Source of the DNA: Candidatus Kapaibacterium sp.
GTDB taxonomy: Bacteria > Bacteroidota > Ignavibacteria > Kapaibacteriales > WFXC01
DNA length: 57,591 nt
Direction of reading: 5' to 3'
Assembly (NCBI GenBank): GCA_026996895.1
Contig: JALWJX010000040.1
Coordinates: forward strand, 1-57,591
Position numbers and translations under genes: made by a program. Under the pieces are notes generated by a model that made no database searches, was not told the DNA's origin, and saw only the letters and a list, made by a program, of their open reading frames with translations. This document shows positions 1-57,591 of the stretch, piece by piece (the first letter of the stretch is position 1; each line of letters starts with the position of its first letter).

Positions 1-84
1 GAGGGGTTGAGCAGCGGGATACATTTTGTGCGTTTGCGGAGCGGGCGGTATATGAAAGTGGTACCGGTGTGGGTGGTGAAGTAG
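1..84 (+). CDS. 3' end of a secreted protein with type IX secretion C-terminal sorting domain (partial)
   Basis: Only the last 27 codons are present, read from base 1 in frame and ending in TAG at 82-84. The peptide runs LSSGIHFVRLRSGRYMK and then a hydrophobic tail ending VWVVK. The order Leu-x-x-Gly-hydrophobic-x-hydrophobic-Val-Arg-Leu followed by Gly-Arg-Tyr and a final beta strand ending in Lys is the usual end of a Por (type IX) secretion C-terminal sorting domain, and it closely parallels the ends of the proteins at 18520 and 24994. The rest of the protein lies outside the window, so its function cannot be told. The frame stays open to the window edge, but 27 codons is short evidence on its own. 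Confidence 0.6.
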   Translation, partial: EGLSSGIHFVRLRSGRYMKVVPVWVVK

Positions 85-133
85 GAGAAGGAAAGCAGGG
101 TTGCAGGCAGAAGCGGCGGTAGCGATTTGAAGC

Positions 134-1108
134 TCAGGAGCCGGATGCTGCAGCAGAAGAGATCGGGACGGACGTTGCAAAGGAGGCGATTTGTTCCAGC
201 GGTGATGGCTCGGCAATGAGCTGGTGGAACGCTTCTTCCAGCGGCGTTGGTTGCCACTGGAGCGTACGCTGGAGCTTAGCAGCATTGAGCGATACGTCTC
301 GCACACGGGTTGTATATTCAGGCACTTCTTCCATCGTGGTTTCTATGATGCCGGTGGTGGGAATGTCCGCAATGTGGCAAAACCGGCGGACGAAGTCGAC
401 CCGGTTGATCCGTTCCGGACCACCAACGTGGAAGAGCTGACGCCAGTGCTGCGCCTGCCACAGTCGGAGAATGGCATCGGCAACATCGGAAACCAGAACG
501 GGAGAGCGATATTGATCGGTAAACAGCCGCACTGTTTTTCCCTGTCGCAATGCCTCACTGGCAAATCCCGGATAGCCGGGATTCCAGGGTAGTGGATGCC
601 CGAACATCAGGGACGTTCGAACAATGATCCACCGGGACAACAGCACCTGCCGCTGGAAGAGGGATTCCGCCAATAACTTCGTACGTCCGTATTCGATGAT
701 TGGCTTTGCCACATCTTCCTCACCGTAATTGCCTTTTTGCCCGTCGAAGACCAGATCGGTGGAAAGGAAGACCACTGGAATTTCCAGTGCCGTAGCAACA
801 CCAATCACGTTACTGGTTCCCACCACATTCATTTCCAGCGCCCGCACCGGGTGTTGCTCCGCTTGCAGGGGATTGGAATAGGCAGCCGAATGGATGATGA
901 GATCCGGCTGGAAATGTCGAACAGCGCTGAACAGTTCCTCCTGATTCAAAATATTTGCCTGCACCACCCACGCTGCTAACGGTGTATGGGCATAGAGCAC
1001 GGGTTGCCGGGTTCCCAGCGCAACCTGATAGCCACGCTGCAGGAACACGGCAGCAGCGTGGACTCCGAAAAATCCCGTGCCGCCAGTCAGAAAAATTCGC
1101 TGTGCCAT
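134..1108 (-). CDS. NAD(P)-dependent sugar-nucleotide reductase, RmlD-like extended SDR
   Basis: A 324-residue extended short-chain dehydrogenase/reductase. The N-terminus has the Rossmann motif LTGGTGFFG and the middle has the catalytic Tyr-x-x-x-Lys as YGRTK, preceded by the strand ending FLSTDLVFDG that is typical of RmlD-type dTDP-4-dehydrorhamnose reductases. RmlD proteins reduce a 4-keto sugar nucleotide during deoxysugar synthesis for surface polysaccharides; the exact substrate cannot be read here. The frame opens 9 codons further upstream at 1135, but the Met at 1108 directly precedes the Rossmann strand (MAQRIFLTGG) and fits the family. No rmlA/B/C neighbours are visible, so a role as a general sugar epimerase/reductase is equally possible. 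The window's other end carries a related SDR (56967-57591). Confidence 0.75.
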   Translation of the reverse strand: MAQRIFLTGGTGFFGVHAAAVFLQRGYQVALGTRQPVLYAHTPLAAWVVQANILNQEELFSAVRHFQPDLIIHSAAYSNPLQAEQHPVRALEMNVVGTSNVIGVATALEIPVVFLSTDLVFDGQKGNYGEEDVAKPIIEYGRTKLLAESLFQRQVLLSRWIIVRTSLMFGHPLPWNPGYPGFASEALRQGKTVRLFTDQYRSPVLVSDVADAILRLWQAQHWRQLFHVGGPERINRVDFVRRFCHIADIPTTGIIETTMEEVPEYTTRVRDVSLNAAKLQRTLQWQPTPLEEAFHQLIAEPSPLEQIASFATSVPISSAAASGS

Positions 1109-1245
1109 CCCGCTATGCGACCCTCTGCCCCGCAATTGTTGAAACTGCGATTTTTGCCTGAGGCTTTTCTCTCACCCCGATCCCTTCACGATATTGCACG
1201 ACACATCAACGTATGCTGCTATTATCGACCGTATGCCCCGGAAAT

Positions 1246-2649
1246 TCAACGGTGCTTCTGCGTCGACTGCTGCGCCATCGTCGCTGCCAGCAATTCATAG
1301 AATACTGCAACGGTCTCCATTCCCCGGTAAAAATTGTCCAGGTGAAAATGCTCATTTGGCGAGTGGGCATTTTCCGTCGGCAGCGCAAACCCCATCAAAA
1401 CCGGTGTTGCCTCCAACTGCTTCTGGAACAAACTCACGATCGGAATAGAGCCGCCTTCCCGAATCAGGTATGCGGAGGTTTGATAGACCGTCTCCAGTGC
1501 TTTCAATGCCACCTGAATCGGGGGACTTTCAGGATCCACCAGCACGGGATCACCACCGTAGAGATCCAGCACGTCAATTTCCACCGTTGGTGGTGCCAGG
1601 TACTGCAAATACCGGATCGTTTTTTGCGCAATATCTGCCGGGGATTGATCCGGCACCAACCGCATCGAGATTTTCGCTCCAGCCGCTGCCGGGATAATTG
1701 TTTTTGCTCCTTTCCCCTGAAACCCGCTCCACAGTCCATTGACATCCAGGGTCGGGCGAGTCCACAACCACTCTACCGGTGAGTACCCTGCTTCACCATA
1801 CAGCATCGGAACGCCGATGGAGTGAGCAAATGCTGCTGGATCAAACGGGACCTGCGCCAGCGCCTGCTGTTCCAGCTCGGAGAGTGGGCGCACATCATCA
1901 TAAAAACCGGGGATGGTGATCCGCCCATACCGATCTTTAAGCTGAGCAATCATCCAGCTCAACACGTTTGCCGGATTATCCACGGCACCACCGAAAGAGC
2001 CAGAGTGAAGATCGCGCCGTGGACCGCGAACGTGGAGTTCTACATACGCCAGTCCCCGCAGTCCATAGCAGACTGCCGGCTTTTCCGGTCCCAGCATTGC
2101 CGTATCAGAAATCAGCACGACATCCGCATCCAGCATCTGCCGATGCTGCTTGACAAAATCTCCCAGATGCACGCTCCCGATTTCCTCTTCCCCTTCAATC
2201 AGCACTTTGACATTCACCGGCAACCGTCCTTCAACGCGCAGCCATGCTTCCAGCGCTTTCAGTTGCAGCCACACCTGCCCTTTATCATCCATTGCGCCAC
2301 GGGCATAGATGGCACCATCGCGGATGGTGGGACGAAAAGGAGGCGAATCCCACAGATCCACGGGGTCTACCGGCTGCACATCATAGTGTCCATACACCAA
2401 CACCGTTGGCGCCTGCGCTCCCGCTTCCAGCCATTCGCCATAGACAACCGGATGTCCTTCGGTCGGAAATAGCTGCACATTCTGCAATCCAAGCATCTGC
2501 AAATGATCTCGCAACCACGAAGCGCATAACTGCACATCCTCCTTTCGGGAAGGATCGGTACTGATGCTGGGAAACTGCAAAAACGTAATAAGCTCGTCCA
2601 GAAACCGCTCCTGATTGGTGCGAAGAAATGTCCGAACCGCTTCACTCAT
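1246..2649 (-). CDS. M20 family metallodipeptidase
   Basis: A 467-residue di-zinc peptidase of the M20 (ArgE/DapE/CNDP-like) family. The metal and catalytic motifs are all visible: YGHYDVQPVDP with the first His ligand and catalytic Asp, GAMDDKGQ with the bridging Asp, EGEEEIGS with the catalytic base Glu, and a late SPNEHFHLDNF with the last His. The dimerisation lid domain lies between the last two. Length and motif spacing match the 'dipeptidase' subgroup of about 450-470 residues, cytosolic enzymes that hydrolyse a range of dipeptides. No signal peptide is visible. The stop sits about 110 bases from the RmlD-like gene, and the start lies 22 bases after the stop of the upstream YbhN-like gene, so those two are probably co-transcribed. 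Confidence 0.9.
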   Translation of the reverse strand: MSEAVRTFLRTNQERFLDELITFLQFPSISTDPSRKEDVQLCASWLRDHLQMLGLQNVQLFPTEGHPVVYGEWLEAGAQAPTVLVYGHYDVQPVDPVDLWDSPPFRPTIRDGAIYARGAMDDKGQVWLQLKALEAWLRVEGRLPVNVKVLIEGEEEIGSVHLGDFVKQHRQMLDADVVLISDTAMLGPEKPAVCYGLRGLAYVELHVRGPRRDLHSGSFGGAVDNPANVLSWMIAQLKDRYGRITIPGFYDDVRPLSELEQQALAQVPFDPAAFAHSIGVPMLYGEAGYSPVEWLWTRPTLDVNGLWSGFQGKGAKTIIPAAAGAKISMRLVPDQSPADIAQKTIRYLQYLAPPTVEIDVLDLYGGDPVLVDPESPPIQVALKALETVYQTSAYLIREGGSIPIVSLFQKQLEATPVLMGFALPTENAHSPNEHFHLDNFYRGMETVAVFYELLAATMAQQSTQKHR

Positions 2650-2671
2650 TCTTCCACTCCTCTGGCTACTG

Positions 2672-3715
2672 TCACAAACGTTCCGATCTTTGTTTCCATA
2701 ACGATCCTTTCGCCTGTTCCCGGAGCAAAAACCCCGTGCCGAGAATCAGGGCAACACCGTACATTCCAACGGCGTGGGCAATTGTTGCGTACGCCAGCGC
2801 TGTTTCCGGCGACAGTCCATACAACGTATGCAACGTTGCTTTCGTGATGGAATGGTACACACCAATGGCGCCCGGTGTTGGCGCAATAGCAATGCCAATG
2901 CTGGTAACAAAGCAGAGAAAGTTTGCATCCACAAAGCTGAGCGGTGACTGGTATTGAAAGTCGAAAGCAAAAAACAGCACGTACAGCGAGAGAATGTAGA
3001 GCATCCACATTACGGCTGTCTGAAGCGTCAGCGCCAGATACTGCCGCGGCGAGCTTAGAATGGAAAATCCCTGCTTAAACCGATCCAGCACCTGAAGCGC
3101 ACGATGGTAAAACGTCGTTGAGATGCGTTTCAGGGTCACCCGCAACACCCGTTGAATCACCGTTGTCCGCAACAGCAGATACAGGATCACGATAATTCCT
3201 GCAAAGGGAATCAGCAACGTATTGACAAAGCTGCGGCTGAAGTCCGGAAACAGCAGTTGCAACTCTTTCTGGTAGAACACAAAGACAAAGAAACCCAGGA
3301 TGAGAATGCTCAAGATGTCAATAATGCGCTCTACCACCACGGTTGCTAGGGAGGAGGTCATCGACAACTGTTCATTGCGACTCAGCACGTACGGACGCAG
3401 CAATTCGCCGGATCGCGGGATGAGCAGGTTAAAAAAGTAGCCAACCATTGTTGCCGAAAAAGCATTGACCAGTGAAATGCCCGGCGCAATGGGGGAAAGG
3501 ATCGTTCGCCACCGCTGTGCTCGAATGAGATGCGCCACAGCGGTACAGGCGCCGGAGAACACCAGCCATTGCCATCGAACCTGGATCAGGGTTTGCCAGA
3601 ACTGTGTCCACTCGATTCCCTGAATGGCATAATAGACAGAGCCAACCAGAATAGCGGTTGAAAAAGCATACTTCAACCACCGCTGCACTCTCCGATTCTT
3701 TCCCTGCTCTGCCAC
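2672..3715 (-). CDS. YbhN/lysylphosphatidylglycerol synthase transmembrane-region family protein
   Basis: A 347-residue polytopic membrane protein with about eight hydrophobic segments. It begins with a basic cytosolic stretch and a first helix near residues 15-33, then has the family hallmark of a helix followed by HLIRAQRWRTIL, and near residue 95 the NLLIPRSGELLRPYVLSRN segment that defines the flippase-like/UPF0104 domain. A late conserved stretch PTPGAIGVYHSITKA is also typical. The family comprises the membrane half of MprF and stand-alone relatives implicated in moving lipids or lipid-linked sugars; the substrate here is unknown. It lacks the MprF synthase domain. It is the first gene of a probable two-gene unit with the M20 dipeptidase. 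Confidence 0.8.
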   Translation of the reverse strand: MAEQGKNRRVQRWLKYAFSTAILVGSVYYAIQGIEWTQFWQTLIQVRWQWLVFSGACTAVAHLIRAQRWRTILSPIAPGISLVNAFSATMVGYFFNLLIPRSGELLRPYVLSRNEQLSMTSSLATVVVERIIDILSILILGFFVFVFYQKELQLLFPDFSRSFVNTLLIPFAGIIVILYLLLRTTVIQRVLRVTLKRISTTFYHRALQVLDRFKQGFSILSSPRQYLALTLQTAVMWMLYILSLYVLFFAFDFQYQSPLSFVDANFLCFVTSIGIAIAPTPGAIGVYHSITKATLHTLYGLSPETALAYATIAHAVGMYGVALILGTGFLLREQAKGSLWKQRSERL

Positions 3716-4027
3716 CAGCCTACCGCGCCCCTATGGAACAACTCTGTTACGCAGCGTGTCACTGCCAGTCCACGGAACAATGCTCGAGCTGTTGGATGCT
3801 GCGATCGGCAAACTCCTCATCGAATCACCGTCATTCCATGGCACAATCTTCGAAGCACGAGCGCAATCGCTCCCAACTCCCGGCATTGAAGCATACTCCA
3901 GCGCTGCTGTTAAACGCAGGGAATCACCATCACAGCACTCTTCAGAGGTTCTTTGCCGCTGCGTTCCTCCGGACACATTGCAGCGCCCCTTTTTCTCCCA
4001 ATGTGTCAGCATATCTCTTTTCATCGT
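3716..4027. other. 312-base intergenic region without a convincing gene
   Basis: Lies between uvrA and the YbhN-like gene, both on the minus strand. A 97-codon minus-strand ORF (3731-4024) can be opened here, but it is rich in Ser, Arg and Asp, matches no family I know, and its repeated motif IVPW(N/T)..D reflects a direct repeat in the DNA (listed separately). I see no terminator hairpin with a T tract and no clear promoter. Confidence 0.5.
3759..3853. repeat. Imperfect direct repeat pair, about 29 bp, period 66
   Basis: Bases 3759-3787 and 3825-3853 match at 22 of 29 positions by my hand alignment, sharing the cores CACxG, TCCAxGG and ACAAT. Offset is 66 bases. A weaker third similarity starts near 3731. 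The sequence is unrelated to the other intergenic repeat pairs in the window, but the spacing is the same (see findings). Confidence 0.45.
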
Positions 4028-6907
4028 TCACGATGAAACAACCGGTTGCACGGTGGACACTTTTGAATCGGTGCGATGTGGTGACAACAAAGGTGCTAAG
4101 AATTTCCCCGTGATGGATGCCTCAGTCGCCGCTATCTGTTCCGGTGGTCCAGCCGCAACCACGTGGCCGCCGCGATCGCCCCCTTCCGGACCCAGATCAA
4201 TGACCCAATCCGCCACTTTGACAACTTCCAGATTGTGCTCCACCACAACCACGGTATGTCCCTTCCGCACCAGCGCCTGCACAGCATCCAGCAGTCTGGC
4301 GACATCTTCAAAGTGCAAGCCGGTGGTCGGCTCATCCAGCAGGAACAAAATCTTCTCCGTTGCATTTTTACCAGCCGCCAGATGGGACACCAGCTTCAGC
4401 CGCTGTGCCTCACCGCCCGACAGAGTGGTCAGCGGCTGCCCCAGGCGCAGATAATCCAGCCCCACTGTCTGCAGCAGTTGCAGGGGGCGGGTAATACGCG
4501 GGAAACCGGCAAAAAACGCCAGTGCTTCTGAAACGGTCATCTGGAGCACATCCACAATGGATTTGCCCCGGTAGCGAACATCCAGCACATCGGAGCGGTA
4601 GCGGGTACCGTGACAGGCTTCACATTCGATGAGCACATCTGCCAGGAACTGCATTTCTATCCGAATCCATCCTTCCCCCTGGCAGGTGGGGCAACGTCCG
4701 CCGGAGGGGGAATTAAAAGAAAACATTTTCGGCTCCCATCCTCGATGCTGTGCCGCTGGCTGGGCAGCGAACAACCGGCGAATTTCATCAAATGCTTTCG
4801 TATACGTTGCCGGGGTGGATCGGGAAGAGCGACTGATGGGAGATTGATCGACCAATTCGACCGCATCGATCCATTGTAACCCTTCAATTGTGTCGAAGCA
4901 TCCCACTTCCGAAACGGGCAATCCCTTCAGCCGCCGCACACCTTTGTACAGCACATCGTACAGCACCGTACTTTTGCCCGATCCACTAACGCCCGTAATC
5001 GCCACCAGGCAACCCAGCGGTATGGAAATGTCCTCTCCTTTCAAATTATGCTGCCGCGGTTTTCGCACTACCAGCCACTGATTACCGGGAGTGCGGCGCC
5101 GCTTCGGTACGGCAATTTTTTTGCGTCCCGACAAATAGGCAGCCGTCAGCGTATCGGCACGCTCCAGTTCGGCAGGCGTTCCCTGAAAAACAACCGTTCC
5201 TCCCCGCTCTCCCGCTCCAGGTCCCAGTTCAACGATGTGGTCGGCACTCCGAATGACATCCGCATCGTGCTCTACAACAATCACGGTGTTTCCGATCGAT
5301 CGCAAATGGAACAGGACGTTGAGCAGACGGTGAATGTCGCGCGGATGCAATCCGATGCTGGGTTCATCCAGCACGTAGAGTGTGCCGGTAAGGGTCGAAC
5401 TGAGCGCTGTTGCCAGATTGATCCGCTGCACTTCGCCGCCGGAGAGCGTATGCGCCAGACGATCCAGGGTGAGGTAATGCAATCCAATATCCAGCAGCAC
5501 CGCCAGCCGTCGGCGAATCTCCTGCAACACCCGTTCGGCAATCTGCTGCTCTGCAGGCGACAACTCCAGGGTGTCAAAGAAAGCGGCGGCTTCGGCAATG
5601 GTCATTCGCACAACTTCGACAATGGAGCGTCCGCCAACGAAAACCTGTCGGGCAGAAGTCCGTAACCGCGACCCTCCGCACGCCGGGCACCGGGTATAGC
5701 CACGGTAGCGACTGAGAAAAACCCGCGCCTGAATCTTATGCGCTTTCTGTTCCAGCATCTGGAAAAATCCCCGAATTCCCGGGTACTCATCTGCTCCATC
5801 CCAGAGAATCCGGAGCGCCTGCGGATCCAGACTGCGAATTGGCTTATCCAGCGGGATGCCATACCGTTTTGCTATCCGAATCAGCAGTGCCTGATATCGG
5901 GACCCTTTGGGCGTCTGAAATGGATGGATCGCTCCTTCCAGCAACGACCGTTCTTTGTTGGGAATCACCAGATTTTCATCGATGCCGATGCTGCGTCCAA
6001 ATCCCTGACATTTTGGACAGGCACCAACGGGATTGTTGAAGGAAAAAAGCTGTGGACGCGGCTCTTCGTACGGAATGCCGCAATAGGTGCATTCGTACCG
6101 ATTGGAAAAGACCTCCTGCCGCTCCTGCGTCAGATTCCGAACAATGCATTTGCCGTCCCCGTAGCGAAACGCCTGCTCCAGCGCCTCTGCCAGCCGGGAA
6201 CGCGCCTCTTCTTCGTCGCGGTACACCAGCCGATCAATGAGTACAAACACCCGTTCACGTGGTGTGCGCAGAATCGTCTCACGATCCTCTGCAATCTCGC
6301 TATCGAAGATAGTAGTCTCTTCACCAAGCACAAAGCGGAAGAAACCAGCACTGCGGAGCGACAGCAGTTGCTGCTCCCAATCGCTGTGTTCAACTCGTGG
6401 CAATGGGATCAAAATGTACAGCCGGTCGCCTTCCTTCAGGGATTCCTGCAACGTTCGCAGCGCAATTTCGGGTGTATCACGCTGCACCGTACGCCCGCAC
6501 TCTTTACAACGGGTTTTCCCGATCCGACCGTAAAGCAGTCGCAAATAGTCGTAGACTTCCGTCATTGTCCCCACCGTTGAACGGGGATTTTTCGGCACTC
6601 CCTTTTGCTCAATCGCAATCGCTGGTGGAATGCCGACGATGCGGTCAACGTCCGGTTTCTGCATACGATCCAGAAACTGACGGGCATAGGCAGAAAGGGA
6701 TTCCACGAACCGCCGCTGTCCCTCCGCATAAATGGTGTCGAAAGCCAGGGAAGATTTGCCCGACCCGGAAACACCACAAATCACCGTCAGTGCACCGCGG
6801 GGAATCTCCAGCGAAAGGTTCTTCAAATTGTGCGTCCTCGCCCCTTTAACGACAATCGCACCACGACTGAAAATCGTTCGTTTCGTTCGTTGCCCTTTGC
6901 CTGCCAA
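4028..6907 (-). CDS. uvrA: Excinuclease ABC subunit A
   Basis: UvrA is the damage-sensing ATPase dimer of nucleotide excision repair; it loads UvrB onto lesions. Two ABC modules are present, each with a Walker A (GVSGSGKSS and GVSGSGKST) and an ABC signature (LSGGEVQRINLA and LSGGEAQRLKLV), plus the D-loop/Walker B LDEPSIGLHPRD and LDEPTTGLHFED. Zinc-binding cysteine pairs are seen at CTYCG...CPKC in the first half and CPTCQG...CEACHG in the second. The frame is open far upstream to 7627, but that extension runs antisense through the divergent membrane gene and is low-complexity, so I place the start near a TTG at 6905-6907 (about 959 residues, normal for the family). No ATG or GTG lies closer to the conserved VVKGARTHNLKN start, so the exact start is uncertain. 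Confidence 0.93.
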   Translation of the reverse strand: MAGKGQRTKRTIFSRGAIVVKGARTHNLKNLSLEIPRGALTVICGVSGSGKSSLAFDTIYAEGQRRFVESLSAYARQFLDRMQKPDVDRIVGIPPAIAIEQKGVPKNPRSTVGTMTEVYDYLRLLYGRIGKTRCKECGRTVQRDTPEIALRTLQESLKEGDRLYILIPLPRVEHSDWEQQLLSLRSAGFFRFVLGEETTIFDSEIAEDRETILRTPRERVFVLIDRLVYRDEEEARSRLAEALEQAFRYGDGKCIVRNLTQERQEVFSNRYECTYCGIPYEEPRPQLFSFNNPVGACPKCQGFGRSIGIDENLVIPNKERSLLEGAIHPFQTPKGSRYQALLIRIAKRYGIPLDKPIRSLDPQALRILWDGADEYPGIRGFFQMLEQKAHKIQARVFLSRYRGYTRCPACGGSRLRTSARQVFVGGRSIVEVVRMTIAEAAAFFDTLELSPAEQQIAERVLQEIRRRLAVLLDIGLHYLTLDRLAHTLSGGEVQRINLATALSSTLTGTLYVLDEPSIGLHPRDIHRLLNVLFHLRSIGNTVIVVEHDADVIRSADHIVELGPGAGERGGTVVFQGTPAELERADTLTAAYLSGRKKIAVPKRRRTPGNQWLVVRKPRQHNLKGEDISIPLGCLVAITGVSGSGKSTVLYDVLYKGVRRLKGLPVSEVGCFDTIEGLQWIDAVELVDQSPISRSSRSTPATYTKAFDEIRRLFAAQPAAQHRGWEPKMFSFNSPSGGRCPTCQGEGWIRIEMQFLADVLIECEACHGTRYRSDVLDVRYRGKSIVDVLQMTVSEALAFFAGFPRITRPLQLLQTVGLDYLRLGQPLTTLSGGEAQRLKLVSHLAAGKNATEKILFLLDEPTTGLHFEDVARLLDAVQALVRKGHTVVVVEHNLEVVKVADWVIDLGPEGGDRGGHVVAAGPPEQIAATEASITGKFLAPLLSPHRTDSKVSTVQPVVSS

Positions 6908-6949
6908 AGCGGTTGTCTGAGGATATTGTTCAACAGTCCAAAAGAGGCT

Positions 6950-7609
6950 ATGACGAAAGGATGGGCGCAAACAGTGAAAACGGCGTGGGGAGCGTACTGG
7001 CAAGACCGTATTTTTCGCCGCTCCCTTGCCGGCGCACTCGTAGTGAGCATTCTGACCCTCATCGCCTTTTCCCGGCTGCTCCTCTGGATCGAGCAACGAC
7101 CAGGCGTTATTCTGCCGGATCCACTGCTCCGGTTTTCGCCAGTCGATCTCACCTGGTTGAGCTTTGCGGCGATCTATGGCGGGATCCTCCTTGCCATCTG
7201 GAAACTCCTGCCAGATCCACCCCGGCTTCTGACGGGCATCATCGCCTATACCCTGCTGCTCTGGATCCGCTCCCTCACCCTGTGGCTGACGCCGCTGGAT
7301 CCACCGCCAACGATGATCCTGCTCCGCGATCCGCTCGTCGAATGGATCGGTACTGGCGGCACTACCCTCAGCCGGGATCTGTTCTTCTCCGGACACACCG
7401 CAGGACTGGTACTGCTCACCCTCATTCTTCCTCCATCCCGGATCCGATGGATGATGGCGGGGCTGGCAACTACCGTCGGGATAGCCGTGATCGCCCAGCA
7501 CGTGCACTACAGCATCGACGTTGTAGCTGCTCCCTTCTTCGCCGCCGGTGCTGCTGCGCTCGGCAAGCGCCTGGTACGCCGTCTCCATATCACTCGCCAA
7601 TTGCCGTGA
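6950..7609 (+). CDS. PAP2-like membrane phosphatase, sphingomyelin-synthase-type C-terminal motif
   Basis: A 219-residue protein with about six hydrophobic segments. The catalytic motifs are FFSGHTAGLVL and, about 40 residues later, HVHYSIDVVAAP. The pairing of Ser-Gly-His-Thr with His-Tyr-x-x-Asp-Val is the signature of the PAP2_C/sphingomyelin-synthase-related branch of the PAP2 superfamily, in which the two His and the Asp form the catalytic triad for phosphate or head-group transfer on lipids. The substrate in this organism is unknown. The ATG at 6950 is preceded by AAGAGG; the frame is open upstream, but that part is antisense to uvrA. Only about 42 bases separate it from the divergent uvrA start, so their promoters must be compact or overlapping. 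Confidence 0.75.
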   Translation: MTKGWAQTVKTAWGAYWQDRIFRRSLAGALVVSILTLIAFSRLLLWIEQRPGVILPDPLLRFSPVDLTWLSFAAIYGGILLAIWKLLPDPPRLLTGIIAYTLLLWIRSLTLWLTPLDPPPTMILLRDPLVEWIGTGGTTLSRDLFFSGHTAGLVLLTLILPPSRIRWMMAGLATTVGIAVIAQHVHYSIDVVAAPFFAAGAAALGKRLVRRLHITRQLP

Positions 7610-7821
7610 TGGTTGCGAAAAGTGCAATAGGTGCGTTGCAAACCTCCATTCACAACGCCGCCAGCGAAGCAGTGGGCTGGCAATGGTTATACCCGGACCT
7701 GTAAAATGATGCCAGGTAGCCGGAAGGATTTGTTGAAGATCGGGTGGGACGTTCTGCTTTCGCGTTCTTCGCCTCTGATATTCGTCTGTTGACCACTCTT
7801 AGAACGAACTGAGGGACACTG

Positions 7822-9372
7822 ATGAAACCGTCGCAAATCTTCCTGCCGACGATCGATGAAATGGATCGTCCACGTTCGAACTGCGGGGTCGTTGGAGTGT
7901 ACGGTCATCCGCAGGCAGCAGTGATGGTGTATTACGCACTCCACGCCCTGCAACACCGGGGACAGGAAGCTGCGGGAATCGTTGCCGCCCGGCGGGATCC
8001 ACTGACGCAGAAAATCCGGTTCTACGCCCATCGGGATAAAGGACTGGTGCTGGAGGTTTTCAGCAATCCCGCCATTCTCAAGGATCACCTTGCCGGCTCA
8101 ATGGCAATTGGGCACAACCGGTATTCCACAACCGGAGGCACCGATGTTCGTGCCAATATTCAGCCCTTTGCCATTCGATATCGCAAGGGCAATTTAGCCC
8201 TTTCCCACAATGGAAATTTGACCAACACCCGCCAGTTACGGGAGCAATTGCAGCAGGAAGGGGCAATTTTCCAGAGTTCCACCGATACAGAAATTTTTCT
8301 CCACCTGATCGCCCGCAGCCGAGCAGAAGATCCCATCGAGCAGATCTTAGAAGCACTCCGCACCGTGCGTGGCGCTTATGCTCTGGTAATGATGACTGAT
8401 ACGCAACTCTTAGCAGCCCGGGATCCATACGGCATCCGCCCATTAGCGATTGGTAGAATTCCGCTGGAGGCTGGCAAATGGGCGTACATTGTCGCATCGG
8501 AAACCTGCGCCTTCGATATTATCGGTGCGGAGTATGTGCGCGATGTTCGACACAATGAACTGATCGTTATCGATCAGGAAACGCTGGAGACCGGCACGAT
8601 TCACTCCTTTTCCATCCAGCCCAGCACTCCTACTGCCCGCCACTGCATTTTCGAATACGTCTACTTTGCTCGCCCCGATAGCACAATCTTTGGACACAGC
8701 GTCGACAAAGTTCGGCGACGGCTGGGGAAACGGCTGGCAGAAGAAGCACCGGTGTATCCTTCCGACGAGAAAAAAGTTGTTGTGATGGGTGTACCGGACA
8801 GTGCGAACACGGCTTCACTGGGTTATGCACAGCAACTGGCAAAGCAGGAAATTCCGTCGAAATACGAGATCGGGCTCATCCGCAGTCACTACATTGGACG
8901 AACGTTTATCGCCCCCGGACAGGATGCCCGGGAAATCCGGGTCAAAGCCAAATTCAATCCGGTCGCTGGCGTGCTGCGCAACCGGACGGTCGTGATGGTG
9001 GACGATTCCATCGTGCGGGGGACAACCGCCAAAGCCCTGGTGCAACTGGTACGCTCCACGGGCTTAAAGGAGCTCCACCTGCGCATTTCTTCCCCACCGG
9101 TGCGTTTCCCCTGCCACTACGGAATGGATTTTCCCAGCTACGAAGAGTTGATCGCCAACCATTTCCAGAGCGACCAGCAGCGGATTGGACAGGAGCTGGG
9201 CGCTGACTCCCTGCACTACCTTTCCCTTCAGGGCTTGCACGCAGCAGTTTCCCAGGAAGAGGGGATCGGGTACTGCGATGCGTGCTTTACCGGAAACTAT
9301 CCCGTGCCGATCGAAGAAGATGCGCACAAAGACGATCTGGATGTGGAAATGACCATCGAAATGCCTGGATGA
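7822..9372 (+). CDS. purF: Amidophosphoribosyltransferase
   Basis: Catalyses the first committed step of purine synthesis, moving the glutamine amide nitrogen onto PRPP. The N-terminal glutaminase nucleophile is Cys21 in RSNCGVVGVYG, implying removal of a short propeptide (starting at the Met codon 7861 would leave a 7-residue one). The C-terminal phosphoribosyltransferase domain has the PRPP loop VVMVDDSIVRGTT near residues 391-402. Four cysteines matching the 4Fe-4S ligands of the Bacillus-type enzyme are present: Cys275, Cys431, Cys485 and Cys488 (GYCDACFTGNYP). This suggests the oxygen-sensitive, iron-sulfur, propeptide-bearing class. GAGGG precedes the ATG. Its stop overlaps the next start (ATGA at 9369), so the two are translationally coupled. 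Confidence 0.95.
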   Translation: MKPSQIFLPTIDEMDRPRSNCGVVGVYGHPQAAVMVYYALHALQHRGQEAAGIVAARRDPLTQKIRFYAHRDKGLVLEVFSNPAILKDHLAGSMAIGHNRYSTTGGTDVRANIQPFAIRYRKGNLALSHNGNLTNTRQLREQLQQEGAIFQSSTDTEIFLHLIARSRAEDPIEQILEALRTVRGAYALVMMTDTQLLAARDPYGIRPLAIGRIPLEAGKWAYIVASETCAFDIIGAEYVRDVRHNELIVIDQETLETGTIHSFSIQPSTPTARHCIFEYVYFARPDSTIFGHSVDKVRRRLGKRLAEEAPVYPSDEKKVVVMGVPDSANTASLGYAQQLAKQEIPSKYEIGLIRSHYIGRTFIAPGQDAREIRVKAKFNPVAGVLRNRTVVMVDDSIVRGTTAKALVQLVRSTGLKELHLRISSPPVRFPCHYGMDFPSYEELIANHFQSDQQRIGQELGADSLHYLSLQGLHAAVSQEEGIGYCDACFTGNYPVPIEEDAHKDDLDVEMTIEMPG

Positions 9373-10169
9373 AGCGCCTGCCACAGCGTGTGATCTGCTT
9401 GACGGAAGAAACAACGGAAACGCTGTACCTCTTAGGTGCTGATCACCTATTAGTGGGCATTTCCGGTTTCGTCGTGCGTCCACCCCACGCCCGCAAAGAA
9501 AAACCGAAGGTTTCGACGTACCTGGAGGTAAATCTGGAGAAAGTTCGGGAACTGCAACCCGATCTCATATTCGCCTGGTCCGATTTACAGGCGGACATTT
9601 GCGCTCAGCTCATCAAAGAAGGGTACGAAGTGTATTGCTTCAATCATCGATCGGTCGATGGCATTCTGGCAATGATCGAACGACTGGGATTGCTGGTCGG
9701 CAAGCCTCAGGAGACACAGGCGCTGATCGATCGTCTTCAGCACCGATTAGCCGCAATCGCTGCGAAAGGGAAGCAGCGGAAGCGGAAGCCGCGGGTCTAC
9801 TTTGAAGAATGGTACGATCCGTTAATCAGCGGTATTCGGTGGGTTTCAGAGCTGATCGAGCTGTGCGGTGGGATAGACATTTTCCCGGAGCTTCGCCAGT
9901 ACCCCGATGCGCGCCGCCGGATCATTGCGGATCCGCAGGAAGTAGTCCGCCGCCAACCCGACATCATTCTGGTATCGTGGTGTGGGAAGATGTTCAAACC
10001 AGAGCGGATGCAACGCCGACCCGGCTGGGATCAGATCCCTGCGCTCCGCAACGGGTGGGTCTATGAAATCCCCTCTGCTATCATCTTGCAGCCCGGACCA
10101 GCGGCACTGACCGACGGCGTTGATGCTATTTGCGATATCATCGATCGATGGGAGGCGGCGCAATCGTGA
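9369..10169 (+). CDS. BtuF/FhuD-like cobalamin- or siderophore-binding fold protein, apparently cytosolic
   Basis: A 266-residue protein with the class III periplasmic-binding-protein fold: an N-terminal half with LTEETTETLYLLGADHLLVGISGF, the segment KVREVQPDLI-like KVRELQPDLIFAWS, a linking helix, and a C-terminal half with RRQPDIILVSWCGK. This resembles vitamin B12-binding BtuF-type proteins. It lacks any N-terminal signal peptide or lipobox: it begins MKRLPQRVICLTEET. It is therefore probably cytosolic, and no ABC permease or ATPase genes are adjacent. The start overlaps the purF stop by four bases. Its real ligand is unknown; cytosolic members of this fold are commonly annotated as cobalamin-binding without experimental support. 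Confidence 0.7.
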   Translation: MKRLPQRVICLTEETTETLYLLGADHLLVGISGFVVRPPHARKEKPKVSTYLEVNLEKVRELQPDLIFAWSDLQADICAQLIKEGYEVYCFNHRSVDGILAMIERLGLLVGKPQETQALIDRLQHRLAAIAAKGKQRKRKPRVYFEEWYDPLISGIRWVSELIELCGGIDIFPELRQYPDARRRIIADPQEVVRRQPDIILVSWCGKMFKPERMQRRPGWDQIPALRNGWVYEIPSAIILQPGPAALTDGVDAICDIIDRWEAAQS

Positions 10170-10236
10170 GCAGCATTTCTCCACAGCCACTGCGCTGCAG
10201 CCGGTGGATCGAAAGCAGCAACAACGGCGGACGGCA

Positions 10237-10845
10237 ATGAACGCGAAAGCACAGATCCGCCAGCAAATGCTGCGCCGACGGGAGCAGATGGACGAAACAG
10301 AATATCAGCAGCGATGCAAAGCAATCCATCAGTGCGTCATCAGCCATCCAACGTTCCGCCGCGCAGCGTGGATCCACACCTATTGTTCATTCAACCGGGA
10401 AGTGGATACCTGGCGCATTATCCGCTCCGCCTTTGCAATGGGTAAACGGGTGATGGTGCCGGTTGTTCAGCAGTCCGAGCTCCGTCACATCGAAATTTTT
10501 CCAGACCAGCCTTTCCAGCCGGATGCGTTCGGCATTCCTGTTCCTCAATTTGACCATCCGCCGCAGTGGCTGGATGTAGCAGCCATTTTGCAACCCTCTG
10601 ATCTGGTGCTTGTCCCACTGCTGGCTTTCGATCCTGATCTTTATCGTCTGGGCTACGGCAAAGGCTACTACGACCGTTTTTTAGCCCGTGTTCGAGCAGT
10701 GAAAATGGGCATAGCCTTTGCCTTCCAGCGCCGGGAATCGCCACTTCCCAGAGAATCACACGATGTTCCGCTCGACCTCGTTGTGACAGATCAGGCAGTG
10801 TATACCAGACAACAGGAGCATCCATGCATCGGCGATCCTTTCTAA
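10237..10845 (+). CDS. 5-formyltetrahydrofolate cyclo-ligase
   Basis: A 202-residue enzyme of the 5-FTHF cyclo-ligase family, which converts 5-formyl-THF to 5,10-methenyl-THF with ATP and so returns folate to the one-carbon pool. The signature RLGYGKGYYDRFLA lies near residues 138-151, preceded by the substrate strand DLVLVPLLAFD. An N-terminal basic helix (MNAKAQIRQQMLRRREQM) is typical. The reading frame is open further upstream; I chose the ATG at 10237 because homologues start close to this helix. It lies downstream of purF, consistent with folate-dependent purine synthesis. The last 22 bases overlap the next gene. Confidence 0.88.
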   Translation: MNAKAQIRQQMLRRREQMDETEYQQRCKAIHQCVISHPTFRRAAWIHTYCSFNREVDTWRIIRSAFAMGKRVMVPVVQQSELRHIEIFPDQPFQPDAFGIPVPQFDHPPQWLDVAAILQPSDLVLVPLLAFDPDLYRLGYGKGYYDRFLARVRAVKMGIAFAFQRRESPLPRESHDVPLDLVVTDQAVYTRQQEHPCIGDPF

Positions 10846-11705
10846 CGCTCTTGCTGGCAACAACTGTCCCGGTTGGCTTTGTGCGATCGCGATGGCTACA
10901 GCAGGAAGCCAACTTCTTTGAAGCCCCGGTGGAAACGCAGCAGCGATTTTATGAACTGCTGGACTTAGCCCGATGGAAAGGCTGGGACCAGCTTCCCATC
11001 GGTAGATGTATGGGCGAAGTTGGCAAAACCTTTCTGGGAACTCCCTATGTAGCCGGCACCCTGGAAGGACCGGGCGAAGTGTGCCGAATCAATTTGCACG
11101 GCGTGGATTGTGTCACCTTCTTTGAATACCTTCTGGGATTTGCCCGGACGCTGAAAAAAGGGAAAGCAAAATTCGAAGATTTTGCACGGGAACTGGTGTT
11201 CATCCGGTATCGAAACGGGCAACTGGGCGACTATACTTCCCGGCTGCACTATATGTCCGACTGGATTCTCGATAACGTCCGGAAAGGTGTGGTCAAAGAC
11301 ATTACCGCAGCGCTGGGTGGAAAACCCTACCACCCTACCGTATCCTTTATGTCGCGCCATCCCGACCGTTACCCTGCACTCAAGCAGCATCCAGAACTGG
11401 TGGCAAAGATGCAGCAGATTGAGCAACACCTTTCAAGTGCTCAACTCTTTTTCATCCCCCGATCCGATGTTGCCGCCATTGAGTCAAAGCTCCAGACCGG
11501 CGATATTCTCGCTTTCACTACCTCCATTCAGGGACTGGATTATGGCCACACCGGAATTGTCTATCGAGCAGACGGCGCTGCCTATCTACTGCACGCCTCC
11601 ACCGAAGCCCACAAGGTTTTTATGGATACGACTGTTGCGCGCTATCTGGCAAAGCGGGAAAAATTCACCGGTGTTACGGTAGTTCGCCCACTGGAACCGG
11701 TGTAA
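10824..11705 (+). CDS. DUF1460 (NlpC/P60-like amidase) secreted protein
   Basis: A 293-residue protein with a Sec-type N-terminus (MHRRSFLTLLLATTVPVGFV). It matches the DUF1460 family, whose structurally known members are cell-wall amidases of the NlpC/P60 fold acting on muropeptides. The likely nucleophile is Cys96 in LHGVDCVTFFEYLLG and the likely catalytic His is His242 in DYGHTGIVY. A further conserved stretch is LLHASTEAHKV. Expected location is the periplasm, perhaps for peptidoglycan recycling or remodelling. It starts 22 bases inside the 3' end of the cyclo-ligase gene, which argues for one transcript even though the functions look unrelated. Confidence 0.82.
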   Translation: MHRRSFLTLLLATTVPVGFVRSRWLQQEANFFEAPVETQQRFYELLDLARWKGWDQLPIGRCMGEVGKTFLGTPYVAGTLEGPGEVCRINLHGVDCVTFFEYLLGFARTLKKGKAKFEDFARELVFIRYRNGQLGDYTSRLHYMSDWILDNVRKGVVKDITAALGGKPYHPTVSFMSRHPDRYPALKQHPELVAKMQQIEQHLSSAQLFFIPRSDVAAIESKLQTGDILAFTTSIQGLDYGHTGIVYRADGAAYLLHASTEAHKVFMDTTVARYLAKREKFTGVTVVRPLEPV

Positions 11706-11950
11706 TACTCAAAGTCCGGCTGCGCTGCCTCCCCACTTTTCGCTGTAAGCTGAACTTCTCCTCTCTGCTTCTATGTCCTGCTCTTCACAACCATACGACT
11801 GACTTCAGGATCAATCCGCACTGCGCCCTCACCTGCTCTGAACGGAGCTCAGCACTGCTGTTCTCGATTACCAATGCATTTTGCGGAGGACACAAAGGGA
11901 CATCTTGTTCGTCTCTGGAAATTTTATAACGGCACAAAGTCGGGTAAAAA

Positions 11951-12325
11951 ATGGCAAGCATTGAAACATTTCCGAATCCCAGACCCGGACGGCGGTACGT
12001 CATTACGCACGTCAATCCAGAATTTACCTCCGTTTGTCCAAAAACGGGGCTGCCAGATTTTGGAACCATCATCATCCGATACGTTCCGGACAAAGTGTGT
12101 CTGGAGTTGAAATCACTCAAGTACTACTTCCTGGAGTACCGGAACAAGGGCATCTTCTACGAAGCTGTAACGAACCAGATTCTGGACGATCTGGTAGCAG
12201 CGTGCGATCCGCTGGAAATGGAAATCATCTCCAAATGGCGGATCCGCGGCGGGATGTATTCGATCATCAAAGCAAGTTACAAACGAACTGCATCGGGCAA
12301 AGGCGATGAAAACCCGGATCGGTAA
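11951..12325 (+). CDS. queF: NADPH-dependent 7-cyano-7-deazaguanine reductase
   Basis: QueF reduces preQ0 to preQ1 in queuosine synthesis. At 124 residues this is the short, single-domain (Bacillus-type) form. The catalytic Cys lies in [17 protein letters not shown], and the QueF motif is seen as [10 protein letters not shown] followed by YRNKGIFYE. It overlaps queD by 20 bases. The 245 bases upstream hold no gene; I looked for a preQ1 riboswitch there and could not recognise one. Start chosen at the ATG giving [10 protein letters not shown], a usual N-terminus for this form. Confidence 0.94.
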
Positions 12326-12764
12326 AACATTCCGATGGGAAATGGGACACCGGCTGCCGTACCACTCCGGCGGCTGTGAGAATATTCACGGCCATTCCTA
12401 CCGACTCTGGGTGGAAGTGATCGGCGAGCCGGACGAGCAGGGAATGGTGATCGACTACTACGAAATCAAAGCCATCGTACAACCGATCATTCGGCAACTG
12501 GATCATTCCTTTCTGTGCGATCGGTCTGATACGATTCTCTGTGAATTCTTCCAGCAGCACCCGCATTTCAAAGTCCAGTACGTTGACTTTCCAACGACAG
12601 CGGAGAACATCGCCCAGCACATTCTGTCGCTACTGCTGCCGCACTTTGAACAGTTTCCGAACATCGAGGAAGTGCGGGTACGGGTCGCAGAAACAGAGAC
12701 GACGTTTGCCGAAGTTTCTGCCCGACTTCCGAACAGAGTCAAACAAACACAGGATCAACAATGA
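12306..12764 (+). CDS. queD: 6-carboxy-5,6,7,8-tetrahydropterin synthase
   Basis: QueD makes 6-carboxytetrahydropterin from dihydroneopterin triphosphate, an early step toward preQ0. The 152-residue protein shows the zinc ligands: His in [10 protein letters not shown], then the pair in [10 protein letters not shown]. The catalytic Cys lies in GGCENIHGH. The motif DYYEIK (normally D-[FY]-x-x-[IL]-K) and the late Glu-rich strand [13 protein letters not shown] are also typical of the 6-pyruvoyl-tetrahydropterin synthase fold. Overlaps queF at its 5' end and gltX at its 3' end by ATGA. queC and queE, needed to complete preQ0, are not in the window. Confidence 0.92.
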
Positions 12765-14251
12765 GTGTTCGCGTCCGCTTTGCTCCTTCGCCAACCGGAT
12801 ATCTCCACATTGGAGGCTTGCGCACAGCGCTGTACAACTTTCTGTTCGCACGCCACCACGGTGGCACGTTTGTCCTCCGGATTGAAGACACTGATAAAAC
12901 TCGATACGTGGAGGGATCGGTAGAAAACATCATCGAAATGCTCCACTGGTGTAGACTGGACTACGACGAAGGTCCAGGCAAAGGGGGTCCGTACGGACCA
13001 TACGTCCAGTCGGAGCGGACGGAAATCTACCGTCAATACGCCCGGGAACTGCTGGACAAAGGAGCAGCATACATCGCCTTCGATACGCCCGAAGAACTGG
13101 AGCGAATGCGACAACGGCAACAGCAGGCGGGTATCGTACCGAAGTATGATCGAACCACGATGCGCAACCAGTTTACGCTGGGTGAAGAGGAAACGCAACG
13201 CCTGCTTGCAGAAGGTGTACCGTATGTGATTCGACTGAAGGTGCCGCTGACCGGCGTCATCAAGTTCTCCGACATTGTTCGAGGTGAAATTTCCGTTCCC
13301 GCACGGGATGTGGACGACCAGATTCTGCTGAAATCCGACGGCTTTCCCACCTATCATCTGGCGAACGTCGTTGATGACCATTTGATGCACATTACGCACG
13401 TGATTCGCGGTGAAGAGTGGCTGCCCTCGATGCCGAAACATGTGCTGCTGTACGAAGCTTTTGGCTGGGAAAAGCCGCAATTTGCCCACCTACCACTGCT
13501 TCTGAACCCCGATCGCAGCAAGTTAAGTAAGCGGCACGGACACGTCGCAGTGGAGGATTTCAAAAAAGAAGGCTACTTCCCTGAAGCACTCATCAATTTT
13601 GTCGCTCTGCTGGGCTGGAATCCTACGGGAGAGCGAGAGATCTATTCGCTGCAAGAGCTGATCGAATTGTTCGACCTCAGAAAAGTTAACAAAGCCGGGG
13701 CAATTTTCGACATTCAGAAACTGCGATGGATTAACGCACACTATCTGCGTCACAAAGATCCGAAAGAGTTAGCCCGACAGCTTCAGCAATACGTGCAGGA
13801 ACGTAATCTTGGCGATTTTTCGCTGGAGTATCTGGAAAAAGTTGTCATCCTGCTGCGCGAACGGGTGGATCTGTTGCCGGAAATCCTCACCTTTGGCGAT
13901 TATCTGTTCCATCCGCCAACCCACTTTGAGCAGGAGTACTTTGCCAGAGTGTGGTCGGAGGATATTGAAGCGTTGATCCCTGCATTGCTGACGCTGCTGC
14001 GGCAAATTGAACCGTGGGAACACACGGTCATCTGGGAACAACTGAAGGGATTTGCCAAACAGCAGGGAATCAAGATCGGCAAAGTGATGAACGCTCTGCG
14101 GCTGATGCTCACGGGCAAATCCGTGGGCGCCGGAATGACCGAAACGATGGAAGTGCTCGGCAAAGAGGAGACACTTCGTCGCATAGAGCAGTTTGTCACG
14201 CAGCATCTACCGGCGTTACGACAACAAATGGCGGAAAATGCTTCGGAATAA
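12761..14251 (+). CDS. gltX: Glutamyl-tRNA synthetase
   Basis: A 496-residue class I aminoacyl-tRNA synthetase charging tRNA-Glu. The HIGH-equivalent is in RFAPSPTGYLHIGGLRTA, followed by LRIEDTD; the KMSKS-equivalent is SKLSKRHG. The full C-terminal anticodon-binding domain is present, so it is a true GluRS and not the truncated GluQ enzyme that glutamylates queuosine. The ATG overlaps the queD stop, giving translational coupling with the two queuosine genes. Its 3' end overlaps the following lipoprotein gene by 14 bases. Confidence 0.96.
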   Translation: MSVRVRFAPSPTGYLHIGGLRTALYNFLFARHHGGTFVLRIEDTDKTRYVEGSVENIIEMLHWCRLDYDEGPGKGGPYGPYVQSERTEIYRQYARELLDKGAAYIAFDTPEELERMRQRQQQAGIVPKYDRTTMRNQFTLGEEETQRLLAEGVPYVIRLKVPLTGVIKFSDIVRGEISVPARDVDDQILLKSDGFPTYHLANVVDDHLMHITHVIRGEEWLPSMPKHVLLYEAFGWEKPQFAHLPLLLNPDRSKLSKRHGHVAVEDFKKEGYFPEALINFVALLGWNPTGEREIYSLQELIELFDLRKVNKAGAIFDIQKLRWINAHYLRHKDPKELARQLQQYVQERNLGDFSLEYLEKVVILLRERVDLLPEILTFGDYLFHPPTHFEQEYFARVWSEDIEALIPALLTLLRQIEPWEHTVIWEQLKGFAKQQGIKIGKVMNALRLMLTGKSVGAGMTETMEVLGKEETLRRIEQFVTQHLPALRQQMAENASE

Positions 14252-14717
14252 ATGGGTAGCGCTCCTGCTGGGTGCTTTCTGGGGATTTCTTGCCACCGGC
14301 TGCCATACTTCTTCCTGCCTCAAGCAGTTCTCTTCACCAACCGTACTCCGCTGGGGAATGGTGGATTCAGCCGGGGTGTTGCGCGGATACCAGATCAGCC
14401 AGACCGGAACGCTGGATTCCATTATCCGAACAACGCCGACCCAGGATCCTGCGGTCGTTCGCTCGCTTGGTAGCATACCAGCCGACACGATCTGTGCCCT
14501 GCTGCTCCACACACGCCAGTTGTTCCTGCGCAATCGCCCACTGTTCGTCCGCATTGCACCATTATCTGCCTACGTGGAGCTGGTATCCTCTGCTGGAACC
14601 GCCGGTCGACCTACCCGACTGTTTGCGCTGTGGGATCCCCGATTTGAAAATGCCGGGAACCGTGCATTCCGAATGCTATACCAGCGGCTGATGCGGGTGC
14701 GCTCACTGGCACGCTGA
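14238..14717 (+). CDS. Small hypothetical lipoprotein
   Basis: A 159-residue protein of no family I recognise. It begins MLRNKWVALLLGAFWGFLAT and then GC, which is a basic n-region, hydrophobic core and a lipobox (LATGC), so Cys22 would be the lipidated residue. The rest is a mix of short beta-prone segments ending in basic residues. The ATG at 14238 lies within the last codons of gltX and gives the lipoprotein signal; the frame is open 15 codons further upstream, which would mask the signal. It may be a membrane-anchored periplasmic protein. Confidence 0.55.
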   Translation: MLRNKWVALLLGAFWGFLATGCHTSSCLKQFSSPTVLRWGMVDSAGVLRGYQISQTGTLDSIIRTTPTQDPAVVRSLGSIPADTICALLLHTRQLFLRNRPLFVRIAPLSAYVELVSSAGTAGRPTRLFALWDPRFENAGNRAFRMLYQRLMRVRSLAR

Positions 14718-14807
14718 GGCGTGCACCTATCGACTACAGAACCAAGAAAGCAACGCCCAAGCAGCTTTACAGAGCACTGAGTTGCAACTTATCGCCCACA
14801 GAAGTCG

Positions 14808-14815
14808 TAATTTTG
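14808..14815 (+). promoter_or_regulatory. Candidate Bacteroidota-type -7 promoter element (TAATTTTG)
   Basis: TAATTTTG fits the TAnnTTTG -7 box of the Bacteroidota primary sigma factor and sits 38 bases before the TlpA-like start. A convincing TTTG -33 box is missing (only GTTGC near 14781). Confidence 0.3.
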
Positions 14816-14853
14816 CGCCCTGCGAAAGTTCGGCAAATAAAAGGGACGCAAAG

Positions 14854-16467
14854 ATGAAACGGTGGACGCTCCTGCTGTTTGGCATCCTGTTGTCTTCTGG
14901 CTTTGCTCAGCAACTGCATTTCCGAATTATGGGATACGATGGTCAACCGCCGGCACGTGCTGATATTCTGATTTTCGGATGGTTCAACGATACCGCCGCC
15001 GTTGCAACGACGACGACCGGTGTAGCAAAGGTTCAGCTCCCAGCACCGGGAAACTATATGGTTGTTGTCGCTGGCACCTATCACTTAGCGCACTTCTTTC
15101 CAGCACTCTTCCTGCCCGATGGAAAGTATTCGATTGTTGTCCGGCTCCGCCCTCTGCAGCCGTCGGGGACAGCACCCAGAATTGCAGTGGTCGCACCAGA
15201 CAGGAATATCTTTCGCGACAACGCTCCTCTGCATCGCATCGGAAAACAAACATTTCAGGCAACGCTTCCGGTAACGGATGGGATCGTTCAATACCAGATT
15301 GTGGATACCGTTGACGGATCGCTCCGGAGTTTCAACGGAACACAAAGCGATGCCTACGAATTCGACGGGTCGGATTACATCTCGGTGCTGCGTGCTCCGG
15401 GAAAAGACTCGGTCACTGTAACTGTAGATTTTTCAAAATTTCCCACAGGAACGTTTGAAGCGAAGCACGAAATCACGCTTGAGAATCTGCCCGAAGTCGA
15501 TGCCGTGGTGAAAAGCTGCCAGCGGTTCTACGATTCCATTCTGCAGCGACGGCGTACCGAGGAGGTCACCGTATCGTGCGAAGCTTTCCGAGAACAGTGT
15601 ATGCAAAAGGGAATGCAACGACACAAAGCTGCCTCGCTCATTACCTTTGCCTACAGTATGCTGCTGGACGCAATGGACGTGTGGGAAAACCAGCGCTGCT
15701 TTGATGCGCCCGGTATGCTCCGGAAATTGATCCGCACACTACCGCCTTCCCACTGGCTCTGGGGGGTAGATCAATCCCTTCTGGATGCGTGCGTCAACTA
15801 CGCTGATTCTGTTCCGGCGCTGCGTTCCTACCTCCCGCTGGTTGCGCTCTCCCACCCGCGGCGCGACGTGCAGGCGATGGCGATGGTTGCGCTGATCAAA
15901 GACGCCTATATGCACCGCCGCTTTGCTGTCGCCCGTGACCTTATTGCTGCACTCCGGAATCAGTACGGAAAGAGCGAGTCAGCATACCTCCAGTTTCTTA
16001 CCGACCGTTACGATCCGGATAATCCCGTTGCTATCGGCAAGCGCGTCCCGTTTTTCCGCCTCCGGGATCTGGATGATTCTTCCACGATCTATATGCCGCA
16101 AACGCTGAAAGGAAAGTATGTCCTGATCGATTTCTGGGCAACCTGGTGTGGTCCGTGCATTGCGGAGCTTCCGTACCTCCACAAAGCGTACGAAACGTTC
16201 AAGGACAAAAACTTCACCATTTTGAGCATTTCCTTCGACGCCAGACCAGACATCGTGCGACGGTTCCGCCAATCCCCGAAGCATCCAATGCCGTGGCATC
16301 ACGCTTTTGCTTATGGCGGCTTTCGCAGCAAAGTGGCGAGAGACTTTCGCGTACGCGGCATTCCCAAGCCGATCTTAATCGATCCTGACGGAACCATTAT
16401 CGCTCTCGAAGGCGAGCTGCGGGGGCGAAGACTGCTCCGCACACTGCAAAAGCACCTATCACCGTAG
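14854..16467 (+). CDS. Secreted TlpA-like thiol-disulfide oxidoreductase
   Basis: A 537-residue protein with a signal peptide (MKRWTLLLFGILLSSGFAQQ). The C-terminal 140 residues form a TlpA/AhpC-type thioredoxin domain with the redox motif FWATWCGPCIAELPYLHKA (Trp-Cys-Gly-Pro-Cys) and the downstream cis-Pro region VRGIPKPILIDPDG. The long N-terminal part, about residues 20-390, is of a kind seen in Bacteroidota thioredoxin-family proteins and has no obvious catalytic motif; its first 90 residues look like a beta domain with Ala/Pro-rich strands. A role in periplasmic disulfide reduction, for example cytochrome maturation, is plausible but not shown. It converges on the OmpA-family gene with 6 bases between stops. 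Confidence 0.8.
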   Translation: MKRWTLLLFGILLSSGFAQQLHFRIMGYDGQPPARADILIFGWFNDTAAVATTTTGVAKVQLPAPGNYMVVVAGTYHLAHFFPALFLPDGKYSIVVRLRPLQPSGTAPRIAVVAPDRNIFRDNAPLHRIGKQTFQATLPVTDGIVQYQIVDTVDGSLRSFNGTQSDAYEFDGSDYISVLRAPGKDSVTVTVDFSKFPTGTFEAKHEITLENLPEVDAVVKSCQRFYDSILQRRRTEEVTVSCEAFREQCMQKGMQRHKAASLITFAYSMLLDAMDVWENQRCFDAPGMLRKLIRTLPPSHWLWGVDQSLLDACVNYADSVPALRSYLPLVALSHPRRDVQAMAMVALIKDAYMHRRFAVARDLIAALRNQYGKSESAYLQFLTDRYDPDNPVAIGKRVPFFRLRDLDDSSTIYMPQTLKGKYVLIDFWATWCGPCIAELPYLHKAYETFKDKNFTILSISFDARPDIVRRFRQSPKHPMPWHHAFAYGGFRSKVARDFRVRGIPKPILIDPDGTIIALEGELRGRRLLRTLQKHLSP

Positions 16468-16473
16468 ACTGTT

Positions 16474-18504
16474 CTATGGCGTGCTGATTGGAGTCGCGAT
16501 GATAATGCGAACCGTTCGACAGTAGTTGCGCCCTTCAGGAAGATCGTTATCGTACAGCAGTTTGTCGCTTCCCACTGCCCGAATGTGAATCTGATCTTCC
16601 CGCACGGTCGGCTGCAAATACTGCTGAACACTGAGACACCGCTGCTTTGCCAGTTGGCGGTTGTATTCCGGCGTTCCCGTTCGATCCGCATATCCCTCGA
16701 TGTACACCTGCGAATTGGGCTCTACCCGGCTTTTGACAATATCCAGAATCCGATGGTGTATGGGCTTTAAGTCGGCTTTGTCATAATCAAACAGGATGAG
16801 CGAGAAGTATTCGTAGCGAATGTCGTTCTTGATCTGATACCGCTTCCGCTTGAGCGTTAGCAATTCAACTGGAATCACCGCCTGAGCAACGGATTGATTC
16901 CCCTGCACATCCTGCGCTGCCAGGTTCACTGTCACCCGGTCTGTTCTTTTGCGCTGCAAAGCAGCAAAAAAGGTTTCAGGTAAGTGCCACGGTAAGGTGT
17001 CTGGCGGTGCCACCGTTCCACTAAAGTGTGCGTAAGCGGTATCTTCCGTTTGAACGGTAATCTCCCACCCTTCGAGTGGTAAAGTCGCCTGCACCTTCGG
17101 GAGAATTTCCACAATGGATGGCGTCGTTTTCCGCTGGATTGATTGCAGATAGACAGGCTGAAGAATCTCGTATCGATTGGAAGATAATTCCACCCGCCGG
17201 TTTTCTTCCCGACCCTCTGGCCGATCGTTATTTGCCGGCTTCACTGGAAGGTTACGATAACGGACAATCAGGCGGTTGCTATCAATGTTCCACACGCGAA
17301 GGAAGTAATCCCGCACTGCCTCCGCTCGCCGTCGGGAAAGCTCCAGATTGCCCTTTTCTACCCCCAGGTTGTTGTTGCATCCGGTGATGGTTAACACCGC
17401 ATCCGGATATTGCTGCATTCGTGCCCCCACAATGTTGAGCAGATGATAGTAGATTTCCAGCGTTTGCGGCGGCAATTGTTGTTCGTCAAACTGCTGCGTT
17501 TGCTCCGGCGTCAGGAAATGCATCCGGCTTTTCGACAGATCCGCGCTCCCTTCCTCAAAAAACACATACGGCAACAGCGGGTAATACTCCCCGCGTTCAA
17601 TTTCTTCAACCAGAATCTTGACATTGCGGTCGCGATGTCCATCTTCGTAAACCGCAACGGCATCGACTGCGGTACTGAGCATTGCCGGCGGCGTGGGGGG
17701 AGGCGCTGGCGCCTTCGGTGTTGCTGGTGGCGTATGGACTTTTTCAAACGGGAAGAGCACCACCAATTCCAGTCGGACAGCATCGGGGGTCCATTTATAT
17801 CCCTCCAGAATGCTGGTCAACCCGTAATAATAGCTTAAGGTTGGCTGGAAAAAGAGTTGCTGGGAACCGAAGGAAAGATCAAGGGTATAATGGAAACCGG
17901 AAGCGATGGAGAAGTAATACGGGGTTTTCTGGGGAATCTCCCCAGAAGATTCATTCCGCACCGCTTTGCCAACATCGGCATAGACGGCGGTTTTCGGTTC
18001 CAATAACACTTCTCGCTGGGAATAAAAGGACCGCAGGTACCACCCGCCGTTGAGTCCCAGATCCAGAAAGAGCGGAACATCTTCGATCAACTGGTAACTG
18101 AACCGCAGGTCTGTGCTCAGCATCGGTAGACTGGCACTGAGCTCATATTGCGACACTGCTGGTACCACAACGCCATTACTGATGGCATTTCCGATCACCT
18201 CACGTTCGAAGAGCGTTGCAGTGTTATTCACATAGCCCACTCTCCACTGCGTCAGCAGATCTGGCAACAGCATATACTCCAAAACCGCACCAACGGCGGG
18301 ACTCATTCCATAGCCCCCCTGAAATCCCGGACAGCAGTTTGGGACCCCAGGTAACTGTGTAAACTGTGCCCAGTGGAAATTGGTCTGGAAACCAACGTAT
18401 CCGCCAATTTTGTACGGCAAAACCTCTATTATCGGAGACTGCCCAACAGCGACTGTACTCAGCACTACTACCAACACGCCAATGTTCACCCCAATGTTTT
18501 TCAT
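16474..18504 (-). CDS. Outer-membrane protein with N-terminal barrel and two OmpA-type domains
   Basis: A 676-residue protein. In order: signal peptide (residues 1-21, ending VAVGQ), a beta-rich region of about 24-252 that looks like an outer-membrane barrel, a Pro/Ala linker (257-274), an OmpA-like domain (about 311-445), a beta-sandwich-like stretch (460-555) and a second OmpA-like domain (565-670). The first domain ends in ENRRVEL with the peptidoglycan-binding Arg, but the usual GHTD motif reads GCNNN, so the binding Asp is absent. The second keeps the Asp (GYADRTGTPEYN) but has CRTVRI in place of NRRV. The protein should anchor the outer membrane to peptidoglycan. It lies 15 bases after the giant repeat protein, so the two may be one transcript. 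Confidence 0.82.
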   Translation of the reverse strand: MKNIGVNIGVLVVVLSTVAVGQSPIIEVLPYKIGGYVGFQTNFHWAQFTQLPGVPNCCPGFQGGYGMSPAVGAVLEYMLLPDLLTQWRVGYVNNTATLFEREVIGNAISNGVVVPAVSQYELSASLPMLSTDLRFSYQLIEDVPLFLDLGLNGGWYLRSFYSQREVLLEPKTAVYADVGKAVRNESSGEIPQKTPYYFSIASGFHYTLDLSFGSQQLFFQPTLSYYYGLTSILEGYKWTPDAVRLELVVLFPFEKVHTPPATPKAPAPPPTPPAMLSTAVDAVAVYEDGHRDRNVKILVEEIERGEYYPLLPYVFFEEGSADLSKSRMHFLTPEQTQQFDEQQLPPQTLEIYYHLLNIVGARMQQYPDAVLTITGCNNNLGVEKGNLELSRRRAEAVRDYFLRVWNIDSNRLIVRYRNLPVKPANNDRPEGREENRRVELSSNRYEILQPVYLQSIQRKTTPSIVEILPKVQATLPLEGWEITVQTEDTAYAHFSGTVAPPDTLPWHLPETFFAALQRKRTDRVTVNLAAQDVQGNQSVAQAVIPVELLTLKRKRYQIKNDIRYEYFSLILFDYDKADLKPIHHRILDIVKSRVEPNSQVYIEGYADRTGTPEYNRQLAKQRCLSVQQYLQPTVREDQIHIRAVGSDKLLYDNDLPEGRNYCRTVRIIIATPISTP

Positions 18505-18519
18505 TGGCTTTGCCCTCCC

Positions 18520-21500
18520 TTATCGCACAATAAGCAGAGTTGTGACTGCTTCCCGCGCCGGCGAACGGAACCGCAGAAAGTAAGTTCCAGAACTCAATAT
18601 CGGCGGCAACTGGATCTGGAGCTGCGCTGCTCTTCCCGGTTCTGCTTCTGGAATATCCTCAGCGGCAAATCGCTGTTCAAACACTACTTCGCCGCGCGGC
18701 GTAACCACCTGGAACACACTGGCGGCTTTCTCCACAGCGTAAATCGTTACCCTGACAGCCTGTGCACTGCTGGGATTAGGCGACACATTGATTCCAAACA
18801 GATCTTTGAAATCCAGCAGCCGCTTACCGCCCTGAGTACAAATGTTGGTCAGGAGCATCTCGCCGTTGCGTGGCTGCACCAGCACTGCTGGATCGCCCCA
18901 TTGATAGGCTGTAAAGAGCATTTGTACTGAATCCGCCGGTCCCAGAAGAATATCTCCTACAAGCTCGCACACCACAAGAGAGTCGCTGTCGAGAGCCTCA
19001 AAAGTTTTGGTGATGGTCGCCTCTGCCTGCCCATCCGGTTGAACTTCAAAATTCTGGACGGTTGCACCCACAACATTCTGCAAATGGAACAACCGCGCAT
19101 CCCACCGAACAGTAGCGGTAAAGGTTACCGGTGCCACCATCTGGAAGATGCGCTGATCCTGCTGCGTCGACAGTAATGCCACCGGAATCCGTACTCCCCG
19201 ATCCTTCGGCTCTACCTCAATCCGCTGGGGTAGGGCGATGATGGTATGCGAAGCAACGCCGACACCCGAAATAGAAACTTCCACCGGATCTCCCGAACTG
19301 GGAATGATACGGAGCGTCCCCTGGTAGGGCTGCTCCGCTGTTGGGACAAAGGAAATAGGAATACTCAGCTCTGATTTAGGTGGAAGTGTAAAAGTAGAAG
19401 CGACGGTGGAATCCAGCGCAAATACGCTCTGCGGATTGGCACTCCAGGAGAGTTCGGTGATCGTCACCGCCACTGATCCCGTATTGGCGATGACAATGGA
19501 ATCAACCCTTGAGTGAAAGATAGGCACTTGGCCAAAATCGATGCCGGTCGCCTGCAAACCCGGCGCAATGCCGCGTCCCCGAACCGTAATGTACGCCTCC
19601 AGCACCTGAATCGAGGGTGGAGGATCCTTCAGGGTCGTATAGCCCGTATCCAGGGTTACCCGAATTACTCCTTCATACTGCTGCTCCGCCTGCGGCGTAA
19701 AACGCACCCAGACTGCCTGCTGCTGGTCCGGTGCAACATCCGTTCCCTGCGGATTGCTCAGCAACTGGAACACTCCATCGGGATTCTGTACCCATTCCAT
19801 CTGAAGAATTCGAAGGCTGAGCCTCCCCGTATTGCGCACACACACGGTGTCATCCCTGGAGTCTCCAACCAGTACGACACCGAAATCCCGGTCGCATACC
19901 GCAACGCCAATATTGGGACGCTGTCCAACCGTTCCCTGAAGCGCGATGGAAACAGCAAGATCACAGGGATCGGACGAGCGGACAATCAACGTATCCTCAA
20001 AAGTGCCACTCTGATTGCCATCCAATGCTACCGTAATCCACAATGTGTCACCGGGTTCAACGGTTACCGGTAAAGCTGGACTTACAATGGTAAACGGAGG
20101 CTGCAAACCGGCGAATTCAGAGACTTCCAGAGAAACACCGCCGGTATTTACTACTGCCACTTCTGCCGTAGCGGTATTGCCAAAGTCGACTGTGCCAAAG
20201 TCTACCACCGTTAGCGCCGCCTGCAACTGGGCATCAACCGCATCGCCAACCAGCAGAATACGCTTTTCCACATCACAGGGTGAAAGCCGAATCACGAGCT
20301 CGCCCGTATAGTGTCCGGGCGCCGTTGCGTGGAAGGTAATGGTAAATGGCAAAGAATCACCTGCAGCGATAGTTGTGCCCGGCTGTAATGACGTGGCAAA
20401 CGGCGGAGTGATCGATACGTCGGTAATCGTCCCGGAGATCGCGCCGCCGCTGAGATTGTGCAGATTTACCGTTTCGGTTGCTAAGGTATCCGCACACAAT
20501 ACGAGCGTTTCAAATTCCACCGTATCTGGAGCAACGAACAGCACTCCTTCCTTATTCCCTTCTACCGGTATCGTAATCACACCATTGCACGGTTCGTAGC
20601 TGAGCTGCACAGTTCCCTGAAAATGTCCACTTCCCGATGGAGAAAACCGAATGGTGACTGCCAACTGCTCTCCTGGTGCAACCTGTCCGCTGCCAGACAT
20701 CACCGGCTGGAATGCCGGGTCAGAGCTGGAAATTCCCGTAATGGAGATAGGCGTCTCACCCTGATTTTCAATAAAGATCACCGTATCCCGCGCTTCCTCG
20801 CATCCCAGAATCGTGCCAAAATCAATAGCATCCAGCGATGCCTGCACCGCCACAGATGTTACCGTTCCACGCAATGTCAGTTGCAATTCGGCATCGCAAT
20901 TCGCACTGCGGAAGCCAATGGGAACGTTAGCGGCATACCTGCCTGCCTGCGTCGGCGCATATCGGAATACCAGGGCAATACTGTCATAAGCTGGCACCGT
21001 AACCGGTAACGAAGCCGGTGACACCAGACTGAAAGGTGTCGGCACCGTAATGGATGTGATCTGTAACGGCTCTGATCCAGAATTCCGGAGAATCACAGTA
21101 GTGTCCATCGTCTGCAACTCACATTCCGGCATCGGAGGGAATTCAACAGCGGAATGACTCAATGCAACCGTAATTTCTGTTTTCTCCCCTGACAACTCAA
21201 GAGTGTCGCGAAACTCACAGGGCTCGAATCGCAGATACACCGGTGCCGTATGAGTTCCAACTGTCTGTGGACTATACCGAAAATGGAGCGTCACACTTTG
21301 TCCTGCAGGGATCGAAATGGGCAATGCGGGAGCAGTGTAAGAAAAATGCGGCGATGGAACTTCAACTGCCGTCAACGTTACCGCTGACTGTCCAGAGTTG
21401 GTCACAACGACTGTTGTGTCAGCCGATGGGCTGCATCCACCCAGAGCACCAAAGTCTAATGCATCCACAGAAGTTGTAATCTGTGGCTGAGGGATAACTG

Positions 21501-24489
21501 TGACGGTCACGCTGTGCTCCACACTGCACCCTCTGGCATCGGTCACCGTCACGGTGTATTCGGTCGTTGCCTGTGGAAATGCTTCCGGCTGTGCTACGTT
21601 CGGATCGCTCAATCCAGTTGCCGGCGACCAACTGTAGCTGTACGGGGGTGTCCCGCCCTGCGCCTCCGCCCCGATCTGTACCGTATCCCCCTGACATACT
21701 TCCACATCGCTCAACGTGATCGTCGGCTTCGGATTGACCGTCACTGTCACACTCCCCTGTACCGAACACCCCTTTGCATCCGTCACTGTTACGGTGTATT
21801 CAGTCGTTGCCTGTGGAAATGCTTCCGGCTGTGCCACGTTCGGATCGCTCAATCCAGTTGCTGGCGACCAGCTATAGCTGTACGGCGGCGTCCCGCCCTG
21901 CGCTTCTGCTCCGATCCGTACCGTATCCCCCTGACAAATTTCCGCATTGCTCAATGTGATCGTCGGCTTCGGATTGACCGTCACCGTTACGGTCGCCTGC
22001 GTCGAACACCCTGCAGCATCGGTTACTGTCACTGTGTATACTGTCGTACTTTGCGGAAACGCCTCCGGCTGTGCCACGTTCGGATCGCTCAATCCAGTTG
22101 CTGGCGACCAGCTATAGCTGTACGGCGATGTCCCTCCGGACACGGTGACTCCGATTTGCACCGTGTCTCCCTGACAAATAGTCTGGTCGCTGGTGGTCAA
22201 CTGCATCGGCGGCGATACCGTGATGGTGATGGACGTACTGCCAGAGCAGCCGTCAGGCGTGGTGACAGTGACGGTATAGGTAATCGTCGATGGTGGCGTT
22301 GCCGTGGGATTGGGAACACTGGTACTACTGAGTCCCGTCGCCGGTGACCACGAATAGCTGGCACCAGAGGGTTGCGGCTGAACTTCCAGTTGCACGCTTT
22401 CACCAGCACAGATTTCCTGATCCGAAGCAGAAATGGTAAAGGATGCGCCAATCCCCAACTTGACAACAAAAGCGTCTTCCTCTCCGTTGAAGCTTTGATC
22501 GTAGGCACCGCTGGTGGTGGGGAAGTTCGATGAATATGTATAACCAGTTACGTACACGGCGCACCCGCTGGCAACAATTGATTTGCCCTCGTCATCCTGC
22601 GATCCTCCCAGAAATGTCGAATATGGCAACGCACTGCCATTGATGGTTAACTGAGCAATAAACACATCCTCACTCCCATTATGGGTTTGATCGTACGCAT
22701 TGGAGCTCGTAGGGAAGTTGGACGATGACGTTTTCCCCGTCAGATACACATACGAATCGGTGGTAAAACAATCCTCGGCAACTTCTTCGCTGCTCCCGCC
22801 AATGAATGTCCCCCACATTAACTGAGACGCTGAGTGATTGAGTCGAGCAACAGCCACATCTTTGTCCCCGTTGAAGCTCTGGTCATACGCCCCGCTGGTC
22901 GTTGGAAAATTGGAAGACTCGGTGCTACCTGCAACAATGATGGAGTTAGAGGGACCGGGTGCAATCGCATACGCCTCATCGCTACTGCTCCCGCCTACGA
23001 AGGTCGAGAAACTGAGCTGCGAACCGTTGCTATTGAGTGCTGTGACAAACCAGTCTTTGCTACCGTTGTGACTTTGATCATAGGCACCATTGGTTGTAGG
23101 AAAATCCGTGGATTTGGTATACCCGCAGACAATTGCCATTCCATTGCCTCGCAGCATTACATCGTGCGCCTCATCGTCGTCGTCTCCTCCCAGGAAAGTG
23201 CTGTATACCAAATTACTGCCGGCTGGATTGAGTCGCAGCACAAACGCATCTTCTTCCCCGTTATGATCCGTATCGTACGCCCCATTGGTCGTTGGGAAAT
23301 TGGAAGATTCAGTATAACCACACGCCACCGCTCGCCCGTTGTTGTCCACCGCAACGCCGGTACCGTAATCATTCTCGCTTCCTCCTACGTACGTGGCATA
23401 AAGCAAGGCACTGCCACTGCTATTCAGCTTTACCACAAACGCATCTTCTTCCCCATTGTGTGTCTGATCGTATGCACCGCTGGTCGTCGGAAAATCCGAA
23501 GACTCTGTGCTGCCCACCAGGTACAAATTGCCGCTGTTGTCCTGGGTCATTGCGCCCGGTTCGTCTCCCTCACTTCCACCGATGAACGTGGCAAAAATCA
23601 GACTGCTACCATTAGCATTGAGTTTCAACACAAAAACATCATCGTCACCATTGTGCGTCTGGTCGTATGCACCACTGGTTGTTGGAAAGTCGGCATCCTC
23701 CGTACTACCAGCGACAATAGCATTGCCATTGTTGTCCACCAAAATCGCTTTACCCTCATCAGAGGAATCCGTGCCAACAAAGGTGCTGTACACCAGTGGA
23801 TCTATCACAACGGGCGCATCTGATAGTGGCTGTGCCAGCGCAAATCGAAATCCATCCGGACGCTGTAGAAACTGCCCGTGGATGGGGATCGTGTCATTAG
23901 CCTGCAACTGAAACATTCGCGGCGGAGTGTGTCGAAAAACAGGCATAGATTGATACCGAAGCTCTAAGGTCCCATCTTCGAGCACTACCGCTTGCCACTG
24001 TTCTGGTAGCCGAAAAAGAAGGCGCTTAAGATGCTCTGGATGCTCAGCACGAATCCGGTATTCCAGTGCGCCGCTGGCAACCACCAGTTCGTACTCAACG
24101 CCAGCAGCAACACACCGAAGTCGCCGATAATGGAGGAGATTGCTCACCCACCGATCAGGGTCATTGCCCAAAAAGAAGTTCACCCTGCCCGCCATTGGCT
24201 GCTCCGCAAGGATTGTATCAACGGCTGCTGGAAGTTTCATCTCAAGAGGTGCCGGGGTCGTGTGCCCCCGGTTTCCATCCAGCAAGGCATCTGAGCCGGA
24301 GCGGGCGGGGAAAAACACCCACCGATCTGGAAAAATCCACACCGTATATCCCTCCGTAACCAGAACGTACCGGACAGACGCGTCCCATTGCCCACGGTTC
24401 GGAATAAAGCCAAGATGCTGCCACTGCCCCCACAGCGGAAGGAGCAGGCTGGAAAACAGGAGAAACACCAGGAAGCGATTTTTCATCAA
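18520..24489 (-). CDS. Giant cell-surface repeat protein with type IX secretion sorting domain
   Basis: A 1989-residue secreted protein starting with a signal peptide (MKNRFLVFLLFSSLLLPLWG after the first Met). Residues about 22-240 form an N-terminal domain (HLGFIPNRGQWDASVRYVL) that commonly precedes SBBP beta-propeller repeats. Seven SBBP repeats of about 65 residues follow, each with FPTT(S/N)GAYD and a Glu/Asp-rich N-G-x-x-D turn. Next are four Ig/PKD-like repeats of 80 residues (YSWSPATGLSDPNVAQPEAF, ending V-T-V-T-V), then a long series of ASH-type 'choice-of-anchor D' domains with motifs such as DFGTVDFGNTATAEV. The end (SSGTYFLRFRSPAREAVTTL, then LIVR) is a type IX sorting domain. 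The function is probably adhesion or surface structure. Upstream are the 504-base gap and the protease gene. Confidence 0.88.
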   Translation of the reverse strand: MMKNRFLVFLLFSSLLLPLWGQWQHLGFIPNRGQWDASVRYVLVTEGYTVWIFPDRWVFFPARSGSDALLDGNRGHTTPAPLEMKLPAAVDTILAEQPMAGRVNFFLGNDPDRWVSNLLHYRRLRCVAAGVEYELVVASGALEYRIRAEHPEHLKRLLFRLPEQWQAVVLEDGTLELRYQSMPVFRHTPPRMFQLQANDTIPIHGQFLQRPDGFRFALAQPLSDAPVVIDPLVYSTFVGTDSSDEGKAILVDNNGNAIVAGSTEDADFPTTSGAYDQTHNGDDDVFVLKLNANGSSLIFATFIGGSEGDEPGAMTQDNSGNLYLVGSTESSDFPTTSGAYDQTHNGEEDAFVVKLNSSGSALLYATYVGGSENDYGTGVAVDNNGRAVACGYTESSNFPTTNGAYDTDHNGEEDAFVLRLNPAGSNLVYSTFLGGDDDDEAHDVMLRGNGMAIVCGYTKSTDFPTTNGAYDQSHNGSKDWFVTALNSNGSQLSFSTFVGGSSSDEAYAIAPGPSNSIIVAGSTESSNFPTTSGAYDQSFNGDKDVAVARLNHSASQLMWGTFIGGSSEEVAEDCFTTDSYVYLTGKTSSSNFPTSSNAYDQTHNGSEDVFIAQLTINGSALPYSTFLGGSQDDEGKSIVASGCAVYVTGYTYSSNFPTTSGAYDQSFNGEEDAFVVKLGIGASFTISASDQEICAGESVQLEVQPQPSGASYSWSPATGLSSTSVPNPTATPPSTITYTVTVTTPDGCSGSTSITITVSPPMQLTTSDQTICQGDTVQIGVTVSGGTSPYSYSWSPATGLSDPNVAQPEAFPQSTTVYTVTVTDAAGCSTQATVTVTVNPKPTITLSNAEICQGDTVRIGAEAQGGTPPYSYSWSPATGLSDPNVAQPEAFPQATTEYTVTVTDAKGCSVQGSVTVTVNPKPTITLSDVEVCQGDTVQIGAEAQGGTPPYSYSWSPATGLSDPNVAQPEAFPQATTEYTVTVTDARGCSVEHSVTVTVIPQPQITTSVDALDFGALGGCSPSADTTVVVTNSGQSAVTLTAVEVPSPHFSYTAPALPISIPAGQSVTLHFRYSPQTVGTHTAPVYLRFEPCEFRDTLELSGEKTEITVALSHSAVEFPPMPECELQTMDTTVILRNSGSEPLQITSITVPTPFSLVSPASLPVTVPAYDSIALVFRYAPTQAGRYAANVPIGFRSANCDAELQLTLRGTVTSVAVQASLDAIDFGTILGCEEARDTVIFIENQGETPISITGISSSDPAFQPVMSGSGQVAPGEQLAVTIRFSPSGSGHFQGTVQLSYEPCNGVITIPVEGNKEGVLFVAPDTVEFETLVLCADTLATETVNLHNLSGGAISGTITDVSITPPFATSLQPGTTIAAGDSLPFTITFHATAPGHYTGELVIRLSPCDVEKRILLVGDAVDAQLQAALTVVDFGTVDFGNTATAEVAVVNTGGVSLEVSEFAGLQPPFTIVSPALPVTVEPGDTLWITVALDGNQSGTFEDTLIVRSSDPCDLAVSIALQGTVGQRPNIGVAVCDRDFGVVLVGDSRDDTVCVRNTGRLSLRILQMEWVQNPDGVFQLLSNPQGTDVAPDQQQAVWVRFTPQAEQQYEGVIRVTLDTGYTTLKDPPPSIQVLEAYITVRGRGIAPGLQATGIDFGQVPIFHSRVDSIVIANTGSVAVTITELSWSANPQSVFALDSTVASTFTLPPKSELSIPISFVPTAEQPYQGTLRIIPSSGDPVEVSISGVGVASHTIIALPQRIEVEPKDRGVRIPVALLSTQQDQRIFQMVAPVTFTATVRWDARLFHLQNVVGATVQNFEVQPDGQAEATITKTFEALDSDSLVVCELVGDILLGPADSVQMLFTAYQWGDPAVLVQPRNGEMLLTNICTQGGKRLLDFKDLFGINVSPNPSSAQAVRVTIYAVEKAASVFQVVTPRGEVVFEQRFAAEDIPEAEPGRAAQLQIQLPPILSSGTYFLRFRSPAREAVTTLLIVR
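21481..22440 (-). repeat. Tandem 240-bp coding repeats (four units)
   Basis: Units begin at 21481, 21721, 21961 and 22201, an exact 240-base period that encodes the 80-residue Ig/PKD-like domains. The units at 21481 and 21721 are nearly identical at the DNA level across most of their length, the third is close and the fourth (22201) is clearly diverged. This gradient suggests recent duplication of the inner units. Confidence 0.85.
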
Positions 24490-24993
24490 TCTATCCCTTT
24501 GTTTGTTAAACTCTCACAACCACCGAACAACAATTGCCTGCGAAATCCCCGAAAAATGCTGCTACAAGATGACGTTGTTGCATCGTTCCCATCTTCCCTT
24601 CTTCATTTCCTCAATCTGAGAGCAATAACCCACAGCGGCAAAAAACGTTTCCGGATTCCGGAGATCGAACTCCGATAGACAGAGCGCCGGGATCATAAAG
24701 CGCCCTTCAGATCGAAAAGGAGGAGTGCGACGGGCGGGTCCATCGGTTGCGGTTTTCCCTCATAAAGCACCCTTCAGATCAAAAAGAGGTCCGGTGCTCA
24801 GCGCATCCCGACTGTCTGCGGAAGAAATGACAACAGTCTCACCAGTGATTTTCCCTGCGTCCCACTCCATTTTTGTCCCCTAATGCCCCAGTAGCAGGAA
24901 TGTCCTACCTTTGTGCCGCTGAGGAGGGAACAGTCCCCTCACTATCGACTGATTTTGCTAAACCCCGATGGGCGGATTGCCGCAAGGTCTTTG
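24490..24993. other. 504-base intergenic region with a direct-repeat pair
   Basis: Lies between two minus-strand genes for type IX-secreted proteins. Short ORFs exist on both strands but none shows a family motif or a supporting start site. It contains the repeat pair at 24693-24789 and a TACCTTTG element on the plus strand at 24906, which has no downstream plus-strand gene and is probably chance. No T-tract terminator was seen. Confidence 0.5.
24693..24789. repeat. Direct repeat pair, 30 bp, period 67
   Basis: Bases 24693-24722 and 24760-24789 agree at 26 of 30 positions (TCATAAAGC[G/A]CCCTTCAGATC as the core). The 37 bases between them are unrelated to each other or to the repeats. A fragment of the core (AGATCGAA) occurs again at 24662. 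Confidence 0.75.
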
Positions 24994-27900
24994 CTATGGT
25001 CCTATTTTCACCAGCCGGCTCTGCGTCCCATTGGCGGTTACGACCGATACAAGATACGTCCCGGCTGACAAAGTATGCGGTAACGGGATCGCTACCGTTT
25101 GCACCCCGCTGATGCCAGCAGAAATGTGATGTTTCGCTACCGTGCGTCCCAGGAGATCCGCGATAACGATGGTGGCATCTCCCGGCGTCGACAGGTGCAC
25201 TCCAATCTGGAGCTGGCGACCGTGCTGGTGCACATAGAGAATCTCAACAGTCGCCGGGGACACACTCATTGCTCCGGACCGTACCGAGGTAGCAGGACGC
25301 GACCCCTGACGGAACATTATGCTGACCGATGCCCCACCCAGCACGCCCTGCACATTGCCGGCTGGCGTAATTTTATCGGCTCCAACAGGAACAACCGCAA
25401 AGACGTAGTCGTCATTGATATCCAGCGTTGTAAATCCAATCGCTCGATCATCGGGTGAATAATCAGGAAATCCCAGGACCGGTACATTCTGGACCAGCAG
25501 GTTCACCTGTTGTGTTTCCAGGTTGGCAGCAGCGATATAAAAATTCTGGTTGACCATATCCACCAGTTCAAACGTGATGATGTACGGCGAATTGCTGGCA
25601 TACGAAGGATTTCCAACGCTGATCGTTTCAGGAAACGGCGGCAATGCCCGCTGCACAATGCCGCTCCCAAACGTCTGCTGCGCAGGATTCCACGCATCCA
25701 GTATCCCGATATCCCAATACTCGACTGTATCTCCCCACTCCGTAACCATCGCATTCAGCATATCGAAGAGCACAAATCGCCCATCATAACTCCACTGAAT
25801 CGCATCGGGATAGAGCGCTGTTGACGGCTGAGCACCGGCGTAATCCGGAGTATAAATCTGGAACTGCTTCACCGGTGCCGGATCCTGCGTTAAATCCGCA
25901 ATATAGATGTAAGGCTCTGCATAAATGCTGGTCGCAGCCAGGCGTTGTCCATCTGCAGAAATTGCAACGCTGCCCCAAACAGGGTCGCTGCTTAAAATCG
26001 CTTCCTGCAAATTATTCGGATCAAGACTGACAGCGTGCAGGGTTTGATCACCAGCAACAAAGAGCGCAATGGTTCCATCATCCGTCAGCGTAGGCCGCCC
26101 AATCAACCCACTCTGTGAAACAACATACTGCTGGTTCTGAAGATCGGTCAACACCAGCGCTTCAAGATCCGGAGCGTACGCCAGGATCCAATCTTTCCCC
26201 TGTACAGGGGGTAAATCTTTCGGACCGCCGCCACCGCCACCGGAATCGAAAATTTCCACTGCGTCGAACGCCTGCCGTGCCGCCTGCGCTTCCTGCCCGT
26301 TGCCATAAAGATCAATGGCTGCCTGGATCACTGCCCGCCGGAGGTCCACAAACTTCGAGGAGCGGGTCAAATATGTCGTCAGCGCTCGATAGTAGATTTT
26401 CTCTGTTTTTTCTCGCCCAATAGCCGTTGCAATCAGGTAGCAGGCGTGGTTCGGAATCCCGCTGTTAATGTGCACCCCGCCATTATCTCCTTCCGGCGTT
26501 TCCGGTAGCGTGACATATTCGCTCATCTTTGCCGGCTGCCAGTACGGATCCTGTGGGCCACTCCCACCATTGTGGGGATCAGCGAAATTCCGCATAGCAC
26601 CGGACGGAAAGTACTGCGGCTTCACCACATCTTCGCCGACCAGCCAATCATCGCGATCGACCATCACTCCAAACACGTCCGCCATCGATTCATTGATTGC
26701 CCCCGATTGGCTCAGGTAGATCAAATTCGCCGTGTGCTCAATTACTCCGTGCGTCATCTCGTGGGCTGCAACATCCAGGCCGCGTGCCAGCGGATGGAAA
26801 ATCTGCCCCCCATCACCGTACGCCATCACTTTCCCATTCCAGAACGCATTCGCCATCGACTGCCCGTTGTGGGTAACGTGGATGACGCTCAGCATTGTCC
26901 CTCCATTACCATCGATGGAGTTCCGCTGATGGGTGGTGTAGTAATAAGTGTACGTCACTCCCGCATTGTAATGCGCTGAAACAGCAGCAGGATCACTCCA
27001 CGTGTTGTTCGGTGAAACAATGTGATAAATGGTTTCCAGATCCGTGTTGTTCGCATTTAGCGTTAAAATTGCTCCGACAGGATTGTTCGGCAATTGCGAT
27101 CGCTGGGGATCAAACATCGGGCGGGAAGCATCCAGCAAATAATACGTGCCTCCCAGTTGGTACGTATGAATCGTCCGGGTTTGCCCCAGTAAATCCTGTG
27201 CTTGCGCTGTCGCCGGTCCGTCGAAATGGGTATTCCGATAGGCGAAAACAAGTTTCCCCGTGTGAGCAGAGACAAAATACTCCCATCGATCCCAGCCAGC
27301 ATACGCCGTCGCATGCCAGACCAGATGCCACTTCTCAGGATCTTCCCGATCGGGGAACCACTGGAGTCGTACCGTGTCGACCATCAGCGACTGGTTCCCG
27401 GCAACCTGTTTCAGCAATTTTGGCACCTCGCTCTGCGAAATAGCTGGTTGCGCATCCAGTTTCGCCGCAGGCGTTGGATGGATCCGCGCTGTCAGCGCAT
27501 ACACACGACCACCCGCATCAAAGTGCAGAATGAGTTCACTGCCCCATACCGGAATTCCCTGATAGTGCTGCTCAGCTCGAATATGGGTCGTTTCCAGCGC
27601 ATCGCGCCAATAACGGAAAATGTGGAATTCTTTCTCTGGTTGCCGAATCCCCAGCACCGGTGCTAAAAACTGCAGCGATCGATAAAAAGCAACGGCATAT
27701 TCTGCTGGAGAGGTGAGTGAAAACTGAAAGGGTACAATCTGCGTACCAGCAATCCAGTACGGAACTCGCTGCAAAGGGTCATACCACAACGATATGCGGC
27801 GCTGCAAAGAAGCTAACTGCATAATGCCCCGACGCTGCAATGGCGTTAACAACGTGGAAAGCGTCCCGTGCAATCGAACCGGTGCATTATCAAAGGAGGC

Positions 27901-28029
27901 GATCGATATATGCTGCAATGCCGGTCGTTGCTGCGCCGACTGTTTCCGCTGGTGCGACTTTCCCCAGCCGATACCGAAGCTGAGCAACCCAATCATCAGA
28001 CCCACTGCAAAACGTCGCTGCCACCGCAT
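24994..28029 (-). CDS. Secreted M4 (thermolysin-family) metalloprotease with beta-propeller and type IX sorting domain
   Basis: A 1011-residue secreted protease. Signal peptide at residues 1-24; FTP/PepSY-like propeptide about 75-260; catalytic M4 domain about 275-600 with the zinc motif HEMTH at 423-427, the third ligand Glu447 in NESMADVFG and the catalytic His520 in GGVHINSGIPNHA. A Gly/Pro linker (DSGGGGGGPKDLPP) leads to a region of about 615-900 with WD40/TolB-like repeats (e.g. VAISADGQRLAATS), and the last 85 residues form a type IX sorting domain (PLPHTLSAGTYLVSVV ... LVKIGP). All catalytic residues look intact, so an active extracellular protease is expected. The small lipoprotein gene lies 33 bases upstream and may be co-transcribed. 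Confidence 0.92.
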   Translation of the reverse strand: MRWQRRFAVGLMIGLLSFGIGWGKSHQRKQSAQQRPALQHISIASFDNAPVRLHGTLSTLLTPLQRRGIMQLASLQRRISLWYDPLQRVPYWIAGTQIVPFQFSLTSPAEYAVAFYRSLQFLAPVLGIRQPEKEFHIFRYWRDALETTHIRAEQHYQGIPVWGSELILHFDAGGRVYALTARIHPTPAAKLDAQPAISQSEVPKLLKQVAGNQSLMVDTVRLQWFPDREDPEKWHLVWHATAYAGWDRWEYFVSAHTGKLVFAYRNTHFDGPATAQAQDLLGQTRTIHTYQLGGTYYLLDASRPMFDPQRSQLPNNPVGAILTLNANNTDLETIYHIVSPNNTWSDPAAVSAHYNAGVTYTYYYTTHQRNSIDGNGGTMLSVIHVTHNGQSMANAFWNGKVMAYGDGGQIFHPLARGLDVAAHEMTHGVIEHTANLIYLSQSGAINESMADVFGVMVDRDDWLVGEDVVKPQYFPSGAMRNFADPHNGGSGPQDPYWQPAKMSEYVTLPETPEGDNGGVHINSGIPNHACYLIATAIGREKTEKIYYRALTTYLTRSSKFVDLRRAVIQAAIDLYGNGQEAQAARQAFDAVEIFDSGGGGGGPKDLPPVQGKDWILAYAPDLEALVLTDLQNQQYVVSQSGLIGRPTLTDDGTIALFVAGDQTLHAVSLDPNNLQEAILSSDPVWGSVAISADGQRLAATSIYAEPYIYIADLTQDPAPVKQFQIYTPDYAGAQPSTALYPDAIQWSYDGRFVLFDMLNAMVTEWGDTVEYWDIGILDAWNPAQQTFGSGIVQRALPPFPETISVGNPSYASNSPYIITFELVDMVNQNFYIAAANLETQQVNLLVQNVPVLGFPDYSPDDRAIGFTTLDINDDYVFAVVPVGADKITPAGNVQGVLGGASVSIMFRQGSRPATSVRSGAMSVSPATVEILYVHQHGRQLQIGVHLSTPGDATIVIADLLGRTVAKHHISAGISGVQTVAIPLPHTLSAGTYLVSVVTANGTQSRLVKIGP

Positions 28030-28062
28030 TTTCCAGCCTCCTTCTGTTGTTCAACACTTTCT

Positions 28063-28500
28063 TTATTGACCACTCTGCTGCTGTTGCTGTGCAAAGTTTC
28101 TGATATCCTGATAGAACTGCCAGACCGCTGCTGGAATTTGCTGCGGATCCGTCCATTGTATCCGGAGCGTATCCCCAGCCTTCCGGTACTGCAACCAATA
28201 CTGATAGTTGCCAGTTTCTCGAATCCGGAGCCCCTGCAGATGCAATGAATCCGCCCGCTGGAACCATTGAGCAACGTGTTCCCTGGGAATATGCGTCACC
28301 GTATCGATGGTGCGATGCAACCGCTGCTGCTGCCAATGGAGCAAGACCCCGGTCCCCCACAGTTGATACCCTGTGTAGATGCCCATTACACCGCCACCTT
28401 CGCCGATTTCCAGAAAAGCATCAGGAGAGGGTTGTGAGGTTACATCCGAGGATCGGCAACTCAAGAGAAGCAGGAGAGCAGCACTCAACATCCACCGCAT
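28063..28500 (-). CDS. Small hypothetical lipoprotein next to the M4 protease
   Basis: A 145-residue protein starting MRWMLSAALLLLLSCRSSD, with a hydrophobic core and a lipobox-like LLLSC, so Cys15 is the likely lipidated residue. The body contains IGEGGGVMGIYTGYQLWGTG, a compact Gly-rich beta region, then a Gln/Arg-rich helix and a Gln-rich tail. I do not recognise the family. Its position 33 bases before the secreted metalloprotease, in the same direction, makes an accessory or inhibitory role possible; this is inference from location only. Confidence 0.55.
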   Translation of the reverse strand: MRWMLSAALLLLLSCRSSDVTSQPSPDAFLEIGEGGGVMGIYTGYQLWGTGVLLHWQQQRLHRTIDTVTHIPREHVAQWFQRADSLHLQGLRIRETGNYQYWLQYRKAGDTLRIQWTDPQQIPAAVWQFYQDIRNFAQQQQQSGQ

Positions 28501-28575
28501 TGTTCCAGCCGGAGCCTGTCCGTCAAATTTCAGAAGAAAAGACGTTTAGCCTTGCGCGCTTAGTGATAGCCAGGT

Positions 28576-28670
28576 AAGCAACGCCGTATCTAAGCAGAAT
28601 GCGGCACCGCCAAATCTTGTCGTATCTCACGCTGTTCCTCCAAGCAACGCTGTATCTCAGCAGGATGCTG
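28576..28670. repeat. Direct repeat pair, 29 bp, period 66
   Basis: Bases 28576-28604 and 28642-28670 match at 25 of 29 positions (core AAGCAACGC[C/T]GTATCT). The pair lies in the 249-base gap between the divergent lipoprotein and adenine deaminase genes. On the minus strand the two copies translate to the repeated peptide ILLRY(S/G)VA within a spurious ORF. Confidence 0.7.
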
Positions 28671-28705
28671 GATTCTCTCCTGCCACCTTTCCGGTAGGGT
28701 TTCAG

Positions 28706-28713
28706 TATCTTTG
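28706..28713 (+). promoter_or_regulatory. Candidate Bacteroidota-type -7 promoter element (TATCTTTG)
   Basis: TATCTTTG matches TAnnTTTG and is followed by CAC, as often found at such start sites. It lies 37 bases before the adenine deaminase ATG. A good TTTG -33 box is not evident. Confidence 0.35.
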
Positions 28714-28749
28714 CACTGGAAACAAGTACAATCAACGCCGGGGGCACTG

Positions 28750-30393
28750 ATGGAAGAATTTACAATTGCGGGCAATATTGTGGACATTGTACAGCGGCGC
28801 ATTTATCCCGGAACGCTGAAAATCAAAGATGCAACGATTGTGCAAATTCAACTGGAACCTTCAACGGTGTACGATCGCTACATCATTCCCGGATTTGTCG
28901 ACGCACACGTTCACATCGAAAGCTCGATGCTGGTTCCCAGTGAGTTTGCCCGATATGCAACCATCCACGGTACAGTGGCAACCGTTTCCGATCCTCACGA
29001 AATTGGCAATGTACTGGGGATCGACGGCGTCCGATATATGATCCACAACGGTTCGTACGTGCCCTTCCACTTCTGCTTCGGCGCTCCTTCCTGCGTACCG
29101 GCTACTCGATTTGAAACAGCAGGCGCTGAAATCACTGCGGAGGACATCGAAAAACTTTTCGTTGAAGATGGGCTGAGCTACCTCAGCGAGGTAATGAACT
29201 ATCCCGGTGTTTTGCACCGCGATCCGGAAGTGATGCGGAAAATCGAGATTGCTCAACGATTGGGAAAACGCATCGATGGCCATGCTCCCGGCTTACGGGG
29301 CGAAGAGGCAAAGCAATACGCCGCCGCTGGTATCGAAACCGATCACGAATGTTTTTCCTACGAAGAGGCGGTCGACAAGATCCGGGCGGGAATGAAAATT
29401 TTGATTCGGGAGGGTTCAGCAGCAAAAAATTACGACGCCCTGATCCCACTGGTTGAAAAGTATGCAGACAAACTGATGTTCTGTAGCGATGATAAACACC
29501 CCGACGATCTGCTTCGAGGTCACATCAACACCCTGGTGCGCCGAACGGTCAAGGAGCACAATGTGCATCCCATCACAGCACTGCAGATTGCTACCCTTCA
29601 TCCGGTGCAGCACTACGGATTAGATGTAGGTTTGCTCCAGATTGGCGATCCAGCCGACTTCCTGATTGTGGACGACCTGTACGAATTCAATGTGCTGGCA
29701 ACTTACATTCGGGGACGGAAAGTTGCAGAAAACGGCAAAACACTGCTGCCACACATCGAAGCTGACACAGTCAACAACTTTGCTGCCCATCCAATCCAAC
29801 CCGAAGCGCTGCAGGTTCCGGCGACCTGCGAGCATATCCGGGTGATCGAAGCCATCGACGGCGAGCTGATCACCAGAGAGAACATTGTGCCTGCTCCTAT
29901 CAAAAAAGGGCTCATTGTCTCAGATCCAAAGAATGACATCCTCAAGATCGTTGTGGTTAACCGCTATGCTGATGCCCCACCCGCAATTGGATTTATTCGC
30001 AACTTTGGACTCAAGCGAGGAGCGATCGCTTCATCGGTTGCGCACGACTCACACAATATCGTTGCTGTTGGCGTGCGCGACGAAGAAATCGCCAACGCTA
30101 TCAATGCCATCATCGAACACCGCGGCGGTATTGCCACTGCGCTCCAGGATCACACAGAAGTGTTGCCACTACCCGTCGCCGGTTTGATGGCAACCGATGA
30201 GGGCGAAACGGTTGCAAAGCGATACAGCAGTATGGATAAATTCGCCAGGCAAACGCTGGGCTCTTCCCTGCAGGCACCCTTTATGACCCTGTCTTTTATG
30301 GCATTACTGGTGATCCCCTCGCTCAAACTCAGTGATCAGGGACTATTCAACGGGGATCAATTCTCATTCGTCAAACTGTGCGTGGAGACGTAA
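28750..30393 (+). CDS. ade: Adenine deaminase
   Basis: Converts adenine to hypoxanthine and ammonia in purine salvage. The 547-residue protein has the amidohydrolase metal motif GFVDAHVHIESSML, then SDPHEIGNVLG, the GHAPGLRG segment, SDDKHPDDLLR with a conserved Asp, and the C-terminal Ade-specific domain containing VAHDSHNIVAVG. All of these are typical of the Ade family rather than of adenosine deaminases. The frame is open 13 codons upstream; ATG 28750 gives the usual N-terminus. It is followed 22 bases later by dnaX. Confidence 0.94.
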   Translation: MEEFTIAGNIVDIVQRRIYPGTLKIKDATIVQIQLEPSTVYDRYIIPGFVDAHVHIESSMLVPSEFARYATIHGTVATVSDPHEIGNVLGIDGVRYMIHNGSYVPFHFCFGAPSCVPATRFETAGAEITAEDIEKLFVEDGLSYLSEVMNYPGVLHRDPEVMRKIEIAQRLGKRIDGHAPGLRGEEAKQYAAAGIETDHECFSYEEAVDKIRAGMKILIREGSAAKNYDALIPLVEKYADKLMFCSDDKHPDDLLRGHINTLVRRTVKEHNVHPITALQIATLHPVQHYGLDVGLLQIGDPADFLIVDDLYEFNVLATYIRGRKVAENGKTLLPHIEADTVNNFAAHPIQPEALQVPATCEHIRVIEAIDGELITRENIVPAPIKKGLIVSDPKNDILKIVVVNRYADAPPAIGFIRNFGLKRGAIASSVAHDSHNIVAVGVRDEEIANAINAIIEHRGGIATALQDHTEVLPLPVAGLMATDEGETVAKRYSSMDKFARQTLGSSLQAPFMTLSFMALLVIPSLKLSDQGLFNGDQFSFVKLCVET

Positions 30394-30415
30394 GCAGAGG
30401 AACCGTTCTATCAGG

Positions 30416-32125
30416 ATGCAGCAACCATCCGCATATATGGTAACAGCTCGCAAATGGCGCCCCCAGCGATTTGCGGAAGTGGTAGGACAGGAGCACGTGA
30501 CCCGGACGCTGCGCAATGCCCTGAAACAACACCGCGTTCATCACGCCTATTTGTTCGCCGGTCCTCGTGGAGTTGGGAAAACGACAACGGCGCGCATCCT
30601 GGCAAAAGCGGTAAACTGCCTGAATATGGAAGATGGCGAACCGTGCAACCAGTGTCAATCCTGCCAGGCTTTTCTTGAAGGGCGCTCAATGGATGTGCTG
30701 GAAATCGACGGCGCATCCCATAATAGCGTCGATGATGTCCGAATGCTCCGGGAGAATGCCAAGTATCCGCCGAAAAGTGGGCGGTACAAAATTTACATCA
30801 TTGACGAAGTGCATATGCTTTCAACCGCCGCCTTCAATGCTTTACTCAAAACCTTAGAAGAACCTCCTCCTCACCTGCTGTTCATCTTTGCCACAACGGA
30901 GCCGCAGAAGCTCCCGGCTACCATTATCAGCCGATGCCAGCGCTTTGATTTCCGGCGGATGAGTATTCCGGAAATCGTGCACCATCTGACAAAAATCGCA
31001 GATGCCGAAGGCATTGCGGTCGAAGAAGAAGCGCTGCTAACGATCGCCCGAAAAGCGGATGGCTCGATGCGTGATGCCCAGAGTATCTTCGATCAGTTAG
31101 TCGCTTTCAGCGGCGCAAAGATCACCTATGCAGATGTGCAACAAACGTTTCACCTGATCGACCAGCAGTTCTTCTTTGAGGTGGAAAAGACCTTAGCGCA
31201 GGGCGATCTCCGCGGTGTCTTCCAGATCGTGCAACAACTTTTTGCGCAGGGATACGATTTCAGCGAGTTTCTTTCGGGGTTAGTCGATCATTATCGCAAT
31301 CTGCTGGCGGTCGTTGCAACGGGCTCAGCCGATCTGGTCACCTTAACTCCGGAATGGCAACAGCAGTACCAAGAACGAGCTAAAGCATACTCCCAGGCTG
31401 CTTTACTCAATGTGCTCTCCGTGTTGACCTATGGCGAACAACAGCTCAAATTTGCCTCGAATCCCCGCATTTACCTGGAAGTGCTGCTGGCAAAAGTTGC
31501 TTTGCTGGACTCAGCGCTGGAGCTGGCGCAACTGCTGGAGCAACTCCAGTCCCCGAACGCTCCATCCTCTGCAAAGTCGAGCCAGCCAAAAACAGCAGTG
31601 ACAGAAACAGCAGCATCGTATCAGACAACGTCTTCAGCATCTTCTTCATCTTCACCAGCCGGTGAAAAACCACCAGCAGAGAAAACCTCCAGAGAAAAGC
31701 CGGTGAAATTGACCCAGGAATTCGTACTCCGCGCTATTCAAGAATCCGAAGCGTTCCGGGGCATTCGCCGCCTCCTGCTCCGAAAAGATATGGTGAAGAT
31801 CACGGTCGATGGCAATGCGGTGAAGATTACCCCAAGTGATCCCTTTGTGGGCGAAACCTTAGCACAACGCCAGCAGGTGTTAGCGCAATTGCTTTCGGAA
31901 AAATGTGGGCAATCGGTATCGGTGGAAATCGAGGGCATTAAAAAACCGACGATCCATATTTTTGAAAATCTGGACACAACAGAATCTCCTTCGCCGCAAC
32001 CTTCCCGAACTTCCCCTGAAGACAGAAAACAAACAAACGCAACAGCAGACTCGAACGATGCAGTAACGGAAACCGAAGCTGAAAGAAAGCTGAAAGACTT
32101 TTTTGATTTGAAGCGAGTGAAATAA
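30416..32125 (+). CDS. dnaX: DNA polymerase III subunit gamma/tau
   Basis: The clamp-loader ATPase of the replicative polymerase. The 569-residue protein begins with ARKWRPQRFAEVVGQEHV, then Walker A GPRGVGKTTTARILAKAV, the zinc-finger cysteines CNQCQSCQ, Walker B region YIIDEVHML, and sensor/SRC motif ATTEPQKLPATIISRCQRFDFR. The region after residue about 390 is low in complexity (Ser/Ala/Thr-rich linker), followed by a C-terminal domain of the tau type. I saw no obvious slippery A-run that would produce a shorter gamma form, but did not search exhaustively. A second Met at 30437 is an alternative start. Confidence 0.94.
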   Translation: MQQPSAYMVTARKWRPQRFAEVVGQEHVTRTLRNALKQHRVHHAYLFAGPRGVGKTTTARILAKAVNCLNMEDGEPCNQCQSCQAFLEGRSMDVLEIDGASHNSVDDVRMLRENAKYPPKSGRYKIYIIDEVHMLSTAAFNALLKTLEEPPPHLLFIFATTEPQKLPATIISRCQRFDFRRMSIPEIVHHLTKIADAEGIAVEEEALLTIARKADGSMRDAQSIFDQLVAFSGAKITYADVQQTFHLIDQQFFFEVEKTLAQGDLRGVFQIVQQLFAQGYDFSEFLSGLVDHYRNLLAVVATGSADLVTLTPEWQQQYQERAKAYSQAALLNVLSVLTYGEQQLKFASNPRIYLEVLLAKVALLDSALELAQLLEQLQSPNAPSSAKSSQPKTAVTETAASYQTTSSASSSSSPAGEKPPAEKTSREKPVKLTQEFVLRAIQESEAFRGIRRLLLRKDMVKITVDGNAVKITPSDPFVGETLAQRQQVLAQLLSEKCGQSVSVEIEGIKKPTIHIFENLDTTESPSPQPSRTSPEDRKQTNATADSNDAVTETEAERKLKDFFDLKRVK

Positions 32126-32140
32126 AACACAGGAATAACA

Positions 32141-32614
32141 ATGGAAAAGCAGCCGGCACCCTTATTTGAAGGCGTGACGGATACGGGAGAAAAAATCAGT
32201 CTGGAACAGTTTCGCGGAAAGTGGGTGATTCTATACTTCTATCCCCGCGATAACACGCCGGGCTGTACCGCCGAAGCCTTGGATTTCCGAAATGCAGCGG
32301 AAGATTTTGCAAAACACAACGCAGTGATTCTGGGTGTCAGCCCTGATCCCATCAACCGGCATCAAAAATTCAAGCAGAAATATCAACTGCCCTTTGTACT
32401 GATCAGCGACGAAGATCATTCCATCGCTGAACAATACGGCGTATGGAAGGAAAAAAAGCTGTATGGCAAAGTTTTTCCGGGTATTGAACGAAGCACGTTC
32501 ATTATCGATCCCGATGGGAACATCGTTGCAGCATTTCGGAAGGTAAAGGTGAAAGGGCACGTGCAGACTGTTTTAGAAACGTTGCAACAATTGCAACAAC
32601 AAACGCAGAATTAA
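32141..32614 (+). CDS. bcp: Peroxiredoxin, BCP/PrxQ family
   Basis: A 157-residue thiol peroxidase that reduces peroxides using thioredoxin. The peroxidatic Cys is in YPRDNTPGCTAEALDFRNAA. In many BCP proteins a resolving Cys occurs five residues later (C-x4-C); here that position is Leu, and no other Cys occurs in the protein, so this is a 1-Cys-type BCP that would need an external thiol for resolution. Other conserved parts: PFVLISDEDHSIAEQYGVW and STFIIDPDGNIV. It lies 15 bases after dnaX and 11 before tatD, in one transcript. Confidence 0.9.
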   Translation: MEKQPAPLFEGVTDTGEKISLEQFRGKWVILYFYPRDNTPGCTAEALDFRNAAEDFAKHNAVILGVSPDPINRHQKFKQKYQLPFVLISDEDHSIAEQYGVWKEKKLYGKVFPGIERSTFIIDPDGNIVAAFRKVKVKGHVQTVLETLQQLQQQTQN

Positions 32615-32625
32615 GGAGACAGAAG

Positions 32626-34053
32626 ATGGAACAAACCTGGAATACAGCACCATTCGTTGATTCGCATTGTCACCTGGACGTTGAACAGTTCGAGCCAGAC
32701 CGCCCACAGGTGATCCATCGGGCACGGGAAGCAGGGATCCGTGCCATTGTCATTCCGGCTATCGAACCAGCAACCTTCGATCATCTGCAATCAGTGGTGC
32801 TTTCAGATCCAATGCTTTTCTGGGGCGTTGGTATCCATCCCCACAGTGTGGGAACGTATGAGGAAGAATCTCTGGAAGTGGTGGAATCCTGGATCCAGAA
32901 AGGCGAGCGTGTCGTTGCCATTGGGGAAATTGGCCTGGACTACTACTACGACTTTTCACCCAGAGACAAACAAAAAGCCTTTTTCCGTGACCAAATTCGG
33001 CTGGCAAAGCAATACCAGCTTCCCGTTATCATTCACAACCGGGAAGCGGATGAAGACATATTCCGGATTGTCGAGCAGGAACAGGATGGAACGCTTCGAG
33101 GCGTTTTCCACTGCTTTTCAGGTTCACCGGCGTTAGCTGAACGGGCACTGAAACTGCAAATGTGCGTTTCATTCACCGGGATGATTACCTTCCCGAAAGT
33201 ACGGCTTCAGGAAACGGTGCAGGCGGTTCCGCTGGAACAGATGATGATCGAAACAGACAGTCCATATCTAACGCCCGTGCCCTATCGTGGAAAACGGAAT
33301 GAACCCTCTCGACTCCCCCTCATCGCAGCGAAAATCGCAGAGTGGAAGAAGACAACTATTGAGGAAGTTGCAGAAAAGACAACGCAAACGGCAATGCGAC
33401 TGTTTCGATTAGCGATTGCGACACTTGCTGTTTTTCTTCTGGCATTTCTGCTTCCATTTCGGGCAACGGCGCAGCAGGACACGGTACGCGGCTTTGCCCA
33501 TCCTTTTCAGAAATTCATTGGCGGCGGCGGCATCATCGGAATGATGACCTTCGTCGAAACCCCTGATAGCGGGCGGGATCGCTCATACGAAGGACTGCCA
33601 GCGTTCGGCGGCGTGCTTAACTGGTTTTTTACCGACCATCTCTTCCTTTCCGCTTCCTACGTCATCGCGAAAAATACCAAGGTACAGCGATTTCAGGCAA
33701 ATCCGAATTATCATCACGTGCTGGACTTTGCAGTCAATTACACGCCAATTCCGTACAACCGGATGGCTTTTTACTTTTCCCTTGGAATGTCCTATTTTTA
33801 CAACAATCTCAACAACCGGCGCAAGGAAAACTTTTTAGGTTCCAACTTCGCCATTGGTCTCTACGGCAACATTCAGACTCCTTATGGAGTCATTGTTCCA
33901 TCAGCCGAATGGCGAGTCAGCTTTATGCTGGGCGACCGCATTCTGGATTACGATCCGAATCCCAACGATCAAAACCCGGAGCGGATCCGGCAAAATGTTC
34001 CGTACTTTACATCGATCCCCCGGTTCTTGATCCAGTTCTTTCCAGAATGGTAG
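32626..34053 (+). CDS. tatD: TatD-family metal-dependent hydrolase running in frame into an outer-membrane beta-barrel
   Basis: Residues 1 to about 262 are a complete TatD-type DNase: metal ligands His14 and His16 (DSHCHLD), Glu101 (GEIGLD), His137 (IIHNRE), His162 (FHCFSG) and Asp211 (IETDSPYL). TatD proteins normally end around here with a helix of the type EEVAEKTTQNAxRLF. In this gene there is no stop. The same frame continues with a hydrophobic segment and AxA-type site ending FRATA (residue 282), then about 190 residues that look like a small outer-membrane barrel (aromatic-rich alternating strands, final residues IQFFPEW). Met257 begins a perfect signal peptide, so the downstream part may be made from an internal start (listed separately). 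A true fusion, an in-frame overlap of two genes, or a lost stop are all possible. Confidence 0.85.
   Translation: MEQTWNTAPFVDSHCHLDVEQFEPDRPQVIHRAREAGIRAIVIPAIEPATFDHLQSVVLSDPMLFWGVGIHPHSVGTYEEESLEVVESWIQKGERVVAIGEIGLDYYYDFSPRDKQKAFFRDQIRLAKQYQLPVIIHNREADEDIFRIVEQEQDGTLRGVFHCFSGSPALAERALKLQMCVSFTGMITFPKVRLQETVQAVPLEQMMIETDSPYLTPVPYRGKRNEPSRLPLIAAKIAEWKKTTIEEVAEKTTQTAMRLFRLAIATLAVFLLAFLLPFRATAQQDTVRGFAHPFQKFIGGGGIIGMMTFVETPDSGRDRSYEGLPAFGGVLNWFFTDHLFLSASYVIAKNTKVQRFQANPNYHHVLDFAVNYTPIPYNRMAFYFSLGMSYFYNNLNNRRKENFLGSNFAIGLYGNIQTPYGVIVPSAEWRVSFMLGDRILDYDPNPNDQNPERIRQNVPYFTSIPRFLIQFFPEW
33394..34053 (+). CDS. Possible separate outer-membrane protein started inside tatD (same frame)
   Basis: Starting at the ATG at 33394 gives a 219-residue protein that opens MRLFRLAIATLAVFLLAF, a basic n-region and long hydrophobic core, with likely cleavage after Ala-Thr-Ala before QQD. 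The mature part contains Gly-rich turns and alternating aromatic strands (e.g. FYFSLGMSYFYNNL) and ends in Trp, as outer-membrane barrels do. The six residues MRLFRL would serve both as the C-terminal helix of TatD and the n-region of the signal peptide. No strong Shine-Dalgarno precedes the ATG, although Bacteroidota often lack one. I recognise no specific family for the barrel. Confidence 0.5.
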   Translation: MRLFRLAIATLAVFLLAFLLPFRATAQQDTVRGFAHPFQKFIGGGGIIGMMTFVETPDSGRDRSYEGLPAFGGVLNWFFTDHLFLSASYVIAKNTKVQRFQANPNYHHVLDFAVNYTPIPYNRMAFYFSLGMSYFYNNLNNRRKENFLGSNFAIGLYGNIQTPYGVIVPSAEWRVSFMLGDRILDYDPNPNDQNPERIRQNVPYFTSIPRFLIQFFPEW

Positions 34054-34153
34054 CAATGCAACCCTACGAAAACACATCCTGACAGGCTCAGGGAATGGAT
34101 GGTCACGGTATTGCAAAGCACAAGCACAAATACAAACAAAACGGGGTTGAGGA

Positions 34154-34783
34154 ATGGGAAATATCACGGTCGTCAATCACGCGCTCATCCAGCGGGATCT
34201 GTCCATTGTACGAGATAAAAACACCCCACTACCATCGTTTCGGGCAGCGCTCCACCGAATCGCAGTAGGGTTGGTGTACGAAGCAACCCGCAACCTGCTG
34301 CTGGAAGAAACGTCGATCGAAACACCGCTGGAACCAACCACAGGATATCGAGTGGTAAACCGGGTCGTTTTTGTGCCCATCCTTCGGGCAGGGCTCAGCT
34401 TCTTAAACGCCGCCCTGAGCATTGTTCCGGAAGCCACGGTCGGTTTTATTGGTATTCGGCGAGATGAACAGACCTTAGAACCGTACGAATACCACTACCA
34501 TGTTCCACCAGCGGAGAATGAGCATACACTGGCGATTATTTTAGACCCGATGATCGCAACTGGCGGCAGTATGGTTGCAGCGCTCAATCGCCTTAGTATC
34601 GATGGGTATCAGCACTGTGCCGTTGTGGCTTTAATTGCAGCACCAGAAGGAATTGAAAAAGTCCATTCGTACCATCCAACCGTGCCCATCTTCTTAGCCG
34701 CCTTAGACCGGCAACTCAATGATTCCGGCTACATCCTGCCGGGTTTAGGAGATGCAGGTGATCGGTTTTGTGCTACGACATAA
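34154..34783 (+). CDS. upp: Uracil phosphoribosyltransferase
   Basis: Salvages uracil to UMP with PRPP. The 209-residue protein shows VFVPILRAGLSFLNAAL, the PRPP-binding loop LDPMIATGGSMVAAL and the uracil-binding end GYILPGLGDAGDRFCATT. Length is typical. The last 11 bases overlap the 3' end of the convergent CbpM-like gene. About 100 bases separate it from the TatD/barrel gene. Confidence 0.95.
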   Translation: MGNITVVNHALIQRDLSIVRDKNTPLPSFRAALHRIAVGLVYEATRNLLLEETSIETPLEPTTGYRVVNRVVFVPILRAGLSFLNAALSIVPEATVGFIGIRRDEQTLEPYEYHYHVPPAENEHTLAIILDPMIATGGSMVAALNRLSIDGYQHCAVVALIAAPEGIEKVHSYHPTVPIFLAALDRQLNDSGYILPGLGDAGDRFCATT

Positions 34784-35156
34784 ACGATTGCCTGTCACCG
34801 GGGATCTCTAAGATAATCACTTGCTGGAGGTTTCGAAGGCGCTCTTCGTACTGCGCTCGCAATTGCTCTATCTGCTGGCGGTGATCCGCTTCCCGTTCTG
34901 CGAGCATCTGGTACAATCGCAGTAATTGTCGCCGCATCCGCAGGATAATCTCAATACCGGGAAGATTGACTTCCAGATCCTCCAGCAAACGCCGAGCACG
35001 GCGAATTTCTTCCAGCCAGATGTCCTCAATGTACCGCCGTCCCTGTTGCTCAACTATTGGTATCAGCTCGACCTGAAGCAGAAATTCGATCAGCTCCTGT
35101 TCCACTTTGCACGCAGCCGCTGCTTCCTCAATGGTTATCAAAACCGTCCTCTCCAT
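34773..35156 (-). CDS. CbpM-like chaperone modulator (MerR-type N-terminus)
   Basis: A 127-residue protein. The first 55 residues (LITIEEAAAACKVEQELIEFLLQVELI followed by GRRYI) resemble the winged-helix/MerR-like N-terminus of CbpM; the remainder is helical and ends in a coiled-coil-like stretch (RQQIEQLRAQYEERLRNLQQ). CbpM binds the J-domain of CbpA and inhibits it. The gene starts 6 bases after the stop of the DnaJ-like gene, the same arrangement as cbpA-cbpM, which supports the call more than the sequence does. An alternative is a small MerR-type regulator. Confidence 0.6.
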   Translation of the reverse strand: MERTVLITIEEAAAACKVEQELIEFLLQVELIPIVEQQGRRYIEDIWLEEIRRARRLLEDLEVNLPGIEIILRMRRQLLRLYQMLAEREADHRQQIEQLRAQYEERLRNLQQVIILEIPGDRQSFMS

Positions 35157-35162
35157 CGCCCC

Positions 35163-36116
35163 TTACCCCTTCGTCCTGTGCAACTGAGCCAGTTGCTCGA
35201 AAAGCTGTCGTTCCTCATCTGTCAACCTGGTTGGAATCTGCACATTGATCTTCACGTACAGATCTCCTCGCTGCTTTGGCGCACGATATTTCGGCATTCC
35301 CAGTTTGCGGAGTTTCAGGGTTGTGCCCGGCTGCGTTCCCGACGGCACTTTTAATTTGACCTTTTTACCATCCAGCGTCGTTAGCATCACTTCCCCACCC
35401 AGAACAGCAGTGTAAAGATCCACCGTTACTTCCGTGTAGAGATCGTCTCCCTGACGGCGGAACCGCTCGTGCGGAAGAATTTTCACGGTGATATAAAGAT
35501 CTCCCCGTGGACCACCTTGATATCCCGGTGCTCCCTTACCAGAAATTTTGAGCTGCTGTCCATCCTGAATGCCCGGACGAATCTTGATCCGAATCTTTTC
35601 TCCCTGGACAGCAATAGTCCGTTCTGTGCCGTGAAATGCTTCCTCCAGCGTAATAGTGATGGTTGCCTGATAATCCTCTCCTTTCCTTGGACGTGCTTTT
35701 CGCCGGGGTCCGCCACCAAAGAGATATTCAAAAAAGTCCGAAAAGCGGAAATCCTCGCCAAACAGATCACCCAAGTCTTCCGCTGAGGTCGTATAAACTC
35801 GATAGCCTCCACCGCCCTGCTGTGCACCAGCCGTCTGGCGGAGAAACTCTTCCCAACTGATACCTCCACTAGCACCACCTGTCTGCTGGTATTGCTTCCA
35901 GTAAGCACCAAACTGGTCATACTTTTTTCGCTTTTCCGGATCGCTCAATACTTCGTATGCTTCGCTGATCTCCTTGAACTTCTCCTCTGCTTCCTTATCA
36001 CCGGGACGCACATCGGGATGATACTTACGGGCTAATCGCCGGTATGCCTTTTTGATTTCCTCCTGCGTCGCATCCCTGCTGACCCCCAGAATCTTGTAGT
36101 AGTCCTTGTACTCCAT
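35163..36116 (-). CDS. DnaJ-family co-chaperone, CbpA type
   Basis: A 317-residue J-domain protein. The N-terminal 70 residues are a J-domain ([20 protein letters not shown]) with the essential HPD in [14 protein letters not shown] Gly/Gln-rich linker follows, then two beta-sandwich client-binding domains ending in [10 protein letters not shown] and a final [18 protein letters not shown]. It has no Cys-rich zinc finger, so it is CbpA/DjlA-like rather than canonical DnaJ. It should stimulate DnaK. It is followed directly by the CbpM-like gene. Confidence 0.92.
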
Positions 36117-36144
36117 CGGCTTTCTCCAGATTTCACTATCCTAA

Positions 36145-36152
36145 CAAAGTTA
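36145..36152 (-). promoter_or_regulatory. Candidate Bacteroidota-type -7 promoter element (TAACTTTG) for the CbpA/CbpM pair
   Basis: On the minus strand the sequence is TAACTTTGTTAGGA, matching TAnnTTTG, about 29 bases before the CbpA start at 36116. No TTTG at -33. Confidence 0.35.
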
Positions 36153-36236
36153 GTTAAGACGAGCATTACCCCTGTTAGTTTGTGCTCCTTGTGCACTGGA
36201 TCGTTGCAAGATTCGTTAAATAGAGTTCCAACAAAC

Positions 36237-36310
36237 GGTGGGCGTAGCTCAGTTGGTAGAGCGCCAGATTGTGGCTCTGGTGGTCGCGGGTTCAAGTCCC
36301 GTCGCCCACC
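36237..36310 (+). tRNA. tRNA-His (anticodon GTG)
   Basis: A full cloverleaf is readable. The acceptor stem pairs GTGGGCG (36238-36244) with CGCCCAC (36303-36309), and the extra G at 36237 pairs with C73 at 36310, the G(-1):C73 pair specific to bacterial tRNA-His. The anticodon stem pairs CCAGA (36264-36268) with TCTGG (36276-36280) around TTGTGGC, so the anticodon is GTG at 36271-36273. The T arm GCGGGTTCAAGTCCCGT is intact. CCA is not encoded. Confidence 0.97.
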
Positions 36311-36316
36311 CTCTGA

Positions 36317-38272
36317 TTATCCTTCCACGGTCGCAACGGAGCGACGAGTTGCCAATCTCCACAATATTAATGTCAAAAGGACAATTCCTCCCTGGGCAGC
36401 GAACGTTTCAACAGTGGCAAAAATTCCCAGCAGCGGGATATCTATAACTCCAGGGATTGGCAGCACTGAGATATAACCTGCTTCCTGGAGTGCGTGAATT
36501 CCTTTACCCACCAAGACCATTGCCAATATGACCATAGTAACAGATGAAAGCTGGAACAGCCGGCGGAATGGTATACGTTGCGAAATACGTTGCAACGCCC
36601 ATGCTGTTATTCCCAGAGCAATAGCGGAAGTTGCCAATCCTGCTAAGATGCCATTCTGAGCTGCTTGTGTTCCTTCAAGATTGAGAGCGGAGAGAAAAAT
36701 CACCGTTTCTGCTGCTTCCCGAAACACAGCAACGAAAACCAAGATGAACAAGCCAACAGCATTCTTTTGAGATACTAAGCTCGGCAAACGCTTCTGCACA
36801 AACTGCTGCCACCCAGCGGCTGTTGAAGATTGGTGCAACCAAAAGCCAACATAGATTAGAATGACAACTGCTACCAGAGCACCAACACCTTCAAGCAACT
36901 CACGATCTCGTGCCCCCATCTGGATAAGAGCATCTGCAAAAAACCACAGTACGACACCGATACCCAAAGCAGAAAGCCAGCCAGCGTGGACAAAAGAGCG
37001 AAGGTGATGGGCATCCAACCGGCGGAGCACACTTAAAATCACAATGATGATGAGCAATGCCTCCAAACCCTCTCGAAAAATAATAGCAGTTGCCATCCAG
37101 AAGGTAAACCCAAAAGTAAATACCTGTTCTGCAAACACTTCACGAGCTTCCCGAAGTGCAGCTTGAATATCTGAAAGAAGCACCAGCGCTTTCTCACTAT
37201 CTTCTTGCTCCAGGGCTGTCCGGAGAGACAACATATTGCGTTCGATGCGGTTCCCAAGACCTGGAGCCTGGACCTGCAAAAATTGCTCTAACGGCTCAAT
37301 CATCTCCAAGTAAACGGTTAACACTGTCTGGGATGCAATTGCGTACTGCTGACGACGTACCTGCTCCATTATGTGCTCAAGAGCCCTTTCTGCCGCATTG
37401 AGGTACGCCTCGGGCGTATTCGCTGGTTCAAAGGTGCGGACTGCTGCTAACAGCTCTTGAGACTCCCTCCGTTCCTTTGGAAAGCGGGTACTTAGCCATT
37501 GCAAAAGCGTCCGATCATCGCTTCGACTGATGAAAGCTAATCGCGTCAAGATTGAATCTCGGATGTACCGTGGTAGACGAGTTTTCTGAGGATCATAGGG
37601 TAAGGCTTTGACAAAAAACGCCAATGCCCACAACGCCTCTTCCGAAAGCTGCGAAAACGCTGGCATTGCCGTACCCTCCACTCCCAAACGAACGGTATTA
37701 TAGACAGAAAGTGGTGAACTCAAAAGCTGAAATAAAGAATCTGTGAGATCGCTCGGTGGAGGTTGAAGCGCTACGCCTGCTGGACCATCCCCATATCCCT
37801 GATCTCCGTGACAACTTTGACAGTACCGCTGATACAGCGTCTTTCCTTTCTGTAAAGATGGCCAACGAACAGGTGCTACTTGCAAAAGTTCAGCTTCAAA
37901 AAAGCTATTCCGAATCCTGGTAGTAATTGCCAGTATGCTGTCATGCGGAGCTTTTACCGCTATCATTTTTTCCAGATTTTCCAACTGTCCACGAATATCA
38001 TCAAACAGTGATTGCGGTACTGTTGCCTGCACCGAATCCCAAAGACCTAACAGCCGCCTGGAAAACTCTCGCATTTCTGCATATTCAAACTCACTCACTA
38101 CGTTTCCCTGGTCTACCGCTCGAGGATAGTCCCGCCCAATGTAGTCTAACAAATTAGCAGCTATTGAGATTTCCGGTGGTGCAGCTATAAGAGAACCTCT
38201 GCACAGCAGTATCCAGCAGCTACACATCAGAATCTGCCACCAATTCCTTCGTGTTGCTACAAAGGCTTGCAC
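36317..38272 (-). CDS. Cytochrome c-FTR1 family iron permease
   Basis: A 651-residue membrane protein. Residues 1-31 form a signal segment, followed by a helical region. A c-type cytochrome domain has heme motif CQSCH at 151-155 and a likely Met ligand in GTAMPAF (Met203). After a helical linker, seven or so transmembrane helices carry the two FTR1 REXXE motifs: REGLE (400-404) and REAAE (518-522), the ferric-iron binding pair of Ftr1/EfeU permeases. The heme domain may link a redox step to iron transport. It stands alone, facing the flagellin gene, and I could not recognise a Fur box upstream. tRNA-His is immediately behind its stop. Confidence 0.9.
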   Translation of the reverse strand: MQAFVATRRNWWQILMCSCWILLCRGSLIAAPPEISIAANLLDYIGRDYPRAVDQGNVVSEFEYAEMREFSRRLLGLWDSVQATVPQSLFDDIRGQLENLEKMIAVKAPHDSILAITTRIRNSFFEAELLQVAPVRWPSLQKGKTLYQRYCQSCHGDQGYGDGPAGVALQPPPSDLTDSLFQLLSSPLSVYNTVRLGVEGTAMPAFSQLSEEALWALAFFVKALPYDPQKTRLPRYIRDSILTRLAFISRSDDRTLLQWLSTRFPKERRESQELLAAVRTFEPANTPEAYLNAAERALEHIMEQVRRQQYAIASQTVLTVYLEMIEPLEQFLQVQAPGLGNRIERNMLSLRTALEQEDSEKALVLLSDIQAALREAREVFAEQVFTFGFTFWMATAIIFREGLEALLIIIVILSVLRRLDAHHLRSFVHAGWLSALGIGVVLWFFADALIQMGARDRELLEGVGALVAVVILIYVGFWLHQSSTAAGWQQFVQKRLPSLVSQKNAVGLFILVFVAVFREAAETVIFLSALNLEGTQAAQNGILAGLATSAIALGITAWALQRISQRIPFRRLFQLSSVTMVILAMVLVGKGIHALQEAGYISVLPIPGVIDIPLLGIFATVETFAAQGGIVLLTLILWRLATRRSVATVEG

Positions 38273-38441
38273 TATTTTCCACCTCTTATTTGGACAAAGT
38301 TCAAATTAAGTAAAGAACAGAAACGTTTCTTCAGGTCGAATATTTCGTCCTCGCTATTGAGAGAAACCTCTCTCCTATGCTCCTCCTAAGAATCTTCTGC
38401 TCGCTCTTTTCAACAGCTTTCACTTTTGTGTACTTTCGGTG

Positions 38442-38468
38442 TTAAAGATCCCCCAAAACCAGACGATA
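38442..38468 (+). promoter_or_regulatory. Sigma-28 (FliA) promoter of the flagellin gene
   Basis: TAAA at 38442-38445, then 15 bases, then GACGATAT at 38461-38468; the FliA consensus is TAAA-N15-GCCGATAA, so the -10 matches at 6 of 8 positions and the spacing is exact. Predicted start of transcription is near 38475, giving a 5' leader of about 70 bases with a GGAGGT ribosome site ahead of the ATG. Confidence 0.75.
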
Positions 38469-38545
38469 TTTGCAAATGAACGGACTTCAGGATGAAGCAC
38501 AGGACAAGGACTGTCAGTGTGGAACGAGTTACACGGAGGTAACCG

Positions 38546-39463
38546 ATGCCATTAGCAATTTTTGGTGGCGGACGGATCCGCACAAACACGCCGGCAGAAA
38601 ACGCTTACAATGCGTTGCAGGCTGCGAACTCTAACATCGCGCTGCGTCAGCTCCGCCTTTCAACGGGTAAGCGGATCAACTCTCCCGCTGACGACGTTGC
38701 AGGTTACATCACATCCCGCGCATTATTGTCTCGCGTAGGATCCCTTCGATCTGCCCTCAATGCGGTCGGAGATGCAAAGAATGTAACCGGCATTGCGATG
38801 GACGGACTGGATAACATTGCGTCGCTGATTACAAAGATCAAGGAAGCAACAGCGGCAGCAGCCTCAGGTGCTTTGGGAACGGATGAAAAGGTATCGCTGG
38901 CGCAGGCAGCGTACCGATTAGCGGAACAAATTCAGACGGTGGTGAACTCAACGGTCTTCGGCGGCAAAGAGTTGCTATCCAACACCTTCTCCGGTGACTT
39001 TGTGATCGGATTCCGGGCAGATAATTCATTGATCACCTTAGGTATTGACCTGACAACTGCTAACAGCTTCGTGGTAAACGTCAACGTGCAAGGGAATACC
39101 GATTTTGCGGGAGTGGCTGGCTTAGACCTTACCTCTTTAAACGCAGTTTCGACGACTGATCTGGGTATTTTCAGCTCTACGCAGATCGCCACAACGTTGG
39201 CAAGCTTAGCATCCGCCCTGGACAACATTAACACGATGGCATCATTCCTGGGTGGGATTACCAATCGCCTGGAATCTCAGGAAGTGGCATTACAATCGCA
39301 AATTACCAACTACAACGCAGCGATTTCCCGGATTGAAGATGCAGATGTTGCACTGGAGCAACTGGAATTGATCAAGGCACAATTCCTCCAGCAAAGCTCG
39401 GTCATCTCTCTGGCACAAGCCAATCAATTTCCGCAGGTCTTCCTCCAGCTTCTGACGGGCTAA
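38546..39463 (+). CDS. Flagellin
   Basis: A 305-residue flagellin, the filament subunit exported by the flagellar type III system. The N-terminal D0/D1 helices show LRLSTGKRINSPADDVAGYI (the usual RLSSGxRINSAxDDAAG), and the C-terminal helices show NRLESQEVALQSQITNYNAA and ISLAQANQFPQVFLQLLTG. The central variable region is short, so the length matches minimal flagellins such as Bacillus Hag. The N-terminus carries about nine extra residues (MPLAIFGGGR) ahead of the usual IRTNT. It has its own sigma-28 promoter and a strong terminator, so it is a single-gene unit. No other flagellar gene is in the window. Confidence 0.95.
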   Translation: MPLAIFGGGRIRTNTPAENAYNALQAANSNIALRQLRLSTGKRINSPADDVAGYITSRALLSRVGSLRSALNAVGDAKNVTGIAMDGLDNIASLITKIKEATAAAASGALGTDEKVSLAQAAYRLAEQIQTVVNSTVFGGKELLSNTFSGDFVIGFRADNSLITLGIDLTTANSFVVNVNVQGNTDFAGVAGLDLTSLNAVSTTDLGIFSSTQIATTLASLASALDNINTMASFLGGITNRLESQEVALQSQITNYNAAISRIEDADVALEQLELIKAQFLQQSSVISLAQANQFPQVFLQLLTG

Positions 39464-39503
39464 TAATCGCTTCGAGATCGCAACATATCCATCAGATCTT
39501 CCC

Positions 39504-39529
39504 GGCGGTGGCAATGCCACCGCCTTTTT
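39504..39529 (+). terminator. Rho-independent terminator after flagellin
   Basis: Perfect 9-bp stem GGCGGTGGC (39504-39512) and GCCACCGCC (39516-39524) around an AAT loop, followed by TTTTT, 40 bases after the flagellin stop. Confidence 0.93.
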
Positions 39530-39630
39530 GATTTCTCCCTGCTCCTTCAATTTTTCCACCCATCTGCTGCCACTACAACCAAGGGGAAATCTACTCCTTT
39601 CTGCAGCACTGAGAACTCAACGTTGCTACG

Positions 39631-41118
39631 CTACACCCGTAGGAAGTTCAACGCTATTTTGAAGAAAGCACCGAGGACATAATTGCGGAGTCGAAATCGA
39701 TTATCAGTAAACCACGCAATTTCCATCCCAAACGCTACAGGGTATCCGGTAAAATTCACCCCCACTAAGGCAAAAGCGTAAGCAGGATAGCCGAAGTACA
39801 GATCCTGACGCTGGAGGCTGGTCCCGACCCCCAATCGAAAGACATCGCTGAATTCCAGCTCGACCGCAATGTCATGATAGGCGCTATGCAGGAAAGTCTG
39901 AAGCTGCGGAGCATACATCTTGCGATAGGTATAGGTAATCCCCACGCGATCGGAACTTTCTACAACACCGAAAGCATCTCGAACAAAGCCAAAACGGTAA
40001 AACAATCCGGCTGACACCCCAAGCTGTCCGTATTCCTGTTGCGCATTATCGTGGTATAAATATGCCGGATGCAGCCCAAGTTCCAGCGAAAATCGGGGTT
40101 CCAGGCGAGCATAAATTTGCGCCTCTTTTTCCCGAATCCACTGCAGCTTTTCGGCGATCTCCCGCCGCTGCTGATTGAGTTGTTCTAACTGTCGCTGGAT
40201 TTCTTCCCGCTGCTGCTCCAGCTCCGCCCGGAGTCTGCTGCCTTCCTGCAACAGATACTGACTCTCATACTTCTGCCGTTCAAACGCCGCCTTTTCCCGT
40301 TCCAACTGGCGACGCTGTTGTTCCAACTGCTGCCGTTCCCGTCGCAATTGTTCTCGATCTCGTTCCAGCATTTCCCGCTCTTTCTGAAGCTGCTGAAACT
40401 GCCGCTCGTATTCAGTTAATCCTTCAATGACGATACCGTGGGTGTAATACCGGATCCCACGGCGACGTAGCACTGGGATCACAGCACTGATTTTTGTTGC
40501 GATTTGCCCAGTCTGCTGGAGTTTGATCCATCCTGCGTTGGTTCGCATAAGCTTATATCCCGTAACCACGCCAACCACCTGTCCTTTCCCATTAATCAAT
40601 GGTCCCCCACTATTTCCTTCATCGGCCGCAACATCGTGTTGGAGCAATGTGGGATTTTCCTGCAGCGAAATTTTGGAAACAATGCCCTTACTCTGATTCC
40701 ACCAATCCCCATCAGGATGTCCAATGGCAACCACTTCTTCCCCAACGACCGCCTCCTGCGGTTTCAATGGCAAGTACGGTGTTGCTCTGGAAGGATTGGT
40801 AGTAAGGATTGCAATATCCAGATTTGGCTCTTCCAGAACCGGATCAATCGCGATGACTGGTAATCGATCACCCGACTTCGTAATAACCGTCACATTCCAC
40901 GGCGTTTGCACATCCGTCTCTACAACGTGGTAGTTCGTCAACACCGTCCCCTGTTCGTTGATAAAAAATCCCGTACCAAAACCCCCAGATGTGGACACAA
41001 TCACAACCGCGTCCACACATTTCTGGTAAATCTTGTCCGCAGCAAAAAACTGTGCCCATCCATTCAACGGTGCAATGCACAATGTAATACACCACTGGAT
41101 CAACATCCACCGTTTCAT
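39631..41118 (-). CDS. Periplasmic trypsin-like serine protease with coiled coil and C-terminal outer-membrane barrel
   Basis: A 495-residue protein if started at the Met at 41118, which heads a signal peptide (MKRWMLIQWCITLCIAPLNG, cleaved near WAQ). Residues about 25-230 are a DegP/HtrA-type chymotrypsin fold with the catalytic triad His64 (TNYHVVE), Asp101 (NLDIAIL) and Ser170 (DEGNSGGPL). There is no PDZ domain. Residues 236-338 are a long Glu/Gln/Arg heptad region, a coiled coil. Residues 340-495 are aromatic-rich alternating strands ending IALNFLRV, which looks like an outer-membrane barrel. The protease would be held at the inner face of the outer membrane. I know no named family with this exact order. 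The frame extends 10 codons upstream to 41148. Confidence 0.75.
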   Translation of the reverse strand: MKRWMLIQWCITLCIAPLNGWAQFFAADKIYQKCVDAVVIVSTSGGFGTGFFINEQGTVLTNYHVVETDVQTPWNVTVITKSGDRLPVIAIDPVLEEPNLDIAILTTNPSRATPYLPLKPQEAVVGEEVVAIGHPDGDWWNQSKGIVSKISLQENPTLLQHDVAADEGNSGGPLINGKGQVVGVVTGYKLMRTNAGWIKLQQTGQIATKISAVIPVLRRRGIRYYTHGIVIEGLTEYERQFQQLQKEREMLERDREQLRRERQQLEQQRRQLEREKAAFERQKYESQYLLQEGSRLRAELEQQREEIQRQLEQLNQQRREIAEKLQWIREKEAQIYARLEPRFSLELGLHPAYLYHDNAQQEYGQLGVSAGLFYRFGFVRDAFGVVESSDRVGITYTYRKMYAPQLQTFLHSAYHDIAVELEFSDVFRLGVGTSLQRQDLYFGYPAYAFALVGVNFTGYPVAFGMEIAWFTDNRFRLRNYVLGAFFKIALNFLRV

Positions 41119-41466
41119 CGAGCTCGAAACCGTTATCCGACTCTGCAACGACTACGAAACGAATCGTCAGGTATCCTTGAGATATGCCCCGTAGTCTTGA
41201 GAAGGTTCCTGTTTGCCTGAATGACTGTCAGGAGATACAACGCAATGATCAAACACCGTGCATCAACAGCTTGATTTGCAGGAATGGCAGTAAAACTTGC
41301 TGAAACGCACTCCAGCCGCCAGTGCAACAATCAGTGCTTGACTAAAAAACCCCGCCTATTTCGTACCAGTTTTGTAACTTTGCGGTTTCGTTGCAATGCG
41401 GGGCGCGTGGGGTATGCAGCGATACTAAGATGCTATCGGTTGGTTTGTTTCAAAAACTGAGGAATA
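41119..41466. other. 348-base divergent intergenic region
   Basis: Lies between the divergent serine protease and aminopeptidase genes. It holds a plus-strand TAACTTTG element at 41375-41382 (TAnnTTTG) about 85 bases before the aminopeptidase start, without a matching -33 box. No conserved ORF, RNA gene or repeat pair was seen. Confidence 0.4.
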
Positions 41467-42960
41467 ATGATGAACATACGGGTGAAACAGGGCGACGGGC
41501 GGTCGATCAAAGCGGATGCCATTGTTTGCTTCTGCTGGCACGAAGAAACTCCGTCGCAGTTGGAGAAGCTCCTAACTTCTTTTCCGGAAGCAGCACTCAT
41601 AGCACAGGATGCTGGATTTGTTGGAAAACTCAAACAGACAGCAGCAACGTACTTGAAGGAAGGACCTGCAAAGCAGTTGGTATGCGTTGGGCTGGGAAAA
41701 CGAGAAGACTTTCGCCTGGACAATCTTCGGAAAGCAGCAGCAGCGGCTGCCCGCTATGCTATTGGCTACCAGTACCAGAGTCTGGCTGTGCTTACACCAG
41801 ACATCGACGGCATTGGGCGGGAAGCAATTGCACAAGCCATTGTCGAAGGAGTATGGCTGGGTAAGTACAAATTTGACCGGTACCTTTCATCTGAAGAAAA
41901 CAAAGCTCATCAGAAGCTGCAAACGCTGTACCTGCTCCATCCTGAACGCCAGGCTTTGCGCGCACTGCGAAAAGGCGTCAACTTTGGCAGCATCGCAGCA
42001 GAAGCAACAGTGATCGCGCGGGACTTAGCAAACACTCCCAACAACGATATGTACCCTGAAAAACTGGCGCAGGCAGTCCGGAAAATCTTCCGGCAACTGC
42101 CGGTCAAAGTCACAGTATTCACAAAAAAGAAAATTCAGCAACTCAATATGCAGGGACTGCTGGCGGTGAACAAAGGGAGCGTCCGACCGCCAGTGTTCAT
42201 TGTGCTGGAATACAAAGGTAGCAAAGGAGCGAAAAAGCCCATTGTACTGGTTGGCAAGGGAATCACGTTCGACACGGGCGGCATTTCCCTCAAGCCCTCG
42301 CAGAATATGGCACTGATGCGATTGGATATGCACGGTGCTGCCAGCGTCGTCGGAACGATCTATGCGGCAGCAAAAGCCAAATTACCACACTCCATCGTTG
42401 GTCTGATTCCAGCAACGGAGAATATGCCGAGTGGTTCGGCAACCGTTCCGGGCGATGTGATTGTCTATAACAATGGCTTGAGTGTGGAAATCGACAACAC
42501 TGATGCCGAAGGACGGCTGATTCTGGCAGATGCATTGCTGTATGCCAAACGATACAAACCCCAGGTGGTCATTGATTTAGCAACACTGACCGGTGCCTGT
42601 ATCGTTGCCTTAGGGTATGTCGCTGCTGGAATGATGGGTACAGCCGATCAGGTCAAAGAGCAGCTCAAAGAAGCAGCGGAATACACCGGCGAATATGTCT
42701 GGGAACTTCCCCTGTTCCAGGAATACGACGAGCAACTCAAAAGCACCGTCGCTGATATTAAAAATGTCGGCGGGCGAGCAGCCGGTGCCAGCGTTGCTGG
42801 CGCATTCCTCAAACGCTTCGTCGGCGATGACTATCCGTGGGTGCACCTGGACATCGCAGGAACAGCAATCCACGAACGCCAGGGAGACTACACTCCCGCC
42901 GGTGGCACTGGCTATGGAGTCCGCCTACTGTTCCAGTGGCTGCAACAGTGGAAACCATAG
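41467..42960 (+). CDS. pepA: Leucyl aminopeptidase (M17)
   Basis: A 497-residue two-metal aminopeptidase that removes N-terminal residues from peptides in the cytosol. The metal-binding and catalytic motifs are GKGITFDTGGISLKPSQNM (Lys and Asp ligands, near residue 265) and the family signature NTDAEGRLILADAL. The C-terminal active-site region contains DIAGTAIHE and a long helical end. The N-terminal domain is of the normal length for the family. A possible ribosome site TGAGGAA precedes the ATG; a second Met follows immediately. Confidence 0.95.
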   Translation: MMNIRVKQGDGRSIKADAIVCFCWHEETPSQLEKLLTSFPEAALIAQDAGFVGKLKQTAATYLKEGPAKQLVCVGLGKREDFRLDNLRKAAAAAARYAIGYQYQSLAVLTPDIDGIGREAIAQAIVEGVWLGKYKFDRYLSSEENKAHQKLQTLYLLHPERQALRALRKGVNFGSIAAEATVIARDLANTPNNDMYPEKLAQAVRKIFRQLPVKVTVFTKKKIQQLNMQGLLAVNKGSVRPPVFIVLEYKGSKGAKKPIVLVGKGITFDTGGISLKPSQNMALMRLDMHGAASVVGTIYAAAKAKLPHSIVGLIPATENMPSGSATVPGDVIVYNNGLSVEIDNTDAEGRLILADALLYAKRYKPQVVIDLATLTGACIVALGYVAAGMMGTADQVKEQLKEAAEYTGEYVWELPLFQEYDEQLKSTVADIKNVGGRAAGASVAGAFLKRFVGDDYPWVHLDIAGTAIHERQGDYTPAGGTGYGVRLLFQWLQQWKP

Positions 42961-43193
42961 CGACCATTTATTGCTGCTGACTACCCAGGCAAGGTCAAAG
43001 AACGGCGATCAGTGATCGCAGACAAGTGGTTTGGAACGTCCTCTTTGTGTGCACGTCGTATCAAAGCGCTGGACCAAAGGCACGTGTTGTCCTATTGCTA
43101 TCTTGCTTGAAACTCGACTTAATAGTTCTACTGCATCCCACGATACCGTAAGTGTGCCATCTTGAGACTGGAATCGCTTGCTAAAACAAAGGG

Positions 43194-44096
43194 CTACCTC
43201 AGAGGAACGATCTCCATCGACAGATCCAGCGCAGATGCCGAGTGTGTCAAAGCCCCAACGGAAATGTACTGCACACCTGTTTCTGCATACGCCCGCACAG
43301 TTTCGAGCGTAATCCCTCCGGAAACTTCCAGTGGTAGCCGTCCGGCCGTCAAGTGGACAGCTTCCTGCACCTGCTCAACCGAAAAATTATCCAGCAAAAT
43401 GCGATCGACTCCACCGATGGATAACACCTCCTGCAGTTCCGAAAGACTTTGTACCTCCACGACCACCGGGATCTGGTATCGTTCTGCATACACGCGGGCA
43501 CGTTGAACAGCCGGCGCAATGCCGCCAGCAATGGCAATGTGGTTTTCCTTGATGAGAATCATATCATCCAGCCGCAGTCGGTGATTCTGTGCCCCTCCAA
43601 TCGCTGTTGCATATTTATCCAGCAATCGCCAGCCGGGAATGGTCTTGCGAGTATCCAGAATAACGGCGGAGGTTCCCCGAATTGCCTCCACAAACTGTCG
43701 GGTCAATGTTGCCACCCCACTCATTCGCTGCAAAAAGTTCAGCGCCGTCCGCTCCCCCATCAACAGAAGATGTGCAGACCCCTGCATTGCTGCTACAGTC
43801 TGCCCCGGCTGCACCCGATCGCCATCGCTGACGAAGGTTTCCCACCGTACCAGCTCCCCCAACTGACGAAATACCAACTGAGCAATCGGCAATCCACAGA
43901 TTACCCCGGAAGCCTTTGCAACAATCGTTGCTTCTGCCTGCTGCTCCAGGGACACCAGTGCCTCCGTGGTAAGATCGCCAATGCCAATATCTTCCTGGAG
44001 TGCAATATCAACCAATCGCGTCACTGTAGCGTCATACAGCAACAACTGCGCTCGATCTATTTTGATCGACTCTGCCATCGCCACACTCTGCTTCAT
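43194..44096 (-). CDS. nadC: Nicotinate-nucleotide pyrophosphorylase (quinolinate phosphoribosyltransferase)
   Basis: Makes nicotinate mononucleotide from quinolinate and PRPP in de novo NAD synthesis. Motifs visible: EDIGIGDLTTEAL near the N-terminus, GERTALNFLQRMSGVATLT, LDTRKTIPGWRLLDKYA, and RLDDMILIKENHIAIAGG, all typical of NadC. The frame is open up to 44201; Met at 44096 gives 300 residues and the next Met at 44078 gives 294, and the family is usually about 280, so either is possible. It is divergent from tatC. nadA and nadB are not nearby. Confidence 0.94.
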   Translation of the reverse strand: MKQSVAMAESIKIDRAQLLLYDATVTRLVDIALQEDIGIGDLTTEALVSLEQQAEATIVAKASGVICGLPIAQLVFRQLGELVRWETFVSDGDRVQPGQTVAAMQGSAHLLLMGERTALNFLQRMSGVATLTRQFVEAIRGTSAVILDTRKTIPGWRLLDKYATAIGGAQNHRLRLDDMILIKENHIAIAGGIAPAVQRARVYAERYQIPVVVEVQSLSELQEVLSIGGVDRILLDNFSVEQVQEAVHLTAGRLPLEVSGGITLETVRAYAETGVQYISVGALTHSASALDLSMEIVPLR

Positions 44097-44205
44097 CCAC
44101 TCGCTTTGCGGTGGATTACGAATGGCAAAAAGCAGAATTTTGCAAATGAAAACGGCAATTAACCGTTTCATTACAAAAGCAAAGGGCGCAAGAAAAAACA
44201 CAGTG

Positions 44206-45039
44206 ATGGATACGCAAACGGTCAGCCAGGAACAACCAGCAGCAACAGAGGAGCCTCAAAGGACGAGTGAACCGGCGGAGATGAGTTTTCTGGAACACCT
44301 GGAAGAACTCCGCCGTCGACTTTTCTACGCTCTTGGAGGTATTGCTGTGGGTTCAGTGATCGCAGGGATTTTTATCAACTTCATCATCGAAGATCTCCTT
44401 CTGCGCCCGGCATTAGCAGCTCATCTGAAATTGCAGAACTTCCGCCCTTTCGGTCAACCTTTTTTATACTTCAAGGTGATCTTCATTGCTGGCATCATCA
44501 TTGCTTTTCCTTTCGTGCTCTATCAGTTGTGGAAATTCATTGCACCAGGACTGTATGAACACGAGCGGCGCTGGGTTCGGAGTGTCACCACAGCAACTTC
44601 TTTCTGTTTCTTTGCGGGCGTAGCCTTCGCGTACTTTGTCCTCCTGCCGGGAATGATGAACTTTGCAGCCTCCTTTGGGACTGAGAAAATTGCGAACATC
44701 ATCGACATCAATGAATACTTCGGCTTTGTTACGCTGCTGATCTTAGCATCGGGAATTATCTTTGAACTTCCGGTGGTGAGCTTTATTTTAGCCCGAATCG
44801 GACTGCTTACCTCGGAATTTATGCGGCGCTATCGCCGCCATTCTATTGTTGCCATTTTGATCTTAGCAGCCGTTTTAACGCCGACGCCGGATCCAATCAA
44901 TCAGGTAATTTTCGCTATCCCGCTATTTGCTTTGTACGAATTGAGCATCTGGATCGTTCGCTTGATAGAACGACGAAATGCCATTGGGGCAGTGGCACAA
45001 CAAACGACGGGGCAATCAGAAACGGATACACCTTCATGA
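44206..45039 (+). CDS. tatC: Twin-arginine translocase subunit TatC
   Basis: The polytopic receptor subunit of the Tat pathway, which exports folded proteins with a twin-arginine signal. The 277-residue protein has six hydrophobic segments and the family motifs EMSFLEHLEELRRRLFYAL at its start and FPFVLYQLWKFIAPGLYEHERR in the first periplasmic/second cytosolic region, then a final helix LTPTPDPINQVIFAIPLFALY. The residues before MSFLEHL are a Glu/Thr-rich extension. The frame is open further upstream, overlapping nadC, so I start at ATG 44206. Its stop overlaps the next start by ATGA. Confidence 0.94.
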   Translation: MDTQTVSQEQPAATEEPQRTSEPAEMSFLEHLEELRRRLFYALGGIAVGSVIAGIFINFIIEDLLLRPALAAHLKLQNFRPFGQPFLYFKVIFIAGIIIAFPFVLYQLWKFIAPGLYEHERRWVRSVTTATSFCFFAGVAFAYFVLLPGMMNFAASFGTEKIANIIDINEYFGFVTLLILASGIIFELPVVSFILARIGLLTSEFMRRYRRHSIVAILILAAVLTPTPDPINQVIFAIPLFALYELSIWIVRLIERRNAIGAVAQQTTGQSETDTPS

Positions 45040-46034
45040 CAACGCCGACATCAACAGCGACGCTTTTACAGTCGCTTCGGCAACCGATTTTGCGGGAGCT
45101 GGAACAATTCAACGAGTATTTCCGAAAACAACTCCGCTCCCACGTCTTCCTGCTGGATCTGATCCTCCGGTATTTGATCCGCCAGAAAGGGAAGCAGATC
45201 CGCCCTTTGTTGGTCTTCCTGAGTGCTAAAGCGGCAGGCGAAATCACGGAACGCACCTACATCGGAGCAACAATGGTGGAATTGCTCCACACGGCAACCC
45301 TGGTACACGATGACGTGGTTGATCAGGCAGAGGTACGTCGGGGTATGGCATCGATTCGGGCAGTGTGGAAAAATAAAGCAGCCGTTCTGGTAGGCGATTT
45401 CCTCTTAGCCCGTGGACTGCTGATCGCAGTTGAAAATCACGCTTATGACCTGCTCCAGGTCACCAGTCAGGCAGTGAAGCGGATGTCTGAGGGGGAACTC
45501 CGGCAAATGCAACGGGCAAAACTGCTGGAGCTGGATGAACAATCCTACTTTGACGTGATCCGCGACAAAACAGCCTCGCTGATTGCCACCTGCTGCGAAA
45601 TCGGGGCGCTCAGTGCTGGAGCATCGCCGGAAGTACGTCAGCATCTTCGAGAATACGGCGAGGCTGTCGGAACAGCTTTTCAAATCCGCGACGATCTGCT
45701 GGATTTCCTCAGCCAGCCCAGTATCTTAGGCAAACCGATCGGCAACGATGTTCAGGAGCGCAAAATCACCCTCCCTCTTCTGTACGCTCTTCGAACAGCT
45801 CCAGCTAAAGAGCGGCGGCGGGTGCTGAAAATGATCAAACGAAGTCAGCGCAATGGAAAAATGTTCACCGAAATCCAGCAATTCGTGCAGGAATACGGCG
45901 GCATCTACTATGCCAACCAGGTAGCCGAACAGCTCATTACTCAGGCAAAAGCCCATCTGGCAACGCTTCCTCCATCGAATGCCCGCACTGCTCTTGAAAC
46001 CTTCGCCGATTTCGTTCTGCAGCGTGGCGCTTAG
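45036..46034 (+). CDS. Trans-polyprenyl diphosphate synthase
   Basis: A 332-residue all-helical prenyltransferase that elongates isoprenoid diphosphates, most likely to a long chain for menaquinone. The two Asp-rich motifs are HDDVVDQAEVRRG (first, DDxxD) and IRDDLLDFLS (second, DDxxD), with KQIRPLLVFLSAKAAG upstream. The length and the spacing resemble the octaprenyl/heptaprenyl (IspB) type; product length cannot be read with confidence. It is translationally coupled to tatC (ATGA at 45036). Confidence 0.92.
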   Translation: MTTPTSTATLLQSLRQPILRELEQFNEYFRKQLRSHVFLLDLILRYLIRQKGKQIRPLLVFLSAKAAGEITERTYIGATMVELLHTATLVHDDVVDQAEVRRGMASIRAVWKNKAAVLVGDFLLARGLLIAVENHAYDLLQVTSQAVKRMSEGELRQMQRAKLLELDEQSYFDVIRDKTASLIATCCEIGALSAGASPEVRQHLREYGEAVGTAFQIRDDLLDFLSQPSILGKPIGNDVQERKITLPLLYALRTAPAKERRRVLKMIKRSQRNGKMFTEIQQFVQEYGGIYYANQVAEQLITQAKAHLATLPPSNARTALETFADFVLQRGA

Positions 46035-46139
46035 TGGTTATAGAGATCAGAATCCGAGGCATGCTACGAAATACTTCAATAAAAGCGGGGGCCAGCTTGG
46101 CAGCTTTAGCGATCAGGACTCCTGAACACGCAGATGAGG

Positions 46140-46233
46140 CTTCCGAACTGCACCCTGAAATTCCTACCAAGATCAGGGTAGCGGATCCAGGATTGCAGAT
46201 ATGTCTTCCGAACTGCACCCTGAAATTCCTACC
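46140..46233. repeat. Perfect 29-bp direct repeat pair, period 65
   Basis: Bases 46140-46168 and 46205-46233 are identical over 29 positions (beginning CTTCCGAACTGCACCCTGAA). The 36 bases between them have no internal similarity to the repeat. The pair lies in the gap between the polyprenyl synthase gene and the 3' end of the restriction-modification unit. No further copy is visible in this window. Confidence 0.9.
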
Positions 46234-46294
46234 TGTTCATAGGTTCCTGCTCCAGAAGCACAGACACAAGCACTTCTATTGCCGCCACCAACGG

Positions 46295-47330
46295 TCACAA
46301 CACCTTATTGACTTGCCCCGCATAGTCCATCTCCCAGATTTCCGGGGAATTCGAGATGCTCCTGAGACGCTGCATCGCTGTAACGACATCCGTGGGGATT
46401 GAGTTCAATTGCTGAGTGAGCACAAAAAGTATAGGCTTAATGTTAAATTGCCTTCCCTCAGGAATATGCCCGCCTATATCCTCCCTCGCCCACTGTACAT
46501 AATATTCCAACTGCCTCGGAGCAATTTGAAGACCACTCCCAGACTTTACCTTCGGGTGTTTAAGTTCGATGATTCTGTAAAAATACTCCGTTTCATCGAT
46601 CTTCTCCACAGTAAGGATATCGATTTTCTGCATTCCAGATCCAGCAAAAACCTCATTGCCTATCCATACAATGTTTTTCCCAAAAATCTTCGGTAGAAAC
46701 GTATTATCACCGATGCTCAACTGCTGTAAAATGTATGCCTGCAAATACGTTTCTGCCTTCCTGATCTCTTTCAGAGAGAGCTGAACAGGGTTGCCAATGG
46801 CGTGGGTGTACGTTTGCGTTCCCCGGGTTATCACATATTTGGACTTATCAAACGTAAAATGTTCTCCTGACAACCATTGACCGTTGTTTTTATCCTGTAT
46901 TAAGGAAATCAATTTTTTAACTTCCCAAGGAAACAGCATCGTGTTGCCTCGCTTTCCTTTCATCTTCCGGTAAATCAATGTCCAAAGCAAATCTCTGGAG
47001 TAAGTAGGTAGCTTATCCAGTGCCACCCATTCTAAGACTCCCTGTGGGTAGACTCTAAATGAGTTTTACAGGCAAATTCGGTTTAAAAGCATCCCGACCC
47101 TGAACATGATATACGACGTTATCAACTGCCTGAAAAACTCCGAAAAATCTTCCTTTGTGAATGCCTTTACTTTCGATGTAGAAAAACACAAAATCGTCCT
47201 GCTTGACGCGGAGTGTATCCGCGAGCAAGGATATGTAAGTATCTCTCTTACCAGCACTTACTCCAACAAACTGATGTTCCAAATGCAGTGGTAGCGTCTC
47301 TTCATTAACAACGAAAACATGTCCTCTCAT
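46295..47330 (-). pseudogene. Frameshifted restriction endonuclease: EVE-like N-terminus plus PD-(D/E)XK nuclease
   Basis: Two adjacent frames look like one gene. The 91-codon upstream part (47055-47330) resembles an EVE/PUA-like domain (DDFVFFYIESKGIHKGRFFG). The 243-codon downstream frame (46295-47026) can be read back in frame to NSFRVYPQGVLEWVALDKLP and then LLWTLIYRKMKGKRG, which reads as a natural continuation. The nuclease motif is Asp136 in KIDILTV with Glu154-x-Lys156 in RIIELKHPKV. Passing from the first frame to the second needs one base fewer, for example in the AAAA run near 47070. The unit follows the methyltransferase gene by 9 bases, so a type II restriction partner is likely. 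A sequencing error or a programmed frameshift could also explain the break. Confidence 0.7.
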
Positions 47331-47339
47331 CGCAGTTCT

Positions 47340-48527
47340 TTAGCGCTTTCTTCTTCTTCCCTTCTTGCGGAATAACAAAATGTACTCATGCTTAAAAACA
47401 TAGAACCCACCGACCAATGCACGATATCTCCAGAGTTCCTTTTGATTTCTCTTGGCTCTGGTTTCTTCAAAGTTCTTCACTACAATGCTTTTCAACACGA
47501 AGTTCCCCCTTGTAAGAACCTCGTTCATAACGTAGAATCCTAGGGGTATCCACTCCCCTTTCGAGTACTTATCGCCTATCACAACACCCAAATACCTTCC
47601 ATCTTCCAAAAAAGGCGTAACATTGTCTAATACCCTGCCAAACATCTTCAAAAATTCGTCAACGCTGGAAGCCCTCGATAAATCTCCAGGATCATCACTG
47701 AACGTTATAATGTCGTGATACGGAGGGTGCATAATAACCAACTGAGCTTTTGCGATATGCCTCTCTCTAAACAGATCTCTGAAATTCACCCGAGCACTAT
47801 CACCAATGACAATGTCAGTCTTAACTCTGAATTTATTGGGCTCTCTTGCGACCAATTGCTCGGCTCGTTTCGCTACTTCTGGATTGATCTCAACTCCGAT
47901 ACCATTTCTCCCCAATTTCCTACACTCAATGAGCGTGGTACCGCTTCCAAGAAAAGGATCCAAAACCCAGTCCCCCTTCTTGGTGTATCTCAACATTAGT
48001 TGACGCGGTATTTGCGGGACAAAATTGCCCCAATACCACGCAAGGTGCGCTCCTGAAGTGTCTCTTTTATCAAACACCCACAAACTATCGGTGAGGATTT
48101 CGTCGTACTCCTTCCACCTGTTGAGGTTGATATCGTTGATCCTGTTTGTTTTGATCTCAGTCAATGCTTTCTTTAACCTCTCAAGGTAGTATCTCGCTCT
48201 CTCCAGTGTAAGAGCTTGTTCTATCTGGGAGAGTTCGCCCATCAAATACCCGTATTTCATTTCCACTGTGTCGCCGTTGCTGTCGATGTTCAAAACACCG
48301 ATGGTATCCCTGTCGGGTGAAACAAGATGGCTTCTTAGATCCCTTAACGCTATTTTTAGTTCTTGCAGGCTTTCCAACGCCAGAAGGTTGTCCAGAACCT
48401 CCAGCAACTTCGATTTGTTAATGAGAAGAGTGCGGCTTTTCAACGTCTGTTCACTGCTATCAAACAGCGTTGCCTGAATCTTCTCCCTCTTCATTTTTTC
48501 AGCTTCTTGAATGTCAAACTCACTCAA
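47340..48527 (-). CDS. DNA methyltransferase (N4-cytosine/N6-adenine type) of a type II-like R-M system
   Basis: A 395-residue S-adenosylmethionine-dependent DNA methylase. Motif I is LDPFLGSGTTLIECRKLGRN (residues 189 on) followed by GVEINPE; the catalytic motif IV is MHPPYHDI (about 266-273), of the (D/N/S)PP(Y/W) type, with His in place of the usual Asp. The first 130 residues are a charged helical region. Cytosine-N4 and adenine-N6 enzymes cannot be told apart by these motifs alone. The gene is AT-richer than its neighbours (about 42% against 54% GC in hand-counted samples), which suggests transfer. It precedes the broken nuclease gene by 9 bases. Confidence 0.85.
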   Translation of the reverse strand: MSEFDIQEAEKMKREKIQATLFDSSEQTLKSRTLLINKSKLLEVLDNLLALESLQELKIALRDLRSHLVSPDRDTIGVLNIDSNGDTVEMKYGYLMGELSQIEQALTLERARYYLERLKKALTEIKTNRINDINLNRWKEYDEILTDSLWVFDKRDTSGAHLAWYWGNFVPQIPRQLMLRYTKKGDWVLDPFLGSGTTLIECRKLGRNGIGVEINPEVAKRAEQLVAREPNKFRVKTDIVIGDSARVNFRDLFRERHIAKAQLVIMHPPYHDIITFSDDPGDLSRASSVDEFLKMFGRVLDNVTPFLEDGRYLGVVIGDKYSKGEWIPLGFYVMNEVLTRGNFVLKSIVVKNFEETRAKRNQKELWRYRALVGGFYVFKHEYILLFRKKGRRRKR

Positions 48528-48611
48528 ATGTTAAAACTGTCCACAAGATCAAACATTTTATACGACACTGGCACTCTAAAAAGCTACTGGTCAACCAATC
48601 TTCCTTCTATC

Positions 48612-48628
48612 CCCACGTTCCACGTGGG
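48612..48628. promoter_or_regulatory. 17-bp palindrome upstream of the methyltransferase gene
   Basis: CCCACGT (48612-48618), TCC, ACGTGGG (48622-48628). It lies between the sat stop (48671) and the methylase start (48527). No T tract follows on either strand, so a terminator is unlikely; an operator or a methylation-sensitive site is possible but unproven. Confidence 0.35.
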
Positions 48629-48670
48629 ATCTCGCAACCTTTTCACCCAAACCGCACTCTCCTGCAATGT

Positions 48671-49825
48671 CTATTGTCCCTGCGCCCATCGCTGAAGGAT
48701 CTGCGCCACCTCCGGACGGGTGAATTCCGGCGGAAGCGACTTTCCTTCCCGCAGCAACTGTCGGACTTTCGTGCCGGAAAGAAAAATTCTCTGCTCTGGC
48801 GTGCTGGGCGACGTTTTGGTCGTTGCCATCCCACCGGTCACAGTGCACCAGAAAGCGTGTTCGAACATCAGAGGAGTGATTTGCAGTTGCTCAGGATCTA
48901 CTTCGTCGAAGATCCGCTGGGCGTCGTATGTGCCGTAGTAATTCCCCACCCCAGCGTGGTCCCTTCCAACGATAAAATGTGTGCACCCATAGTTCTTGCG
49001 CAGAATAGCGTGGAAAATCGCCTCCCGGGGTCCGGCATATCGCATAGCAGCCGGCAGCACCGATAGCATTACCCGATCCTGTGGATAGTAGTGGCGAATC
49101 AACGCCTGATAACATTCCATTCTGACAGCAGCTGGAATATCGTCCGACTTTGTCTCCCCAACCAATGGGTGGATCAACAAGCCATCGACAATTTCCAGTG
49201 CACACTTTGTAAGATATTCATGCGCCCGATGCATTGGATTACGAGTCTGGAAGGCAACGATCGTTTTCCATCCCCGTTTCTGAAAAGCTGCTCTCGTCTC
49301 TGCCGGCGTCAACGTGTGCTCCGGAAATTCCGGCTGAAAGCGGTCCAGAAAGTAGCGGATCGGTCCGGCAAGTACGTAAGGACCTTCCTCAAACAGCTTC
49401 GCAACGCCGGGATGATTTCGGTCATCAGTGCGATATACAAGTACCGCTTCCCGTTCTATGTCCCGCTCGAATTTTTCCTGCACCGCCATAATAGCATAGA
49501 CCGTACCGGCAGCATCGGTCAGCAGCACTTCATCCCCCGGAACAACCTGCTGGTACTGCTTCAACGGCACGGTCAGCGTCACGGGAATTGCAAACACCAG
49601 CCCGGTCGCCAGGTGCATTTTCTCCACAACACTCTGGTAATCTTCCTTGCCCATAAACCCTTCCAGTGGACTCAAGGCTCCAACGCCAATCAGGTAAGCA
49701 TCGGACAAAACCCGATAGGACACTGGCACCCGGAGCGCACCTTTGTACTCTTCCAGTAACTGTTGCGCCTGAGCACCCTGAACAGCACGATCCACCAACG
49801 TTCCACCATGGGCTGGTATCGACAT
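48671..49825 (-). CDS. sat: Sulfate adenylyltransferase (ATP sulfurylase)
   Basis: A 384-residue homo-oligomeric-type ATP sulfurylase, which makes adenosine 5'-phosphosulfate from sulfate and ATP, or runs in reverse in sulfur oxidisers. Nucleotide-binding motifs FQTRNPMHRAHEYL (HxxH within QTRNPxHxxH), IVGRDHAGVG and RYAGPREAIFHAI are present; so is LSGTKVRQLL near the C-terminus. A ribosome site GAGGAG precedes ATG 49825. The frame is open upstream to 50158 but that part lies inside the permease gene. It follows the SLC13 permease by 17 bases. No APS kinase domain or reductase gene is nearby. Confidence 0.94.
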   Translation of the reverse strand: MSIPAHGGTLVDRAVQGAQAQQLLEEYKGALRVPVSYRVLSDAYLIGVGALSPLEGFMGKEDYQSVVEKMHLATGLVFAIPVTLTVPLKQYQQVVPGDEVLLTDAAGTVYAIMAVQEKFERDIEREAVLVYRTDDRNHPGVAKLFEEGPYVLAGPIRYFLDRFQPEFPEHTLTPAETRAAFQKRGWKTIVAFQTRNPMHRAHEYLTKCALEIVDGLLIHPLVGETKSDDIPAAVRMECYQALIRHYYPQDRVMLSVLPAAMRYAGPREAIFHAILRKNYGCTHFIVGRDHAGVGNYYGTYDAQRIFDEVDPEQLQITPLMFEHAFWCTVTGGMATTKTSPSTPEQRIFLSGTKVRQLLREGKSLPPEFTRPEVAQILQRWAQGQ

Positions 49826-49842
49826 TGCAATCTCCTCTTTAT

Positions 49843-51618
49843 TCACAAATACACCCAGTACACAACCGCTGTTGTCAACAATGCTACGGCTAAATTTAGA
49901 GGCAAACCAACGCGGAGAAAATCGGAGAACCGATAATTTCCAGCACCATACACAATCAAATTGGTTTGATACCCAATAGGAGTAGCGAAACTGGCAGAAG
50001 CAGCAATGGCAACGACTAATGCCAGCGGTAACAGTGGTATGGCACTTTGAGCAGCAACGGAAGCGGCAATCGGAAATGCAATAGCTGCTGCTGCAACATT
50101 GGTCATCATTTCTGTCAGGACATTGGTCAACAAAAAGACGCCCAGAAGAATCAGCCACTGCTGTCCCGATTGCATTAGCGGCTGGAAAAGCTGCACAACT
50201 GCATCGTCAATACCAGCTCCATCGATTGCGGTACTGATGCCAAAAGCAGCACCAATGATGAGCAGCACACTCCAATCCACTGCATACTTAATTTCGCTCA
50301 ACGGCAGCGCTCCCACAAGCACGCTGGCAACGGCGGCAGCCGCCAGGGCAATGGGCAGACTCAACCAGCCACCAGCGACAACACCCAGCGCCAGCAACAG
50401 CAACCCTAAGGTCACATAGCCCCGGGATTGTGGTTTCACCGCCTCGCTTCTGGCTTCGCTGACCAGATAGAAATCTGGCGAATGATACCATTGTTCCAGA
50501 AAGCCTTTTGGGGCGACTAACAACAGCGTGTCGCCCGGCTGTAGTACCACATCGCCGATTTTTTGCCGAATCCGTTCCCCATTGCGATGAATCGCCAGAA
50601 TGGCGGCATTGTAGAGCGCCCGGAAACCACTCTCTCGAACTTTTTTCCCAATCAGGGGCGAAGTCGGAGAAATAACAACCTCAAAAACCCCTACTTGATC
50701 GGAATCATTCAGAGTCCACGGCAGTTTTGCTTCTGGCAACAATCGCAACCCCGGAATTTGCTGCAAATCCATAATCGTATCGGGCACGCCAGTAAAAAAG
50801 AGTCGATCCCCGACATACAGTCGCTCTGTTGGAGCCACTGGAGCAATGAGCAGCCCATCTCGCTCAATCTGAAACAGGAAAACTCCCTGAAGATGACGCA
50901 ACCCTGCTGCCTCCACACTTTTGCCCACAAAAGGAAATTGCGGCGTAATCTCTGCTTCGACCACAAACTCACGCACGTGTTGTTCCAGTTGCTGCATCGG
51001 CATTTGCCGCACCGGCAACCACCGAGGGGCGATAAAAGTCAGATACACCAATCCAAGAACAACGGCGGGAACACCAACGACGGCAAAAGTGAACAGAGAA
51101 AAAGATTCTGATGTTATGCTGGAAACATAGCCATCGACCAGCAGATTCGTACTGGTACCAATCAGGGTACACATTCCACCGAGGATTGCTGCATACGAGA
51201 GCGGGATCAAATAATGCGAGAGCGGCTTGCCATACCGACGCGCCCACTGTCGAAGTGGTGCCACCAGCGAGGTTACAACGACAGAATTACTCAGAAACGC
51301 CGAAAGGAGTGCTACCACCGGAAGAAAGCGCCAGAGCACATACGGGGTACTGCGTCCGGGACTTTGCAACACACGATAGCCGAACCACCGCAACATCCCT
51401 GTTGATTGTAACGCTGCACCAATGATAAACAAAGCACCGAGGGTCAGCAGGATCGGATGGGCAAATCCCTGCAATGCCTGCTCAACCGAAAGAACACCTC
51501 CAAAAATCAACGCCAGCAAAGCTCCAAAGATCAGTATTTCTGCTGGTGCCACCTCCCGGATCAAGGCTCCAACCAAAACAAGGAGCACAACCAGCGTAAA
51601 AACGAAGGGAAAATCCAT
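49843..51618 (-). CDS. SLC13-family permease with two TrkA-C (RCK_C) domains, probably sulfate/anion transporter
   Basis: A 591-residue membrane protein. About six N-terminal helices are followed by two cytosolic RCK_C modules (about residues 215-300 and 305-385, e.g. TSPLIGKKVRESGFRALYNA) and then about six more helices. The helix ending FLSNSVVVTSLVAPLR and the one at ILGGMCTLIGTSTNLLVDGY match the SLC13/citrate-transporter-like fold, as does the second-half NVLTEMMTNVAAAAIAFPIA. SLC13-type proteins with RCK_C domains transport sulfate or other anions in some bacteria and algae. The adjacent downstream sat gene makes sulfate the best guess. No Shine-Dalgarno is obvious. Confidence 0.82.
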   Translation of the reverse strand: MDFPFVFTLVVLLVLVGALIREVAPAEILIFGALLALIFGGVLSVEQALQGFAHPILLTLGALFIIGAALQSTGMLRWFGYRVLQSPGRSTPYVLWRFLPVVALLSAFLSNSVVVTSLVAPLRQWARRYGKPLSHYLIPLSYAAILGGMCTLIGTSTNLLVDGYVSSITSESFSLFTFAVVGVPAVVLGLVYLTFIAPRWLPVRQMPMQQLEQHVREFVVEAEITPQFPFVGKSVEAAGLRHLQGVFLFQIERDGLLIAPVAPTERLYVGDRLFFTGVPDTIMDLQQIPGLRLLPEAKLPWTLNDSDQVGVFEVVISPTSPLIGKKVRESGFRALYNAAILAIHRNGERIRQKIGDVVLQPGDTLLLVAPKGFLEQWYHSPDFYLVSEARSEAVKPQSRGYVTLGLLLLALGVVAGGWLSLPIALAAAAVASVLVGALPLSEIKYAVDWSVLLIIGAAFGISTAIDGAGIDDAVVQLFQPLMQSGQQWLILLGVFLLTNVLTEMMTNVAAAAIAFPIAASVAAQSAIPLLPLALVVAIAASASFATPIGYQTNLIVYGAGNYRFSDFLRVGLPLNLAVALLTTAVVYWVYL

Positions 51619-51971
51619 ACTGAGTACGTTGCCTCATCTGTCCAAAATGTGCTGTGTAGACGAAAAAGCTCCAGATTCAAGGTTTCAAACGATGAGCGCT
51701 GCTCGAATGATCAGCCCCTGTGCCTATGGCTTCCGAAAGGGTCAGTTCCACTACGCAACGCCACTGACTATAGTGTACACTGGCTGCGCTTCCGACAAAC
51801 TTCGTGATCAACACGCCGGCTACCTGATAATTTTTTATTTCCCTTCTGGCACACCTTACAGCTCAGTAAGAAGAGGGCAGAACAAGCACACCAAGCACAA
51901 AGAAAACAAAAAAAGGCGTCCTCCAGCCGCAGGAGGACGCCCTATCTTACGCTCAATACCGAACGATCGCT
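51619..51971. other. Intergenic region between the SLC13 permease and the TonB receptor
   Basis: 353 bases between the SLC13 start and the TonB receptor stop. Apart from the minus-strand terminator at 51908-51941, I see no ORF with a family motif, no RNA gene and no repeat pair. The SLC13-sat promoter should lie in this region, near the permease start at 51618, but no clear TAnnTTTG element was found. Confidence 0.4.
51908..51941 (-). terminator. Rho-independent terminator of the TonB-receptor gene
   Basis: On the minus strand a perfect 10-bp stem GGCGTCCTCC/GGAGGACGCC with a 7-base loop is followed by TTTTTTT, about 30 bases beyond the stop of the receptor gene. Confidence 0.93.
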
Positions 51972-54900
51972 TTAGAAGCTATACCGTGCGCCGATCTGGA
52001 TGCGCCATCGGGACAGCAGATTATCCTTACTGTACAATTCGTCGATGCTTTCATTCGCAGCAGGACCGCGATAGCGCACCTTCGGCTTATACACATCCCC
52101 ATCTTTCACATAGCCATCAAACTGGAGCAGTTGGTAGGACTGATACGGAATGTACTGCTGATGTCCCCAATCTGAATTGAGCAGATTGAGGAAGTTCAGC
52201 ACGTCCACAGTCAACTGGAAGCGATGGCGATCACCAAATAACTTTAGCTCCTGGATGACGCGCAGATCCAACTGATTGATCCACGGCTCTCGCATCGCAT
52301 TGCGATCGATAATTTTGCCGCGGTAATCTTTTAGATTCTGGAAGCGATCAATAAAGGCATTGAAGTTCGCCCAATCTTCATCGCTGATCTCAATTTCATC
52401 CTTAGAAGCAGGTACGTAGATCAGGTCGTTGTACCGACGTCCGTCTCCATTGGCATCACCGCGATAAATGAAGTTAAAGGGCCGCCCTGACCGCCCCTCA
52501 TACAGCAGCGAAATCGTGGTAGAACCGAAGTCATACGTAAAGGAATATCCCAGGTTCGCCACGATACGATGCCGAATCTCAAAGTCTGAGGTCGCCAGCG
52601 GAGGATTGTTGGGATCTCCTGGAACTTCGTTATACTGCCAGTTGGAAATCGCACGGCTGGATTGACCACTGTTGACATCCAGTGCTCGACCATAGGTATA
52701 GGCAACATACGACCGCAATCCGAAGTCAAATTCCTTTTCCAACTGCACGGTTACGTTGAATTGATATCCCTGATCGGTATTCTTCAGCAAGAGTACGTTA
52801 GTGAATCGACTATCGACCAGATCAGGATTTCCTGTGCCATAGCGGAAGTTCGAAATGTGTGAGAATACTGGTCGCCCATCGATGGTTTGAATCGTATCCA
52901 CCGGTCCCTTCAGGTTCAGATTTGCATATGCAATGTCGCTGAGAGTCTTGGAGTAAAGAATATCGATCGACCCTCGAATGTCCAGTGGCAGCATTTTATC
53001 TGCTCCAAGGTTCACCCGTAGCACCTGCGGCAGTTTGAAATCTGGATCGGTAATGTTAATCTCTGTTGTCGGGATTGGCGTCAACGTGGATTTGTCTTTT
53101 TTCCAGATTTCTGGATCAAAGGACGGAATGCCACTCCGTAGATCTACCCGTGCCAGATCCATCCCCGTGTTGCTGTACTGATTGGAAAGCCATACACCCG
53201 GCGTTCGTCCAGCAAACACCCCGATGCCGCCACGAACCACCATCTCTGCTTCTTCGGTCATATCGTAGTTAAACCCAAACCGGGGCGAAAACAGTAGATT
53301 CCCGCTGGGTACTTCATCGGTCCGATACTGCGGAAATGCCTCGTGGAAGTCGGGATTGTTCAGCGGCTTATCAAGGAAAATGGGCACGTCAACGCGCAGT
53401 CCCGCTGTAATTCGGAATTTGGGATTGACCTGCCATTCATCCTGTGCATACACCCCGGCTTGTAACATGCTCCACTCTGCCCGAGGCTTCGGATTATCCG
53501 ACAGCTTGGAATAGCTCAGGCTAAACCGGGAAGCAATACCATTGCGATAGTCATCCAGGGAGTAGAAATCCCAGCGCCCCCAGTAGTCCTGAATGAACAA
53601 GTTGCTAAAGCTCAAAAGCTCATTGTGGGTTCCGAAGGTCAAGGTATGAGCACCTAAGAAGTAAGTAAAGTTGTCGGTCAATTCCAATACATCCTGGTCT
53701 AATGCATTCGCTTGTGAAAATCGCTCACCACCGAACCGAACTGCACCCAAGAATTTCCCGGACGTATCGCGAAGCGAAACGGTAACCTGCGGGAACTCCT
53801 TCGCATTCGGATCTCGCTTGTCACGGATCATCAGATATGAAACCCGCAGCTCATTCGCCATATTATCGCCGATCACACTATTGAGCTGGAGTACGGTTTG
53901 ATTTTGCATACTCTTAAACACATAGCCACCACTTTCCAGCTGGAATGTACTTCCAGAACGATAGATTCCCCGATCCAGATTGGCATTCACGAAGTTATTC
54001 CGCAGCGTAAGCCGGTGGTCTTCACCCAGGTTCAAATCAAAGCGGGCAAACAATTTGATGTCTCCCGTTTCATTCTGGAATTCGTCGTAACCGCCGGGAT
54101 TGAAGTTGTACTGATTTTTGGTAATGTTAATGACCTCATCCACCATTGATTTGGGCGCTTCAAACCCATTTTCCACAATGATCGGATCGCCCAATGCTGG
54201 ACGGGGCTCCACCCGCTGGCGCATTTCTGCGTTGACAAAATAGAAGAGTTTATTGCGAATGATGGGACCGCCGATCCGGGCGCCAAAGACCAGATCCGTA
54301 TAATCGCTCAGTTTCTGTTTGGAAGTATCAGGACTGACGCCAACCAGATCCTGATTATTCCCATAAATGTAAGCGGCACCTGAAAGTTGATTGGTTCCGC
54401 CGCGGGTTACAATATTGATCAATCCACCGGTAAACACTCCCTGACGCACATCGAAAGGAGCAACAGAAATTTGCATCTGCTCAATTGCTTCAATACTAAT
54501 CGGCTGTGCGTTCGCCTGCCCACCCGGCGTTCCCGCATCCGGCAATCCGAACGGGTCATTGAGCACCGCTCCATCCACCTGGAAATTATTATACCGGTTG
54601 TTACGCCCGGCAATGCTAATGCCACCCAGGTTATCACTGGCTCCAATATTCGTTCCAACGGCCACCGGTGCCACCCGAGCATAATCCTGGATACTTCGCG
54701 TAACGGTTGGGATCATCTCCACTGTTTGCGGGTCTAACTGAATCGTTTCTCCACCCTGAGCGCCAAGACGCTCACCGACAACGGTAATACCCTTAACCTG
54801 AATGGCTTCGGTTTCCAGAGCAAAGTTAATCTCAAATGACTGTCCAGCCCGCAAATAAATACCGGAACGACTCAACGTTTTATACCCCGTACTTCGCACC

Positions 54901-55142
54901 GTTACTTTGTACGGCCCTCCAACTCGCAATCCGCTGATCAAGAAATAACCGTCAGGACGGGACACTGCGCCGTACTTCGTCCCCGTTGGAAGATGTTCCG
55001 CGACGATCGTTGCACCAGGAATGGGTTTTCCACCTTCCTGGTCAATGACTCGACCGCGAATTTCTGCGGTTGTCCGACCTTGTGCCCAGAGAAATGTTGG
55101 AAGGAAAAGAAGGAAGAGAACAGAAAGAACACCACGCCTCAT
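51972..55142 (-). CDS. TonB-dependent receptor with carboxypeptidase-like regulatory domain
   Basis: A 1056-residue outer-membrane receptor. Signal peptide MRRGVLSVLFLLFLPTFLWA; then a CarboxypepD_reg-like domain (about 25-105, with EIRGRVIDQEGGKPIPGATI); then a plug domain starting around residue 115 (IPTVTRSIQDYARVAP, later FQVDGAVLNDPFGLPD); the rest is a barrel of about 750 residues ending ARYSF with the final aromatic. This is the OAR/SusC-like architecture seen throughout Bacteroidota. No SusD partner lies next to it, so the substrate is unknown. The frame is open upstream to 55340 but ATG 55142 follows GGAGGCG and heads the signal peptide. It has a terminator and a promoter of its own. 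Confidence 0.9.
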   Translation of the reverse strand: MRRGVLSVLFLLFLPTFLWAQGRTTAEIRGRVIDQEGGKPIPGATIVAEHLPTGTKYGAVSRPDGYFLISGLRVGGPYKVTVRSTGYKTLSRSGIYLRAGQSFEINFALETEAIQVKGITVVGERLGAQGGETIQLDPQTVEMIPTVTRSIQDYARVAPVAVGTNIGASDNLGGISIAGRNNRYNNFQVDGAVLNDPFGLPDAGTPGGQANAQPISIEAIEQMQISVAPFDVRQGVFTGGLINIVTRGGTNQLSGAAYIYGNNQDLVGVSPDTSKQKLSDYTDLVFGARIGGPIIRNKLFYFVNAEMRQRVEPRPALGDPIIVENGFEAPKSMVDEVINITKNQYNFNPGGYDEFQNETGDIKLFARFDLNLGEDHRLTLRNNFVNANLDRGIYRSGSTFQLESGGYVFKSMQNQTVLQLNSVIGDNMANELRVSYLMIRDKRDPNAKEFPQVTVSLRDTSGKFLGAVRFGGERFSQANALDQDVLELTDNFTYFLGAHTLTFGTHNELLSFSNLFIQDYWGRWDFYSLDDYRNGIASRFSLSYSKLSDNPKPRAEWSMLQAGVYAQDEWQVNPKFRITAGLRVDVPIFLDKPLNNPDFHEAFPQYRTDEVPSGNLLFSPRFGFNYDMTEEAEMVVRGGIGVFAGRTPGVWLSNQYSNTGMDLARVDLRSGIPSFDPEIWKKDKSTLTPIPTTEINITDPDFKLPQVLRVNLGADKMLPLDIRGSIDILYSKTLSDIAYANLNLKGPVDTIQTIDGRPVFSHISNFRYGTGNPDLVDSRFTNVLLLKNTDQGYQFNVTVQLEKEFDFGLRSYVAYTYGRALDVNSGQSSRAISNWQYNEVPGDPNNPPLATSDFEIRHRIVANLGYSFTYDFGSTTISLLYEGRSGRPFNFIYRGDANGDGRRYNDLIYVPASKDEIEISDEDWANFNAFIDRFQNLKDYRGKIIDRNAMREPWINQLDLRVIQELKLFGDRHRFQLTVDVLNFLNLLNSDWGHQQYIPYQSYQLLQFDGYVKDGDVYKPKVRYRGPAANESIDELYSKDNLLSRWRIQIGARYSF

Positions 55143-55205
55143 AAGCGCCTCCGCAGATTGTTTAACATAACCCCCGCAGCCCCATAGCTGCTCTTTGTAA
55201 GAATA

Positions 55206-55240
55206 CAAATTTATCGTTTTTGTACTAAATAACTGCCAAA
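55206..55240 (-). promoter_or_regulatory. Candidate Bacteroidota-type promoter of the TonB-receptor gene
   Basis: On the minus strand a -7 TAAATTTG (55206-55213) lies 23 bases after a TTTG -33 box (55237-55240); the usual spacing is about 19, and up to 23 has been considered. The -7 box is 63 bases before the receptor ATG. Confidence 0.45.
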
Positions 55241-55434
55241 AACAGCCTGCGTCTGTGCAGCCAATTCTGAGCAGGTAACAATATCTACAGGAATACTGAA
55301 CGCGACATCCCAGCGCAGCCCTCTGCGATAGCAACGTCACCTTTTTCTCTACTTCTCCAACAACCGCACTGCTCTATGGTTTCGATCGTTAGTGCACTTT
55401 CAACGCAGGTTCCAGAAAGCAGAGATGCGGGCAT

Positions 55435-55953
55435 ATGGAGCGATCTATTTTTCGCACGGGCTTGAGCTCCCCGGAAGAGTTTGCTCAACTCTCAGAAGCT
55501 GAAAAAGCCAATATTTTGTATGTTCTGGGACTGTTTGAACCGCAACGGCGGTTGCTGCGACACTTCCTTCGGCTGAGCTTTACCATTGCAGGCTTATTCT
55601 GGTTTGTCCTCTGGTTTCCACAATTAGCAGCGCTGGATCCGGAGCAGCTTGCACAATTTAAAGTGCAACAATACCAGCTCTATCTGGTCCTGTTGACTCT
55701 CTGGGGCATTGATCTTAAACGGCACTCGAAACGCCTGGCTTTCCTGCTTCGCCTCTCTGCCGTGCAAGGGAAGCGGTGGTATGAAGTGTCCGCTGTTGAA
55801 CTACGAAAAACACAGAAACTGAATCTTTTCGAGCTTCTATGGAAGCTTCCAGACAATCCCGATCGACGGATCTGGCACTTGCTTCTGCCTCACGGTCTCA
55901 TTCTTCTGACAATGGTGTTACTGGTGCTACAATTTCTCCTGCTGTTCCATTAA
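55435..55953 (+). CDS. Small hypothetical membrane protein
   Basis: A 172-residue protein with hydrophobic segments near residues 45-62, 75-95 and 150-172. The first 40 residues are a soluble helix (SSPEEFAQLSEAEKANILYV). The stretch between the helices is basic and Leu-rich (RLAFLLRLSAVQGKRWYEV). I do not recognise the family. Its last 27 bases overlap the 3' end of the convergent cation-efflux gene. The start at 55435 follows GCGGGCAT with no clear ribosome site. Confidence 0.55.
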   Translation: MERSIFRTGLSSPEEFAQLSEAEKANILYVLGLFEPQRRLLRHFLRLSFTIAGLFWFVLWFPQLAALDPEQLAQFKVQQYQLYLVLLTLWGIDLKRHSKRLAFLLRLSAVQGKRWYEVSAVELRKTQKLNLFELLWKLPDNPDRRIWHLLLPHGLILLTMVLLVLQFLLLFH

Positions 55954-56982
55954 CTCAGTACCTACTTCCCTGCGGTGCTCGGCTGCCTGCTGCTGATGTA
56001 ACAGCACCGGGCAAAATCGCTGTCCATTTTGAATGCAATCGCGGGGACACGGGACAGCATACAATCGCACAATGGCGGTAGGATACTGTTTCCGAATCGC
56101 CTGCTGAATGCGCTGCTCTGTCGCATACGCCTGCTCCAGTGGCATATCAAACGGCATTACAACATCCAGCTCCATAAAGAGATCCCGTCCAGACTGCCGC
56201 GTATGCAACTGACGGAATTCACAGATCTCGTGCAAATGCTCCACGATCACGGCAAGAACAGCAAGCTGAATGGATTCCGGGAGGGTACGATCCAGCAGTT
56301 GATTCAAAGCACTGCGCACGTGAGGCAGAATCAGGGCAATATTTAACAGCAGCAATGCAAGAGCAATCGTAAAGTCCAGCCATCTGGCAGCTTCGGTATA
56401 CCCATTCTGCGTTAGCCAATTCCCCACTATCAGGCTCACCAGTACTCCCGCTTCCGCATAGGCATCCAGTTTCCACAAATCGGCGTCATACGCCAGCAGT
56501 GGCATCCGATACCGCTCTGCATACCATCGCTGTAACTTGCTCAGGGCACCAAGCAGTACCAGGGAAAGGGCAGAGTAGATAATCAAGGGGACATACTGCG
56601 AGATAGGATGATAAACCTCAAAAGAGGAAAAAATTTCACCTCCTGCATAAAGGAGCGCAAAAGCCAGCAAAAGAGAATTGAGCAGAATACCCAGACTTTC
56701 ATACTTGCCATAGCCGTAATTATGAATTACATCCGGAGATCGGAAACTGTGTCGGAGTGCGGCTAAAAACAGAAGGGAAGTCAACACATCGGTTGCTGCC
56801 ACAATCCCATCACTTTGCACCGTAAGAGACCCGGTCCACAATCCCAGCGCAATGCCACCAACTGCTAACAGGAGTGTTACCAGTAAGCCAATGCGGGCGC
56901 CAAACAGTGGCGTATGAGGATCGAACCACTGCGAGAATCGGCGCAGCCATCGCCACCACCATCGGGTCAGCTTCCATTCCAT
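55927..56982 (-). CDS. Cation diffusion facilitator family metal exporter
   Basis: A 351-residue CDF protein that should export divalent metals against protons. It has about six membrane helices; the first-half motif [19 protein letters not shown] carries the Asp residues of the metal site in helix 2, followed by the basic loop [12 protein letters not shown]. In helix 5 the usual HxxxD reads [13 protein letters not shown], so the His is missing, which may change metal preference. The cytosolic C-terminal domain ends near [14 protein letters not shown] and contains [19 protein letters not shown], with the His residues typical of that domain. Starts within the 3' end of the SDR gene (16-base overlap). 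Confidence 0.85.
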
Positions 56983-57591
56983 CGATCTTCTACCGGTTGC
57001 TGCTCCAGTCGCTTCTGGAAGTACTCAATGGTCCGTCGCAATCCTTCTTTGCGATCTATCCGGGGTTCCCAGTCCAACAACTCCCGCGCACGGGTAATAT
57101 CTGGCTGCCGCACCTTGGGATCATCTTCTGGCAGTGGTTTGTATACAATGGAACTGGAGGAATGGCAGAGCTGGATAATTTCCTCTGCCAGCGCAGCGAT
57201 AGAAATTTCATCTGGATTCCCCAAATTGACCGGTTCAACGACATTGGAAAAGAGCAAACGAACAATTCCCTCAATGAGATCATCCACATAGCAGATCGAC
57301 CGGGTTTGCGATCCATCTCCAAAAACCGTTACGGGTTCATTCTGCAATGCCTGCGTGATGAACGTCGGAATAGCGCGTCCATCATCAATACGCATTCGTG
57401 GTCCATAGGTATTAAAAATCCGGGCAATGCGGGTATCCAATCCGTGGTAGCGATGGTACGCCATTGTCATTGCTTCTGCGAACCGCTTCGCTTCATCATA
57501 CACCCCGCGAACACCGATGGGGTTCACATTCCCCCAGTAATCCTCGGGCTGCGGGTGCACCAGCGGATCACCATAGACCTGGCTGGTACTT
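56967..57591 (-). CDS. UDP-glucuronate decarboxylase-like SDR (5' end missing)
   Basis: The gene runs off the window; 208 codons are visible. The reading frame begins [20 protein letters not shown], where STSxVYGDP is the Ser/Thr-containing catalytic stretch, and continues with [12 protein letters not shown], the Tyr-x-x-x-Lys pair of UDP-glucuronate decarboxylases (UXS) and related epimerases. The later [37 protein letters not shown] and [16 protein letters not shown] are also characteristic of UXS. It should make UDP-xylose for surface glycans. The N-terminal Rossmann motif lies outside the window. Its 3' end overlaps the cation-efflux gene start by 16 bases. Confidence 0.85.

Follow-up and report, generated by a model that had tools for sequence, protein, structure and literature searches.

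The window analysed here is the whole stretch of 57,591 nucleotides at positions 1 to 57,591 of the Candidatus Kapaibacterium sp. contig JALWJX010000040.1, and the locus described lies between an AhpC/TSA peroxiredoxin gene and a uracil phosphoribosyltransferase gene. The translation of positions 32626 to 34053 (+) gives 475 stop-free residues, in agreement with the single uninterrupted frame of 475 codons that was claimed in an earlier note on this DNA. The features of the locus are listed here in order of position.

32141..32614, +, AhpC/TSA peroxiredoxin gene (Bcp-like), directly upstream (Pfam AhpC-TSA, E 3e-41)
32613..32618, +, AAGGAG, Shine-Dalgarno (SD) motif of the tatD start, read from the sequence (duplex energy -8.2)
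32626..34053, stop included, +, whole frame of TatD, signal peptide and barrel (orthologous frame in 109/123 genomes of the order)
32656..33408, +, TatD DNase domain, residues 11-261 (Pfam, NCBIfam, AlphaFold2 model)
33374..33393, +, A-rich leader before ATG257 (11/20 bases A)
33376..33378, +, codon 251, AAG in the window, site of an internal ATG in 65/124 fused relatives
33394..33396, +, ATG257, candidate internal start in the genus of the window, the only ATG, GTG or TTG in codons 236-272
33394..33471, +, putative signal peptide MRLFRL...ATA, residues 257-282, read from the sequence, overlapping the residues of the last TatD helix
33472..34050, +, mature barrel, residues 283-475, eight long strands predicted (AlphaFold2, pLDDT 91.3; structural matches NspA, OmpW and OmpA)
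34154..34783, +, uracil phosphoribosyltransferase gene, downstream (Pfam UPRTase, E 7.6e-61)

TatD proteins are usually about 260 residues long and cytosolic. The frame continues for 214 residues beyond this, which is a departure from the usual size and not from the family. The Pfam TatD_DNase domain (PF01026) spans residues 11-261 (E 3.2e-80, 269.6 bits against a cut-off of 27) and TIGR00010 spans residues 10-261 (261.4 bits against a cut-off of 206). The residues H14, H16, E101, H137, H162 and D211, which we take to be the TatD metal ligands, are invariant in 62/62 aligned fused proteins, in line with the claim that all ligands are present. Within the genus of the window both halves are under purifying selection (dN/dS about 0.03 each), with a dN of 0.0085 and a dS of 0.28 for TatD and a dN of 0.011 and a dS of 0.37 for the barrel. 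The purifying selection and the invariant ligands together suggest that the TatD enzyme is probably active. Four genomes (G003, G019, G026 and G032), other genomes of family f2 and some of family f9 carry, away from this locus, a further and distant TatD-like frame (about 220-260 residues, 25-31% identity), which was not seen in the genome of the window.

The AlphaFold2 model of the whole protein runs from TatD, with its last helix at residues 245-260, through a low-confidence hydrophobic helix at 262-275 and a low-confidence linker into the barrel. Modelled alone, the barrel reaches a mean pLDDT of 91.3 and folds into eight long strands, resembling NspA (Z 16.6), OmpW (Z 16.2) and the OmpA domain (Z 15.8), and it is therefore predicted to have an eight-stranded outer-membrane barrel fold. 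The C-terminal residue is Trp, and Phe or Trp is found at this position in 43/62 listed orthologues; both the eight-strand model and the terminal Trp agree with the small barrel ending in Trp that had been proposed. Sequence profiles recognise this part less easily. Pfam OMP_b-brl matches 26/63 family members at E up to 0.1, with a best value of 4.9e-7; the window's own barrel matches none of the Pfam families at E up to 0.1 and has no NCBIfam match, and the barrel profile gave no convincing E-value against solved structures. The search of the phylum for barrel relatives outside the order and the families f13 and f19 gave nine matches (E 5.5e-6 to 0.0096).

The junction between the two parts carries the features of a signal peptide. 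The pattern [AVSTLIGC]x[AS]Q is present in the junction stretch of 112/124 fused proteins, counted by sequence pattern only, and in the window it reads ATA followed by Gln. An earlier count, which gave Gln at +1 in 106/124, rested on a score biased towards Gln, and the plain pattern took its place. Gln is at +1 in 13/30 frames picked out crudely as signal-peptide-like from 286 kb of the window's own genome. A Gln after the cut is described in one report as the rule for Bacteroidetes signal peptidase I substrates, and as not uniform across the FCB group (PMC5837995). The proposal that the last TatD residues double as the n-region of the signal peptide fits the sequences throughout the clade.

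The full-length profile matches 120/123 genomes of the order (Kapaibacteria), and 109/123 have one stop-free match across both parts, four of these being single-contig genomes. The two named matches to the frame are Candidatus Kapaibacterium metagenome assemblies. Among the 14 remaining genomes, the matches of seven end at contig ends (G053, G058, G226, G234, G242, G252 and G262), G257 has its match in two pieces of one frame, G228 and G282 show a distant paralogue only, and G248, G255 and G265 have no match. The last one, G060 (70% complete), is the only truly split genome among the 123. Its TatD (L058) stops at residue 262 and is flanked by the usual two neighbours, so that the AhpC/TSA and the UPRTase genes are conserved next to an unfused tatD as well, and its barrel (L064) is found on a different contig, where it has a separate start and signal peptide. 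Either half is therefore able to stand alone.

The earlier note had asked for stops between the parts in orthologues and had named, as a refutation, relatives with separate genes and an artefact in the window. This refutation fails: 109/123 genomes have no stop between the parts and one, G060, has them truly separated, and two other genomes of the window's genus carry the same frame with 99% and 97% identity. Since these two genomes and the 109/123 share the stop-free frame, a sequencing or assembly artefact is an unlikely origin of the frame in the window, and we rejected it.

Of 197 genomes sampled from the class, 41 have a match to the barrel profile, in 41/41 at the TatD frame only. Two further families with the fused frame, f13 and f19, were found in this sample, for which five genomes each were read. 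The f19 barrel is larger and barely recognisable, with E-values of 6.5e-4 and 1.3e-5 in two genomes; in this family (L071-L074, L105) a long Gln/Glu/Arg-rich linker separates the signal peptide from the barrel. Elsewhere in the class, families have TatD either by itself or joined to a radical SAM domain. In the tree of TatD domains, the 125 rows of the order, f13 and f19, with the split G060 included, form one side of a branch, and the fused or unfused character changes once (SH-aLRT 90). The position of the fused TatDs on one side of a branch fits one old fusion event, and the suggestion that the TatD stop was lost holds as such an old event. The counts of fused genes given here leave out L002 and L003 (copies of G002 and G001), L189 (a fragment), L058 (from the split genome) and L188, L190, L191 and L192 (without a TatD match of the required length).

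Two proteins from this frame, the second from an internal ATG at 33394, had been suggested as one possibility, the other being a single protein with the nuclease tethered to an export signal. The comparison within the clade favours internal initiation, at other codons in most lineages. In the first reading of about 60 genomes, Met257 was rare, and an ATG at codon 251, preceded by GAGG at a distance of about eight bases, was seen in many genes. This hypothesis of a start at codon 251 was set from those genomes and then passed a test on the remaining ones as a hold-out, whereas the starts at codons 243, 245 and 250 were found later on all rows, without a hold-out of their own. An in-frame ATG lies in codons 241-259, within or just before the last TatD helix, in 115/124 fused genes, in 33% (0.326) of 1364 control windows and in 5/30 unfused TatDs; the stretch was picked after the data were seen, and the controls are windows of the same size in the same genes and 30 unfused TatDs, radical SAM fusions included. 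An ATG led by an SD motif is found there in 82/124 fused genes, in 2.3% of the 1364 windows of the same genes and in 0/30 unfused TatDs. When GTG and TTG are allowed as starts, the values are 85/124, 9% and 1/30. The motif set was GAGG, GGAG and AGGA at first, and AAGG was added for the count of 82/124 and later ones.

The start codon is at 243, 245, 250 or 251, depending on the lineage, the SD motif shifts along with it, and the motif is spelled in synonymous codons. An SD motif precedes ATG251 in 44/65 genes compared with 27/510 other internal in-frame ATGs; in the hold-out alone, the values are 31/38 and, for the remaining in-frame ATGs of these genes, 10/222. In the hold-out, codon 247 ends in G in 33/37 rows with ATG251 (8.3 expected from the same genes) and in 6/10 rows without it (5.2 expected). 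Family f2 has ATG243 in 18/21 genes, with an SD motif before the ATG in 18/18 that is built from GCG (16/16) and GAG (18/18) codons, and in the remaining 3/21 codon 245 is an ATG or GTG preceded by an SD motif. Five f3 genomes have an SD-led ATG at codon 243, as in f2.

The families differ in how often an SD-led ATG is found. The fraction is high in f2 (20/21), f3 (47/49), f8 (3/3) and f10 (1/1), is lower in f9 (5/13), f4 (3/8), f13 (2/5) and f7 (1/9), and is zero in f1 (0/3), f5 (0/6), f6 (0/1) and f19 (0/5). No ATG, GTG or TTG at all is present in codons 241-259 of 3/124 fused rows, and f5 has no ATG there in 6/6. The absent motif in several families may reflect how those families start their genes, because the starts of f19 (2/21), f13 (0/12), f7 (2/14) and f4 (2/11) show little SD use, with f1, the genus of the window, as the exception; SD use is above background in f1 (60/162), f2 (8/33), f3 (29/94) and f9 (7/33). 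These gene starts were picked by simple rules, so that the counts are crude and the samples small. With the same crude choice of start, the f3 gene's own tatD start has an SD motif in 3/48 cases compared with 47/49 for the internal start. One source states that most mRNAs of Bacteroidia and Chlorobia are without an SD motif (PMC9976891).

These sequence comparisons, namely the unbroken and conserved frame, the internal ATG with an SD motif in biased synonymous codons and the conserved cleavage pattern, lead us to favour a nested in-frame gene with two products and one stop, whose internal start would be used in most of the clade, and we give this reading a probability of about 0.65. We infer from them the use of the internal start, the existence of both products, the export, the cleavage and the fate of the full-length form. 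Ribosomes starting at 32626 would make the full-length protein of TatD, signal peptide and barrel whenever tatD is translated, because no stop separates the parts. Other ribosomes would begin at the in-frame ATG that lies within the last TatD helix or slightly ahead of it, giving a pre-barrel with an ordinary N-terminal signal peptide. This pre-barrel would leave the cytoplasm through Sec, signal peptidase I would cleave it before the Gln, and the barrel would be inserted into the outer membrane. The end of TatD would thereby serve in three roles, as a helix of the enzyme, as an internal ribosome-binding site and as the n-region of the signal peptide. Cleavage at this site would also be the most likely fate of the full-length form, and the TatD part would then keep a hydrophobic tail that anchors it at the inner membrane. 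More tentatively, one frame in the order and the two further families could yield an internally started barrel, a precursor-derived barrel and an inner-membrane-anchored TatD, in a ratio set by the internal ribosome-binding site in synonymous codons, the position of which would have jumped at least several times with the export signal in place.

All of the barrel could instead come from a single precursor, whose internal hydrophobic segment is read as a signal sequence once it emerges after TatD and is cut by signal peptidase I before the Gln, so that the barrel goes to the outer membrane and TatD stays tail-anchored in the inner membrane, with no internal start being used. The stop-free frame means that such a precursor must be made, and the invariant TatD ligands and the purifying selection on the two halves (dN/dS about 0.03 each) also speak for it. 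The cleavage pattern is kept in 50/59 rows without ATG251 (62/65 with it), and the hydrophobicity of the h-region does not differ between these two sets of rows and thus gives no hint of a special targeting route. As the sole route we consider this unlikely, since it leaves the excess of ATGs, the SD motif and the synonymous bias linked to the ATG unexplained. Where the start codons are missing, in the three rows without any and in f5 without an ATG, the barrel may come from the precursor alone; this route may apply to f5 and some further cases, or operate alongside the internal start.

It has been proposed that ribosomes pause at SD-like motifs within coding DNA, and the motif of the fused genes lies shortly upstream of the hydrophobic segment, so that it might be a pause site before the signal sequence emerges, with the ATG as an ordinary methionine codon. 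The motif, however, goes with the ATG: the codon-243 motif is present in 23/34 rows with the ATG and in 2/90 without it, and the codon-251 motif in 51/65 and 13/59, respectively. It also moves with the start codon, and the SD-led ATG is found in 0/30 unfused TatDs, which makes a pause site improbable. Shared ancestry alone, with inherited codons and methionines mimicking selection, has in its favour that the relatives are not independent and that the independent-pairs test had 5 and 6 pairs only. Third positions elsewhere in the same genes, however, do not stay G: when all ATG251 rows are taken together, G at the third position is more frequent in codon 247 (0.91) than in any other of the 44 comparable columns (next 0.47, median 0.22). 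Counted by genus, GAG at codon 247 reaches 0.91 over 27 genera with ATG251 against a background of 0.23, and 0.36 against 0.46 over 10 genera without it. The hold-out agrees with this codon bias, and we regard ancestry alone as very improbable. The local RNA folding at the junction is weak and shows no contrast tied to the ATG.

For the window itself, the internal start of the favoured nested-gene reading would likely be the ATG257 at 33394. Met257 is present in 5/124 fused genes, namely those of the window's genus and of two species of another family, and most lineages have their in-frame ATG 6 to 14 codons upstream of codon 257. As a conserved internal start it was therefore rejected, and the suggested second start at 33394 is retained only as a lineage-specific one. 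An SD motif at ATG257 is found in 0/3 genes of the genus, though the genus uses the motif elsewhere (60/162 crude starts). The one support for ATG257 is its A-rich leader, a context described for Bacteroidota starts that have no SD motif; with 55% A it ranks within the highest 1.6% of the gene's codons. The two sister genomes have 60% and 55% A (genus range, top 0.8-2.0% of codons). In the window's leader, positions -6, -12 and -13 are A and position -3 is G; one study describes A at -3, -6, -12 and -13 as promoting translation initiation in Flavobacterium johnsoniae (PMC6847099). Among all fused rows that lack an SD motif, junction ATGs score higher for A than control ATGs (1.54 compared with 0.94, p 5e-4). 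This A excess is partly present in fused rows without an ATG at the junction, so that the leader counts as support and not as proof.

In-frame internal starts are described for two-polypeptide phage endolysins (PMC9430671) and for bacterial N-terminal proteoforms such as those of CheA, IF2, CcmM and SsaQ (PMC11005335). As far as these sources describe them, such genes have one frame, two starts and one stop, as the Kapaibacteria frame would. Their second product is a truncated form of the first, whereas the Kapaibacteria short form would be a different protein with its own export signal, destined for another compartment, and unlike in those genes, the arrangement is kept across an order with a shifting start position. 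The Escherichia coli TatD is described as a cytoplasmic Mg-dependent nuclease (PMC4176340). The fused proteins share with TatD DNases the same domain, the full profile coverage and the invariant ligands, but known TatDs end at about 260 residues, whereas every full-length fused copy runs on into a signal sequence and a barrel. The barrels of the NspA, OmpW and OmpA type have the same fold by model comparison (Z 15.8-16.6), and here the gene for such a barrel would be nested in tatD. The cytochrome b/c1 of Bradyrhizobium fbcH is made as one precursor that is cut at an internal signal sequence. One frame, two proteins and an internal signal sequence would be common to both cases, but the fbcH products are both inner-membrane electron-transfer proteins, unlike the TatD and barrel pair, and we know of no internal start in fbcH.

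In-frame internal starts and TatD fusions are thus already known, and what appears new is an outer-membrane protein nested stop-free in the gene of a cytosolic enzyme. In the part of the literature covered by our search, we came across no account of an outer-membrane protein nested in frame, and without a stop, within the gene of a cytosolic enzyme, nor of TatD in 'Kapabacteria'. If the nested-gene reading is true, this is a conserved case in which two unrelated genes for two compartments have been merged in one stop-free frame and are still separately translated. The locus would then be a natural test of how cells handle a large folded cytosolic enzyme that ends in an export signal, of how a coding sequence can retain a ribosome-binding site and shift its position, and of SD function in relatives within the Bacteroidota. 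Annotation pipelines would give one TatD of 475 residues and overlook the outer-membrane protein in every such genome.

A fusion at the same TatD end is described by TIGR04038 (tatD_link_rSAM) and occurs in other families of the same class. Its partner is a cytosolic radical SAM domain, in contrast to the barrel, and an SD-led ATG at the junction is found in 0/30 of the set of unfused and radical SAM TatDs. Fusions of this kind are found in L079-L095 and L102-L104, with TIGR04038 confirmed for L080, and the TatD C-terminus looks like a favoured fusion point.
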